Part shown: one piece after another, positions 1 to 40,170 of the stretch
How positions within the stretch are numbered: the first letter of the stretch is position 1
How the letters are laid out: each line of letters begins with the position of its first letter
IMG/VR virus record: IMGVR_UViG_3300022690_000439
Location: 1-40,170 of that record
Reading direction: 5' to 3' (one strand)
Source: a virus
DNA length: 40,170 nt
The notes under the pieces: generated by a model
The model's database searches: none
What the model was told of the DNA's origin: nothing
Seen by the model: the letters and a program-made list of their open reading frames with translations, nothing else
Made by a program: the position numbers and the translations under genes

Positions 1-144
1 TCTATCCTTTTGTGGCTGTTCATGTTCGTAAATCTCTGTGCTATATTTCTTAACATAATATATTTAGAACCAAGTAATTATTATATTTTTAGTGATTTCA
101 GGCAGGGTTATTTCGCCCCAACTTACCGGGCCTTAGAGGTAGTT
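1..144. repeat. Terminal direct repeat, left copy
   Basis: These 144 bases are identical to 40027-40170. An open reading frame continues through the join, so the repeat most likely marks where a circular or circularly permuted molecule was cut during assembly and is probably not a biological terminal repeat. The unique genome would be 40,026 bp. Confidence 0.95.
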
Positions 145-267
145 ATTTTGTTATGGACGGGACGCAATGCGCTATCTCACTTATCTCATATTGCTGGTGT
201 TATTTGGCATAGGCTTCGTTTTGTGGCTGCACGTTGGCGCATATACTATAAGGCGAAAGTTTCATGA
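1..267 (+). CDS. Membrane protein, C-terminal part (gene starts at 39841)
   Basis: The frame is open from base 1 and is the continuation of the gene starting at 39841 across the circular junction; the joined gene is 453 nt and encodes 150 residues. This part holds the end of a long hydrophobic stretch (LLWLFMFVNLCAIFLNIIYL), a second apolar segment (ALEVVILLWTG) and a basic tail (WHRLRFVAARWRIYYKAKVS). An in-frame TTG at base 10 could be mistaken for the start. It overlaps the next gene by ATGA. It sits behind the holin-like gene and is probably part of the lysis or membrane cassette, but I do not recognise the family. Confidence 0.75.
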   Translation, partial: SILLWLFMFVNLCAIFLNIIYLEPSNYYIFSDFRQGYFAPTYRALEVVILLWTGRNALSHLSHIAGVIWHRLRFVAARWRIYYKAKVS

Positions 268-548
268 GCGACAAATTCGACGTATTCATAGACAGTCAGA
301 GAATAACAAACGAGTTGACATCGAAAGCGATAGACAAGCTGACTGACGTTGTTGATGACTTAGAAAAGCAAGCCGTTGAGAGTGGGTTATTCGTTAGGAA
401 TGCAACCTGGATGTTAAGAGCATTACTGCTTTCTCTTATTTTAGCCGCATCAAGCCTGATATGGCAGGCGGTAAAAGGTGACAGCTCGATCACTAAGAGC
501 GACATAATAATGATTATAGAGGCCGTTAAATCGACCGAGGATAGATAA
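264..548 (+). CDS. Small membrane protein of the lysis-region cluster
   Basis: A 94-residue protein whose start overlaps the preceding stop codon (ATGA), so translation is probably coupled. The N-terminal half is an amphipathic, charged helix (residues 1-45), followed by one clear membrane segment (about 50-68, MLRALLLSLILAASSLIWQA) and a short polar tail. A cytoplasmic helix ahead of one membrane span would suit an accessory holin or regulator of lysis, but that is inference from position. It is the last gene before the terminator at 614. Confidence 0.7.
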   Translation: MSDKFDVFIDSQRITNELTSKAIDKLTDVVDDLEKQAVESGLFVRNATWMLRALLLSLILAASSLIWQAVKGDSSITKSDIIMIIEAVKSTEDR

Positions 549-589
549 CAAAGAATAACCCCGACAAGGTAGGATAAACCTCTAAACGA

Positions 590-602
590 TAAGGAGGTGA
601 TC
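590..602 (+). promoter_or_regulatory. Orphan extended Shine-Dalgarno sequence
   Basis: TAAGGAGGTGATC is an exact 13-base reverse complement of the usual bacterial 16S rRNA 3' tail (GATCACCTCCTTA). No ATG follows before the terminator 12 bases downstream. The only possible start is a GTG inside the motif itself, which would give a 4-residue peptide. It lies in the 3' untranslated leader between the lysis cluster and its terminator. Confidence 0.6.
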
Positions 603-613
603 GAAAAGTAACT

Positions 614-641
614 AGACCCGATTAAAGCCCGGGTCTTTTTT
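614..641 (+). terminator. Rho-independent terminator after lysis cluster
   Basis: The stem AGACCCG (614-620) pairs with CGGGTCT (630-636) around a 9-base loop, followed by a run of T. It follows the last gene of the lysis cluster by about 65 bases. Confidence 0.85.
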
Positions 642-664
642 ATTGCCTAAATTCAACAAAAGCG

Positions 665-693
665 TTGCATGTATCATAAATGTGTATTATAGT
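665..693 (+). promoter_or_regulatory. Candidate sigma70 promoter for accessory block
   Basis: TTGCAT (665-670) and TATAGT (688-693) are separated by 17 bases, just downstream of a terminator and 41 bases before the next start codon. The -35 matches consensus only at TTG, so this rests mainly on spacing and context. The remaining bases of the 549-733 gap hold the orphan SD and terminator. Confidence 0.4.
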
Positions 694-733
694 TAGTGCA
701 TAGACAAGGCGAACAACAAAAAAGGCGAATATC

Positions 734-952
734 ATGACTTACTTACTTCAACTACAAACTTCAGATTTCGGACTTCAATTAAGAACTGAAGTTATAGCAG
801 ACGATTTATCACAGTTACAAATGTTGTCTCGTAAAATGATAAAGAGCAACCCTGAAGTTAAAGGTATGGCATATCGCATCTTTTCAGTAGTTAAAAACGG
901 CCTTGGCAAATTCGATTCAAAAATTGTTAAAGATGGCGTTATAGCCGCATAA
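734..952 (+). CDS. Hypothetical small protein
   Basis: A 72-residue soluble protein without cysteine, membrane segment or recognisable motif. It is first in the accessory block behind the candidate promoter at 665-693, with a purine-rich GGCG stretch ahead of the ATG. It resembles small beta-alpha-beta phage proteins in composition only. It is followed within 10 bases by another small gene with a good SD. Confidence 0.6.
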   Translation: MTYLLQLQTSDFGLQLRTEVIADDLSQLQMLSRKMIKSNPEVKGMAYRIFSVVKNGLGKFDSKIVKDGVIAA

Positions 953-962
953 GGAATAAATC

Positions 963-1079
963 ATGACCAGAATGGACGATAACCACAAAGCAGAGCGTTA
1001 TTTTTACATGGCTGAACTCGGAGCCTTTGCAATAGGCGCATTAACTTATTTTATCTCTAAGGTGGCAACATGGATTTAG
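963..1079 (+). CDS. 38-residue small membrane protein
   Basis: The ATG at 963 lies behind AAGGAATAAATC, a good ribosome site. The product has a charged N-terminus (residues 1-14) and one apolar segment (about 16-33, MAELGAFAIGALTYFISK). Its end overlaps the start of the HTH gene at 1070 by 10 bases, which suggests coupled translation. Function unknown. Confidence 0.55.
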   Translation: MTRMDDNHKAERYFYMAELGAFAIGALTYFISKVATWI

Positions 1080-1252
1080 AGCAACACATAAAAGAAAACC
1101 ACAACGGCAGTAAGCGAGCGTTTGCCAAATTCCTTGGCACATCCAGAACTCAAGTATATCGTTACATCAAAATGGGCTGTTTTTGGTATGACGGCGATGT
1201 GTGTCAGCGTAAAACGAAGTTAACACAAATTAAATTAGTCAATAAGACATAA
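1070..1252 (+). CDS. Small Cro-like helix-turn-helix protein
   Basis: A 60-residue protein. Residues about 12-35 (GSKRAFAKFLGTSRTQVYRYIKMG) have the spacing and chemistry of a helix-turn-helix: A-x-x-LG-x-S/T-x-x-x-V-x-R/Y-x-I. The rest reads like the short phage HTH proteins of the 'EFARALGVKPQQVTRWIK' type. It could be a regulator of this accessory block, or a vestigial DNA-binding protein. It starts inside the preceding gene. Confidence 0.65.
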   Translation: MDLEQHIKENHNGSKRAFAKFLGTSRTQVYRYIKMGCFWYDGDVCQRKTKLTQIKLVNKT

Positions 1253-1267
1253 CAAGAGGAAAGCAAA

Positions 1268-1546
1268 ATGTTTAAGGAATATAGCAAGATCATGGGTTAT
1301 ACAATTTTAACTATAATCGTATTGAGCGCCGTTGGTGCGGGTCTTAGATTCGCTGGCGTTTTCGGTGAGCGAGTTGTTTTTGAAAATAGCTTCCAATACA
1401 AAAAAGGTATGGAGTCTCGAGCCTTGGTGTTGCAAGCTCAAATCGCAGAAGTTGATATGAACATTTATAAAAACCCAGAAATGCGCGATCAGCTAATGGC
1501 ACAAAGAAAAGTATTAGAAATTCAATTGCAAGCAACACAACTTTAA
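1268..1546 (+). CDS. Membrane-anchored coiled-coil protein
   Basis: A 92-residue protein with an N-terminal membrane anchor (about residues 9-31) and a C-terminal charged helical segment (about 45-92) of coiled-coil type. Ribosome site AAGAGGAAAG. The shape (inner-membrane anchor plus periplasmic helix) and the lipoprotein gene 10 bases downstream resemble an i-spanin/o-spanin pair, but the pair lies outside the lysis cluster and behind a separate promoter, so this is only a possibility. Confidence 0.6.
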   Translation: MFKEYSKIMGYTILTIIVLSAVGAGLRFAGVFGERVVFENSFQYKKGMESRALVLQAQIAEVDMNIYKNPEMRDQLMAQRKVLEIQLQATQL

Positions 1547-1555
1547 GGGTCTATC

Positions 1556-2125
1556 ATGAAAAAATTATTAATTGTCGCGTCATTATCGGTTGTTATGTTA
1601 TCAGGGTGTCTGGAAAGCAATTCTCAGGGGGCTAGAGACACAAAACAAGCTCAGCAACAGCAGTCTCAATACGCAAAATCTCAGCCTGTCCCTAGCTATA
1701 ACTGGAGTTTAGAACGCCACATGGTGATCGAGCTGTATAACGTCAGAAACATGAGAGCCGTTACGCATTCGGTGTGGCGCAGTGATTTGGGATCGATTGA
1801 GGGGGATTGTTCATCGATTGGCTTTGGTATTCCTTATGACACCAGCCTGACTAATCCTTTAGTGCCAACAGATTTAAATCAAAACGGCCGACATCAAGGG
1901 GCTGGCGCATTAACAAGCGTAGAGCAAGCGGAGCCAAATGGCATCTTCGCCTCAAAAAATACAGCAGCCACCTGGGTTATGTGTGCTGGCGATAACGGTG
2001 CGATGGAGCCTGTTTACGTAGAAACAAAGGTTACTGTATATCCTTACCCTGTTAAAGTTGATTACGACAAAAACAGGGTTACTAAGGCCGGTAAATCAAC
2101 AGTAACAATAAGGTCAGATAAATAA
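1556..2125 (+). CDS. Phage lipoprotein
   Basis: A 189-residue protein. The signal peptide ends in the lipobox LSGC (Cys18); a Gln-rich linker (about 31-40) follows, then a globular domain. The C-terminal segment (KNTAATWVMC ... VYVETKVTVYPYPVKVDY) matches a pattern I recall from lipoproteins of environmental gammaproteobacterial phages, but no function is known to me. Likely in the outer membrane or the periplasmic leaflet. Possible roles are outer spanin (paired with the gene at 1268) or superinfection exclusion. Confidence 0.7.
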   Translation: MKKLLIVASLSVVMLSGCLESNSQGARDTKQAQQQQSQYAKSQPVPSYNWSLERHMVIELYNVRNMRAVTHSVWRSDLGSIEGDCSSIGFGIPYDTSLTNPLVPTDLNQNGRHQGAGALTSVEQAEPNGIFASKNTAATWVMCAGDNGAMEPVYVETKVTVYPYPVKVDYDKNRVTKAGKSTVTIRSDK

Positions 2126-2174
2126 AACCCCACCGGCTTTGATTAATCGGGTCGGTGCAAATAAGGAGATAACG

Positions 2175-2450
2175 ATGAAAGAGAAATTTACGCCGGGCGA
2201 GTGGGAGATTACACACGATAACTGTTCAGCTGGCGAGACCGTAACAGTTAATGGTGCGTCATTTTTTAATTCATGGAATGACTCGAAAACAGCGGAGCAA
2301 AACGAGATTGACGCCCATCTAATCGCCGCAGCGCCTAAAATGTATCGAATGCTTGAAGGTTCGATTGATGCATTACGCGCATCATCTGCTTGCGGAGAGG
2401 ACTTTCCAGATGAGGTTTTGTTATTACTAGCTAAAGCAAGAGGTGAATAA
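2175..2450 (+). CDS. TPG(E/P)W-type phage protein
   Basis: The ATG at 2175 is chosen because of AAGGAGATAACG directly ahead; an in-frame ATG at 2139 has no such site. The 91-residue product begins KFTPGEWEI and contains NEIDAHLIAAAPKMYRML. This is the common phage pattern 'TPGPW ... ANA(R/H)LIAAAPDLL', a widespread early-region family of unknown function. It overlaps the next gene by one base (TAATG). Confidence 0.7.
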   Translation: MKEKFTPGEWEITHDNCSAGETVTVNGASFFNSWNDSKTAEQNEIDAHLIAAAPKMYRMLEGSIDALRASSACGEDFPDEVLLLLAKARGE

Positions 2451-2743
2451 TGATTAAATACATTAAAAGATTTATTCGTGCCCTATTAGTGCATGCTGTT
2501 GTTTTTACAGTTATAGCTATAGGCTACGTACTTGTTATGTCCGTATATTTACTCCGGCAGATAAAGCTTATTCCTTTTCTTCATAATACATTTGTAATAG
2601 TGGTTAAACTGATGTGGATTGACGCAAAGATTTACGTGGACACCGGCAAGAAAGGTAACAGTTTACAGCATTTACAAGAGGGTTTTAAAAACTTGAATTC
2701 CAAGTTAAAAACCAAAATAACAGAAATAAAGTTCGACAAATGA
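2450..2743 (+). CDS. Small inner-membrane protein
   Basis: A 97-residue protein. The basic N-terminus (MIKYIKRFIRALL) leads into one long or two short membrane segments (about residues 10-35 and 40-53), then a polar helical tail rich in Lys and Asn. Starts on the TAATG overlap with the upstream gene. Function unknown. Confidence 0.6.
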   Translation: MIKYIKRFIRALLVHAVVFTVIAIGYVLVMSVYLLRQIKLIPFLHNTFVIVVKLMWIDAKIYVDTGKKGNSLQHLQEGFKNLNSKLKTKITEIKFDK

Positions 2744-2823
2744 TAATACCACTTGAATGTTATTCATACGCCGCGATATTTTTTGGGTCAATGCCCGTTA
2801 ATTTTATTGATACTATTATTTAA
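2740..2823 (+). CDS. Possible 27-residue hydrophobic peptide
   Basis: An ATG overlaps the stop codon of the previous gene (AAATGA) and opens a 27-residue frame (MIIPLECYSYAAIF...) that fills the gap to the next ribosome site. Coupling by overlap is typical here, but the peptide is too short to judge and may be spurious. Confidence 0.3.
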   Translation: MIIPLECYSYAAIFFGSMPVNFIDTII

Positions 2824-2841
2824 ATTAAAGAGGAATGGATT

Positions 2842-3147
2842 ATGGCAACAGGAAAACCGTTTTTACTAATAACAAAGGATCTAACCGAAAAGGAGATTGA
2901 ACAGTTAACTGATATTGTTGGGGCTGATTGCATTGCTCGACACATGCCAAGAGTGTTAAGCGCGTCTGCTGACTTTCTTGATATTGAGATTGCTTTCAAT
3001 AAGAGAGGTGAGCTTGTCGTGGCGATTGACGGCAAAGAAATTAGCGGCCAACGTGACTTAAGAATTAACTCCAATCATAATGAAGTTGTCAATGTTGATG
3101 TAAATTTTATTTTAACTAAAAAATCATTAAGATTAAACGAAGTATAA
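2842..3147 (+). CDS. Hypothetical protein
   Basis: A 101-residue soluble protein behind AAAGAGGAATGGATT. It has no recognisable motif. The first half is acidic and helical, and the second half alternates Val/Ile with polar residues (ELVVAIDGKEI, NVDVNFIL), suggesting strands. An opposite-strand frame over the same bases is a shadow. Confidence 0.55.
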   Translation: MATGKPFLLITKDLTEKEIEQLTDIVGADCIARHMPRVLSASADFLDIEIAFNKRGELVVAIDGKEISGQRDLRINSNHNEVVNVDVNFILTKKSLRLNEV

Positions 3148-3175
3148 ACAACCAAACCAAAGAGAGAAATTAATC

Positions 3176-3379
3176 ATGAAAAAATTATCAATTGCATTAA
3201 TGGCTTTAATCTTGTCAGGCTGTGGGATTGTGCCGCAATTATCTCCAGTCGTAACAAGTGAGGCTTATAGTAGGGCAGAAATTGCATGTAAGAAGCACGG
3301 CGGCGTCAGAATGGTTAATCAGTCCATTGGCATTAAATACACGGCATATTGTAACCATGGGCACCAAGAATCGCTTTAG
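3176..3379 (+). CDS. Small lipoprotein
   Basis: A 67-residue product with signal peptide MKKLSIALMALILSGC: lipobox LSGC, lipidated Cys16. The mature part is about 50 residues with two further Cys (in IACKKHGG and TAYCNHG), which could form a disulfide. Ribosome site AGAGAGAAATTAATC. Position +2 after the Cys is Gly, so an outer-membrane destination is likely. Small phage lipoproteins of this size include superinfection-exclusion proteins; no family identified. Confidence 0.65.
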   Translation: MKKLSIALMALILSGCGIVPQLSPVVTSEAYSRAEIACKKHGGVRMVNQSIGIKYTAYCNHGHQESL

Positions 3380-3395
3380 GTAATTGCCCAACACA

Positions 3396-3419
3396 AAAAC
3401 GCCTTAGTTGGCGTTTTTT
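3396..3419 (+). terminator. Rho-independent terminator before late operon
   Basis: AAAACGCC (3396-3403), loop TTAGTT, GGCGTTTT (3410-3417) and further T. The perfect 8-bp stem separates the accessory block from the terminase operon. Confidence 0.9.
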
Positions 3420-3435
3420 CGTATCTATTCAAATA

Positions 3436-3444
3436 TGATACAAT
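3436..3444 (+). promoter_or_regulatory. Candidate extended -10 promoter of late operon
   Basis: TGATACAAT is an extended -10 element (TGn then TACAAT, 5 of 6) about 20 bases after the terminator and 29 bases before the first small ORF of the late operon. No convincing -35 is present, which fits an extended -10 or an activator-dependent late promoter. Confidence 0.4.
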
Positions 3445-3472
3445 AACATTTTAACCATTGGAGGCGACTTGG

Positions 3473-3556
3473 ATGAGTAACCGAAAATTAAATATTGATA
3501 TATGCCCACCCATTACCGATGACGTTGAGCCGCCTATCTTGGGGTTAAAGCCATGA
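3473..3556 (+). CDS. 27-residue leader ORF of terminase operon
   Basis: ATG behind TTGGAGGCGACTTGG. It encodes MSNRKLNIDI followed by a Pro-rich acidic end (CPPITDDVEPPILGLKP). Its stop overlaps the next ATG (ATGA at 3553). The good ribosome site and coupling support translation. Function unknown. Confidence 0.45.
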   Translation: MSNRKLNIDICPPITDDVEPPILGLKP

Positions 3557-3603
3557 GCCAAACGCGACCAACCAAATCAGAGGTGACGCCATGCCTATAT
3601 TAA
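3553..3603 (+). CDS. Possible 16-residue coupling peptide
   Basis: An ATG overlapping the preceding stop opens a 16-codon frame that ends 13 bases inside the small terminase gene. It could simply couple ribosomes to the terminase start, whose SD (AGAGGTGACGCC) lies within it. Weak evidence. Confidence 0.2.
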   Translation: MSQTRPTKSEVTPCLY

Positions 3604-4001
3604 AAAACGGAAAGCATGAGCTATTCGCGCAGAAGTGGCATGAGCTTGATAATAAGACCGAGGCTTATCGACAGTCGCATCCAGCATCATTAAGATGGAA
3701 GCCTGAAACAATTCAAAATAAAGCGTCGGCACTATCTAAGCGCGATGACGTTTTGGCTAGGTATCAAGAGCTGCAAAAAGAAACCGCAGAGAACCACGGG
3801 ATTACCGTTGATAGCCTCCTGAGTGAACTAGACGAGATTAAAGCCTTAGCAATGACCGCTGACACGCCTCAATGCTCTGCGGCTGTCAGTAGCGTTATGA
3901 GCAAGGCTAAGTTAGTCGGCCTTGATATCGTTAAGATCGAAATATCATCTAAAGAAGAGCTAACACCTTGGGACATTATTTCAGCGTCGGCTGATGGTTA
4001 A
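3591..4001 (+). CDS. terS: Terminase small subunit
   Basis: A 136-residue protein immediately ahead of the large terminase, overlapping it by one base (TAATG). The N-terminal half (FAQKWHELDNKTEAYRQSHP ... ETIQNKASALSKRDDV) fits the HTH DNA-recognition domain of the Terminase_2/small-subunit type ('F...y....n.teAy..ag...~~~~...l......v...i'), followed by a helical oligomerisation segment. It recognises the phage packaging site and regulates the large subunit in the packaging motor. Confidence 0.85.
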   Translation: MPILKNGKHELFAQKWHELDNKTEAYRQSHPASLRWKPETIQNKASALSKRDDVLARYQELQKETAENHGITVDSLLSELDEIKALAMTADTPQCSAAVSSVMSKAKLVGLDIVKIEISSKEELTPWDIISASADG

Positions 4002-5470
4002 TGGCAAGCCTACACTTTGCTCCACAAAAGATATTCGCCCCGGCATATAACACCGATGCCAAGCAAATAATTAGTGAGAGATCATTCTTTAGTTCGCTTT
4101 ATGATTTCTTTGTTGACTACGGCGGTCGAGGTGGCGGCAAAACTAAAGACAAAGTTAAAGCAATAGTGCTCGAGGCAACTATTCGCCGCGTTCGTATATT
4201 GGTCACTCGAGAACTTCAAAACTCAATTGAGGAATCGGTAAAGGCTGAAATAGAGGCTTGCATTGATGAGTTGGATCTTCATCACTTCTTTAAAATAACT
4301 GAGAAGCAAATTGTTGGCCTTAACGGATCTAAGTTTCTATTTAAGGGGCTAAAGAATAATATTAACAACATTAAATCAATTGCAAATGTTGACATTGTTC
4401 TGGTAGAAGAAGCTGAAAACGTATCAGATATGTCTTGGACTAAGCTGCTTCCTTCGATACGCCCCAATTCAGGTCGAGCGATAGTCATTGTTATATTTAA
4501 TCCTGCAAGCGTGCTTGATTCAACGTGGCAAACATGGATAGTAAATACCCCTGGCAGAACGCTATTAACTAAATGCAACTATGATGATAATAAGCATTTT
4601 CCGCCATTCCTCGAGGCTCAGCGCCTTCATGATGAGAAAACCCTACCACCAAGACGCTATAAAAATAAATGGCTTGGTATACCTGCCGGGCCCGAAGGTG
4701 ATATTATTATTGATCTGGAATGGCTCGAGGCTTCAAGGTTTGCTAGTCAGCATCCTGATTGGGTTAAAGCTGGACCTAAAAAGGTTGCATACGATCCCGC
4801 TGGTCAGGGTCGTGATGCTAACGCCGCCGTTTATGCTGATGGTAATTGTATTGTTGAGGTTGACGAATGGGTTAAGTCATCTGACTTAAGAGTGGCAACC
4901 AGGCGAGCACTGTCAATGGTTAGGCGAAACAAGGCGGAAACATTCATTTATGATGAATGTGGCGGCTTTGGTGATGGCGTTAGTGTGTTTGTTGACGATA
5001 ACGTGACCGGTAAGGATAAAGACGACACCGGCGAGCCGTTATTGCCAATTAGGTTAGAGGTTGTACCGTTCAATGCCGGGGATCCTGTTTTAGCCAGTGA
5101 TGATGAAACAATCATAGGCACCGAAAAAACACCGGCGGAAATATACTCAAATCAAAAGGCTCATGCTCACGGTGTGGTAGCCCAAATGCTTTACAATACA
5201 TTTAGGTTTATCGAACTTGGCGAGCGAGACATTGATCCACTGGAAATGCTTAGCTTTGATATTGATGACGATGACATGTGGAAAAAGATAATGCGGGAAA
5301 TGTCGACCGCGTTATGGGTGAAGTCAGAAGCCAATAGCAAAAAGAAAGTCGAAAGCAAAAAAGATATGAAAAAACGCACCGGCCAGGAATCGCCTAACAT
5401 TAACGATTGCGTTATAATGTGCTATGCTCCTGAGAAGGAAATTCAAACCGCTGGATCATTCGATTGGTAA
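4001..5470 (+). CDS. terL: Terminase large subunit
   Basis: A 489-residue packaging ATPase-nuclease. Walker A GGRGGGKT is at residues 41-48, Walker B VDIVLVEEAE at 130-139 with the catalytic Glu, and the coupling-type segment IVIVIFNPAS at 161-170. The C-terminal nuclease shows acidic metal ligands in VAYDPAGQGRD (Asp265) and FIYDECGGFGDG (Asp318), as in the PBSX/Terminase_3 group. Length is normal. It drives DNA translocation through the portal and cuts the concatemer. The Terminase_3 type together with the closed circular map suggests headful or cohesive-end packaging; the sequence alone does not decide. Confidence 0.93.
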   Translation: MASLHFAPQKIFAPAYNTDAKQIISERSFFSSLYDFFVDYGGRGGGKTKDKVKAIVLEATIRRVRILVTRELQNSIEESVKAEIEACIDELDLHHFFKITEKQIVGLNGSKFLFKGLKNNINNIKSIANVDIVLVEEAENVSDMSWTKLLPSIRPNSGRAIVIVIFNPASVLDSTWQTWIVNTPGRTLLTKCNYDDNKHFPPFLEAQRLHDEKTLPPRRYKNKWLGIPAGPEGDIIIDLEWLEASRFASQHPDWVKAGPKKVAYDPAGQGRDANAAVYADGNCIVEVDEWVKSSDLRVATRRALSMVRRNKAETFIYDECGGFGDGVSVFVDDNVTGKDKDDTGEPLLPIRLEVVPFNAGDPVLASDDETIIGTEKTPAEIYSNQKAHAHGVVAQMLYNTFRFIELGERDIDPLEMLSFDIDDDDMWKKIMREMSTALWVKSEANSKKKVESKKDMKKRTGQESPNINDCVIMCYAPEKEIQTAGSFDW

Positions 5471-5475
5471 AATAT

Positions 5476-6870
5476 ATGTGGCCATTTAATAAAAATAACG
5501 TTCAAGTTTACACCAAGCAAATGAAAGAAGCTGACAGCTATTTAGGCACAGTTCTTAATGCTATCACTCGAACCATTAGTCGCCGCTCTGGCAGTGGTGG
5601 CTTATTTGGCGTTTCACCTGATGGTAAGCGTGATTTTAACGTGCTGTTTGGGTATGGTGAATTCCTTGATTATTCCGATTACCTTGGCATGTATAAGCGC
5701 GGCGGAATTGCTAATGTTGTTGTAGCTAAGGTTGCCAAGTCATGCTGGCGAGATATGCCAGAAATTAAGGTTAATGACAAAGTAATACTTGAAGAGCAGC
5801 TATTAAAGCTTAAGAAAGCCAAATTCTTTAAAGCCATTGAACGTGCCGATATCTTAAACCGTATTGGTAACTTTTCAGTTATGCTAATCGGCATTCCTGA
5901 TGGTCTAGCCTTAGATTTACCCGTTGGCACCGCTAAAAAAGATTCATTTAGTTCAATGTACTTTAATGTTTACAGTTATGACGGCATTGAAATAAACAAA
6001 ACCGATAACGATCCTGCATCACCCCGCTTTGGCTTGCCGGTGCTTTACCAGTTGCAATCAATTGATGTTGATGGTTCTAGGCGAAAGCAAGTACAAATAG
6101 TTTCTCACATTGTCCACTACACGCGAATAGTTCACTTGGCAGAAGGCCAATTAGATTCCACTATAGAAGGCACGCCAGCACTTGAAGCGCCCTGGAATGC
6201 ACTAACCGACAAAGAGAAAACACGCGGTAGTAGCGCCGAGGCATATTTTAGAAACTCTCGCCAAAAATTAGCACTAGAAGTAAACGAAGGGTCTAAAGCC
6301 TCAACGGATCCAGAAGAAAGAGCCAAGCTAAAAGAAAACGTTGAAAACTGGCAAAACGGCTGGGAGGACACTCTTCGGCTTAATAACATGAAAGCCAACA
6401 TGCTAAACCCATCAATGGAAAGTCCCCGTGATCCGTTTGACATCTGCGTTGAAGAAGTTTCAGGCGCTACCGGTATACCAGTTAGAATTTTAACCGGTAA
6501 AGGCGGCGGCACATTAACGGGATCGGAAGATAAGGCCACTTGGAACGCATTGGTTTTGGACAGGCAAGATCAAGAGTGCACAACCTATTTACTCGACGCG
6601 TTAGCTATAATGGATGAGGCTGGAATTATTGAACTACCAGAAGAAGCGGAAATTAAATGGCCGGTTAATCCGTCGTTAAACGAAACGGAAGCATCACAGT
6701 CAACAAAGAACAAGGCCGATGCTTTCAAGTCTGCCACTGAGGGCTTATCAACAATTGGCGCTGATGAGGTTGTGGCGGAATCTGTATTTAAAGCGATCGG
6801 TCTCGATATTGAGATAGATGAAATTGACCTATCGGATAATGACGACGATTTAGATAAATCAGTTAAGTGA
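5476..6870 (+). CDS. Portal protein (DUF1073 type)
   Basis: About 464 residues from ATG 5476 (MWPFNKN...); an in-frame TTG at 5464 would overlap the terminase stop and is less likely. Typical DUF1073 portal features are the early GYGEFLDYSDYLGMYKRGGIANVVVAKVAKSCWRDMPEI region, the RIVHLAEG strand, and the C-terminal GIPVRILTGKGGGTLTGSEDKATW segment. It forms the dodecameric vertex through which DNA passes, and binds the terminase and connector. The acidic C-terminus (DLSDNDDDLDKSVK) is characteristic of portals. Directly follows terL. Confidence 0.88.
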   Translation: MWPFNKNNVQVYTKQMKEADSYLGTVLNAITRTISRRSGSGGLFGVSPDGKRDFNVLFGYGEFLDYSDYLGMYKRGGIANVVVAKVAKSCWRDMPEIKVNDKVILEEQLLKLKKAKFFKAIERADILNRIGNFSVMLIGIPDGLALDLPVGTAKKDSFSSMYFNVYSYDGIEINKTDNDPASPRFGLPVLYQLQSIDVDGSRRKQVQIVSHIVHYTRIVHLAEGQLDSTIEGTPALEAPWNALTDKEKTRGSSAEAYFRNSRQKLALEVNEGSKASTDPEERAKLKENVENWQNGWEDTLRLNNMKANMLNPSMESPRDPFDICVEEVSGATGIPVRILTGKGGGTLTGSEDKATWNALVLDRQDQECTTYLLDALAIMDEAGIIELPEEAEIKWPVNPSLNETEASQSTKNKADAFKSATEGLSTIGADEVVAESVFKAIGLDIEIDEIDLSDNDDDLDKSVK

Positions 6871-6889
6871 TATAAATTAAGGAAATAAT

Positions 6890-7276
6890 ATGACAGTTCG
6901 CAGAGTTCAAAAAGAAGCCTTAGTTGGCGCAACTATTACATTTGACCAAACAGGCGCGGAGAATGAGCGAATCGATCCTAGCTCACCTAATAACTTTATT
7001 GATGTTATCAGCCTTACCGCGTTAGATGGATCACCGGTCACCCCTGGCGCAGGCACCTATGAAATTCATGTTAAGACCGATGTTGACGGCGGATTTAAGG
7101 CTATTTCTGATAATGGCTCGCTTGCTGGTAGCAAGACGGGTGGATCAGCACTAGCCGATGGTGTCGCCGAGGGTGCAAGCTTTACCGGGTTGCCTATTGC
7201 AATTAAAATCGTTCCAACGGGTATCACCGTTGCCGTTGCTTATCGGGTTCTAATCAAGCAAACAAGCGCTCAATAA
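6890..7276 (+). CDS. Putative virion protein, beta-rich
   Basis: A 128-residue Gly/Thr/Ala-rich protein with strand-like alternation (GTYEIHVKTDVDGGFKAI, AIKIVPTGITVAVAYRVLIK) resembling a jelly-roll or Ig-like domain, located between portal and minor head genes. Ribosome site AAGGAAATAAT. Probably a head-associated structural or decoration protein; family not recognised. Confidence 0.65.
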   Translation: MTVRRVQKEALVGATITFDQTGAENERIDPSSPNNFIDVISLTALDGSPVTPGAGTYEIHVKTDVDGGFKAISDNGSLAGSKTGGSALADGVAEGASFTGLPIAIKIVPTGITVAVAYRVLIKQTSAQ

Positions 7277-7288
7277 AAAGGAATTATC

Positions 7289-8077
7289 ATGGCTAAAATG
7301 GCCCCGGCTTACATACAGCCACTAGAGACAAGCGCTCGAGGTGAAACTGGTAGTTTAACCAGACTTCAAGACGAAACGACTAGAATGCTTGAGTTATTCT
7401 TTACTAATAAGCTCGCAAAATTTCAATTAGCATCCTCACCGGATCCATTATCTAATAATTTCGACGTTTTAGCTGGTCACAGCATAGCTGTAGGTAATAT
7501 TATTGAATTAGGGAAAGCTGATAATTTTATACAGGCTGAAGTCATCACTGTAGTCACAAATGCTATATCAATAAATCAGATCATAGGCGGTGTTTACCCG
7601 ACCGGAGTAGACTTCGATAACTCATCAAAAGATATGCTTGTCGATGGCTCTGTAACTCCAGTTATATTTACCTTGAAGCCTTCACCCGGACAATTTGGGG
7701 ACATTACTAGAATTCTTATGGGCATTCAATCAACAACCCAAATGGATTTTAGTTTGTTTGGCGGAGCTGCGGCCTTAGCGAAAGGTTGCTTATTGAGGGT
7801 AAAAAGATCTAATGGCGAATTCAACAATTTATTTAGTTGGGCAACTAACGGCGGGTTTACACTAAGATCTTTAGATTCAATAACCCAAGCCAAAGTCGGC
7901 GGCGGCGAACATTCTTTTATTGCTCGATCATCATTTGGCGGACAAGATAAGCGCGGCGTGGTTGTTAGGTTGGAAGGCCTAGAGGGTGAAGAATTACAAA
8001 TTGTCATACAAGACGATTTAACATCGGGCAATACTTTATTGCAAATAATTGCTCAGGGCCACGAATTGGAGGTTTAG
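7289..8077 (+). CDS. Putative virion structural protein
   Basis: A 262-residue protein 12 bases after the previous gene (SD AAAGGAATTATC). The composition is beta-rich, with a C-terminal region (FSWATNGGFTLRSLDSITQAKVGGGEHSFIARSSFGGQDKRGVVVRL) typical of structural domains. I remember similar proteins next to portal genes in environmental siphoviruses but not their function. Its place between portal and minor head gene suggests a capsid vertex, decoration or head-fibre role. Confidence 0.65.
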   Translation: MAKMAPAYIQPLETSARGETGSLTRLQDETTRMLELFFTNKLAKFQLASSPDPLSNNFDVLAGHSIAVGNIIELGKADNFIQAEVITVVTNAISINQIIGGVYPTGVDFDNSSKDMLVDGSVTPVIFTLKPSPGQFGDITRILMGIQSTTQMDFSLFGGAAALAKGCLLRVKRSNGEFNNLFSWATNGGFTLRSLDSITQAKVGGGEHSFIARSSFGGQDKRGVVVRLEGLEGEELQIVIQDDLTSGNTLLQIIAQGHELEV

Positions 8078-8085
8078 GAATAATA

Positions 8086-8937
8086 ATGGCAATAACTAAT
8101 AACCCGAATAAAACAAAGACAATCGAAAAGCGCTGGTTAGCTGAAATTAACCGGCGCTGGTCCGAGTTTGTTTCGGGTGTTAAAGAATTGCCAATCAATT
8201 CTGTTGTCAATTTGGATGATCAGGAAAAGTCTGAAACCGATGCTTTTGTGTTGGGTTTCGATTCGTTGGCATTTCAATTAATCCTTTCTGAGCCCTGGCA
8301 GAATAAATATCAGACAGAGAGTTACGAGCGGTCAGTCGATAGGACTAACGCGGAAGTAAAGCCGCAAATGACACTTATTGAGTTACAAAGCATAATATTG
8401 GTTGGCGGCGCGGCGGCGGCATTACTATCGATTCCGGTTCACAGGAATGAGCTAGAATTTTTACATGCTCGAGCTAACGACAAGTTATCAGGCTGGATTA
8501 GATTAATGTCCGAAGAGGTATCCGCGATACTTCACGATAATTATGGCGTGCTGACTAATGACGAATTGATCGAATTAATTATCAAAAGAATTAAAGTGGC
8601 CAGGTCAAGGGCCCGGACAATCGCCGCGACTGAAATTGCCCAAGCAGCACAAAGAGCCGTTATTAACCAGGCCACAATAATAAGTGAAACATCAGGCATT
8701 GAAACAATGGTCAGGTGGATCACGGTTGCCGACTCGAAGGTTAGACACTTACATGCTGGCTGGCATGGATTGCTATTCACTATGAAGCAGGCGTTGAAGA
8801 ATATAACCATTAGCCCATGGAATTGTCGTTGCGGCCTAAAAGTCATTGTTAAGGGTCGTGACCCTGCTAGATTAAAGGCGAGATTCGCCAAAGAACGGTT
8901 ATTATTACTATCGCGGGAACAAAATGTTGCCGCGTAA
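8086..8937 (+). CDS. Minor head protein, SPP1 gp7/Mu F-like
   Basis: A 283-residue protein. The C-terminal half carries the family signature: helix ARTIAATEIAQAAQRAV (about 177-192), then WITVADSKVRHLHAGWHG (about 210-227) with D-x-x-V-R-x-x-H, then SPWNCRCGLKVIV (about 242-254) with the paired Cys. Proteins of this family act in head assembly or ejection and are packaged in few copies near the portal. Order portal / structural / F-like / protease is conventional. Confidence 0.85.
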   Translation: MAITNNPNKTKTIEKRWLAEINRRWSEFVSGVKELPINSVVNLDDQEKSETDAFVLGFDSLAFQLILSEPWQNKYQTESYERSVDRTNAEVKPQMTLIELQSIILVGGAAAALLSIPVHRNELEFLHARANDKLSGWIRLMSEEVSAILHDNYGVLTNDELIELIIKRIKVARSRARTIAATEIAQAAQRAVINQATIISETSGIETMVRWITVADSKVRHLHAGWHGLLFTMKQALKNITISPWNCRCGLKVIVKGRDPARLKARFAKERLLLLSREQNVAA

Positions 8938-8955
8938 TAAGGTTTTATTTCAAAG

Positions 8956-8984
8956 TTGGCTAAATCAACCAATTAATGTATTAT
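8956..8984 (+). promoter_or_regulatory. Candidate internal promoter before capsid genes
   Basis: TTGGCT (8956-8961), 17-base spacer, TATTAT (8979-8984; 5 of 6). It sits in the only gap (71 bases) between portal/minor head and protease/capsid genes, 25 bases ahead of the next start. It would allow extra transcription of the capsid genes; inferred from sequence only. Confidence 0.4.
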
Positions 8985-9008
8985 TAGACCAATTGTAAAG
9001 AGGCCAAA

Positions 9009-10325
9009 ATGCTTAAACTATTAATTAATTCCAGAACATCAGGTAAATTCAAGCGTGAAGTTATTGATGGTCGGTCGCATCTAGTTACTGTAATGATGCC
9101 AATTCGCGGCGATATTACAATGAATCGAGTGTTTTACTCTAACGCTGAAGTTACTCAATCGTTTATGCAACTTGACATGTTGCCAGCTCCTAACGGTCAT
9201 CCTGTTGTAAATGGTATCGGCGTCCCTGCTTTTCATCCTGTTGCTAATAATAAGCATAATATCGGCGGTTTCCTTCGTAAGCCTCGTAAAAAAGGTAAGC
9301 GGGTATTCGTTGATTTCATGCTTGATGAAGAAGTGGCCAACAATACCGATGAAGGCAAAGAGGTTATTCGACGCATTGAAGCCGGTGAAAAGATTGGAGT
9401 ATCAACCGGCCTAACAATCAACACCGTCATTAACCGCAAAGGCAAGGATGATTTCGGGAAGGAATTCGATAAGGAAGGTTCTGGCTTTAACTTTGATCAC
9501 GTTGCCATCTTATTAAACGAACATGCAGCCGGTGAGCATGCAGGGACCGAGCTTGTATTGAATGAGGAAGGCGCAGAGATATTAGTTCATAATGCTGAAT
9601 GGCAAATCAATGAGCTATCAACCGATCAATTACATCGTAGCTTGATGGACCTTATACGGCAACCATCAGGAAACGAATCATTTTCGTGGGTTATTGACAT
9701 ATTCCCTGAGAGCAAAACTTTTATACACACTTTAGAGCGGCCAGGCCAGAAAAGAGAAACATTTAAACAAACATTTGCTATAGACCAAAACGACAATGTG
9801 ACATTAATTGACGATAAGGTTAAAGGCTCTATGAAAGAGGAATTTATTCCTGAAACCACCACCAACCACCAAGAGGAAAGCGACATGGACAAAACTAAAA
9901 TTGTCTTAGCTATCATCGGTAACAGCGCTAATAAATTTACCATCAAAGACAATGACCGTTTAAATGCGATGTCTGATGATGAGCTAAATGCAATTGTCGC
10001 TACTAACTCACTTGATGAAGCTCAAGCTAAAAAATTCTTAACAACCAACAGTCAAATTGATTTCGCTGGTTACGAGAATTTCATTACTAACAAAGCGGAT
10101 TTTGATGCGTTTCTTGTTAACCAAGAAAAAGGCCTTAAAGAAACGATCGATAACATCGTTGCTAACTCGGATTACACGCCGGAAATGCTCAAGGGCAAAT
10201 CTAGCGACGAGTTAACGCTTTTAACCAACATGCTAACACCTGAAAAAGTAGCAACTCGCATTGCTGAACAGGTCCGAATCACTCGAAATAGCTCGACAGA
10301 TAATGTCGAAGTTGATTTCACTTAA
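9009..10325 (+). CDS. Prohead protease (DUF2213) fused to scaffold
   Basis: A 438-residue protein. The N-terminal ~200 residues match the DUF2213 pattern: GRSHLVTVMMPIRGDITMNRVFY, NGHPVVNG, VRRIEAGEKIGVSTGL-type segment (VIRRIEAGEKIGVSTGL) and FNFDHVAILLNEHAAGEHAG. The remaining ~240 residues are helical and acidic, as expected for a scaffold. The whole would mature the capsid and then be degraded. Catalytic residues cannot be assigned with certainty by eye. An internal start at 9885 probably yields scaffold alone. Ribosome site AAAGAGGCCAAA. Confidence 0.82.
   Translation: MLKLLINSRTSGKFKREVIDGRSHLVTVMMPIRGDITMNRVFYSNAEVTQSFMQLDMLPAPNGHPVVNGIGVPAFHPVANNKHNIGGFLRKPRKKGKRVFVDFMLDEEVANNTDEGKEVIRRIEAGEKIGVSTGLTINTVINRKGKDDFGKEFDKEGSGFNFDHVAILLNEHAAGEHAGTELVLNEEGAEILVHNAEWQINELSTDQLHRSLMDLIRQPSGNESFSWVIDIFPESKTFIHTLERPGQKRETFKQTFAIDQNDNVTLIDDKVKGSMKEEFIPETTTNHQEESDMDKTKIVLAIIGNSANKFTIKDNDRLNAMSDDELNAIVATNSLDEAQAKKFLTTNSQIDFAGYENFITNKADFDAFLVNQEKGLKETIDNIVANSDYTPEMLKGKSSDELTLLTNMLTPEKVATRIAEQVRITRNSSTDNVEVDFT
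9885..10325 (+). CDS. Nested scaffold protein (in-frame internal start)
   Basis: ATG at 9885 follows AAGAGGAAAGCGAC, a strong ribosome site with ideal spacing, and is in frame with the protease gene (codon 293). The product would be 146 residues, MDKTKIVLAIIGN..., helical and acidic. This is the arrangement of lambda C/Nu3, where the scaffold is made from inside the protease gene. The Thr/His-rich linker just before it (ETTTNHQEESD) marks the domain boundary. Confidence 0.6.
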   Translation: MDKTKIVLAIIGNSANKFTIKDNDRLNAMSDDELNAIVATNSLDEAQAKKFLTTNSQIDFAGYENFITNKADFDAFLVNQEKGLKETIDNIVANSDYTPEMLKGKSSDELTLLTNMLTPEKVATRIAEQVRITRNSSTDNVEVDFT

Positions 10326-10335
10326 GGGGTAACAT

Positions 10336-10797
10336 ATGTCAACTCAAGTTGTTTCTTTAGTCGCTGGCCCTGCTGGTGATCCGATATTAAGCGAAGATGT
10401 AGCGGCGGCGGGTGGTATTTTACCCGGCCACCTAGTTGAAGAAGGCGCGGCCAATGTAGCGGTTCACGCTGGCGCTGGTTTGAATGCTCAACGCTTATTC
10501 GCACAAAAGAACTTAACCGTAGCCGGTGATATCGACACGGCATATTTAAGCGGTGAATTAGTTAGCTATGGCGCTTATCGTAGTGGTCAAGAGGTTAGGG
10601 CTTTATTGGCCGCCTCTGCTACCGCAATCGTTAGAGGTGACGCGCTAGAGTCAGATGGCGATGGCACTCTAAGAGTTCTAACGACTGACACCGCAACCGA
10701 CGATACACAACGAGATTCCATTGTAGCTTATGCATTGGAAGCGGTCGACAACTCGGGCGGCGGCACAGTCGTTCCTATTAATGTACGCGTAGCGTAG
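10336..10797 (+). CDS. Putative capsid decoration protein
   Basis: A 153-residue Ala/Gly/Val-rich protein immediately before the major capsid gene, with short beta-type motifs (ARALLAAS-type AEVRALLAASATAIVRGDALESDGDGTLR region). Length, composition and place fit head-stabilising proteins that cap the capsid threefolds. SD is AAGGGGTAACAT. Exact family not identified. Confidence 0.65.
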   Translation: MSTQVVSLVAGPAGDPILSEDVAAAGGILPGHLVEEGAANVAVHAGAGLNAQRLFAQKNLTVAGDIDTAYLSGELVSYGAYRSGQEVRALLAASATAIVRGDALESDGDGTLRVLTTDTATDDTQRDSIVAYALEAVDNSGGGTVVPINVRVA

Positions 10798-10806
10798 GAG
10801 AATTAC

Positions 10807-11910
10807 ATGATTAAAGTAAATAATGCTATGGGTAATTCTCGCGCAGAACATGCCGCGAATATCGCCATGGCTGGTGACGCCTGGAAAGGCTACATGAATA
10901 TGCATGAAGCCGTATTTGCTGAGAACGGATTAGACAAATATGTTTTAGTTAACGCTGAAAACAAAATTGTTGCCCGTAACTCTAAAACGGCAGAATTGGT
11001 TAAAAACAAACTTTACACCAACGCGGCAACCACACTTCGCCACGAAGATTTCTTGGTTATTCAGGAAATGATCACCGAGGTTCGCCGCCGCAAGTTAAAC
11101 GGCATTACTGACCTTAAAGAAGCCGGATTATCATTCCCAGTTGCCCTAAGCGATCAAATTGTTGGCGTTGAAAATGTCAATGGATTTGGAGCGGCCGAAC
11201 AGGAAATGAACCCTACCGGCTATCAGAACAACGATAACGTTTTCGCTGAAGTGTTCACACCCAACCCGATCACTCACCAATCGTTTAGTGTTCCGTGGCG
11301 CCAACAAGGCTTTAACTACAAAAGCTCCGCTGGCCTTAAAGAAACTATGCGCCAGGTTGCAGAGCGTTTAGAAGAAACCCTGTTTAATGGTAACTCTAAA
11401 ATCAAGGTTTCATTCGGTGGCGCTCTACAGTCAATCTTTGGTTACACTACTCACCCTGATCGCGGTACATTTACGATTAGTGAGTGGGATCTTGTTGCTA
11501 ATAACGATAAGATTGTCGATGAAGTAATCGCGGCGATTGGTAGTATGTTTGCCGATCAAGGCGGCGTGGAAATGGATAGCGTTGTTATGTATTTCCCTAA
11601 AAACTTCAAGGGCGCGATGGATCGTGATTATGTTTCGGGCTTCCCATCTAAAACGGTTGCTCAGCGGATTATGGACATCCCTGAAATTAAGGCTGTAAAA
11701 TTCGGTGAAAAGCTTGCTGATGATAACGTTGTGTTTGTTGAAATGTCGGATCGCACCATTCAGCTGGCAATCGCTACTGATTTGGTATCGGTTCCGCACG
11801 TTAAGACCAACCCAATGGCCGCGCAAGTAATGACCACTTATGCCGCAATGGTTCAGATTATCAAGACTGACGATAATTCGAACACTGGGATCTTACACGC
11901 TACAGTTTAA
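10807..11910 (+). CDS. Major capsid protein
   Basis: A 367-residue protein with an HK97-fold style layout: helical N-arm (about 1-60), spine-helix-like segment (DFLVIQEMITEVRRRKLNGITDL), and C-terminal domain ending VKTNPMAAQVMTTYAAMVQIIK. Position after protease and decoration genes and before a terminator supports this. The SD GGAGAATTAC follows the upstream stop directly. Assembles the icosahedral shell. No N-terminal delta domain is evident, consistent with a separate scaffold. Confidence 0.85.
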   Translation: MIKVNNAMGNSRAEHAANIAMAGDAWKGYMNMHEAVFAENGLDKYVLVNAENKIVARNSKTAELVKNKLYTNAATTLRHEDFLVIQEMITEVRRRKLNGITDLKEAGLSFPVALSDQIVGVENVNGFGAAEQEMNPTGYQNNDNVFAEVFTPNPITHQSFSVPWRQQGFNYKSSAGLKETMRQVAERLEETLFNGNSKIKVSFGGALQSIFGYTTHPDRGTFTISEWDLVANNDKIVDEVIAAIGSMFADQGGVEMDSVVMYFPKNFKGAMDRDYVSGFPSKTVAQRIMDIPEIKAVKFGEKLADDNVVFVEMSDRTIQLAIATDLVSVPHVKTNPMAAQVMTTYAAMVQIIKTDDNSNTGILHATV

Positions 11911-11932
11911 CGACCAGTAAGTGACCTAAATC

Positions 11933-11956
11933 AAAGCCGCTTTATTGCGGCTTTTT
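11933..11956 (+). terminator. Terminator after major capsid gene
   Basis: AAAGCCGC (11933-11940), loop TTTATT, GCGGCTTTTT (11947-11956): a strong hairpin with U tract. It probably sets high capsid mRNA levels apart from the following connector genes, with partial read-through. Confidence 0.9.
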
Positions 11957-11993
11957 GGGCGAAACCATTTAATCACAAATAACAGGATCTATC

Positions 11994-12260
11994 ATGGCTA
12001 AAGATAAAACTGAAAAGTACGTAGTTATAAAAAAACATTGCCTTGGCCACGAAATTGGCGCCGTTATCGAATTAAGCCCTGAAAAGGCCAAAGGTCTCGT
12101 TGGTAAGGTTCGCCTGGCATCTGAAGAAATCGATGAAAATAATATCTCGGTGACTGTCGGTAAATTACAGACAGAAAATAACGAGCTCAATGCTGAAGTT
12201 GACTCTCTGAAGAACGAAGTTAAAAACCTGAAAGCTAAACTTAAAGCTAAGGATAAATAA
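11994..12260 (+). CDS. Small head protein with C-terminal coiled coil
   Basis: An 88-residue protein. Residues 1-50 form a small domain (KYVVIKKHCLGHEIGAVIELSPEKAKGLVGKVRL), and 55-88 are a clear heptad region (VGKLQTENNELNAEVDSLKNEVKNLKAKLKAKDK). The coiled coil suggests trimerisation, as in small head-fibre or connector-associated proteins. One-base overlap with the next gene (TAATG). Confidence 0.65.
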   Translation: MAKDKTEKYVVIKKHCLGHEIGAVIELSPEKAKGLVGKVRLASEEIDENNISVTVGKLQTENNELNAEVDSLKNEVKNLKAKLKAKDK

Positions 12261-12631
12261 TGGCATCCCGAGTCACCCCGGCAGAAGTTAAAGCGATTTT
12301 AACAACCACGCTGACCGATCCAGTTATTCAAACATGGATTGATGCGGCTAATGCCGCTGTTAACGATAACGCGGCTTGTATCGGTGGTGACGATGCTTTA
12401 TTGAAACAGGTTGAGCTTTATTTATCGGCTCACTTTGTTGGAATGCTTGATCCGGGAATTAGAGGGTTTATATCAAAAGAAAAGACTGAAGAGTTGGAAA
12501 CTTCTTACTCTAACCCTGCAGGGGTGAGCGAGTTGATTAATTCAACAGTTTACGGACAAACGGCTAATATGTTATCAAAGGGTTGCCTTGCCAACGTAGC
12601 TGACAAAGCATCTAGTGTTGAATTTTTCTAG
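12260..12631 (+). CDS. Head-tail connector/adaptor protein
   Basis: A 123-residue helical protein: VTPAEVKAILTTTLTDPVIQTWIDAANAAVNDNA ... LLKQVELYLSAHFVGMLDP. This follows the pattern of gp6/DUF4054-type adaptors ('v...l.t.ltd..i...i..A...v') that bind the portal ring. It is the last forward gene before the antisense cassette. Its stop codon overlaps the convergent gene's stop in CTAG (12628-12631). Confidence 0.7.
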   Translation: MASRVTPAEVKAILTTTLTDPVIQTWIDAANAAVNDNAACIGGDDALLKQVELYLSAHFVGMLDPGIRGFISKEKTEELETSYSNPAGVSELINSTVYGQTANMLSKGCLANVADKASSVEFF

Positions 12632-12909
12632 GCTGATGGATTGGCCTCTATAATACATTCAAGTATTGCACGGGGTAAATCAGATTTGCCATTGAAATCT
12701 ACTGAGTAAAATCGGCAATGGCTAGTTACTTCATCAGTTTCATAATCAATGCTAACCCCATACTTAACCATTAAATCAAATAGCAAAGCCTTTCCTACCA
12801 TGTGAGATTTGCCGTTAACCACATCGAGGATACACGACTCGTATAGCGACGAGTAACCCTCAATCTCAGCAATCTTTTTACACAATTCTAAATCAGTTAA
12901 TTCGCTCAT
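12628..12909 (-). CDS. Hypothetical protein, weakly DUF2591/NinX-like
   Basis: 93 residues from the ATG at 12909 (SD AAGGATAAAACA); a start at 12933 has a poorer context. The layout LLFDLMVKYGVSIDYETDE ... SHCRFYSVDF ... DLPRAILECIIEA resembles DUF2591/'phage ABA sandwich' small proteins, in which a strand-rich domain ends with a helix of RA-x-x-x-x type. Uncertain. It is the last gene of a leftward cassette embedded in the late operon. Confidence 0.55.
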   Translation of the reverse strand: MSELTDLELCKKIAEIEGYSSLYESCILDVVNGKSHMVGKALLFDLMVKYGVSIDYETDEVTSHCRFYSVDFNGKSDLPRAILECIIEANPSA

Positions 12910-13005
12910 TGTTTTATCCTTATCATAATCCAATGCAAAACGGGGATCACCACTAAGCCTATTATAAACCCAATAAGCAATAGCAGTAATCCGTAAAGGT
13001 AGTGC

Positions 13006-13437
13006 TCAAGTGGCATTATTATTACGCTGCCATTCTTTCAGCTCAACAATACTAATCTTGCTCAACTTCCACTCCTCGCCTGTTAGGGTGGGCATTTTGA
13101 TAACATTAATTTGGTGCCAAGTCATTCCTTCATTCATTGTATATAACCAGCCGTTATCCTCGCACATTTTAATCGTATCAATGTTGCAGCTAAACAAATC
13201 AGCATCCGGCAAATCTTTTAGCCAGTGGCGGGGATCGTGTTTTGATACTAATTTGTGATTTCTATATCCGTCAAATGTGCCGTCGATCAATAATACATAA
13301 TGGCTACCGGTATTCACATCTTTGACCACCCAGTCGTTATTACCAGTAATGACAATAGAATAAACCGCGCCATTTTGTCCGTTGTAATCATCCCCAACTC
13401 TCGTGCTACTTAAATCAATCATTTTTTCTTTGCTCAT
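13006..13437 (-). CDS. Possible internal-start product of fused gene
   Basis: ATG at 13437 lies behind AAAGGAAACCGAA with AGGA 7 bases ahead, better than most starts nearby and nearly the same as the leader of the gene at 15147 (AAAGGAAACGAA). It is in frame with the 324-residue gene (codon 182). Translation could yield the 143-residue second part alone. Confidence 0.4.
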   Translation of the reverse strand: MSKEKMIDLSSTRVGDDYNGQNGAVYSIVITGNNDWVVKDVNTGSHYVLLIDGTFDGYRNHKLVSKHDPRHWLKDLPDADLFSCNIDTIKMCEDNGWLYTMNEGMTWHQINVIKMPTLTGEEWKLSKISIVELKEWQRNNNAT

Positions 13438-13980
13438 TTCGGTTTCCTTTTGTATTATTACGTCACCCCGGCTAATGCGGCCTTTGACGACAATGAATTC
13501 ACCATTATCAAGTCTTTCTAGTTCAGCGCCACTGGCTGTTACATATTTAATTGAGGGCTTTAAAGACTCAAGATCATCATTAATTACAATCTTGATATTT
13601 AAAGGTGATTGAATATGTTTTTTATCATCAAGGCCGAGTTCGTACCGCATGTTTTGCCATTGGTCGCGGGTGTAGAAATTGTATTTTCTTAAAAATTGTA
13701 GATTACAATCATCAACATAAAAACAAGCGCACCCGTCATCCCTGCTAATAAACTTAAGGCTGTCGCATCGCCACTTATCAACATTAACCGCCAGCCACTC
13801 TAAATCGTTTTGCGGCTGAAATGTAAACTCCTGCAAAATCGCAAACTCAGAGTAACCTCCGAAACCAAAGGTTTTACCTTGCCCGCTTATCCAGCCTTCG
13901 GGGTTAATATCTATCACATAATCATTTCCTGTTTGGTTTTCTTTCCAAACCTGCCCCACTTTAACTTTTACGTTGTTCAT
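13006..13980 (-). CDS. Two-part accessory protein, apparent gene fusion
   Basis: A 324-residue protein of unknown function. The N-terminal part begins VKVGQVWKENQTGNDYVID and has NDLEWLAVNVDKW and YTRDQWQNMRYELG, common in accessory phage proteins. The second part begins at Met182 (MSKEKMIDLSSTRVGDDY) and has a similar strand-rich style (YSIVITGNNDWVVKDVNTG). That internal ATG (13437) has a strong ribosome site, AAAGGAAACCGAA, so a 143-residue C-terminal product may also be made. The joint suggests fusion of two neighbouring accessory genes. Confidence 0.6.
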   Translation of the reverse strand: MNNVKVKVGQVWKENQTGNDYVIDINPEGWISGQGKTFGFGGYSEFAILQEFTFQPQNDLEWLAVNVDKWRCDSLKFISRDDGCACFYVDDCNLQFLRKYNFYTRDQWQNMRYELGLDDKKHIQSPLNIKIVINDDLESLKPSIKYVTASGAELERLDNGEFIVVKGRISRGDVIIQKETEMSKEKMIDLSSTRVGDDYNGQNGAVYSIVITGNNDWVVKDVNTGSHYVLLIDGTFDGYRNHKLVSKHDPRHWLKDLPDADLFSCNIDTIKMCEDNGWLYTMNEGMTWHQINVIKMPTLTGEEWKLSKISIVELKEWQRNNNAT

Positions 13981-14000
13981 TATTTCTTGCTCCCAATATT

Positions 14001-14255
14001 TTATCGATAAATGCTAGTTAAAATATCTTTCTCGTTAAAGCTATATATGTAATAAATACCAAACAAATTATATATAGCTTTGCATCTCTCTCCCTTGTTC
14101 GTTCTGAAGCATCTTATTGAATTAGGCTCGTAAGTTAGCTTGCTTACCATTTGGTCGTAAGTGTCGCCTATCTTGACTGACTCAGCGCGATCTATAACTA
14201 AGTCAGACGTAGCGCATCCAGTTAAAAGCAGTAAAACTATAAGTAATTTTTTCAT
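14001..14255 (-). CDS. Small BamE-like lipoprotein
   Basis: An 84-residue product: signal peptide MKKLLIVLLLLTGC with lipobox LTGC (Cys14). The mature part contains SVKIGDTYDQMVSKLTYEPN, matching the 'i..G.t.~qv...lG.P' helix pattern of SmpA/BamE-like lipoproteins, then CFRTNKGERCKAIY with two Cys. Lipoproteins in antisense accessory cassettes are often expressed from prophage or infection to block superinfection; here this is inference. The start overlaps the upstream stop by ATGA. Confidence 0.65.
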   Translation of the reverse strand: MKKLLIVLLLLTGCATSDLVIDRAESVKIGDTYDQMVSKLTYEPNSIRCFRTNKGERCKAIYNLFGIYYIYSFNEKDILTSIYR

Positions 14256-14395
14256 GATTTTTCCTTTAGATTAATTATTCCAGTTGAGCATCTGCAATTA
14301 ATATGCATTCGATTATCTAATTCGGCGTGATATTTCTTAGCCTTGATATCTTCGCGCAAAACAGTTTGCCAAATTTTCCGCCAGTTAAAAGTCAC
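14252..14395 (-). CDS. Possible 47-residue coupled protein
   Basis: An open frame from GTG 14395 (VTFNWRKIWQTVLREDIKAKKYH...) ends in a TGA that overlaps the lipoprotein's ATG (ATGA), the coupling used throughout this genome. No good SD is seen for the GTG, and an ATG further in would give a 17-residue peptide. It fills a gap that would otherwise be empty. Low confidence. Confidence 0.35.
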   Translation of the reverse strand: MTFNWRKIWQTVLREDIKAKKYHAELDNRMHINCRCSTGIINLKEKS

Positions 14396-14453
14396 AACGC
14401 AACATCACGCTTTCTAGTTGGCACCGCTATTGAATATGAAATAGCGGTTATAT

Positions 14454-14843
14454 TCATGGCTTTTGCTCCATTAGTTCAGGGTGCTGATGGGTATTTCCGA
14501 TTACTATAAAATGGTTGTTTGCTCGGGCGCCATAACCGAAACTCTGCGTTAGTGGCTTTATATTTGATATGAATGGTTTATTTATTTCAAAGCAAAACAT
14601 GCCTTTTTTATATCCAACTACGGCATTTCCAAAAGAAACTTTTTGATAAAGAATTGGGGACATTACATCGCGCTTATAAATATCAACGCCGTGCTTGTCG
14701 GTTAATCCGGTGAATTGATCGATAAGCATATTCTTAGTGTAATAAGTATCACCGTTTTCGCTTTCCGCCTCCCAAGGTATCCACATATCAAAAAAGAACA
14801 TTTCTTTTAGAACTGGGTGATAGCCTCTGAATTTAATTTCCAT
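14454..14843 (-). CDS. YopX family protein
   Basis: A 129-residue protein with hallmark elements of YopX (PF09643): start MEIKFRGY, central QFTGLTDKHGVDIYKRDV (residues 43-60), and C-terminal FIVIGNTHQHPELM (about 112-125). Function of the family is unknown; it is frequent in phage and prophage accessory regions of Gram-positive and Gram-negative hosts. SD is GGAGAATAA. It lies in the antisense cassette. Confidence 0.85.
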   Translation of the reverse strand: MEIKFRGYHPVLKEMFFFDMWIPWEAESENGDTYYTKNMLIDQFTGLTDKHGVDIYKRDVMSPILYQKVSFGNAVVGYKKGMFCFEINKPFISNIKPLTQSFGYGARANNHFIVIGNTHQHPELMEQKP

Positions 14844-14870
14844 TATTTATTCTCCAATTCGTTAACCTGA

Positions 14871-15002
14871 CTAACTAACAAAAGATAACAACTCAAAAAC
14901 AACAAAAAGCAGTCCCGCACATAATAATAAAACTACCACTATCACGAGGATGTAATACATACATCCTAAAACCAAATCGACAAGTTCTTTAATCTTGTTC
15001 AT
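14871..15002 (-). CDS. 43-residue single-span membrane protein
   Basis: ATG 15002 chosen for the ribosome site GGAGTGTCACA; the longer frame from 15053 has no site. The product has a short cytoplasmic start (MNKIKELVDLVLG) and one strong membrane span (CMYYILVIVVVLLLCAGLLFVVFELL). It overlaps the end of the upstream small gene. Function unknown. Confidence 0.55.
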   Translation of the reverse strand: MNKIKELVDLVLGCMYYILVIVVVLLLCAGLLFVVFELLSFVS

Positions 15003-15147
15003 TGTGACACTCCGATTTTTTAGCGTTAATAATAGCCTCACTAGCCACATCAACCTTAGTTTTAATCAGGCTATCATCGTCCTTTCGTTTCTTTGATAAC
15101 TCGTTAAGAGCTTGCTTTGCTGTATCTGTGATTAATATGTATGGCAT
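14989..15147 (-). CDS. 52-residue protein, first gene of antisense cassette
   Basis: ATG 15147 behind AAAAAAGGAAACGAA. The product MPYILITDTAKQALNELSKKRKDDDSLIKTKVDVASEAIINAKKS... has a basic helical centre that could be a ribbon-helix-helix or DNA-associated protein, but no motif is firm. It lies just downstream of the leftward promoter at 15182-15208. The stop overlaps the next gene. Confidence 0.55.
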   Translation of the reverse strand: MPYILITDTAKQALNELSKKRKDDDSLIKTKVDVASEAIINAKKSECHNEQD

Positions 15148-15181
15148 TTCGTTTCCTTTTTTATGATAAATTAACTAATAG

Positions 15182-15208
15182 ATTATATGATATTTTACAT
15201 TGGGGCAA
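15182..15208 (-). promoter_or_regulatory. Candidate leftward promoter of antisense cassette
   Basis: On the minus strand TTGCCC (15208-15203) is followed after 15 bases by a perfect TATAAT (15187-15182), 35 bases ahead of the first cassette ATG. The spacer is short, but the -10 is consensus. Confidence 0.5.
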
Positions 15209-15215
15209 CTCTATT

Positions 15216-15243
15216 TTGTAAAAAGTCCGATTAGTGTTAAAAT
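15216..15243 (+). promoter_or_regulatory. Candidate promoter for tail genes
   Basis: TTGTAA (15216-15221), 16-base spacer, TAAAAT (15238-15243). It would restart rightward transcription of the connector and tail genes after the antisense cassette, and lies back-to-back with the leftward promoter. It is 44 bases ahead of the ATG. Confidence 0.45.
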
Positions 15244-15286
15244 TAGAAAAACACGAATATTTACATTAATTCTACATGGCGGTTAA

Positions 15287-15643
15287 ATGTCTCAAATACA
15301 AACGGCAAAAAACCAGATCTCAAGATATGGATTTAAAGGCGCTGCAACACTAACCCAGGTTAGCACTGTTGAAGATTTGGATAATCTATCTATAGTCGAG
15401 ACTGACGCGGCGCCCATTTCATTGTTGGCGTATGTTGGATCGTTCCCGTCTGGCCGAATTGATGGCAAGATGATATTTGCCAACGATCGCCGGGTGCTGG
15501 CCGTTCCTGATGTTGATTGGGACGGTACGATAAATGAAGAGTCAAAAATAACTATTGATTCAATCCAGTATTCCATTGAGGGTTTTACACCTAAAAAAGT
15601 AAAAAATATTTTGGCTTACGTTGAGATACAATGTCGTGGCTAA
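15287..15643 (+). CDS. Head-tail completion (stopper) protein
   Basis: A 118-residue protein with a beta-rich core (MIFANDRRVLAVPDVDWDGTINEESKITIDSIQYSIEGFTP...AYVEIQCRG) typical of head-tail stopper proteins, which are short and end in strands 'i....y.I......~.~...y~l...r'. It begins the tail-side half of the late operon and overlaps the next gene. Homology not proved by eye. Confidence 0.65.
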   Translation: MSQIQTAKNQISRYGFKGAATLTQVSTVEDLDNLSIVETDAAPISLLAYVGSFPSGRIDGKMIFANDRRVLAVPDVDWDGTINEESKITIDSIQYSIEGFTPKKVKNILAYVEIQCRG

Positions 15644-16154
15644 ATGGAATACGGACGGGGCCAAACTTATAAACAGATTTGCTGCTAACCTTCAGTTCAA
15701 AGCAACTCAGATCTATGAAGACGAAGCTATAAGAGCTGTCGGGGCAACGTTGCAGAATACACCCATTCACTTGCAGGGCGATGGCGGTAAGTTGCTTGCC
15801 AATTGGCAGATAGGGCGAAAGCCTAATAATCGCGTATTAAAAACACCGAACAAAGGTAAGGCTCGCGGTTTTGCTGAGAAAAAATTAAAAGGCAAGTTTG
15901 CCGTAGTCAATCGCCAGGGAATCAAAAAGGTATCTGACAAATCGATGTTCTTTTTCAATAACTCGCCTTATGCTAGAGTGGTTGAATTCGGCGGATACTC
16001 TAAACGGGTTAAGCAAGGAACTTGGATTAAAAAAGAAAAGCGTTTTAGGAAATTATCGAGTCGAGGATTTTCCAGGTTGGCACCGGTTGGCATGATGAGA
16101 ATTAACATTATTAATATGAAGATGCGCTTACGAAAAAGGCTAAATAATTTATGA
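15636..16154 (+). CDS. HK97 gp10-like tail completion protein
   Basis: About 172 residues. The GTG at 15636 (MAKWNTDG...) sits 8 bases after GAGAT and overlaps the upstream stop; a TTG at 15621 is the alternative. TLQNTPIHLQGDGGKLLANWQIG, MFFFNNSPYARVVEFGGYS and the ending with basic helices match gp10-like head-tail joining proteins ('aP.~TG.l..s......Y...vEfGt'). Acts at the neck between connector and tail terminator. Confidence 0.75.
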   Translation: MAKWNTDGAKLINRFAANLQFKATQIYEDEAIRAVGATLQNTPIHLQGDGGKLLANWQIGRKPNNRVLKTPNKGKARGFAEKKLKGKFAVVNRQGIKKVSDKSMFFFNNSPYARVVEFGGYSKRVKQGTWIKKEKRFRKLSSRGFSRLAPVGMMRINIINMKMRLRKRLNNL

Positions 16155-16564
16155 GCTGGCTCGCGGTAGAAAAGGCACTAATTAGATCGGTAACCGGGCT
16201 ATCGCTTGGCTTCCCAATAATTCAAGAAAATGACACTGTTGAAAGGAAGAGCAAACAAGGCGCCAGCGACATATGGCTTGAGGTGTTTAATCTTCCTGCT
16301 GATACAACCCCGTTAGATAAGAGCTTGGCCGATCAATTTAACGGAATATTTCAAATAAGCATTTACGGGCTTCAGAACAAAGGCAAAGGCGCTTTATTAT
16401 CAACTCTTGATACTTTGCTTTCCGCATACAAAACGGGCCAGCAATACACGGTGGACGCTTGCACAATAGAAATTGATTCGGCATCGCCGGAACCAGCTAG
16501 AGAAGATGGATCATACTTCATAATCGACCTGTCAATAACTTGGTTTGCATATATCGACCGTTAG
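16151..16564 (+). CDS. Tail terminator protein (DUF4128-like)
   Basis: A 137-residue protein overlapping the previous gene by ATGA. FPIIQENDTVERKSKQGASDIWLEVFNLPAD ... FQISIYGLQNKGKGALLSTLDTLLSAY ... SYFIIDLSITWFAYID matches the tail-terminator/DUF4128 pattern: a strand-helix-strand that caps the tail tube. Position right before the tube genes supports it. Confidence 0.75.
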   Translation: MSWLAVEKALIRSVTGLSLGFPIIQENDTVERKSKQGASDIWLEVFNLPADTTPLDKSLADQFNGIFQISIYGLQNKGKGALLSTLDTLLSAYKTGQQYTVDACTIEIDSASPEPAREDGSYFIIDLSITWFAYIDR

Positions 16565-16601
16565 GGTTAATATTATTTCATTATTTTAAAAGGGCTTAAT
16601 C

Positions 16602-17018
16602 ATGGCTAGTATTACGGGCGCACTGTCGGGAACTAAAGTATTTCTCGAAATTGAACAAGTATTAGATGCGGGCGACTATATCCAGTTGCCCGGAGAAACG
16701 TCACACTCATTAAACGACACCTTGGAAGCTATTGAGATAACCAATAAATCATTGGCCGATTTCCGTGAGTTTCTATCTGGCGAAGGCCGCCGGTTACTTG
16801 ATGTGTCGATTGAAGCTATTAACAACTCAGCAACTGCTTACCGTTTGCTGTATACGGCATATGACGCAAAAACGTTTGTTAGGTTGCGTCGAGTGGCCGG
16901 ATCGAGAACTATTATTTCTCAATACATAATCACGGCAATTAGTGACAATCCATCGCTAAACGCTCCCCTTGCTGATTCGTTTACTTTGTCATCACATGGA
17001 ACCATCGTAGTATCATGA
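16602..17018 (+). CDS. Major tail tube protein, paralogue 1
   Basis: A 138-residue protein of the TP901-1/phage-tail-2 type: MASITGALSGTKVFLEIE ... SHSLNDTLEAIEITNKSLADFREFLSGEGRRLLDVSIEAINNS ... Tube subunits of this group share 'etitiTnks...~re..~G~~~~~~s~~G'. The next gene is an evident paralogue (EAI(E/D)I(T/S)NKSLA(D/N)xREFLxGEGR shared). Stacks in hexameric rings to form the tail tube. Confidence 0.8.
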   Translation: MASITGALSGTKVFLEIEQVLDAGDYIQLPGETSHSLNDTLEAIEITNKSLADFREFLSGEGRRLLDVSIEAINNSATAYRLLYTAYDAKTFVRLRRVAGSRTIISQYIITAISDNPSLNAPLADSFTLSSHGTIVVS

Positions 17019-17512
17019 GCAGTCTTGCTGACGTATTGAATGGATCAAAGGTTATTTTGCTTGCTGAAATAACTCCTGGCGTTGCCACTCTTATCGGTGG
17101 ACAGGTATCTCACAGTAAAAATTTAACGCTTGAAGCTATTGACATATCAAATAAATCATTAGCAAATGCAAGGGAGTTTCTTGAAGGTGAAGGTAGAAAA
17201 ACCGCTGACATAGCTGGTGAAATCATATTCAGCACTGATGCTGCATTTCAATTCCTTTTATCTCAATATGAAGCGAAAACCGATTTTAATTTGCAAGTCA
17301 GGTACGGCCCTTCGCTTGATCGGGTCGACAAGTTCAAAGTTAAAGTAACCGCAATGAGCGATTCCCCAGAGAAAAACACAGCATTAATAAGCTCTGTTAC
17401 ACTAACAAGCACTGAAGGTTTCGAAATAGATATTGCATTTGCTAATTTTAAAACATCGGCTGGCGATTTTTTCAAAACTTCGGCAGGCGAACAATTTTTA
17501 GTAAGGAATTAA
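17015..17512 (+). CDS. Tail tube protein, paralogue 2
   Basis: A 165-residue protein sharing LxGSKVxLxxEI, SHSxxxTLEAIDISNKSLANAREFLEGEGRK and the later strands with the gene upstream, so it is a duplicate. It is longer by a C-terminal tail with a repeated FKTSAG unit (residues about 144-165). Two tube paralogues may alternate, or one may serve as the decorated or terminal ring. Overlaps upstream by ATGA. Confidence 0.8.
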   Translation: MSSLADVLNGSKVILLAEITPGVATLIGGQVSHSKNLTLEAIDISNKSLANAREFLEGEGRKTADIAGEIIFSTDAAFQFLLSQYEAKTDFNLQVRYGPSLDRVDKFKVKVTAMSDSPEKNTALISSVTLTSTEGFEIDIAFANFKTSAGDFFKTSAGEQFLVRN

Positions 17513-17513
17513 T

Positions 17514-18356
17514 ATGGCAGATTATACAAGCGATCGCTCAGGTGCGTCGATTGATCTAGTTTTAGATAATGCTGATGCTGGAAATATTGGTAAGGCAATA
17601 TTAAAAGAGACATCGATTGACTTAGACACAATAGCCTTTACTGGGTTTAAGTACATCACAGGTGCCATCAATGGCCCGTCTGGCGTGACAACTGTACTAG
17701 TAAATACGGTGTATACTGCCGCTGACGCTACACGAGCATATCAACAGTTGCATGATGCAACATCTAACGTATTCTTCTTTAGAAATTTGCTTGGCGGTGT
17801 TTGGCAAGCATGGGAAGAAATTTACCACACTGGTAACGCGGCGTCATTACCTTTAACTACAGCATTCGCACCAGCTGATGACAACGTAAGAACTCTAGGG
17901 GATGCGTCCGGGCGCTGGTCTGAAGTTTTCGCCGGAAACGGAACAATTAATACATCTGACGCCAGAAAAAAGACGTCGGTGTCGAATCTTGAAGACAACG
18001 AATTAAAGGCAGCAATACAATTATCGAAAGAGATTGGTACGTATAAATTTTTATCCGCTATTAACTTAAAAGGTAACGAAGCAAGAACGCACACCGGCTT
18101 AACCGTTCAGAGAGCCATTGAGATAATGGAAGCTAACAATCTTGTTGCTGAAAGCTATGCTTTTATATGTTTTGATAAATGGGACGATAAGTTTGAAGTA
18201 ACTCCAGCTGTTAATGACGAAGATGGCAACGAGATTGCCCCTGAAGAAAAGGTCTTAGTAAAAGAGGCTGGTGATATTTATGGTTTTAGATACGACCAAT
18301 TAAATCAGTTTATTTTGGCTGGAATTGCAGCTCGCCTTGATGCGGCGGGCTTATAA
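17514..18356 (+). CDS. Tail fibre with S74 self-cleaving chaperone
   Basis: A 280-residue protein. C-terminal region TSDARKKTSVSNLED (Ser148-Asp149, Lys152/153) and YGFRYDQLNQFILAGIAARLD match the peptidase S74/endosialidase intramolecular chaperone, with a Ser-Lys dyad that cleaves just before the Ser. The preceding NVRTLGDASGRWSEVFAGNGTINT is the classic fibre-to-chaperone joint. The mature fibre would be about 147 residues after trimerisation. Ribosome site AAGGAATTAAT. Unusual place: between tube and tail chaperone genes. Likely receptor-binding. Confidence 0.85.
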   Translation: MADYTSDRSGASIDLVLDNADAGNIGKAILKETSIDLDTIAFTGFKYITGAINGPSGVTTVLVNTVYTAADATRAYQQLHDATSNVFFFRNLLGGVWQAWEEIYHTGNAASLPLTTAFAPADDNVRTLGDASGRWSEVFAGNGTINTSDARKKTSVSNLEDNELKAAIQLSKEIGTYKFLSAINLKGNEARTHTGLTVQRAIEIMEANNLVAESYAFICFDKWDDKFEVTPAVNDEDGNEIAPEEKVLVKEAGDIYGFRYDQLNQFILAGIAARLDAAGL

Positions 18357-18886
18357 TGAATAAGCCAACCCAGGCAGTCAATAAATACGATGGCGAAATA
18401 AAGTTAAAGCTTTACGGCATCGAATATCCTATGCGGTGGAATGCCCGAGTTTACGCGCAATTCAAAAGTGAAACAGGTGTCGATCCTCACGCATTGTTTA
18501 TGGACATGCTTAATGAGCTTAACATTGTCAAATCGCTGGGAACCTTTGAAAAAGAAACCGATCTTGCTAACACTGAGTTGATGGCAAGATTATCGGGTAT
18601 TGCTCAAATGCATCTAGCGGCCTGGTTGTTTTACTTATCAGCAAAAGAAATGGACAAGGCAGTTACTTTCGAGGAAATTCAAGAGGCCGTATTGCTTGAA
18701 GGCGTCAACTCTGGCAGTTACACGCCTGACGGGGAGTTAGTGACAACCTATCCATACTTAGTATTTGAATTCGCTATTTTTGTTTTAGGTATCGGCGATT
18801 TAGATCCTGAAGATGATATAAAAAAAAAGAAACACAATTCGAAACCTTTATTTATTCAAAAGCTTGCTTCCCTGTTCTCGACATAG
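18356..18886 (+). CDS. Tail assembly chaperone (G-like)
   Basis: A 176-residue product in the position of lambda gpG, between tube and tape measure. Helical, with an acidic segment (LDPEDDIKKKK) just before the slippery site at 18823-18829. The in-frame product ends 58 bases past the slip (HNSKPLFIQKLASLFST). The first part resembles tail chaperones that fold around the tape measure. It starts on the fibre's stop (TAATG). Confidence 0.85.
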   Translation: MNKPTQAVNKYDGEIKLKLYGIEYPMRWNARVYAQFKSETGVDPHALFMDMLNELNIVKSLGTFEKETDLANTELMARLSGIAQMHLAAWLFYLSAKEMDKAVTFEEIQEAVLLEGVNSGSYTPDGELVTTYPYLVFEFAIFVLGIGDLDPEDDIKKKKHNSKPLFIQKLASLFST

Positions 18887-19071
18887 ATAATTACATGGCG
18901 GCATGCTCAATGGTTTTGGGTATGTCGCCAGAAGAAAGCTGGAACTCCAACCCTCTCGCCACTGCTAAACGCATACAGCTTGTAAATAAAGCCAAAAACC
19001 CTGAAGATAACTCTAACAAGAAATCAGCCTGGAGTCGTAAAGAACTCTTAGCTGCATGGCGGGGTGTATAA
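18356..19071 (+). CDS. Frameshifted tail chaperone GT fusion
   Basis: A -1 shift at A_AAA_AAG (18823-18829) enters an open frame that reads ETQFETFIYSKACFPVLDID... to AWRGV and stops at 19069-19071, exactly on the tape measure start (taATG). The fusion is 238 residues, about 80 of them new. This is the conserved lambda G/GT arrangement, where a minor fraction is extended. The extension has no ATG-led independent gene with a proper SD. Confidence 0.88.
18823..18829 (+). promoter_or_regulatory. Slippery heptamer A AAA AAG
   Basis: The zero-frame codons are ATA AAA AAA AAG; a run of nine A ends in G. The last heptamer A_AAA_AAG is among the most efficient -1 slippery sites in Escherichia coli (as in dnaX). 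The downstream reading frame of the shifted product is open until the tape measure start. No clear stimulatory pseudoknot was searched for. Confidence 0.88.
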
Positions 19072-21014
19072 TGGCTGATACAACAGAAAGACTCATACTT
19101 GAGCTCCAAGCAAAAATAGAAAAATACAATGCTAATATTATAAAAGCAGCTAAGGAAACTGAGAAATTCCAAAAGAGATCAGAAAAAGCTTTTACATCTG
19201 TTGAAAAGCGTGCAAAAAAAGCGGGCGACTCTCTATTTAAATTTTCCAATGTGGCCAAAGGTGTATTCGCCGCGATTGGAACAAAGGAGTTAATTCAGTT
19301 TGCCGACAACATTACCCTCGCGGATAACCAACTGCGCAATGTAACTGGAAGTACTGAGCAATTTAACTTTGTTTTAATGGAACTAAACCGAATAGCTAAC
19401 GAAACCCGTCAAGATGTAAATGTTTTGACAGGGGTTTTTGCCAAGTTTACGCGCGCGGGCCAGGAGGCGGGGTTTTCAACGCGGGAATTACTTGATTTCA
19501 CTGAGAGCCTGACTAAAGCCTTCAAGCTTGAGGGAAATAGCGTAGCGGAAGTTAACTCCGTATTGGGGCAGCTTGTCCAATCATTCAGAAAAGGAAATAT
19601 CGACGGCGAGGAATTCAGGGCGTTAGCCGAAGGTTCCACGCTCGCATTGCAGGCGTTAGCAAAACAGCTTGGTGTTAATATTGGCGACCTTAAAGAGCTG
19701 GGCGCCCAAGGAAAGATAGCAGCAAGAGATTTAGTCGAAGGGTTAGCCGGCATCGCACCGCAAATTAATGACGAGTTTAAAACTTTGGAGCCAACATTTT
19801 TCGAAGTGGGAACCAGATTCGGCAATTTGTTTGCGCTAGGATTTAGAGGAGGCGCATTAGAAGAGACAGCAAGCACATTAAAAAGAAAATTGCTTGAGAC
19901 TGCTGATGATCTTGAGAGGTTCTTTACAGGTAAAGAAAATAAAACTGTAGAGCAAATAGAATCCTTTATTGTAAAAACCAAAGCAGCGCGCGCGGAATCG
20001 TTACGCCTTCAAGAAGCAACAGGGCTGGATTATGGAGGTACCATCCGAAATGCGACTAATGACATTAAGGCGTTGGAAGTAAGGCTTAAAGCCGCAAGAA
20101 TGGCGGCGGAAGGCGCAGATGCGCCAGCGGTAGAGGAAGCAAAAAGAAAACCATTAGTAGCTTTCGGCGCTCCAGAAGACACAATAATTGCACAAGGCGC
20201 AAGACGGTTAACCATTATAGGAGAACAAGCCGAAGCAGAGCGCCAATTACTTCAGGCTGTTGATGAAGATAAAATATCCGAAGCTGAATCAAGTGCAATA
20301 CTAGCGAACCAAAAGGAAACAGATCGCCTCAACGAGCAATTCACTCGCACTCTTGAGCGCCTTAAAACAAATCAAACACAAATTAATGATCTGAAATCGC
20401 TGGCGGCTGAGCTCGGTCTTGAAAAGCTAACTGAAGATGAGCAGGCGCTTCTTGATTTGGCTCAGCGGGCGGCAGACGCCAAAGTTTCTATTACCGAAAA
20501 ACAAGAAGCTAAATTGGCAAAAATTCGTGACATAGCCAGAAAAAATGAATTTAGAATGAATGTTGGTGCAGCCGCTTCAATATTTAAGTCGTTAGACAGC
20601 TTTGGGAAAAAAACCGAAAAACAAAAAGAAGCTCAAGCTAGGAGGTCAATAATTATAGATACCGCCGTTGGAATAATGAAAACATTTAGCCAACTGGGTT
20701 ACCCTGGAGGGGTCATACCATCATTAGCATTAGCATTAGAGGGTGCAGCCGCTTTAAGCGCAGTTGGCGGCGGCGGTGGCGGCGGTGGGCTCGGCGGAGG
20801 CGGTGGCGAGGCCGGAGGCGCTGACGAAGGCGCGGAAGCGGAAGTTCCGACAATAACTGATGTTAGCATTACAGCACTTGAAGGAGACACGGCGGCAATC
20901 GGGCGACTAGAACTGATTGATACTGAAGGTGCCAGCAGCGGTGATCAGCTTATGGGTGAATGGTACAATCAATCTATAAGAAGCGGCAGAATACGCGAAA
21001 AAGGGCGGATTTAA
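19071..21014 (+). CDS. Tape measure protein
   Basis: 647 residues from ATG 19071 (overlapping GT stop). N-terminal coiled coil (about 1-55), then a tape-measure N-terminal domain with RQDVNVLTGVFAKFTRAGQEAGFSTRELLDFTESLTKAF and ALAKQLGVNIGDLKELGAQGKI, later a long helix, and C-terminal poly-Gly (about residues 565-585). Fixes tail length and probably helps DNA entry. At about 0.15 nm per residue the tail would be roughly 100 nm (an inference from the lambda rule). Confidence 0.85.
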   Translation: MADTTERLILELQAKIEKYNANIIKAAKETEKFQKRSEKAFTSVEKRAKKAGDSLFKFSNVAKGVFAAIGTKELIQFADNITLADNQLRNVTGSTEQFNFVLMELNRIANETRQDVNVLTGVFAKFTRAGQEAGFSTRELLDFTESLTKAFKLEGNSVAEVNSVLGQLVQSFRKGNIDGEEFRALAEGSTLALQALAKQLGVNIGDLKELGAQGKIAARDLVEGLAGIAPQINDEFKTLEPTFFEVGTRFGNLFALGFRGGALEETASTLKRKLLETADDLERFFTGKENKTVEQIESFIVKTKAARAESLRLQEATGLDYGGTIRNATNDIKALEVRLKAARMAAEGADAPAVEEAKRKPLVAFGAPEDTIIAQGARRLTIIGEQAEAERQLLQAVDEDKISEAESSAILANQKETDRLNEQFTRTLERLKTNQTQINDLKSLAAELGLEKLTEDEQALLDLAQRAADAKVSITEKQEAKLAKIRDIARKNEFRMNVGAAASIFKSLDSFGKKTEKQKEAQARRSIIIDTAVGIMKTFSQLGYPGGVIPSLALALEGAAALSAVGGGGGGGGLGGGGGEAGGADEGAEAEVPTITDVSITALEGDTAAIGRLELIDTEGASSGDQLMGEWYNQSIRSGRIREKGRI

Positions 21015-21781
21015 TGAGACTTGCAACAACAAACACAATAGTAAGTGGCGCGGTTACCTCAGATGATAATTCTCAGTTTGACATAGCAGACGTTTTACCG
21101 TTTACATTCGATGCGAACTACACTTCACTGGGTGTAAGCACCACATTTTCGGCAAACTTTGTTGCTGGTGATAATTTTACTTATGTTGGCATTGCAGGGC
21201 ATAACATTGGCACCTTAGGGGCAACCATAACCATCGGTAATCACGGCGTGAATGATGTTGTGTCATTCGCCCCAATCGACGATCGCCCTTTAATGTTTAT
21301 TGTTCCTGCCAGGACGGGCGGTGCCAATGACTTAACTATCACTGTGACTAAGGGCGCATCACAACAAGTTATTATTTCCCATATTGCAGCCGGCACAGAG
21401 ACAGACCTGACCGGAACTAGCACCAGCGGGCAGTCAATATCAAGCGATTATCAATCAGGTTACAACCGAGTTCCAATGCATGTATCGAGAAGATTAAGAT
21501 CGGCAATAAATGACGCGGGTGCCCCGACTGCTACCTTGATAAAGACCGTCGGAACCAAGATGAGATTAAGCATTAATAACATACCAACGCCATTTGCTTC
21601 AACTCAGTTGCTTACATTCCAAAAATTTTGGGTTTTCAATGGTTTCTTTATTCAAAACGATGAAGATACAAATCAATCCTATTTAGCATTTGATTTTATT
21701 CCCTCACCGCCAAAAGCTCACGGTAGCACTAGGGAGCTAGTTAATATACGCTATACCTTCATGGCGCATAACGGGCAATAA
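21014..21781 (+). CDS. Distal tail/tip protein
   Basis: 255 residues from ATG 21014, coupled to the tape measure stop (TAATG). Beta-rich: YVGIAGHNIGTLGATITIG, DRPLMFIVPA, RVPMHVSRRLRSAINDAG, FQKFWVFNGFFIQNDEDTNQSYLAFD. Position directly after the tape measure suggests a distal tail or gpM-like hub adaptor. Family not recognised; I have seen the AGHNIGT segment in tail genes of other environmental phages. Confidence 0.65.
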   Translation: MRLATTNTIVSGAVTSDDNSQFDIADVLPFTFDANYTSLGVSTTFSANFVAGDNFTYVGIAGHNIGTLGATITIGNHGVNDVVSFAPIDDRPLMFIVPARTGGANDLTITVTKGASQQVIISHIAAGTETDLTGTSTSGQSISSDYQSGYNRVPMHVSRRLRSAINDAGAPTATLIKTVGTKMRLSINNIPTPFASTQLLTFQKFWVFNGFFIQNDEDTNQSYLAFDFIPSPPKAHGSTRELVNIRYTFMAHNGQ

Positions 21782-21782
21782 T

Positions 21783-24251
21783 ATGGCAACTTTTAATTCA
21801 ACACAAAACCAACCGACCCAGGAACATTTTTATCTAGTCGAGGTCGACTTGCCTATTATTATTGGCAAGTGTGAAATAACCGAAGGTATAGAGGGCTTTG
21901 GCACGCCTTTAAGCTGCCCCATACAAGACGGCACCAGCGAAGTAGTAATTAAAACCTATGTTTTTGGCACCAACAACACGCCACTACTACCACAATCACC
22001 CATTTACAAGCACATTGTAGGAATAAGAGAGGACGCCACAGAGTTACGATCTGGCGAAGGGCTGGCCATTAGGGGTGGCGGCTCAGTCACGATAAAAGAC
22101 TTTGTCAAAGACGATCCGAATCTGGAAAGGCTGGCCGCGCAAGCTGTTAAAGATCAGGGTACATTTCTTGGTAAGTGGGAAGCAAGGAATGTTTTCGAGG
22201 GCAAGCCGATAAGAGTTAAAAAATATAGAGTACCAACCACAGGCACATTATCAACTAGTGCGAAAAGTCAATTTTTAACATCCGATAATGATGTATTTAA
22301 GACCTCCAACGGTCTTAATTTTAAAGTTGCCTCTGTTTTGCCGGATGACGCAGAAATCACGCATTACATAACAGACGGCATTAAAAACAATGGTGATGGC
22401 CAATTTACTTTGACATTTAAAGATGAACTTTCACGTATTGAATTTGACAGGGCTCAATATCCATCTAATGAATCCGGCTCGTTAAGATCTAACATAACCG
22501 ATTCCGTAGCCTCAATACCTGTTGATTCGGTAACAGATTGGTTGTCAGAAACCGTTCCTTATGTCGTGCGTATTGAAAATGAATTAATGACAGTACAAAG
22601 CGTATCCAATAACCTAACTGCTTCTGCAACGCTTAACGTTGCAACCCGGGGGGCGAACATCGGGACACCTGATTTTACTACTTTCCTATCGCAAACAAGA
22701 AAATTAGAACACAGCTCGGGCGACGAAGTATTCATTTGCGAATTAGCAGACGATAAAAATATAGCCAATGTGCTTGAAGAAATATTGCTTGATGCAAACA
22801 TGCCTAGCTCTATAATCCCGATTGCCGACTGGTTAACTGAGATTGCGACCTGGCACCCAAGCAACAAAATAAGCACCATATTTTATGAGTCCGAAGATTC
22901 AGACGATGCGTTACTTAGAGTTTTACAGCCTTACATGCTTGATATGTGGTACGAGCCAATCGACAGAGAAATAAAACTCAAGGCAATATCTGAATGGCAG
23001 AAAGCATCAGTAACAGTAACCGAAGGTAAAGAGATAGATTTTCAAAGCCTCAAAACTAATGATGCAGAAAACTTGCGATATAGCAGGGCTTCTATATCGT
23101 TTAATAAGAGATTCATCACCGATCCCGAGGAAGCTGGTAGTTATTCAAATGGCTCTTTCGCGGTCAGAACGGATTTAGAAACAGCGGCTTTCTATGGTGA
23201 TTCGAAGCTTAAACGATTTAATAATTCATCTATCATCGACAGGGACGCCGGGGATCTACTATGCACACGTTATGTTCAAAGATATGGATTATTACCTAAG
23301 AAACATAGCTGGGTTACTCAGGAGCGATTTAGGACATTTAGAACGGGTGACGTGGTAAACATATCGTCACCGGAGACTCAAGGCTTTGACGGTCTTGCTC
23401 AGACTAATTTGCGAGCTCAAATAACAAGAATACAACCGGTTTTAAGAAAAGAGGGCCGAACCTACAGGGTTGAAGCGTTAACTTATCAACCCGCCGCTAC
23501 CGCTGGCGGAGCAACGCCAGTATTTACAATTACGTCAGGCGTTGAGCTTAATTTGTTCATCCAAGCTGGTGCCCCGCCTGACGCTGTTACTGTCACTTTT
23601 ATTCTTGATTCAGGTTTGTTTTCTTCAACTAACAATGTAATAGCAGCAGTAAGGGCGGGTGGTTTCGCGGCCGGTAGTAAAATAATTATTATTTTAAGAA
23701 ATGCAGCAGACTGGCAAGGGAAGGGCGGCAATGGTGGAGGAAGTGAGACGGTTCAAAATGGTGATGACGGCGGCACTGTTTATGATGCCCAAGGAATTGA
23801 TACTGACATACATTTAGGCGGGCCAGATCCAGAAGGCGGAACCGCGATCGGATTTTTACGGGCGCCAGGCGGCGGCGGCGGCAGTGGCAGGAATGATCTT
23901 ACAGGTGGCCCAGAGCCTCAAGCTATACCCCCTGGCGGCGGCGGCGGCGGTGCGGGTTTGGATGCTGGATTTGGCGGCATTTCTTTCGGTTCGGCAACAG
24001 ACGGCGCTAATGGTAACGGAGTAACTGGATTAGGCGGCCCAGGTGGTATAGGGGAAACAACGGCGGGCGATGGCGGTGACGGTGGTGACTGGGGCGACCC
24101 AGGAACTAATGGGCAATCATCCCCGGTAGGTTCTGGTGGTACCGGTGGTGCTGCCGGCAAAGGTATAGTAAAAGGCGGGGCCGTTGTAAAACTATTCGGA
24201 GACACGCCAACAAACTTTATTAACGGTATAGGTGATACTCCCGATCCTTAA
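21783..24251 (+). CDS. Tail tip protein with Gly-rich C-terminus
   Basis: An 822-residue tail hub/receptor-recognition protein. Residues about 1-450 hold hub-like strands; 157-182 carry a double motif QFLTSDNDVFKTSNG; around 560-640 a beta domain (SKIIIILRNAADWQGKGGNGGG) leads into a Gly-rich region to about 800 with five or more poly-Gly runs (GGGGGSGR, PPGGGGGGGAG, GGTGGAAGKG). The pattern 'rG G GG' after a strand domain is common in tail tip C-termini and resembles poly-glycine II adhesins (S16 gp38). Likely contacts the host. Confidence 0.75.
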   Translation: MATFNSTQNQPTQEHFYLVEVDLPIIIGKCEITEGIEGFGTPLSCPIQDGTSEVVIKTYVFGTNNTPLLPQSPIYKHIVGIREDATELRSGEGLAIRGGGSVTIKDFVKDDPNLERLAAQAVKDQGTFLGKWEARNVFEGKPIRVKKYRVPTTGTLSTSAKSQFLTSDNDVFKTSNGLNFKVASVLPDDAEITHYITDGIKNNGDGQFTLTFKDELSRIEFDRAQYPSNESGSLRSNITDSVASIPVDSVTDWLSETVPYVVRIENELMTVQSVSNNLTASATLNVATRGANIGTPDFTTFLSQTRKLEHSSGDEVFICELADDKNIANVLEEILLDANMPSSIIPIADWLTEIATWHPSNKISTIFYESEDSDDALLRVLQPYMLDMWYEPIDREIKLKAISEWQKASVTVTEGKEIDFQSLKTNDAENLRYSRASISFNKRFITDPEEAGSYSNGSFAVRTDLETAAFYGDSKLKRFNNSSIIDRDAGDLLCTRYVQRYGLLPKKHSWVTQERFRTFRTGDVVNISSPETQGFDGLAQTNLRAQITRIQPVLRKEGRTYRVEALTYQPAATAGGATPVFTITSGVELNLFIQAGAPPDAVTVTFILDSGLFSSTNNVIAAVRAGGFAAGSKIIIILRNAADWQGKGGNGGGSETVQNGDDGGTVYDAQGIDTDIHLGGPDPEGGTAIGFLRAPGGGGGSGRNDLTGGPEPQAIPPGGGGGGAGLDAGFGGISFGSATDGANGNGVTGLGGPGGIGETTAGDGGDGGDWGDPGTNGQSSPVGSGGTGGAAGKGIVKGGAVVKLFGDTPTNFINGIGDTPDP

Positions 24252-24259
24252 AGCTTACT

Positions 24260-24280
24260 AGCCCCTTAATTGGGGCTTTT
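24260..24280 (+). terminator. Terminator of late operon
   Basis: AGCCCC (24260-24265), loop TTAATT, GGGGCT (24272-24277) and TTTT. It ends rightward late transcription just before the convergent early genes. On the minus strand there is no T tract. Confidence 0.88.
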
Positions 24281-24300
24281 GTTAACCATGCAAGGCGTAA

Positions 24301-24942
24301 TTAAGCCCAATACTGAATTGTCCTCTTTGCGTATTGAATGGTCGGCGTCCTAGTTTGCCATTGGTCCGGAATTGATTTTCCTGTTTTTACTTGGTCTATC
24401 CACCACGGTGAATATTTAAAGCCTATTCGAATTTCGCTAAATGTGCCATCACCATTTAAAGTAATTCGTCGATAAATTGGATAGTACAAAAACCTTGATC
24501 TAATTAATCCTTTTTGAATGTATGTTTTTCTAGGTAGCTTTTTGACCAATACTGGCGTTGGTGTGGATGTTGATCTTATATCGGTATCATCGAAAGAAGT
24601 TGAATTGACCAAAATTTCTTTTACGTCACCTGGGCTAATGCCATAACCGGCATACCTAAGATTATTTGCGGGGTTTCTAATTACATTCCATACCAATGAT
24701 ATTCTAAGTCGCCCCCAGCTATTTTCGCGGATCATCTTCTCAATATACCAAGGCGCGCCGTAAAAACTATCCTCGTCGTTATCCCAAAGCCAAAGAAGTC
24801 TTGGCAGGTTTTTCTTGTTTCGTTTGAATGCGACAATTTGAGGGATTGGCACGACAACAAACCCGATAACTATCAGAGCGATTCTTGCGACAATCATAAC
24901 AAAGAAGTTTAACCAGCCAAAAGCGTACTTTAATTTAATCAT
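24301..24942 (-). CDS. DUF7338-like membrane protein
   Basis: A 213-residue protein with N-terminal membrane segments (about 8-40) and the pattern LPRLLWLWDNDEDSFYGAPWYIEK ... LVWNVIRNPANNLRYAGYG ... RIGFKYSPWW, which I associate with the DUF7338 family of phage proteins. Function unknown. It is the last gene of the leftward unit. The SD is AGGAAGTAAAAAT. Confidence 0.65.
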   Translation of the reverse strand: MIKLKYAFGWLNFFVMIVARIALIVIGFVVVPIPQIVAFKRNKKNLPRLLWLWDNDEDSFYGAPWYIEKMIRENSWGRLRISLVWNVIRNPANNLRYAGYGISPGDVKEILVNSTSFDDTDIRSTSTPTPVLVKKLPRKTYIQKGLIRSRFLYYPIYRRITLNGDGTFSEIRIGFKYSPWWIDQVKTGKSIPDQWQTRTPTIQYAKRTIQYWA

Positions 24943-24990
24943 ATTTTTACTTCCTATTCGATTTGTGGTGTATGTAAAATGAATGCTATC

Positions 24991-25011
24991 ATCAGGGCTG
25001 TTACCCCTGAT
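24991..25011 (-). other. Intercistronic hairpin
   Basis: ATCAGGG (24991-24997), CTGTTAC loop, CCCTGAT (25005-25011): a perfect 7-bp stem at the stop of the nuclease gene. No U tract follows on the transcribed strand, so processing, translation control or weak termination are alternatives. Confidence 0.4.
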
Positions 25012-25279
25012 TAATGGCTATCACATCATCAATACAGTTGATAATTTTGTATTCACCTTGCCATAATTCTTTGAATTTTAATTCTCCAGTTGTTAGCTTT
25101 TGTGCACTAATCGGTTTTTCGCCGTCCTTTATTTCTACGACAATGGTTTTTCCATTTTTGCTAACAATAATATCAGCGCAATTTTTTAACTGACTAATGA
25201 TTAATACTGACCAGCCAAGATCACGAAAAGCTTTAACTATTTCAGGCTGATTTTTATCAACCCTTGCATTTCTCATCAT
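25001..25279 (-). CDS. VRR-NUC-like nuclease
   Basis: 92 residues from ATG 25279, which overlaps the upstream stop (ATGA) and has AAGGTG 9 bases ahead; a GTG at 25291 is less likely. RNARVDKNQPEIVKAFRDLGWSV (about 3-25) and later ADIIVSKNGKTIVVEIKDGEK with Asp, Glu and Lys (D-x-n-ExK) fit a PD-(D/E)xK fold of the VRR-NUC/small-resolvase kind. Probably resolves branched DNA or processes replication intermediates. Confidence 0.75.
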   Translation of the reverse strand: MMRNARVDKNQPEIVKAFRDLGWSVLIISQLKNCADIIVSKNGKTIVVEIKDGEKPISAQKLTTGELKFKELWQGEYKIINCIDDVIAINQG

Positions 25280-25557
25280 AAGTTTAAACACCTTTTTGTT
25301 TGATCTAACAACTCTTGCTCAGTGCCAAAGTTACTTTCAAATGATTCCCTTCCAGCATGGACCGCTTCGCCGTTATTACCCGTTCTATGATGAAAGGGGC
25401 ACAATGGTATTGTTTCATAGTTACTTGCGCGTTTTGACAGGGTTCCGTTGCCAACGTGGTGTATTTCTGCCGGAGTCCCTTCAAATCCAAGATTACAGCA
25501 AACAATACAACCCAAACCGGCAACCTTGCTTAAATATTTACTTTCTGCTTTTTTCAT
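25276..25557 (-). CDS. Ref-like HNH nuclease
   Basis: A 93-residue product: YLSKVAGLGCIVCCNLGFEG ... AEIHHVGNGTLSKRASNYETIPLCPFHHR ... AVHAGRESFESNFGTEQELL. Cys17/Cys20 and Cys53/His56/His57 would bind zinc, and His33-His34 make up the HNH active site. The layout is that of RecA-dependent nucleases of the P1 Ref type (PF16786), frequent beside DUF1367 and nin-region genes. Start overlaps the methyltransferase stop. Confidence 0.78.
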   Translation of the reverse strand: MKKAESKYLSKVAGLGCIVCCNLGFEGTPAEIHHVGNGTLSKRASNYETIPLCPFHHRTGNNGEAVHAGRESFESNFGTEQELLDQTKRCLNL

Positions 25558-25570
25558 TTCATCAACCTAT
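25554..25570. repeat. 17-bp direct repeat, left copy (methyltransferase boundary)
   Basis: TCATTTCATCAACCTAT occurs here and at 26261-26277, at both ends of the methyltransferase gene. On the coding strand it spells the RLMK end of the upstream gene, stop, and the next ATG. Start-to-start distance is 707 bases. Confidence 0.85.
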
Positions 25571-26264
25571 TTTTTGCTATTTCAAAGTAAGCTTCATCCA
25601 TTTCAATGCCGGTAAAGTCACGGCTTAGGTTTCTAGCAGCAATTGGTGTGGTACCGCCACCAAAACAAAAGTCCACAACATGATCGCCCTCATTGGTATA
25701 TGACTTTATTAGCCACTCCATGAACTCAACAGGCTTTTGGGTTGGGTGGTAACTGCCTTTTTGTTTGTCGCTAGAGAATTTTTGAACACTCCTAGGGTAT
25801 CGACTTGTTGATGAGTAGTCGGTTTTAACTATGCTCTTGCCATAACATTCAGATTGAACAGGCTTTCTTTTTGTGGAAACCATTTTGTGCCCGTGCGTCA
25901 TTTGAGGGTTAAATGTTGGCAGCTTGTTGTAGAATACAAGCGCTGTTTCGTGCGCCCTAAGTGGCATCTTTTTAGCATTAAGAAATCCAGTAGCGTTGGG
26001 TTTCTCCCATACCAGATCATATTTAAACATGGGCAAGTTACTGCAGGTTAATACGCTGGTAAATGGTTGAGCACAAGTAAGTACGATAACGCCACGAGGC
26101 TTAATTATCCGTTTTAATTGTTCCCACATTAACTCGAGGTCAATAATTGAATCCCATTTACAGCGAGTGGTACCGTAAGGTGGATCGGCTAACACCATAT
26201 CGATACTGCAGTCTGGTATTTCTTTCATTCGCTCGAGGCAATCGCCTAGCATTAAATTAATCAT
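25554..26264 (-). CDS. Beta-class DNA methyltransferase, copy 1
   Basis: A 236-residue protein. Catalytic motif ADPPYG is N-terminal (27-30 DPPY) and AdoMet motif I (DFCFGGGTT, about 198-206) is C-terminal, which is the beta order of N6-adenine/N4-cytosine enzymes. HPTQKP and ATGFLNAKKMP are also seen. Motif I reads FCFGGGTT instead of the usual FxGSGTT but keeps the key glycines. It shares about two thirds of residues with the copy at 29453. Methylates the phage genome, probably to evade restriction. Confidence 0.85.
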   Translation of the reverse strand: MINLMLGDCLERMKEIPDCSIDMVLADPPYGTTRCKWDSIIDLELMWEQLKRIIKPRGVIVLTCAQPFTSVLTCSNLPMFKYDLVWEKPNATGFLNAKKMPLRAHETALVFYNKLPTFNPQMTHGHKMVSTKRKPVQSECYGKSIVKTDYSSTSRYPRSVQKFSSDKQKGSYHPTQKPVEFMEWLIKSYTNEGDHVVDFCFGGGTTPIAARNLSRDFTGIEMDEAYFEIAKNRLMK

Positions 26265-26277
26265 TTCATCAACCTAT
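26261..26277. repeat. 17-bp direct repeat, right copy
   Basis: TCATTTCATCAACCTAT, identical to 25554-25570. Here it spans the stop of the gene ending at 26261 and the methyltransferase start. Recombination between the copies would remove the gene exactly and keep the ATGA coupling. Confidence 0.85.
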
Positions 26278-26464
26278 ATTTATTTAAGTACTCTTTAAAC
26301 TTTGCGTGAACTTCAGGGTTTAACTCCCTGTCCAGTTCAGATTTAACGGATTGCTTGCTTATCTGCCCGTTCTTAACTTTCCTGATAAGCATTGCAGCAT
26401 GTCTTTCTAGCTCAAGATCGTCTCGTTCCTGTTTGGTTAGAAGCGCTAAGTTAAATTTACTCAT
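26261..26464 (-). CDS. Small helical protein
   Basis: A 67-residue, highly charged helical protein (LLTKQERDDLELERHAAMLIRKVKNGQISKQSVKSELDREL), ending YRLMK like the methyltransferase ends NRLMK. Overlaps the DUF1367 gene by ATGA. Small proteins of this kind are often cro/nin-type accessory proteins; no family is recognised. Confidence 0.6.
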   Translation of the reverse strand: MSKFNLALLTKQERDDLELERHAAMLIRKVKNGQISKQSVKSELDRELNPEVHAKFKEYLNKYRLMK

Positions 26465-27048
26465 GTAAAGTTCAGCAAGTTAATTGCCGCCTCCTCTGCT
26501 TCGTGCTCTGAATTAAATGATCGGGACAAAACGAAACGCCAACAAACATTGAAAACAGATTTGTAAAGTTCTCTAAACTCAAATTCATCCATTTTGGCAA
26601 AGTTTATTGATTTGGCAACTTGTTCTTTCCCGGTCGGAGTGTTGTGTTCCTCAAAAAATCCAGCCTCTTTAATGGCCCACTTTCTGAAAACATCAAACGA
26701 CTTATAAATATTATCAATGCTTTGCTTTCGGTGATCGATTTCCGACTTTAAAAAGTCGCGGCCAACTTGAAGGAAATAGCCGTTATTGCCACTGTGATCA
26801 TCAAGCATCTTGAATATTTTTTTAGATAGTTCGCGTTCTGACTTTGAGATAAAACCGCCTTCAGGTTCCCAATAATCAAAAGCCAGATTCAAAAGGGCAA
26901 ATAAACGTTTGTGATTTTCATAGCTTCTAACCTGGCTAAACTTGCCAGTGATCAAAGCGCCAAGTTTCCACTTGTTGTATATTTCCCGATCGTGGTCGGT
27001 ATGCGGGACCAAACCCGCACTTGTTTTGATGAAAGACAATTCAGCCAT
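26461..27048 (-). CDS. DUF1367 protein
   Basis: A 195-residue protein. LSFIKTSAGLVPHTDHDREIYNKWKLGALITGKFSQVRSYENHKRLFALLNLAFDYW is the DUF1367 signature (PF07105; 'g.lvP.......~k.G..~~v....~R....hr~~faLln'). The family is frequent in nin-like regions next to recombination and nuclease genes and is poorly understood. Start MAELS behind a weak site. It is coupled to the next small gene. Confidence 0.8.
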   Translation of the reverse strand: MAELSFIKTSAGLVPHTDHDREIYNKWKLGALITGKFSQVRSYENHKRLFALLNLAFDYWEPEGGFISKSERELSKKIFKMLDDHSGNNGYFLQVGRDFLKSEIDHRKQSIDNIYKSFDVFRKWAIKEAGFFEEHNTPTGKEQVAKSINFAKMDEFEFRELYKSVFNVCWRFVLSRSFNSEHEAEEAAINLLNFT

Positions 27049-27086
27049 TATCTACGCCTTTTTATTTCGGCTATTGCATTGTTAAG

Positions 27087-27236
27087 TTAATTTTCCAAAA
27101 GAACAACCTGATCTTCTAGGTTTTTAACCATATCTATCAACTTGCTTTTCTCAACGCTGAGAAAGTTACCGCAACAACTTTGTTTAATTATTTCGCTAGC
27201 TTTCATTGGCGTTATCCCTTGGTTGTTATTAATCAT
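27087..27236 (-). CDS. 49-residue small protein
   Basis: ATG 27236 overlaps the upstream stop (AAATGATT). An alternative start at 27206 has a ribosome site, AAGGGATAACGCCA. The core MKASEIIKQSCCGNFLSVEKSKLIDMVKNLEDQVVLLEN is helical with a Cys-Cys pair. Function unknown. Confidence 0.45.
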   Translation of the reverse strand: MINNNQGITPMKASEIIKQSCCGNFLSVEKSKLIDMVKNLEDQVVLLEN

Positions 27237-27517
27237 TTAACTTCTCGACAAATATTGAATGCTTCGGCTAGCGCATCGTCAGAATCAAATCGGCCCTCGT
27301 CCTCTTCCATAGACGATATTCGTTGAATTGCATATTCAAGCTCAGCTATGCGCTCTTGATTGGCATCGTAATCATTGAATGCGTTATAGCAATACCTGCA
27401 TTGCTCAGTATTCATCGACAGAGCAAATGACGGGCTTTGCTTGGGCCCAAACACATCACTCTTTTTAATATCAGTCATTCGCCTAGCTCCTGTAATATTG
27501 ATTTTTTTAGTATTCAT
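27233..27517 (-). CDS. Hypothetical protein with Cys motif
   Basis: 94 residues from ATG 27517 (SD AAAGGAACAATAGCA), or 81 from ATG 27478, which has the stronger site AGGAGCTAGGCGA. Contains QCRYCYNAF, a CxxC pair, then an acidic helix. Two plausible starts in one frame may both be used. It might bind zinc; no family recognised. Confidence 0.6.
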   Translation of the reverse strand: MNTKKINITGARRMTDIKKSDVFGPKQSPSFALSMNTEQCRYCYNAFNDYDANQERIAELEYAIQRISSMEEDEGRFDSDDALAEAFNICREVK

Positions 27518-27590
27518 TGCTATTGTTCCTTTGCTGATTTGGACATTGGCTATCTCGATTGCCGCTTAACTTAATTGATAAGTGGCAATT

Positions 27591-27869
27591 TTATTTCATA
27601 ATTCCGACGTTCATACCAAAAACTGAAATTAACTTTTTAGTTGTTGACTTGCGGGACTCAATTCTTTCTTGATCGCGGCATATAACACAACGATAAGCTG
27701 TTGATGACATTAAAGCCATATGATCGCCGCATTTCCTATCGGGATAAAAATACAGCAAATCCAGCGAAAGCGCTTCAACACCACCTCTTGGTAATTCCTT
27801 CATTTGACTTTTTGTTAATTTACGCCAATCCGCTTTTAGGTGATGATTTGTTCGATTACCTTTTGGCAT
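27591..27869 (-). CDS. Small zinc-ribbon-like protein
   Basis: 92 residues from ATG 27869 (MPKGNRTNHH...). The frame extends upstream only to a TTG without a site; GGAATTAAC precedes this ATG. A Cys/His cluster, RKCGDHMAL ... YRCVICRDQERIESR, fits a zinc ribbon of the type found in small phage nucleases and DNA-binding proteins. It starts one base after the Dam-like gene stops. Confidence 0.6.
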   Translation of the reverse strand: MPKGNRTNHHLKADWRKLTKSQMKELPRGGVEALSLDLLYFYPDRKCGDHMALMSSTAYRCVICRDQERIESRKSTTKKLISVFGMNVGIMK

Positions 27870-27870
27870 G

Positions 27871-28725
27871 TTAATTCCACACCATAATTTCAACCGTGTT
27901 TCGGCCTTTCTTTTTAGTCGACGCGCATCTGTCGGTTGTTGTTTTTAATATTCTAACTTTATACTTTTTGATCCAAGCATCCAGCTCATGGTTTTTTATA
28001 TCGTTCGCTATTAGCTGATTAAAATAAACAAACTTGGTGTCAGACTCGACAGCGAGATCTATTTTATTAAACAGTGCTATATCTTGTTTCTCAGCCCATC
28101 CAGTAGACTCGTTATAGGTTGCCGTAGTGTTTGAGTAGGGAGGATCGATTAATACAAGATCGAAATCGCAAAAATTTATATCCGAGTAGTTCATATTAAC
28201 AAAGTTAATATACCTGCCTTTTATTGCGCGTTGATAGTTCGATAGTTTGCTTTTCATTCTTTTGTTAAAGCTGGATCTGTTTTTGCCAAAGGGCATATTG
28301 AAACCGCCTTTTAGATTGAACCTAAGCTGGTTATTAAATGAATTTGTCATTAGTAAATAAAGCTTATCCGCGCTAGGGGATTCGTTATATTCTCGCCTCA
28401 AATCCAAAAATGCAGGCTCGTTTATTTTTGACATCCCTCTATTATCGAACTCTGAAGATATTGACTCAACGGTTATCAATCCAGACTGTACCGCAAGGTG
28501 AAGCCCAATGACTTTATTAGAAATATCACTAGCGGTAATACTCCACGCTTTAGGTAATTTTGATATTAAATCACCGCCGCCAACAAATGGATCTAACACT
28601 TTTAAGTTTTTATCTGCGGCACGAGGCAGTACTTCGAAAAGCTCTTTTAAATAACGATGCTTTGAACCGGTATAATTAAACGGGTTTGAATATTCCGCTT
28701 TCAGGTATTCGGGTTTTATATTCAT
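27871..28725 (-). CDS. Dam-like DNA adenine methyltransferase
   Basis: A 284-residue alpha-class (D12) enzyme: NPFNYTGSKHRYLKEL (14-29) as in Dam NyfkY.GgK, AdoMet motif VLDPFVGGGDL (about 43-53), and catalytic LIDPPYSNT (DPPY near 193). Length is normal for this group. It would methylate adenine, for example GATC in Dam, but specificity cannot be read here. The third methyltransferase in the leftward unit. Confidence 0.85.
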   Translation of the reverse strand: MNIKPEYLKAEYSNPFNYTGSKHRYLKELFEVLPRAADKNLKVLDPFVGGGDLISKLPKAWSITASDISNKVIGLHLAVQSGLITVESISSEFDNRGMSKINEPAFLDLRREYNESPSADKLYLLMTNSFNNQLRFNLKGGFNMPFGKNRSSFNKRMKSKLSNYQRAIKGRYINFVNMNYSDINFCDFDLVLIDPPYSNTTATYNESTGWAEKQDIALFNKIDLAVESDTKFVYFNQLIANDIKNHELDAWIKKYKVRILKTTTDRCASTKKKGRNTVEIMVWN

Positions 28726-29084
28726 AATGACTTGCCTATTCTTGATATATTACCAACTAAGCGACCACGTTCCTGCTTTAGCAATCCAATTTTTTTCTTG
28801 GCTTTGTATGCGCCAATACAATTTTTACAGCCATACACGTTAATGGCCTCATCGAATGCTGAATAATCTCCATGCTCACTATTGGACTTTACCCACTCAT
28901 AAGCAGCATAAAGACAGCTTTCCTTTTGCCCGTTTCCATGATCGATTGAGAGCCTTCCGTTTTCGAAGTCTTCATCTTCTGGCCCGTGGCACTTTTCTAA
29001 GTTTATTTCTCGCTGACCTTTTAAATCTTTTATTTCATCGGATATCTCGCCGATTCTAATTGCTAACTTTTCAAGTTTTGTCAT
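28722..29084 (-). CDS. Coiled-coil protein with CxxC
   Basis: A 120-residue protein. Helical ends (LAIRIGEISDEIKDLKGQRE and IGLLKQERGRLVGNISRIGKSL) flank a centre with KESCLYAAYEWV and YGCKNCIGAYKAKKK. Start behind GAGGTAATTATAGC. Similar proteins occur in nin-like regions; unknown function. Coupled to the Dam-like gene (ATGA). Confidence 0.6.
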   Translation of the reverse strand: MTKLEKLAIRIGEISDEIKDLKGQREINLEKCHGPEDEDFENGRLSIDHGNGQKESCLYAAYEWVKSNSEHGDYSAFDEAINVYGCKNCIGAYKAKKKIGLLKQERGRLVGNISRIGKSL

Positions 29085-29117
29085 GCTATAATTACCTCGA
29101 TATTTAGTTAATTAATT

Positions 29118-29140
29118 ATCCCGTTGGCGCGGGATTTTTT
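29118..29140 (+). terminator. Terminator-like hairpin facing against the early unit
   Basis: ATCCCG (29118-29123), TTGGCG, CGGGAT (29130-29135), then TTTTT on the plus strand. All flanking genes lie on the minus strand, so this would stop antisense transcription; for the operon it offers a hairpin with only AATTAATT behind it. Confidence 0.55.
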
Positions 29141-29318
29141 ACGCCTTTAATAACGCTGCTTTTTCTGCATTTTCCATATACTCGCAAAACTTATCAGCTG
29201 TCATTAAGATCATGTCAGGTCGGCTTTTGCTTTTGATTATCACTTTACCGCTAGCTTGAACTTCGTTAAATACCTTTGAGCTGTTGATTCTAAGCTCTGT
29301 TGGCGTGAATGTAGCCAT
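29139..29318 (-). CDS. Phd/YefM-like small protein
   Basis: 59 residues from ATG 29318 behind GAGGGTAAATCA. MATFTPTELRINSSKVFNEVQASGKVIIKSKSRPDMILMTADKF follows the Phd/YefM N-terminal pattern ('~t~~elr~~~~~vl~~v~~~g~viit~~g~p~~vlvs~~~y'). No toxin gene follows. It may serve as a phage DNA-binding repressor or antitoxin mimic. First gene behind its own promoter at 29348-29377. Confidence 0.6.
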   Translation of the reverse strand: MATFTPTELRINSSKVFNEVQASGKVIIKSKSRPDMILMTADKFCEYMENAEKAALLKA

Positions 29319-29347
29319 TGATTTACCCTCTTTTTGAATGTCTAAAT

Positions 29348-29377
29348 ATAATAATGCGTAATGTACGTTATAGTCAA
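29348..29377 (-). promoter_or_regulatory. Promoter with palindromic operator
   Basis: On the minus strand TTGACT (29377-29372), an 18-base spacer and TATTAT (29353-29348). In the spacer lies an imperfect palindrome, TAACGTACATTA (29370-29359; four of six arm positions pair), suitable for autoregulation by the Phd-like product 30 bases downstream. Confidence 0.65.
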
Positions 29378-29402
29378 GATGTATTTATTAAGCCCCATAC
29401 AT

Positions 29403-29424
29403 TAAAAAACCGCTCTATGCGGCT
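29403..29424 (-). terminator. Terminator after second methyltransferase
   Basis: On the minus strand AGCCGC-ATAGA-GCGGTT (one G-U pair) is followed by TTTTAA. It separates methyltransferase copy 2 from the promoter of the Phd-like gene. The 134-base gap 29319-29452 therefore holds a terminator, a promoter and an operator. Confidence 0.65.
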
Positions 29425-29452
29425 AATGTTAATCGGTTAAGTGATGTTTATT

Positions 29453-30172
29453 CTATGCTGAATCTATTCGCTCTTTGGCGAGGTTAAAATAACCCTCATC
29501 CATTTCGATACCAATAAAATCACGGTTTAGGTTTTTTGCTGCAACGCCAGTGGTACCGCTTCCCATTGTAAAATCTAAAACCGAGTCACCTTCGTTGGTG
29601 TATGTTTTTATTAGGTACTCCATTAGCGCGACTGGCTTTTGAGTTGGGTGTAAATTGCATTTTTGCTTGTCAGAGCTGAACTTTTGAACGCTTCTTGGGT
29701 ACCGACTTGTTGAGTCGTAATTTGTTTTTTCAAATGTCTTGCCATAGCATTCGGATTTAATACCAACTCTCTTTGTTTTAACCCTTTCGTGACCGTATGT
29801 AATTTGAGGGTTATACGTTGGGAGCTTACTGTAAAAAACCAATACATTTTCATGCGCCTTTAGGGGCATCTTCTTGGCGTTAAAAAACCCTGACGCTGCA
29901 GGTTTCTCGTATATCCATTCGTACCTTAACATTGACAGGTTTGAAGCTCCCAAAACTTTGTCGAATGGCGTTTGAGCCATTAACACTATTACGCCATTAG
30001 GCTTGATTATTCTTTTTAACTGCGGCCACATTAAATCAAGATCAATTAAAGAGTCCCATTTACACATGGTCGTACCATAGGGCGGATCGGTAAATATCAT
30101 ATCGATACTGCAGTCTGGTATTTCCTTCATTCGCTCGAGACAATCCCCTAGCATTAATTTTATTGCTGCCAT
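29453..30172 (-). CDS. Beta-class DNA methyltransferase, copy 2
   Basis: 239 residues. DPPYG (29-33) and motif I DFTMGSGTTGVAA near the C-terminus, both fully canonical. It shares most of its sequence with copy 1 at 25554-26264; their first 60 coding bases (from the start inward) differ at only 3 positions. Divergence concentrates in the central target-recognition part (LMAQTPFDKVLGASNLSMLRYEWIYEKPAASGFFNA), so the two may modify different sites. SD AGGGGTATAGA. Confidence 0.87.
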   Translation of the reverse strand: MAAIKLMLGDCLERMKEIPDCSIDMIFTDPPYGTTMCKWDSLIDLDLMWPQLKRIIKPNGVIVLMAQTPFDKVLGASNLSMLRYEWIYEKPAASGFFNAKKMPLKAHENVLVFYSKLPTYNPQITYGHERVKTKRVGIKSECYGKTFEKTNYDSTSRYPRSVQKFSSDKQKCNLHPTQKPVALMEYLIKTYTNEGDSVLDFTMGSGTTGVAAKNLNRDFIGIEMDEGYFNLAKERIDSA

Positions 30173-30201
30173 TCTATACCCCTATAACCCGTTATTAATT
30201 A

Positions 30202-30459
30202 TTATTTACCACTACGTTTAAATTTGTCTCGTCGGCTCTTTTTGTGCGGTGGTGTGAATGATTGAAGTTGTCGGAGGTCATAGGTAGAAATGGCCTCACA
30301 TGGTAAGTCATGGCATTTTATTAATATCGGCTCGCCAATGGCAAAATCACTAGTGAGTACCGCTAGTATCGCGTCTTTTAATTCGCTGCCATCTTCAAGT
30401 ATTAAAATGGTTCTGGCGTTATTATTGCTTCGCTCCATTATTTCTCTTGAGTTGCTCAT
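30202..30459 (-). CDS. Hypothetical protein
   Basis: An 85-residue protein: MSNSREIMERSNNNARTILILEDGSELKDAILAVL..., strand-helix pattern, basic C-terminus (HKKSRRDKFKRSGK). Possibly nucleic-acid binding through the tail. Start overlaps the next gene upstream by ATGA. Confidence 0.55.
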   Translation of the reverse strand: MSNSREIMERSNNNARTILILEDGSELKDAILAVLTSDFAIGEPILIKCHDLPCEAISTYDLRQLQSFTPPHKKSRRDKFKRSGK

Positions 30460-30830
30460 GATTTACCCTCGCGTAGTTTGTTTGCGTACAGCTTTAGAAA
30501 TGAGCCTGTAGCGTCACCAAATTCACGACCCATTATTGACTCTAAAGTATCGACCAACTCTAGTTTTGCATCAGCCTTAACGCTTGCTAGGCATTGGGCG
30601 GGTGTTGATTTCAATACAGTTTCAAGACCGAAAAGTGAAGCGATAAATCCGCCAGTATTAACAACTATATCGGCTCTGCCTCGTAAAGCATTTAACATCG
30701 CCTTTAGCTCTGCGATTTCTTGCTCTAGGCAATATACAAAAGCTTCAGTGCCTTCTTGCTCATACCCCATAATTAACCCATCGTCATTATTATGCCGATA
30801 CTGCCTTAAGTGGTGGTTTAATTTATTCAT
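30456..30830 (-). CDS. Hypothetical early protein
   Basis: A 124-residue protein with an N-terminal region rich in His/Asn, a helical middle (FVYCLEQEIAELKAMLNAL) and a long helical C-terminus. The EQEIAELKAML stretch is a short coiled coil. No family identified. One-base overlap (TAATG) with the upstream gene. Confidence 0.55.
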   Translation of the reverse strand: MNKLNHHLRQYRHNNDDGLIMGYEQEGTEAFVYCLEQEIAELKAMLNALRGRADIVVNTGGFIASLFGLETVLKSTPAQCLASVKADAKLELVDTLESIMGREFGDATGSFLKLYANKLREGKS

Positions 30831-31135
30831 TACTTGTTGCTCCTTAATGTAATTAATCCGAACACAGGATCAGTGCCTATGTACGCTTTGTTATTTTCGG
30901 TATAAATAGGGATATGACCAACAAAAATAACAACGCCTTCTTCTTCCAAGGCTAAAAATATTTTATAAATAACCCCTTCGTTTGCACTCATGCCGCATTT
31001 GTAAAGATGGTGGTTCATTCTTTCGGTGGTATAGTCGGCACTTGAGTTAGCAAGTAAATCAATCATTGCTAATCGTACATTAGCCTTGCTATTTTTTGAT
31101 CCAATGTATTTTTTGCGAAGTAATTCAATGCTCAT
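30830..31135 (-). CDS. Putative winged-helix protein
   Basis: A 101-residue protein: VRLAMIDLLANSSADYTTERMNHHLYKCGMSANEGVIYKIFLALEEEGVVIFVGHIPIYTENNKAYI has helix-helix-helix-wing order with recognition helix NEGVIYKIFLALEEEGVV, resembling winged-helix DNA-binding modules. Weak evidence, no family named. The SD for the ATG is GGATAACAAGTA. Confidence 0.5.
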   Translation of the reverse strand: MSIELLRKKYIGSKNSKANVRLAMIDLLANSSADYTTERMNHHLYKCGMSANEGVIYKIFLALEEEGVVIFVGHIPIYTENNKAYIGTDPVFGLITLRSNK

Positions 31136-31152
31136 TACTTGTTATCCTTATT

Positions 31153-31380
31153 TTATGTTAGTTGGTTAATACAGTTTTCTGCAAAAAACATTAATGCCCG
31201 CTTTCTGTTGTGGCCGCAAACCTTCAGACAATGATAAAAACTTTTCGAATACTTACCCGATTCAGTATGAATTATATTATTATTCACATCTTTTATTACT
31301 CCAAGCATATGCACCCTTGAGCCGTCTTTTGATTGGTAAACGGCTCCGCTCATTCGGCGCCAGTTGCCTTTTAGTTTCAT
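31153..31380 (-). CDS. Small basic protein
   Basis: 75 residues from ATG 31380 (SD GAGGGTGATAATT); an upstream GTG at 31389 is the alternative. Sequence MKLKGNWRRMSGAVYQSKDGSRVHMLGVIK... is strand-rich and basic with an FYHCLKVCGHNRKRAL centre (CxxxCxH). Between helicase and small early genes; function unknown. Confidence 0.55.
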   Translation of the reverse strand: MKLKGNWRRMSGAVYQSKDGSRVHMLGVIKDVNNNIIHTESGKYSKSFYHCLKVCGHNRKRALMFFAENCINQLT

Positions 31381-31430
31381 AATTATCACCCTCGATGACT
31401 TGGCCAGTTAAATCCAATGGCCGTTGTTTG

Positions 31431-32810
31431 TTAATCTTCCCAATCAAGTTGTTTCTTTTTTTGATAATTTTTAGTTTGTTCGTTTTGCATTGTCATAATG
31501 CGATTAACTTCTGCCGGCTCAACATTATTCATTATGCCGTTAATCATATTTACATAAGCTGTGCCTGTTGCGCCATGGCGGTTAGCTCTTACAATAAGCT
31601 CTGTAAGCCCACCTAAGCCACAATTTTCATCATAAGCAGACTCGCGGTATATCATTATAATTCGGTCTGCATCCTGCTCGATTTGCCCTGTCTCGCGTAG
31701 GTCACTCATGATTGGCCGTTTATCATTTCGAGACTCGAGACCGCGATTTAATTGTGCCAGTAAGAATACTGGAACCTTTAAATCTTTGGCCATGTTTTTA
31801 AGTCCCTTGGTTATGGCGCCAATGGCTAAATCATTTCTGTCTGCCTTTTCAGCTTTCATCAGCGTTAGATAATCAATGAATATCGCACCAATTGAACCTT
31901 TTTTAGCTTTCATTTTTCGGCACTCACCGCGGATATACGACAATGACATATTGGTGCGATCATCAATGTAAATATCAGTTTGGGCCATCTTTGCTATTGC
32001 ACAGTTAACCGCATCAAATTCAATATTACCCATTGGCTGATAGAAATTGTCAGTGGCAACTTGAGAGCTGCTAGATAGCATTCGTTCAAATACTTGCTCG
32101 TTTGACATTTCCATTGAGAAAACCATTACAGGCTTTCTGGTGGTGGTGGCTATATGCTCGGTCATCTTTAGTGCAAGTTGAGTTTTACCCATCTTTGGTC
32201 TTGCTCCTATGACAATGAGATCGGTTTTTCCAACTCCGCGATTGCCAAATAAATCATCAAGACCGGTAATGCCTGTCTTTATTCCTGCCGCGTCAGGGTT
32301 GTTAATTCTCTCTTCGTAAATATCAAGCCATGCCATGGCTATATCTTTAACGTGGGTAACGCCACCTTGGCCAATTGAATTATCCTGCTCAATAGTTGCC
32401 ATTAATGACGCTATATCGTTAATCTTATCTTTGGAACTGCCAACACCCGTTAAAACTGCTATAGATTCGTTTAATTTGGCCAGCGTTACCCGTTCTAAGC
32501 TACGTTCTTTTATTAGTTGAACATACCCACTAATATTAGCTGCGGAGTGAACGGTTTTGATTATAGAGCCAATGTATGTAAGCGCGTCACCGCCTAGTTG
32601 ATCTGCCATGATTAGCAAGTCGATTGGCTCACCGTTGAAAAATAATTGTTTTTGTAGTGAGAATATTTTTTGGTTCTTAGTTTTATAGAAATCCTCTGGC
32701 GTTAATTGGCTAAACGCTTTTGCCAATGCCTCACTTCCTAATCCCAATTTAAAAACAGAGCCTATAAAGTTTTCCTCTGCTTCGATATTAAACGCTTGCC
32801 ACTGGTTCAT
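31431..32810 (-). CDS. dnaB: Replicative DNA helicase (DnaB type)
   Basis: A 459-residue protein. N-terminal DnaB domain (residues 1-105), linker, then RecA-like core: Walker A GARPKMGKT (202-210), VFSMEMS (about 229-235), Walker B GAIFIDYLTLM (about 292-302), VFLLAQLNRGLE and RADRIIMIYRE-type segment. Full length. It forms the hexameric fork helicase for phage DNA replication, loaded by the upstream initiator. Overlaps the initiator gene by ATGA. Confidence 0.93.
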   Translation of the reverse strand: MNQWQAFNIEAEENFIGSVFKLGLGSEALAKAFSQLTPEDFYKTKNQKIFSLQKQLFFNGEPIDLLIMADQLGGDALTYIGSIIKTVHSAANISGYVQLIKERSLERVTLAKLNESIAVLTGVGSSKDKINDIASLMATIEQDNSIGQGGVTHVKDIAMAWLDIYEERINNPDAAGIKTGITGLDDLFGNRGVGKTDLIVIGARPKMGKTQLALKMTEHIATTTRKPVMVFSMEMSNEQVFERMLSSSSQVATDNFYQPMGNIEFDAVNCAIAKMAQTDIYIDDRTNMSLSYIRGECRKMKAKKGSIGAIFIDYLTLMKAEKADRNDLAIGAITKGLKNMAKDLKVPVFLLAQLNRGLESRNDKRPIMSDLRETGQIEQDADRIIMIYRESAYDENCGLGGLTELIVRANRHGATGTAYVNMINGIMNNVEPAEVNRIMTMQNEQTKNYQKKKQLDWED

Positions 32811-33592
32811 TGAGTGCCTCCAAAGTTACTTAGTCGTTGCTCTCGAGCTTTCGCAATTGTTTCTTCACGTAATAAATACTCGAGGTCTGCTTTCCATTTT
32901 CCTTCGGTGCCAAATATCCAAGAGTGATCACCGCGGTTATTCCACAGCCAATTAAAATAGCCTTCAACTCTTTCGATCCCGTGCTTGCCTTCTCGAGTCC
33001 AGTATTTCTTGATCGCTGTTTTTCTTTTAGTCGTTAGTGTTTGCATATTAACTAACGCCATTCCGCACTCACCAGTATCGACCAATATCGATTGATACAA
33101 ATCAGCTATCTTTTTATAAGGGACTTTATCGACCTTTTTAGGTTGCTCTGATTCGGCAGAATCTGACATATCTTTCTTGTTTTCATTATTAACATTATTG
33201 TTTGTTGCCCCTGTCGTGCCCTCATCGTGCCCTTGCTGTGCCCTTGCTGTGCCCTCGTCATTCTGATTTGATTGATAATCCTCATAGTTACATATAGTTA
33301 TAATGCTAGTAACTGTGCCCTTTTTTACACTTATCATCCCGTTGCTTTCAAGCATCGAGAGAAGTCCTCTAACCTTTTTTACCGTCCATCCGAACTCTTT
33401 TGCTAGTCCTGATAGGCTTCTTGCTATCTGTCCGCGCTTGCATTCTACGAGCGTTGATTTGATTAAAAACTTATTGTCCTTGTGGTTAGCCAGCATTATT
33501 AAATGAACCCAGGCTTGACCTTTTGAGAAAGGCTGATCCTTCCATAGCCAGTGGTCGGTGATGCTCCTATGTATGCTCACCCATCCCTGCAT
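32807..33592 (-). CDS. Replication initiator (O-like)
   Basis: A 261-residue protein. N-terminal winged-helix domain (about 1-95, GWVSIHRSITDHWLW ... LSGLAKEFGWTVKKVRGLLSMLESNGMI) as in phage replication/initiator proteins, a low-complexity linker (about 108-155), and a C-terminal domain for helicase contact (YWTREGKHGIERVEGYFNWLWNN). Immediately upstream of the helicase. The linker DNA contains five 11-bp tandem repeats, so the origin probably lies inside this gene. Confidence 0.83.
   Translation of the reverse strand: MQGWVSIHRSITDHWLWKDQPFSKGQAWVHLIMLANHKDNKFLIKSTLVECKRGQIARSLSGLAKEFGWTVKKVRGLLSMLESNGMISVKKGTVTSIITICNYEDYQSNQNDEGTARAQQGHDEGTTGATNNNVNNENKKDMSDSAESEQPKKVDKVPYKKIADLYQSILVDTGECGMALVNMQTLTTKRKTAIKKYWTREGKHGIERVEGYFNWLWNNRGDHSWIFGTEGKWKADLEYLLREETIAKAREQRLSNFGGTQ
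33206..33260. repeat. Five 11-bp tandem repeats (iteron-like origin)
   Basis: TGCCCCTGTCG, TGCCCTCATCG, TGCCCTTGCTG, TGCCCTTGCTG and TGCCCTCGTCA follow without gaps at 33206, 33217, 33228, 33239 and 33250. 11 bp is close to one DNA turn, so they face one side of the helix. AT-rich stretches lie on both sides (33181-33204; 33261-33310), suited to unwinding. The layout mirrors the lambda ori inside gene O. Confidence 0.85.
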
Positions 33593-33595
33593 GAT

Positions 33596-33823
33596 CTACC
33601 CCACGACACTGAATGATTTGATGTTAACTTCATTAAGCATGGACTCAACAGCGGTTAGGGTTTTGAACTCCCTAATTGATCCACGCTTTGTTTTTACTAT
33701 AAACGCCTTTTTTGTTGTTTCTATTACTAGCTCATAGTGCCCGCTTCTTTTCGTCGCTATAGCACCGCTAACAGCCCCTGTTGATACCATTAACCCAAGC
33801 TCTGTATTGTTTATTTTTTCCAT
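33596..33823 (-). CDS. Small ParC/partition-associated-like protein
   Basis: A 75-residue protein, first in the leftward unit. MVSTGAVSGAIATKRSGHYELVIETTKKAFIVKTKRGSIREFKTLTAVESMLNEVNIKSFSV has the layout of small ParC-family partition-associated proteins: 'GAV' start, three strands, then 'R...F..L......L...gi..f.v'. Seen in plasmids and phages near replication genes. Function unknown. The similarity is by eye only. Confidence 0.6.
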   Translation of the reverse strand: MEKINNTELGLMVSTGAVSGAIATKRSGHYELVIETTKKAFIVKTKRGSIREFKTLTAVESMLNEVNIKSFSVVG

Positions 33824-33855
33824 TATATGTAATCTCGTTTTGCTAAAGTAGGTGA

Positions 33856-33884
33856 ATCATACCACGCAAAAAATAATAACACAA
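33856..33884 (-). promoter_or_regulatory. Leftward early promoter
   Basis: On the minus strand TTGTGT (33884-33879), 17-base spacer, TATGAT (33861-33856), with TGG directly ahead (extended -10). It is 33 bases upstream of the first leftward gene. Its -35 is one arm of the inverted repeat at 33879-33898. Confidence 0.65.
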
Positions 33885-33898
33885 TTGTAATTTTGTGT
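33879..33898. promoter_or_regulatory. Shared operator-like inverted repeat
   Basis: ACACAA (33879-33884) and TTGTGT (33893-33898) form 6-bp arms around an 8-base centre; the centre overlaps a second palindrome, ACAATTGT (33881-33888). It touches the -35 elements of both divergent promoters, so a dimer bound there would block both. Confidence 0.6.
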
Positions 33899-33926
33899 TG
33901 ACATAAAAAATAATATGGATTATATT
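33898..33926 (+). promoter_or_regulatory. Rightward early promoter, near consensus
   Basis: Perfect TTGACA (33898-33903), 17-base spacer, TATATT (33921-33926). The strongest sigma70-like promoter seen in the window, 26 bases ahead of the first rightward gene. Confidence 0.85.
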
Positions 33927-33951
33927 TAAGTCATCAACACGGAGAGCCAAT

Positions 33952-34128
33952 ATGAAACCACTTTTTAAGAAAGCACTAATAGCAGCATTGGCGATAGGAT
34001 TCTTTTCTATTGCCGGCGAAATGGATTACCAAGATGAATTATTGCAAGAGCAGCATTATTGCGAAATGGTTAATTCTGGCGATTGGGGTGCTTATAATGG
34101 TGATATTGATTGTAATGGCAACCCTTAA
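33952..34128 (+). CDS. 58-residue exported protein
   Basis: ATG 33952 behind GGAGAGCCAAT. Basic start MKPLFKKALIAALAIGFFSIAG is a signal peptide or membrane anchor; the rest (EMDYQDELLQEQHYCEMVNSGDWGAYNGDIDCNGNP) fits a phage pattern 'Q..YCEMV..g.W.dY....C' with two Cys that may form a disulfide. First gene from the strong promoter, so made early and in quantity; possibly periplasmic. Role unknown. Confidence 0.65.
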   Translation: MKPLFKKALIAALAIGFFSIAGEMDYQDELLQEQHYCEMVNSGDWGAYNGDIDCNGNP

Positions 34129-34162
34129 ATCGTCCACAGCAACTTAACAAAACGAGATAATT

Positions 34163-34444
34163 ATGAAAATCCTAAAAGCAAAAATCGAAAAGATAGAGCG
34201 CGTAGAAAAAGAGCTTAGAAATATTAAAAGGTTAAAGGATATTGAGCTTGGCGAAAGAGATATTAAGCCTTGTTTGTGCTTTACAAATGGCAGCGACCAA
34301 GGTCATTACCCTGTAGAAATTAACCTTGATTTGTTTATGGCAGCTATCGAAGCTCAAGAAAAACAACTAAATCTAAGCGTCGAAAAAGATCGTCAAATCG
34401 TTGAAGCGTTTGAGTTGATGTTAACCAGCGGCGAAGGTGAGTAG
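34163..34444 (+). CDS. Coiled-coil early protein, paralogue A
   Basis: A 93-residue protein: basic coiled-coil start (MKILKAKIEKIERVEKELRNIKRLKD), a central CLCFTNGSDQGHYPVEINLDLFMAAIEAQ, and an acidic end (FELMLTSGEGE). It shares its layout and several short identities with the gene at 36478 (K-x-K-I-x-K-I-E, FxNG, LF, ELML), so they are paralogues. Unknown function; possibly a scaffold for protein contacts. Confidence 0.6.
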   Translation: MKILKAKIEKIERVEKELRNIKRLKDIELGERDIKPCLCFTNGSDQGHYPVEINLDLFMAAIEAQEKQLNLSVEKDRQIVEAFELMLTSGEGE

Positions 34445-34445
34445 C

Positions 34446-34694
34446 ATGAAAATAATTTCAGGCGAGAGCGTAACAATAGATATCAACGGTCATTCTTATG
34501 ACGCAACAGTTAACGGCTACTACTTCCCAAGACAAGAATCAAGCTTTGAATTTAAAGGCGAACCTGAGCAATTCGATTTGGACGGATTATCAATACAAGT
34601 TAACGATAACTGGGTTGATGTTTCTCAGATGCTAGCAATCGAAACTGTTTATGACGACATTTTAAGTCAGCTAAAAAAATCTAAGGAAGATTAA
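34446..34694 (+). CDS. Hypothetical protein
   Basis: 82 residues from ATG 34446 (SD GGTGAG); an upstream GTG at 34437 would overlap. MKIISGESVTIDINGHSYDATVNGYYF begins with strands, so a small beta domain. The end is helical. It sits just before the exonuclease and is probably co-translated. Confidence 0.55.
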   Translation: MKIISGESVTIDINGHSYDATVNGYYFPRQESSFEFKGEPEQFDLDGLSIQVNDNWVDVSQMLAIETVYDDILSQLKKSKED

Positions 34695-34696
34695 TC

Positions 34697-35434
34697 ATGA
34701 AAATATTAGAAATAAAGCAGGGTAGCGATCAATGGCACGAGGAGCGCTGGGCACGAGTTACGGGAACTAGAATAGAGTCGGCGCTAGGTGCATGTTATTC
34801 AAATGCGAAAGCTCAGTGGGTCATGGGTGGCAAGACCTGGGAATTTGACGGCGATAAGTTGGCTTGCGTAAAAGAGGGGAAGCAAACAAAGGCTAGCCGC
34901 GACAAACAGGTCACATTGATTCTTGAACTTGTTTCTGAACGTCAAAGCGAAATGGAAATAAATGATTTCTGTTCGGCGGATATGGAGCGCGGTAACGATT
35001 TAGAGCCACATTCAGGTAAGGCGGCAGAGCATCGCCACGGAATCAAACTAGAGTCTTGCGGTATGCTACAGAGCGATACTCTACCATCGTTTAAATACAG
35101 TCCTGATTTCGTATGTTACAAAGATGGCGTTATCGTCGGCGGCTACGAAACAAAGTCAAAAGCGGGCAAAAAACACATCGAATACATCATGACCGACGAA
35201 GTGCCAAGCGAACATTTGTTGCAATGCTTATGCCCTATGATTATGGATGACTGCGTAAAGTGGTGGATATTTGGCCATTTTGATGATCGAAATAAGGTTA
35301 ACAATCTTTTCACTAAAGGCATTAGACGCGAAAATTACGAAGAATTCATCAATGAGGCTAGAACTTTATTAGTGGCATTTTTGGCAGAAGTCGATTTAAC
35401 AGTAGAAAAAATGGGCGGTGAATATCATGGCTAA
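34697..35434 (+). CDS. Lambda-type exonuclease (YqaJ)
   Basis: A 245-residue protein: QGSDQWHEERWARVTGTRI (8-26), SPDFVCYKDGVIVGGYETKSKAGKKH (135-160) with Asp137, Glu151 and Lys153 as PD-(D/E)xK residues, and EHLLQCLC with Gln176. The order and spacing match lambda exo and YqaJ-type recombinases (lambda exo length 226). It digests 5' strands for single-strand annealing recombination. Preceded by early genes and followed by a recombination-cluster protein. Confidence 0.88.
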   Translation: MKILEIKQGSDQWHEERWARVTGTRIESALGACYSNAKAQWVMGGKTWEFDGDKLACVKEGKQTKASRDKQVTLILELVSERQSEMEINDFCSADMERGNDLEPHSGKAAEHRHGIKLESCGMLQSDTLPSFKYSPDFVCYKDGVIVGGYETKSKAGKKHIEYIMTDEVPSEHLLQCLCPMIMDDCVKWWIFGHFDDRNKVNNLFTKGIRRENYEEFINEARTLLVAFLAEVDLTVEKMGGEYHG

Positions 35435-35948
35435 TGTAAAACGGGCAATGCAATCAAAATCAGATCAATTAAATTATGTTGATGTTGGCAATGGAAGTTT
35501 GATTGCTCTAATTGAGTCGGTTCATGTTACTAACTCAGATCAGCAACCAGTAACAATTAACTTTGCTGGCTGTAATGGCAAGCCATACAAACCAAACAAG
35601 GGAATGATTCGAGTTCTGGCCGGTGCCTGGGGTGAAGAGTCCGACTGTTGGGTTGGTAAAACTATTAAAATAATTGGCGATGAGACTGTTAAATGGGGTG
35701 GTGAAGAGGTCGGTGGTTTAGTTGTTGGCGCTTTGTCTCACATAGACCAGTCAGGATATACCGCATACATACAGAAAAACAAGCGCGTTAGAGTTAAAAA
35801 AACTATCCCTCTATTAGTTATCGAACCACCAAAGTTAACCGATGACGATCAGTCTTGGATTGATGCAGCAAATAAAGATAGTAGCGTATTAGACCAAATT
35901 ACAGATCCGCTATACAAGCAATTCATTATTGACAATCTAAAAGGGTAA
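35427..35948 (+). CDS. Recombination-cluster protein of unknown function
   Basis: 173 residues from ATG 35427 (MANVKRAMQSKSDQLNYVDV), overlapping the exonuclease by 8 bases. The text LNYVDVGNGSLIALIESV ... QQPVTINFAGCNGKPYKPNKGMIRVLAGAWG ... WVGKTIKIIGDETVKWGGEEVGGLVVGALSHI is a pattern I know from phage genes next to exonuclease/SSB genes ('QPV.i.l.G...rPYkP.KsM.RvL...WG'). It may be the annealing partner, but the fold is not recognised. Confidence 0.7.
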   Translation: MANVKRAMQSKSDQLNYVDVGNGSLIALIESVHVTNSDQQPVTINFAGCNGKPYKPNKGMIRVLAGAWGEESDCWVGKTIKIIGDETVKWGGEEVGGLVVGALSHIDQSGYTAYIQKNKRVRVKKTIPLLVIEPPKLTDDDQSWIDAANKDSSVLDQITDPLYKQFIIDNLKG

Positions 35949-35952
35949 TATC

Positions 35953-36396
35953 ATGGCTAAACGTATCGTAGCAAAAACAGGTTCATACACTAATAACGAA
36001 GGCCAGGAAAAAGGTGAGTACACCAAACTAGGTGTAATGCTTAACAATCAAAACGGCGATTACATGCTGTTAGATCCAACAATTTCACTAGCTGGCGTTT
36101 TATTAAAGCAAAATGCGCTTGCGGCAAAAAACAACGGGCAGCAGCGCGACATGGTTATGATCTCAATCTTTGACGATGACAACCAGAACCAGCAAAATAA
36201 TAACAACCAAGGTCAGCAGCAGAAAAGTAGCCAACAACAAGCGCCTAGACAGCAACAGCGCGCACCGCAACAAAAGCAGGGAGGCTTTCAACAACAACAA
36301 GCGCAACAGCAGCAAGCACCACAACACGCGCCACAACAACAACAAGCTCAAGCGCCTGATTTAGATGATGGATGGGACGACGATATTCCTTTTTAG
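35953..36396 (+). CDS. ssb: Gln-rich single-stranded DNA-binding protein
   Basis: A 147-residue protein: compact N-terminal domain (about 1-75, KRIVAKTGSYTNNEGQEKGEYTKLGVM ... YMLLDPTISLAGVLL ... RDMVMISIFDDDN), a Gln/Asn/Pro-rich linker (about 76-135), and the tip DDGWDDDIPF, the SSB C-terminal partner-binding motif. Phages with lambda-exo systems often have this unusual short OB-like SSB. The SD for the ATG at 35953 is AAAGGGTAATATC. Confidence 0.8.
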   Translation: MAKRIVAKTGSYTNNEGQEKGEYTKLGVMLNNQNGDYMLLDPTISLAGVLLKQNALAAKNNGQQRDMVMISIFDDDNQNQQNNNNQGQQQKSSQQQAPRQQQRAPQQKQGGFQQQQAQQQQAPQHAPQQQQAQAPDLDDGWDDDIPF

Positions 36397-36433
36397 CGAC
36401 TACGACCAAGGTCTAACATACAAAACAATAATA

Positions 36434-36456
36434 AGCCTCTAATATAATTGGAGGCT
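36434..36456 (+). other. Hairpin between SSB and next gene
   Basis: AGCCTC (36434-36439) and GAGGCT (36451-36456) around an 11-base AT loop. No U tract follows, so it is more likely an mRNA structure or weak attenuator than a terminator. Confidence 0.4.
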
Positions 36457-36477
36457 AACAACTAACAGGCGGATGAA

Positions 36478-36759
36478 ATGAAATTAATAAAAGATAAAAT
36501 CAAGAAAATCGAAGATGCTGAGAAAGTTATTGATAATTTAAATGAGTTATCAAAAACATGTGAGGCATCGCATCTAGATCACGCCGTTTGTTTCATTAAT
36601 GGCGGGTCGTTAAGTTCGGGCATAGCCATTGATGCTGATTTGTTTGATGTAACCATCAAGTCTCAAATAGAAAGATTGGAGAATTCTATTGCAGATGACA
36701 AAGCTTTTGTAATGGGTATTGAATTGATGCTTTCAAAATCAAACCAAGGAGAAGGTTAA
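36478..36759 (+). CDS. Coiled-coil early protein, paralogue B
   Basis: A 93-residue relative of the gene at 34163, same length. It starts with a basic helix (MKLIKDKIKKIEDAEKVIDNL) and shares CFxNG, DADLFDVTIKSQIERLE and the ending ELMLS. The exact Cys-Leu-Cys is not kept. SD is GGCGGATGAA. Two paralogues in one operon indicate duplication. Confidence 0.6.
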   Translation: MKLIKDKIKKIEDAEKVIDNLNELSKTCEASHLDHAVCFINGGSLSSGIAIDADLFDVTIKSQIERLENSIADDKAFVMGIELMLSKSNQGEG

Positions 36760-36760
36760 A

Positions 36761-37831
36761 ATGAAAACTGAACTATTAGTAATCGAAAAACTTGAGCTGG
36801 TGCCGTTCTTTACTAAAGGCGATCGGCTTGATGACACGCTTGAAAAGGTCAAGGTGGAAGCGACCGCTCACGTCCCCGACGTTTCGACTTTGAAGGGTCG
36901 TAATGCCATTAAAGCTAACGTAACAAAAGTAACCAAGGTAAAAACATTCCTTGAGAGCCATGGCAAGGATTTAGCGGCAGAATACAAATTAATACCAAAG
37001 GCTATTGACGCAAACCGCAAGAAGTCAAAGGACTTTTTAAACGCTCTTGTTGAAGAAATCCGAGAACCATTAACGGCTTGGGAAACCATCGACAAGGCAG
37101 AAAAAGCCCAAGTAATTGATACCGAATCATTCTTGATTGAATATGAGTTACAGCATGAAGATGGCTTGCGAGATAACGAGTTGGTTGATTTTAAAGCGGC
37201 ACAAGTTGAAGCTGATCGACTGGCTGAGATAAAAGCCGCCACAGAAAAAGCCGCCACCGAAGCTAAAGCGAAAGCGGAAGCCGAAGCCGCTGAGCGAATA
37301 GCACAAGCCGAGCGTGATAAAGTCGCAGCAGAACAGCGCGCAATTGCAGCCAAACAAGCCGTTATTGATGCGGAAAATAAAGCGGCTCAAGATGCGATTA
37401 ATGCCGCCGCCCGCGAAGTCGCAGCAAAGCAAGCCACCAAGGATGCCGAATGGCTAACTTATATCGCTGAGGCTTACGAAATCAACGCTAAAATTGATTT
37501 TGATAGACAGGCAGTAACAGCCAAGAAAAACGCATCAAAACAAGTTAAGCTTGCCGAATATCTTGAGTACATTGGCGAGGCTTACTCTTACAACGATCAG
37601 TTAATTGCCACCAAAAACGCCCAAGTAGCCGAAGCTCAACGCCAGCAAGACTTAGCCGATCAACAAAAGCGAGAACAAGCAGCGCGTGAGGCTGATAAGA
37701 ACCACAAAGGCAACATAAACCGCACAGCTATGGAGGCGTTTATTCATGCTGGACTAAGCCAGGAGCAAGCAAAACTGGCAGTTAAATCAATTGCCAAGGG
37801 CTTAATTCCAGCCGTAACGATTAGTTATTAA
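36761..37831 (+). CDS. Long coiled-coil protein of recombination cluster
   Basis: A 356-residue protein. N-terminal domain (about 1-125, with TLKGRNAIKANVTKVTKVKTFLESHGKDLAAEYKLIPKAIDANRKKSKDFLNALVEEIREPLTAWE) of the kind seen in DUF1351-like phage proteins, an Ala/Lys/Glu coiled coil (about 150-235), and a C-terminal domain (NINRTAMEAFIHAGLSQEQAKLAVKSIAKGLIPAVTISY). In other phages this stands beside exonuclease and SSB genes. Function not established; a recombination accessory is likely. Confidence 0.65.
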   Translation: MKTELLVIEKLELVPFFTKGDRLDDTLEKVKVEATAHVPDVSTLKGRNAIKANVTKVTKVKTFLESHGKDLAAEYKLIPKAIDANRKKSKDFLNALVEEIREPLTAWETIDKAEKAQVIDTESFLIEYELQHEDGLRDNELVDFKAAQVEADRLAEIKAATEKAATEAKAKAEAEAAERIAQAERDKVAAEQRAIAAKQAVIDAENKAAQDAINAAAREVAAKQATKDAEWLTYIAEAYEINAKIDFDRQAVTAKKNASKQVKLAEYLEYIGEAYSYNDQLIATKNAQVAEAQRQQDLADQQKREQAAREADKNHKGNINRTAMEAFIHAGLSQEQAKLAVKSIAKGLIPAVTISY

Positions 37832-37832
37832 T

Positions 37833-38096
37833 ATGAAATACTTATTGGCTGGCAACGAAAGCACTGAACGGGTTGAGCTATTAATCAGCTTAACCAGAAT
37901 AGAAAGCGAACCATTGATTAAGGCGATAAATCAGCACTTAGTTAATGGTAAGCCAGAAAGCAGCGCGGCCATACTCAACGGCATACCGCAGCCTAATTTT
38001 AATCGGGCAATGGTCAAGCTAAATAAAGTTGCTGAGACCGTTGAGGCAATAAAGCAATTGGACTGGTCTCACATTAATAACAAATCAGCTAAGTGA
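37833..38096 (+). CDS. PapB-like transcription regulator
   Basis: An 87-residue protein: LISLTRIESEPLIKAINQHLVNGKPESSAAILNGIPQPNFNRAMVKLNKVAETVEAI follows the PapB/FocB pattern ('l..i.s...i.al..~LV.G.s...A......~....~~r~l~~l'). It is a DNA-binding oligomer in adhesin operons; in phages it may regulate early transcription. It lies in the rightward early unit, so it could act at the divergent promoters; target inferred. Confidence 0.65.
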   Translation: MKYLLAGNESTERVELLISLTRIESEPLIKAINQHLVNGKPESSAAILNGIPQPNFNRAMVKLNKVAETVEAIKQLDWSHINNKSAK

Positions 38097-38126
38097 TATA
38101 AGTTCAATAATAAAAGTGAGAATAAA

Positions 38127-38630
38127 ATGAAATTCAAATACTTTCAAATAACAGAAAAAGAAACGCTCGATCAAATAGAAAGCTGTATCGTTAGCATCGA
38201 GACAAGAAATAAGGCGCTAAAGGATCTAGCTAAATCATTTGGATCTACTGAAGTTTTGCAGTTTAATCTCGGTGGTGTTGCTGCATTTCTGTTTAACGTT
38301 AGACCATGTAAAGTGACGTGGAAAAGCGTTAAGCACGGCTATTTACCAAAGGCAAAAACCAGCGAGCTAAAGTTGTTGCTCGAAGTGCCAAAGTCAACGG
38401 ATTATAGAGACATAATCAAAAAGTACGGCTTTGGCAACGAAATGATATTAGGCGATCCGGCGCCGGGAAAATCTGGATTCCCTATGTATTCATCAAATAT
38501 CAAAGGTAATCGGAAAAACGGGTTTTACGCAATCAAGGTGCCATATCAAGGCGAGTTTGAAAAGTCGGTATGCGGCGACCTAAAAGAAATACAAGAGTGG
38601 GAAATGATCAAAAGGATAGCATCGGAGTAG
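38127..38630 (+). CDS. Hypothetical protein, DUF5420-like
   Basis: A 167-residue protein: MKFKYFQITEKETLDQIESCIVSIETRNKALKDLAKSFGSTEVLQFN ... KVTWKSVKHGYLPKAK ... GFYAIKVPY. Opening and 'P..W......y.Pk' segment resemble the DUF5420 phage family. Weak call. SD is AAAGTGAGAATAAA. Last gene before a weak terminator. Confidence 0.55.
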   Translation: MKFKYFQITEKETLDQIESCIVSIETRNKALKDLAKSFGSTEVLQFNLGGVAAFLFNVRPCKVTWKSVKHGYLPKAKTSELKLLLEVPKSTDYRDIIKKYGFGNEMILGDPAPGKSGFPMYSSNIKGNRKNGFYAIKVPYQGEFEKSVCGDLKEIQEWEMIKRIASE

Positions 38631-38639
38631 TTAGTAATC

Positions 38640-38658
38640 GCCCGTTAATTCGGGCTTT
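38640..38658 (+). terminator. Weak terminator of rightward early unit
   Basis: GCCCG (38640-38644), TTAATT, CGGGC (38651-38655), TTT. A 5-bp stem with a short T run; read-through into the lysis genes is likely. Confidence 0.6.
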
Positions 38659-38687
38659 GCCAGTAGTAAAACAACAAAGGAACCACC

Positions 38688-38915
38688 ATGACACTACATG
38701 AATTGAACATAATTAAACTAGTCGATTTGATACACGACATCGAAAACACAAATTGCCACGTTGGCAGTCTCGATGGCTTAAATTTACTAAATGGCCTGGT
38801 GCTGATTCACTCGGAACACACTGGAACTAAGTATCGACCGTACAGTCAAAAACCAGTAGAAGCCGCTAAGGACTTTATCGATTTAACTAATGAAATTGGA
38901 GATAGTGATGAATAA
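38688..38915 (+). CDS. Hypothetical protein before endolysin
   Basis: A 75-residue protein (SD AAAGGAACCACC), acidic with alternating apolar residues, MTLHELNIIKLVDLIHDIENTNCHVGSLDGLNLLNGLVLIH. No motif. Its last 8 bases overlap the endolysin start, implying coupled translation with lysis. Confidence 0.55.
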   Translation: MTLHELNIIKLVDLIHDIENTNCHVGSLDGLNLLNGLVLIHSEHTGTKYRPYSQKPVEAAKDFIDLTNEIGDSDE

Positions 38916-39300
38916 TTTTAATTTCAGTAAAAAATCACATGAGCGAATGATAACTGCTGACCCTCGATTAGTTGAGACTGCCATGTTGGCGATTAAAATA
39001 TCCAAAGTCGATTTTGGTATTCCTGAGTTTGGCGGAAAGCGCACAACAACCGAGCAATACGAGCTATTTAATCGCGGCGCAAGTAAATGTGACGGGTTGA
39101 GAATTAAATCTAAGCATCAAAGCGGCTTAGCTCTGGACGTTTACGCATACGTTGACGGTAAAGCAAGCTGGAAAGTTGATCATCTAACGGCTGTTGCTGT
39201 GGCGATGCTCCAGGCTGCAAATCAACTTGGCTATAAACTATCCTGGGGTGGCTTATGGCAAAGCTTCAAAGATTTACCACACTTTCAGTTGGAGGATTAA
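38908..39300 (+). CDS. Endolysin, M15 (VanY-like) peptidase
   Basis: 130 residues from ATG 38908 (SD GGAGATAGTG). FGGKRTTTEQYELFNRGASKCDG and SKHQSGLALDVYAY with His70 and Asp77, and DLPHFQLED with His125, are the zinc ligands of the M15/VanY family, as in T5 lysozyme (L-alanyl-D-glutamate peptidase). No signal peptide, so it needs a holin. Cuts peptide cross-links of peptidoglycan at the end of infection. The previously possible start at 38890 is rejected for lack of a site. Confidence 0.88.
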   Translation: MNNFNFSKKSHERMITADPRLVETAMLAIKISKVDFGIPEFGGKRTTTEQYELFNRGASKCDGLRIKSKHQSGLALDVYAYVDGKASWKVDHLTAVAVAMLQAANQLGYKLSWGGLWQSFKDLPHFQLED

Positions 39301-39302
39301 TT

Positions 39303-39665
39303 ATGAGCTTTCTGTCAAGCTTGTTCGGCGGCGGCATTGTTAAATCAATCGAGAATATTGCGTCAGAATGGATCGAAACTGATATGGAGAGTGCCGAGGC
39401 TAAGGTTCTCATGGTTAAGACGCTTGACCCAAATGGTATGATGCGCCGAGACTTATCTAATAGAGTTACTAACTTGTATACTTTGTATTTGATAGTTGCC
39501 TTGACGTTGCTAATATGCGAAAGCTTCGGACTGGGTGATGCGGACTCTATAGCAGTAGCAACCACAAAGGTAGCAGAGTTGTTTTTGCCAATAACTACGC
39601 TATTCGGCGTGATAGTAAGCGCGAGCTTTGGGGTTAACTACGCTAATACCAGGCAGGGGAAATAA
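39303..39665 (+). CDS. Holin, GTA_holin_3TM-like
   Basis: 120 residues from ATG 39303, behind GGAGGATTAATT. FGGGIVKSIENIASEWIETDMESAEAKVLMVKTLDPNGMMRRDLSNRVTN and two to three membrane segments (about residues 62-79 and 92-112) match the 3-TM 'holin for gene-transfer release' family (PF11351). Forms membrane lesions that let the endolysin reach the wall. Directly behind the endolysin. Confidence 0.8.
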   Translation: MSFLSSLFGGGIVKSIENIASEWIETDMESAEAKVLMVKTLDPNGMMRRDLSNRVTNLYTLYLIVALTLLICESFGLGDADSIAVATTKVAELFLPITTLFGVIVSASFGVNYANTRQGK

Positions 39666-39667
39666 TC

Positions 39668-39781
39668 ATGATGCAGCGACCGCCGCCACCAGAACCATAT
39701 TGTCACTCAAGCAATGTAATATCTGTTTTAGTGTCAGCAACTTTGTTCGTTATAATAACCTGTGTTACAATTAATTTTTAA
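39668..39781 (+). CDS. 37-residue single-span membrane peptide
   Basis: ATG 39668, right after the holin stop. Pro-rich start (MMQRPPPPEPYCHSS) and one membrane span (VISVLVSATLFVIITCVTI). Could be a small antiholin, or a spanin-like peptide too short for a standard spanin. Uncertain. Confidence 0.5.
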   Translation: MMQRPPPPEPYCHSSNVISVLVSATLFVIITCVTINF

Positions 39782-39809
39782 TAACTTAACTAAATAGAAA
39801 GGAAGTATC

Positions 39810-39863
39810 ATGTTAAATTTTAAAGTATCGATTGGCGATGATGGCGATAAGAAACCAGACTAA
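39810..39863 (+). CDS. Possible 17-residue peptide
   Basis: ATG 39810 with ribosome site AAAGGAAGTATC, the best in the area. It encodes MLNFKVSIGDDGDKKPD and ends 23 bases inside the membrane gene that starts at 39841, so it probably acts as a coupling leader for it. May not have its own function. Confidence 0.35.
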   Translation: MLNFKVSIGDDGDKKPD

Positions 39864-40170
39864 TTTTTTGATTTGTTCTGTGATAATTATTGGCCTACTA
39901 TTCGAGTGGGCCAATAAATCATGGCTAATGCCAAATACTAATTACTTTCAATTCTATGTAACGAGCTCAGCTATTCGCGCTGTTCTATTAATATGCTCAG
40001 CCTTGGTTGTTTATTTTATTCGCGGCTCTATCCTTTTGTGGCTGTTCATGTTCGTAAATCTCTGTGCTATATTTCTTAACATAATATATTTAGAACCAAG
40101 TAATTATTATATTTTTAGTGATTTCAGGCAGGGTTATTTCGCCCCAACTTACCGGGCCTTAGAGGTAGTT
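39841..40170 (+). CDS. Multi-span membrane protein, N-terminal part (continues at base 1)
   Basis: The frame opens at ATG 39841 and runs off the end; bases 40027-40170 repeat 1-144, so the gene continues into the first 267 bases. The full product is 150 residues: MAIRNQTNFLICSVIIIGLLFEWANKSW..., hydrophobic segments near 9-22 and 42-82 and one more near the C-terminus. Translation is likely coupled to the 17-codon leader. It is a lysis-region membrane protein, possibly an accessory holin. Family unknown. Confidence 0.7.
   Translation, partial: MAIRNQTNFLICSVIIIGLLFEWANKSWLMPNTNYFQFYVTSSAIRAVLLICSALVVYFIRGSILLWLFMFVNLCAIFLNIIYLEPSNYYIFSDFRQGYFAPTYRALEVV
40027..40170. repeat. Terminal direct repeat, right copy
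   Basis: Identical to 1-144. Joined, they close the circle and restore the membrane-protein gene that spans the break. Confidence 0.95.

Follow-up and report, generated by a model that had tools for sequence, protein, structure and literature searches.

According to the available text of Pope et al. 2011 (PMC3029335), gene 68 of Island3 is present in one mycobacteriophage and absent from Brujita, the 3' terminal part of the upstream gene recurs at its own 3' end, and Brujita carries one copy of the repeated sequence; general recombination was proposed for this case, and the event was tied to recombination at boundary sequences. These are short conserved sequences between genes which have been regarded as the places where modules join (Susskind and Botstein 1978; Clark et al. 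2001, for HK620; cited in PMC3233612, PMC3029335 and PMC2327257), and the accessible part of PMC3233612 sets out both the boundary-sequence model and its limits. The manner in which phages exchange single genes while tightly coupled operons stay intact is disputed, the excerpts at hand opposing recombination at short boundaries to illegitimate recombination combined with selection (PMC3233612, PMC3945230). A moron, as described in the available text of PMC3029335, is a gene with its own promoter and terminator; in the lambda nin region, genes are strung together by ATGA overlaps (Kroger and Hobom 1982, as cited in PMC8022706); and the start-associated sequences of Cluster K mycobacteriophages are, in the accessible portion of PMC3203893, short repeats over the ribosome-binding site near the start codons of many genes. 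Our literature search found no paper joining the lambdoid nin region with boundary sequences.

The window, i.e. the whole stretch of DNA analysed here, comprises the 40,170 bases of a virus record, and its minus strand carries a row of overlapping genes encoding a NinB/Orf-type protein, a theta-like protein, a DNA methyltransferase (named MTase1), an HNH nuclease and a 92-aa ORF (Table 1). With its NinB/Orf family member and recombination nucleases in an overlapping gene row, this operon is a lambda-nin-like recombination region: as in lambda nin, NinB-type and recombination-nuclease genes are packed with ATGA overlaps, whereas the window's row differs from lambda nin in the presence of the theta-like gene and the methyltransferase, and the sequences are distant. 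MTase1 shares 4 nt with each of its neighbours, so that no intergenic space is present on either side, and on this gene layout the possibility that it is a moron, with its own promoter and terminator between the neighbouring genes, was rejected. The host is probably a marine gammaproteobacterium, because the terminase shares 74.5% identity with its counterpart in Shewanella phage 1/41, a phage whose annotation does not contain the NinB-HNH block. A third DNA methyltransferase, of the D12 class (PF02086), is located at 27871-28725 within the same gene row as MTase1, and the ends of the record are identical over 144 bases (1-144 and 40027-40170), so that the contig is either circularly closed or carries a terminal repeat.

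Table 1. Coordinates of the genes and repeat copies in the gene row around MTase1
Feature	Position	Strand	Evidence
NinB/Orf-type recombination mediator (DUF1367), 195 aa	26461..27048	-	Pfam PF07105 E 2.7e-53; phrog_319 NinB/Orf E 5e-51
Theta-like gene (DUF3283 / DNA polymerase III theta family), 67 aa, end YRLMK-stop	26261..26464	-	PF11686 E 2.3e-6; phrog_1105 E 3.6e-7
Junction repeat copy, theta end / methyltransferase start, ATAGGTTGATGAAATGA on coding strand	26261..26277	-	exact match; reading frames
MTase1, N6/N4 DNA methyltransferase, 236 aa, bracketed gene, end NRLMK-stop	25554..26264	-	PF01555 E 4.7e-30; phrog_67 E 1.6e-73
Junction repeat copy, methyltransferase end / HNH start	25554..25570	-	exact match; reading frames
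HNH nuclease, RecA-dependent recombination-enhancement (Ref) type, 93 aa	25276..25557	-	PF16786 E 4.1e-11; phrog_1588 E 3.8e-31
92-aa ORF after HNH	25001..25279	-	no family match; homologue follows HNH in L092 and L102

MTase1 is bracketed by a 17-bp direct repeat, TCATTTCATCAACCTAT, which occurs exactly at the two positions given in Table 1 and nowhere else in the 40,170 bases, and which on the coding strand of each copy reads ATAGGTTGATGAAATGA. Each copy encodes the R-L-M-K-stop end of the upstream gene together with the next ATG, which overlaps the stop, and the AGG within it is plausibly a Shine-Dalgarno sequence. The starts of the two copies are separated by 707 bp, and a computed 707-bp deletion joins theta to HNH with the same ATGA overlap. 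An earlier reading of the DNA, made from the letters alone, had put forward an exact 17-bp repeat flanking the methyltransferase gene and noticed nowhere but at its two ends, the presence of a gene end (RLMK, stop) and the next ATG in each copy, and the restoration of the ATGA overlap upon deletion of one repeat plus the gene, and the copy counts, reading frames and deletion arithmetic bear all of this out, a third site being obtained only if three mismatches are allowed (36465-36481, minus strand, at another gene start). At this tolerance of at most three mismatches, 0 of 100 shuffles contained at least three matches to the 17-mer. Precise excision of MTase1 is at present a matter of arithmetic, with no observed event. 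The label "copy 1", which the same reading gave to the gene, is apt, as a paralogous second methyltransferase of the MTase1 family is located at 29453-30172; it has 71% amino-acid identity to MTase1, and the two genes share one 27-nt exact match.

With respect to Island3 gene 68, the MTase1 case is alike in that the 3' end of the gene upstream recurs at the end of a single gene; in the available account the Island3 repeat is of about 50-60 bp and an empty relative is known, whereas the MTase1 repeat is of 17 bp and no single-copy empty relative was found for it. Repeats over gene starts were also observed elsewhere in the window: a 14-nt repeat, AATATCATGGCTAA, covers two successive gene starts (35421-35434 and 35947-35960), its copies bracketing one gene that has its ATG at 35427 and its end at 35948, leaders of the similar form TATCATGGCTAAA are present at 7289 and 11994, and a 16-nt repeat, ATCATGAAAAAATTAT, lies over two gene starts at 1553-1568 and 3173-3188.

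The length and the placement of the repeat have to be judged separately. The longest exact direct repeats in the window are one of 27 nt, one of 18 nt, the MTase1-flanking one of 17 nt and then one of 16 nt, and a direct repeat of at least 17 nt was present in 9 of 100 simulated first-order Markov sequences, so that a length of 17 nt is unremarkable and repeat length alone was dropped as evidence. In-register placement at both junctions of one gene, unlike length, is rare. This was assessed in a survey of the fetched loci and the window, restricted to genes of at least 60 aa with a 4-nt stop/start overlap at both ends and with duplicates removed; the loci originated from methyltransferase, HNH, theta and NinB searches and are not a random phage sample. 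Among 192 such doubly coupled genes, 189 had 0-10 nt of in-register identity between the two junctions and the other three had 16, 17 and 19 nt, while only 3 of the 1,678 same-locus junction pairs exceeded 11 nt, each of them bracketing a single gene. Simulated junction pairs in which the position-specific composition was kept reached at least 16 nt at a frequency of 6e-6 per pair, and cross-locus pairs filtered for non-homology did so in 43 of 194,333 cases, with one-sided mosaic homologies still among them. In a second set of 53 loci (775,830 bases) containing 71 doubly coupled genes, one gene reached 15 nt and one 12 nt, the others being at 0-10 nt. The loci fetched for the L098 repeat described below (L240-L248) were excluded from the simulated and cross-locus comparisons, the second set and the following test.

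In a looser test, exact repeats of at least 14 nt located 130-2500 apart were scored for bracketing exactly one ORF, which was the case for 16 of 95 repeats in the second set and 9 of 113 in the first, as compared to means of 1.48 and 1.28, respectively, upon random shifting (0 of 200 shifts reached the observed count). This corresponds to approximately 7 to 11 times the random-shift expectation, for counts which include runs of small genes sharing a leader, the tandem methyltransferase pair of L080 and one contig present in both sets (L105 and L249 being the same contig, so that one 22-nt case is counted twice); of the 16 second-set cases, L251 contributes four, L249 three and L257 two, and some resemble rows of small genes with a common leader. 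A joined-flank search across the fetched loci produced matches for 2 of the 25 bracketing cases, one being L080. At L080:3007-4033, two related methyltransferase genes overlap in tandem and a 16-nt repeat is found at both starts; this is a tandem pair and no insertion. Several genes in L251, L249, L257 and L254 are bracketed by repeats of 15-30 nt over leaders and starts, in runs of small genes.

The other two genes of the survey with long junction identity were retrieved from loci not selected for repeats, and both have relatives in which the gene is missing. In L015, copies of GGAGGTGGGGTGTGAA stand on either side of a 113-aa gene located between a DnaB-like gene and a methyltransferase; a single exact copy of GGAGGTGGGGTGTGAA marks the joint at which these two neighbours meet directly in L018 and L019, and in L021 the corresponding joint carries a one-letter variant. 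In Klebsiella phage ST405-OXA48phi1.2 (L098), a DUF4752 gene is bracketed by CGAGGGGGCCGACAAATGA, of which Klebsiella phage RothC, without the DUF4752 gene, has one copy at the joint of an Ea22-like gene with the same downstream gene. DUF4752 is followed by a different gene in an E. coli prophage, which has the same right-hand joint as L098; among further relatives of L098, the left joint alone is exact in L243 and L244, the right joint is a variant in L241 and L242, and neither joint is present in L245 and L246. Because relatives of L015 and L098 have single-copy empty sites, insertion of genes into coupled junctions with duplication of the junction does occur.

With regard to MTase1 itself, the interval between NinB and HNH was compared among relatives. 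NinB is directly beside HNH in Vibrio phage 1.134.O and Oceanospirillum phage GJ44 (L097 and L099) and in 6 of 8 checked bacterial-genome loci. In other loci the interval contains two small ORFs (L102), a cytosine methyltransferase (L105), or theta and two small ORFs, with small ORFs between theta and HNH (L197); L089 has the order NinB-theta-HNH-RusA without a methyltransferase, and in L087 both theta and a methyltransferase lie between the NinB side and HNH, in the window's theta-methyltransferase-HNH order. The MTase1 family was directly upstream of HNH once among 85 distinct HNH genes, in a tally for which labels were taken from named reference proteins only, 45 upstream genes being unlabelled and 28 cases having no neighbour within the distance rule. 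In L229, NinB is 94% identical to that of the window and no theta is present behind it, and the homology of L102 to the window begins at the HNH start codon (ATG); from these two cases, and from the unrelated flanks around the block shared with L087, the operon borders are mosaic joints which coincide with gene borders.

Theta gave no match in phage records at E 0.01, and a theta alignment search of viral contigs returned three loci, one of which (L100) is a second copy of the L089 contig; a search with NinB (P0005) returned two loci, and alignment A3 was left out as it mixed two NinB families. Theta was matched in 47 of 394 genomes, where among the 30 loci listed and checked NinB and HNH were found together only in L197, while HNH was matched in 5 of 395 genomes of the G294 family and in 25 of 394 genomes of the G294 order, the 8 strongest new loci (L302-L309) being checked. 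Joined theta-HNH flanks with a single 17-mer had no match in the joined-flank search of the fetched loci, and the nearest empty arrangement, in L089, has an unrelated junction sequence (7/17 against the 17-mer) in a locus far diverged from the window (theta at about 41%). Among the loci compared, the slot that MTase1 occupies in the window is empty or carries other genes, except in L087, and none has theta and HNH abutting over a single 17-mer.

The exact 17-mer is present in four viral contigs, in three of which an ORF of at most 14 aa follows while in one it precedes a possible 55-aa ORF; as none of the four has it between two genes of at least 60 aa, it is not a shared or reused docking sequence, and the proposal of a reusable docking site made in the sequence-only reading is not upheld. 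The proposal, from the same source, that the gene is a cassette added at a coupling junction holds in part: it agrees with the relatives in which the slot is empty or has other contents and with the empty sites related to L015 and L098, whereas no empty junction with a single 17-mer was found and the slot is filled in L087 too. The locus resembles boundary-sequence recombination in having the same short sequence at both MTase1 borders, across gene borders and with mosaic joints there; boundary sequences are, however, shared among phages, while the MTase1 17-mer is not shared at the gene junctions of other phages. An insertion of the Island3 type is therefore claimed for MTase1, and a shared boundary sequence is not.

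L087 is the one relative which is syntenic with the window at this locus, the flanks outside the shared block being unrelated. Its two junctions match the 17-mer at 13/17 and, at the right-hand joint, 15/17, as compared to a median of 8/17 among 608 other ATGA junctions (five of which reach 13 and none 15); since L087 is homologous here, these values are expected and do not constitute independent proof. The exact repeat is absent from L087, whose junctions have the 9 nt ATGAAATGA in common and differ in the AGGTTG part; the theta end of the window reads AGGTTG where that of L087 reads CGAGTA, though the adjoining sequence is nearly identical, and the right joint of L087 contains a 5-bp tandem ATAGG. 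The window and L087 are 85-95% identical near the start of the methyltransferase and 88% identical where it ends, but mostly 38-75% in the interior, while the L087 methyltransferase is nearer to the second methyltransferase of the window (70%) than to MTase1 (64%). Most simply, these values would mean that the common ancestor of the window and L087 already carried a gene in the slot, and that a later exchange replaced the body of the methyltransferase while its conserved ends stayed in place. A recent or excisable insertion of MTase1 is not supported because the L087 slot also holds a methyltransferase and, the slot being filled in both comparable lineages, the direction and age of the event are not fixed.

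Taken together, we lean with moderate confidence to the view that MTase1 is a cargo gene which entered a coupled theta/HNH junction with duplication of that junction. MTase1 would have entered the translationally coupled theta-HNH junction of the nin-like recombination operon through recombination at, or duplicating, the short junction sequence composed of the upstream stop, the ribosome-binding AGG and the next ATG. As the duplicated junction carries these three elements, translational coupling would go on working at both joints, and the copies of the junction would persist as a direct repeat. We infer that entry took place as for the L015 and L098 genes, probably before the split from the L087 phage, and that the interior of the methyltransferase was subsequently exchanged by recombination inside its conserved ends; from the available text of PMC2327257 and PMC3945230, phage annealing recombinases or host RecA would be the likely agents. 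The RLMK ending was found in none of 80 methyltransferase relatives (one of them cut before the stop). Relatives of theta, by contrast, terminate in YRVMK or continue through YRVLE; the tail of MTase1 thus resembles that of theta, which supports a theta origin of the joint.

Convergence without any insertion, in which two coupled junctions, each requiring a fixed spacing of AGG, stop and ATG, both came to end in R-L-M-K by constraint and chance, is in our estimate quite unlikely: although the simulations place a 17-nt repeat somewhere in the genome in 9 of 100 cases, other starts in the window look alike (e.g. the 16 nt at 1553/3173 and the 3-mismatch 17-mer) and L087 lacks the exact repeat, in-register pairs of at least 16 nt arose at only 6e-6 in simulations with position-specific composition, 0 of the 1,675 other same-locus pairs exceeded 11 nt, and the methyltransferase relatives do not have the RLMK tail. 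The junctions might instead have already contained ATGAAATGA and the AGG, the rest being spread later by template switching or gene conversion in the window's lineage, an explanation that suits the L087 junctions, both with ATGAAATGA and divergent in the AGGTTG part, as well as the exchange of AGGTTG for CGAGTA amid nearly identical sequence; it requires a second event beyond insertion, and the 15/17 match of the right-hand L087 joint implies that most of the sequence was there before, and we hold it to be unlikely.

That the repeat actively recombines, the methyltransferase being cut out and replaced on a regular basis, seems highly improbable, even if the deletion arithmetic restores coupling, relatives (L105, L197) have other cargo in the corresponding interval and, according to the accessible part of PMC2327257, RecET recombines repeats of 5-13 bp at a low frequency of about 1e-8. 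No sign of present-day MTase1 excision and no empty allele were found among the relatives examined, the unit has no recombinase gene, the 17-mer is not reused at gene junctions in viral contigs, and L087 also has the methyltransferase. An autonomous mobile element was likewise rejected, the methyltransferase being the only annotated gene between the copies, with no recombinase or transposase. Finally, the repeat spans two gene starts and could be taken for a translational or regulatory element before several genes, such as the repeats described for Cluster K mycobacteriophages in the available text of PMC3203893; those are found at many genes, whereas the MTase1 repeat is found only at the two ends of one gene, with a single 3-mismatch copy besides, and this explanation appears extremely improbable. 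Membership of the start-associated class, in which an element precedes many unlinked genes, was rejected on this copy number.

The MTase1 repeat is thus most likely the mark of an extra gene slotted into a packed gene row by a known phage gene-swap route, and no new kind of mobile element; it is counted as a known type of event because the same kind has already been published, for Island3 gene 68 and Brujita. For this locus, the proposed insertion of MTase1 at the theta/HNH junction accounts for a methyltransferase gained between recombination genes, as one more example of a mechanism that is not new. We propose, tentatively and as a doubtful extension, that junction duplication may be a general and countable way for packed phage operons to gain genes, and that the repeat would later permit precise loss or replacement, so that coupled junctions would act as reversible cargo slots, MTase1 being one such slot with its body already swapped between the window and L087. 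A repeat over the stop, the Shine-Dalgarno sequence and the start shows how the addition of a gene can leave both joints translatable, and the survey suggests that the scars of junction duplication can be counted.

Follow-up and report, generated by a model that had tools for sequence, protein, structure and literature searches.

Organization of the initiator gene and its neighbours

The window analyzed here is IMG/VR record IMGVR_UViG_3300022690_000439, positions 1 to 40,170, and the repeats that concern us are read on its minus strand, which is the strand of the gene that contains them. The genes and coding segments at this locus are as follows.

32807-33592, minus strand: initiator gene of 261 codons (product P0001), with a winged helix at residues 1-107, a disordered linker at about 111-150 and a helical C-terminus
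33272-33592, minus strand: coding sequence of the winged-helix DNA-binding domain, residues 1-107, assigned from profile, fold comparison and AlphaFold2
33344-33382, minus strand: coding sequence of the predicted recognition helix, residues 71-83, including Lys72, Lys73 and Gly76, assigned from AlphaFold2 and iteron covariation
32807-33142, minus strand: coding sequence of the C-terminal helical part, 91% identical in the natural chimera L001
31431-32810, minus strand: DnaB-like replicative helicase (PF03796, 4e-77; phrog_19, 6e-102), the start of which overlaps the end of the initiator gene by four bases

The initial annotation had called P0001 an O-like initiator, and this is supported by its profile matches to phrog_2514 (DnaD-like helicase loader; 1.4e-37 over residues 1-165) and phrog_345 (replication initiation O-like; 2.4e-29 over residues 2-254). 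No Pfam family, Phage_rep_O (the lambda O family) included, was matched at E ≤ 0.01. When the PDB was searched by sequence, P0001 itself had no match and its profile gave weak matches to GntR-type winged helices; a fold search returned nothing at E ≤ 0.001, its top ranks being held by winged-helix/wHTH regulators such as CRP, CodY, HlyU and MarR, with no initiator among the matches listed. Taken together, the sequence profile and fold comparisons point to a winged-helix DNA-binding domain in general. The AlphaFold2 model, built with 50 aligned sequences, has a confident winged helix to residue 107 with a helix at 71-83, a low-confidence stretch at 111-150 and a helical C-terminus.

An array of 11-bp iterons in the linker

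The direct repeats sit within the initiator coding sequence, between the DNA-binding domain and the C-terminal part, and the linked helicase gene follows the initiator gene. The array and the DNA that flanks it are composed as follows.

33206-33260, minus strand: iteron array of five contiguous 11-bp units with the core AGGGCA, encoding residues 111-129 of the disordered linker
33206-33216, minus strand: iteron CGACAGGGGCA, closest to the downstream AT-rich stretch
33217-33227, minus strand: iteron CGATGAGGGCA
33228-33238, minus strand: iteron CAGCAAGGGCA
33239-33249, minus strand: iteron CAGCAAGGGCA, second copy
33250-33260, minus strand: iteron TGACGAGGGCA, closest to the winged-helix coding sequence
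33143-33205, minus strand: AT-rich stretch downstream of the array within the gene, encoding an Asn/Lys-rich linker; proposed unwinding element
33270-33310, minus strand: second AT-rich stretch, encoding the end of the winged helix, of low stability and coinciding with a family-wide bump

The unit starts given previously (33206, 33217, 33228, 33239 and 33250) are exact, and the irregular peptide attributed to the array agrees with its translation, EGTARAQQGHDEGTTGAT. Its placement in the linker also holds, as residues 111-129 fall inside the low-confidence stretch of the AlphaFold2 model. Identity at lag 11 reaches 34/44 at the array, which is the maximum of the window, and in 200 first-order Markov sequences of equal length it never exceeded 29. 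A weight matrix of the unit had its five best matches in the whole window within the array, and no additional iteron scoring near the array was found elsewhere in the window. Tandem Repeats Finder (TRF) called just 2.6 copies (33227-33255) because the outer units diverge in their variable half. A single partial GGGCACAG at 33313-33320 falls where the wing is encoded, at a distance of 66 bp (6 x 11) that keeps it in phase with the array; as a single copy in such sequence it was treated as a chance occurrence. Iterons of the lambda type have inverted symmetry. The 11-bp unit described here is non-palindromic, with a best identity of 4/11 to its own reverse complement.

AT-rich DNA had been noted on both sides of the array, and this was borne out by duplex stability, since 33165-33205 and 33270-33310 rank within the least stable 1.7 and 1.4%, respectively, of the 40-bp stretches of the window. 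The average over homologues likewise has an AT-rich, A-rich bump at +75 to +120 nt past the motif that ends the winged helix, and another at -30. In this AT-rich linker (33143-33205 in the window and 75-120 nt past the motif in the family) the A content of the coding strand is 0.54, and many relatives have runs of AAT, GAT or AAG, reminiscent of trinucleotide unwinding elements or simply of Asn/Lys codons. A check proposed earlier, which presumed a circular map, expected cumulative GC skew to turn at about 33.2 kb. This was not what we found: the local turn is at about 33.8-33.9 kb, 0.6 kb away, and the global extremes are at 127 and 24607. The local turn coincides with the switch in transcription strand, indicating that skew tracks gene orientation and is uninformative on the origin, and it was therefore dropped as a marker.

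Constraint at the DNA level

The 11-bp score of the linker was 28/33, while 20,000 synonymous recodings with the gene's own codon usage had a mean of 17.5 and a maximum of 27; since no recoding equalled the observed repeat, the peptide does not force the array. Between relatives, mismatches in the iteron zone were spread over the three codon positions at 0.27, 0.27 and 0.26. The ratio of position 3 to the mean of positions 1 and 2, calculated over disjoint pairs, was 1.03 (0.92-1.14) in the iteron zone vs. 2.10 (1.90-2.33) in the winged helix, and the linker past the iterons retains codon structure, so that the pattern of the iteron zone is not merely that of a relaxed linker. The earlier proposal that selection acts on the DNA and not on the protein is thus upheld, and the codon-position and synonymous-shuffle tests led us to reject readings of the array as a neutral VNTR or as a pure protein repeat.

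A broader form of the neutral explanation, a slippage-prone tandem repeat that is tolerated in a disordered linker and has no function as DNA, deserves consideration. It would fit with the array encoding a disordered segment, and with copy number shifting by whole units: L214 (742-1416) differs from the near-identical L207 by the in-frame loss of 33 bp, equal to three 11-bp units. As these two relatives illustrate, a change of copy number free of frameshift is possible just in steps of three units. Several results given below are left unexplained by slippage.

A lattice at a fixed place in the initiator family

Homologues were collected either with a protein profile or through the motif ITICNYxxYQ, which marks the end of the winged helix, in both cases blind to repeats, and 166 non-redundant ones (<80% identity in the domain) were retained. 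Just past the motif, the best period was 11 in 81 of them, 12 in 26 and 22, 23 or 24 in 25 (132/166, about 80%), against 0/165 with any of these periods in a control stretch inside the domain. No period was found in 15 of the 166, and the array is thus not universal in the initiator family. Period-9 calls were rejected as iterons because they mostly reflect Asn-rich codons of the AT-rich linker. In 157 homologues the lag identities past the winged helix were 0.486 at 11, 0.426 at 22, 0.394 at 33 and 0.384 at 12, vs. 0.275 at 10 and 0.279 at 13; in control stretches of the same genes lag-11 identity was about 0.27. Synonymous recodings were beaten at p ≤ 0.01 by 98 of the 157 genes for period 11 and by none for period 10. 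Slippage leaves unexplained why 11 and 12 are preferred to 10 and 13, as well as the fixed place of the arrays and the AT-rich DNA that flanks them.

Named phages were chosen by tblastn, independently of the survey. An 11/22 lattice at the same place was present in Staphylococcus phages PVL, SAP33 and phi879, Bacillus phages Page and Ray17, Lactobacillus phage phiAT3, Sulfitobacter phage pCB2047-A, Pseudomonas phage Orisa01, Pseudoalteromonas phage HS2, Vibrio phage 1.133.O and Enterococcus phage Efs 1-1-1, and a weaker one in HK022. No 11-bp lattice was seen past the winged helix in Listeria phage A118 gp49 (L244) or Paenibacillus phage Xenia (L246), and the homologous initiator of Brevibacillus phage Davies (L249) has a 24-bp unit and no 11-bp lattice. 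When the arrays were aligned by a family motif, all 103 of 103 lay on one strand, an observation that we set aside as evidence because the A-rich composition of the coding strand alone favours one strand. The alignability of the arrays (431 vs. 381-393 in column-permuted controls) was in modest excess.

Joint inheritance of protein and iterons

The natural chimera L001 has a C-terminal part 91% identical to that of P0001 and a winged helix only 31% identical; its repeats, in which GATGACA recurs at 11 and 22 bp, bear no relation to those of the window. Conversely, iterons are shared in 223 pairs whose winged helices are the same but whose C-termini are unrelated, with a mean similarity of 32.7 vs. 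a background median of 8.4 (near-copies included). Judged from these comparisons, iterons travel with the winged helix and not with the C-terminus. The initial annotation had named relatives that lack the repeats while keeping the linker as counter-evidence; there was no such case among the relatives examined, and the sole one with the same C-terminus, L001, differs in both winged helix and iterons.

That module-exchange joints fall beside the array, as in L001, may suggest a role in another DNA transaction, such as a partition site, a recombination hot spot for module exchange or a site for a host factor. Iteron arrays occur in plasmid centromeres too, as is generally known. However, the proteins searched included none recognisable as the product of a partition gene, and the covariation described next is with the encoded winged helix itself, so we consider a role of this kind extremely improbable.

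Covariation was assessed in 82 disjoint pairs after overall divergence was removed. Change in the iteron correlated with change in the recognition helix (residues 69-83; segment p = 0.0003), and Gly76 was the strongest covarying residue (familywise p = 0.001). The wing segment covaried weakly (p = 0.045), and the other winged-helix segments showed no covariation at segment level in these pairs.

A scan of 2.9 million viral contigs for AGGGCAC-N4-AGGGCAC-N4-AGGGCA, which used no protein information, gave 33 loci, 24 of which are in open frames with this winged helix, normally directly behind the domain. Among the others, L287 has a weak match to a broader winged-helix profile; L256 (2356-2500) has an initiator-like ORF of 347 aa with two separate GGGCAC iteron arrays and a helix, VKKVR, that resembles the one in the window, its winged helix falling below profile detection; and L282, truncated at the end of its contig, has the linker signature of the family. 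In L271 (3634-3661), L276 (2774-2801) and L278 (4772-4799), the AGGGCAC 11-bp triplet lies outside initiator-family genes, in AT-rich DNA that is apparently non-coding and has inverted copies nearby; these three may represent either a differently arranged origin or a satellite-like mimic.

All ten groups with a full domain (<85% identity) carry Lys where P0001 has Lys72; besides the window they comprise nine others, which share 27-37% identity with it. In 175 rows, Lys72 is present in 14/15 lineages with GGGC iterons vs. 8/160 without, and several of the latter 8 carry other G-runs. When the helix columns are left out of the tree, GGGC requires 13 changes, some of them on branches with weak support, and is therefore scattered, not inherited once. 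The strongly supported branches force only 3 changes, giving 3 independent pairs, too few for a significant sign test on Lys72.

Both the concentration of covariation in the recognition helix and the recovery of the same protein family by the iteron sequence alone are unexplained by slippage, and we regard a neutral repeat as very improbable.

Comparison with known phage origins

In lambda, the initiator binds iterons that lie, with AT-rich DNA, inside its own gene (PMC7466680, PMC8022706). The initial annotation had cited lambda ori as precedent; this stands as regards the kind of element, an intragenic origin, but lambda is not the nearest case, which is found in phages L and Sf6, with 11-bp repeats in O-like genes. 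Lambda ori in gene O (and Stx phage ori) resembles the window in having iterons and AT-rich DNA between the DNA-binding and C-terminal parts, but consists of four to six iterons of ~20 bp bound by O dimers, whereas the window has non-palindromic units of 11 bp. Lambda also uses a P-type helicase loader, while the window has a phage DnaB helicase and an initiator without a Phage_rep_O match.

Homologous genes, annotated O or 18, are carried by phages L, Sf6, HK75, HK022 and others. For phage L, six 11-bp repeats within gene 18 have been published as a putative origin (PMC8022706), and in the records of Sf6 and L the homologous gene has an annotated putative origin that consists of 11-bp repeats. 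In Salmonella phage L gene 18 and Shigella phage Sf6 gene 43 (MW013502, NC_005344), as in the window, a homologous O-like initiator gene is followed by a DnaB-type helicase gene, and 11-bp direct repeats in coding sequence directly past the winged helix are followed by AT-rich DNA. Their initiators are only about 25% identical to P0001 and their repeat, TGTCCAACGGA, forms two groups of three with a spacer, whereas the window has five contiguous units with the core AGGGCA, placed right past the winged helix of the homologous initiator. The gene 18/gene 12 module of P22 has the same pair of O-like initiator and DnaB-type helicase, but gene 18 carries four repeats of ~20 bp (PMC8022706) in place of 11-bp units. 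The DnaD-like initiators of Gram-positive phages (PVL, SAP33, phi879, Page, Ray17 and phiAT3) share the winged-helix domain of the window and have an 11/22-bp lattice right past it, although their C-termini and helicase-loading partners are unlike those of the window; no description of iterons in these initiators was found in the open-licence literature searched. This kind of intragenic origin is already known, and the window adds a new repeat word to it.

Alternatively, the initiator may bind its own gene mainly to control transcription or elongation, with the origin located elsewhere. Many repressors have a winged-helix fold, and covariation shows just that the protein recognises the repeats, not why. 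However, the array is more than 300 bp inside the gene and beside DNA that is among the least stable of the window, the same element is annotated as a putative origin in phages L and Sf6, and lambda O provides the precedent of a proven intragenic origin (PMC7466680). We therefore assign a low probability to an operator with the origin elsewhere, while noting that operator and origin roles of the array can coexist.

Proposed function of the array and its implications

The array is very probably the initiator-binding part of the phage replication origin, embedded in the initiator's own gene. Comparison with relatives (lattice, cassette and covariation) lends good support to the initial reading as initiator iterons forming a lambda-like intragenic origin, and from this family comparison and from lambda we infer binding, assembly order, unwinding, helicase loading and origin activity. 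The winged helix of P0001 would bind each 11-bp unit via its recognition helix, with Lys72 and its neighbours reading the G-run. As each unit spans about one helical turn, several molecules could line up head to tail along the same face of the DNA, winged-helix monomers occupying successive units. Such a complex would strain the AT-rich DNA beside it (most likely 33143-33205) to the point of opening, and the C-terminal part of the initiator would deliver the phage DnaB-type helicase (31431-32810) to the bubble. The coding sequence may tolerate the array because a disordered linker is encoded there, and protein and target may be inherited as one cassette because the array adjoins the winged-helix sequence.

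At the sequence level, an array of this kind recurs at the same position in hundreds of related phage genes; each has a word of its own, which covaries with the predicted DNA-reading helix. We consider it fairly probable that this extends to a general rule, in which the winged-helix initiators of a very large phage group spanning hosts in Proteobacteria, Firmicutes and Bacteroidetes carry a self-encoded origin, an 11- or 12-bp one-turn lattice fixed past the DNA-binding domain. Its word would be set by few recognition-helix residues (e.g., Lys72 for GGGC), origins and specificity would be readable from the initiator, and protein and origin would evolve and recombine as one cassette. Such a family-wide rule (fixed place, 11/12-bp lattice, cassette inheritance and helix-iteron correspondence) was not found in the open-licence literature searched, although the review of phage replication modules by Weigel and Seitz (cited in PMC6669507) may contain part of it.

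These results locate a candidate origin in an unannotated phage and suggest that origins across a large class of phages and prophages may be recognised by a simple rule, namely an 11/12-bp lattice just past the winged helix. The covariation of helix and repeat offers a testable reading code for initiator-origin pairs, and it is such pairs that determine whether phages, hybrids and satellites are able to replicate together. The array also illustrates clearly how substitutions within coding sequence can obey a constraint at the level of DNA and not of codons.

A minus-strand gene run of the window also includes two DNA methyltransferase genes of one family, phrog_67 (25554-26264 and 29453-30172), and a D12-class adenine methyltransferase is located at 27871-28725.
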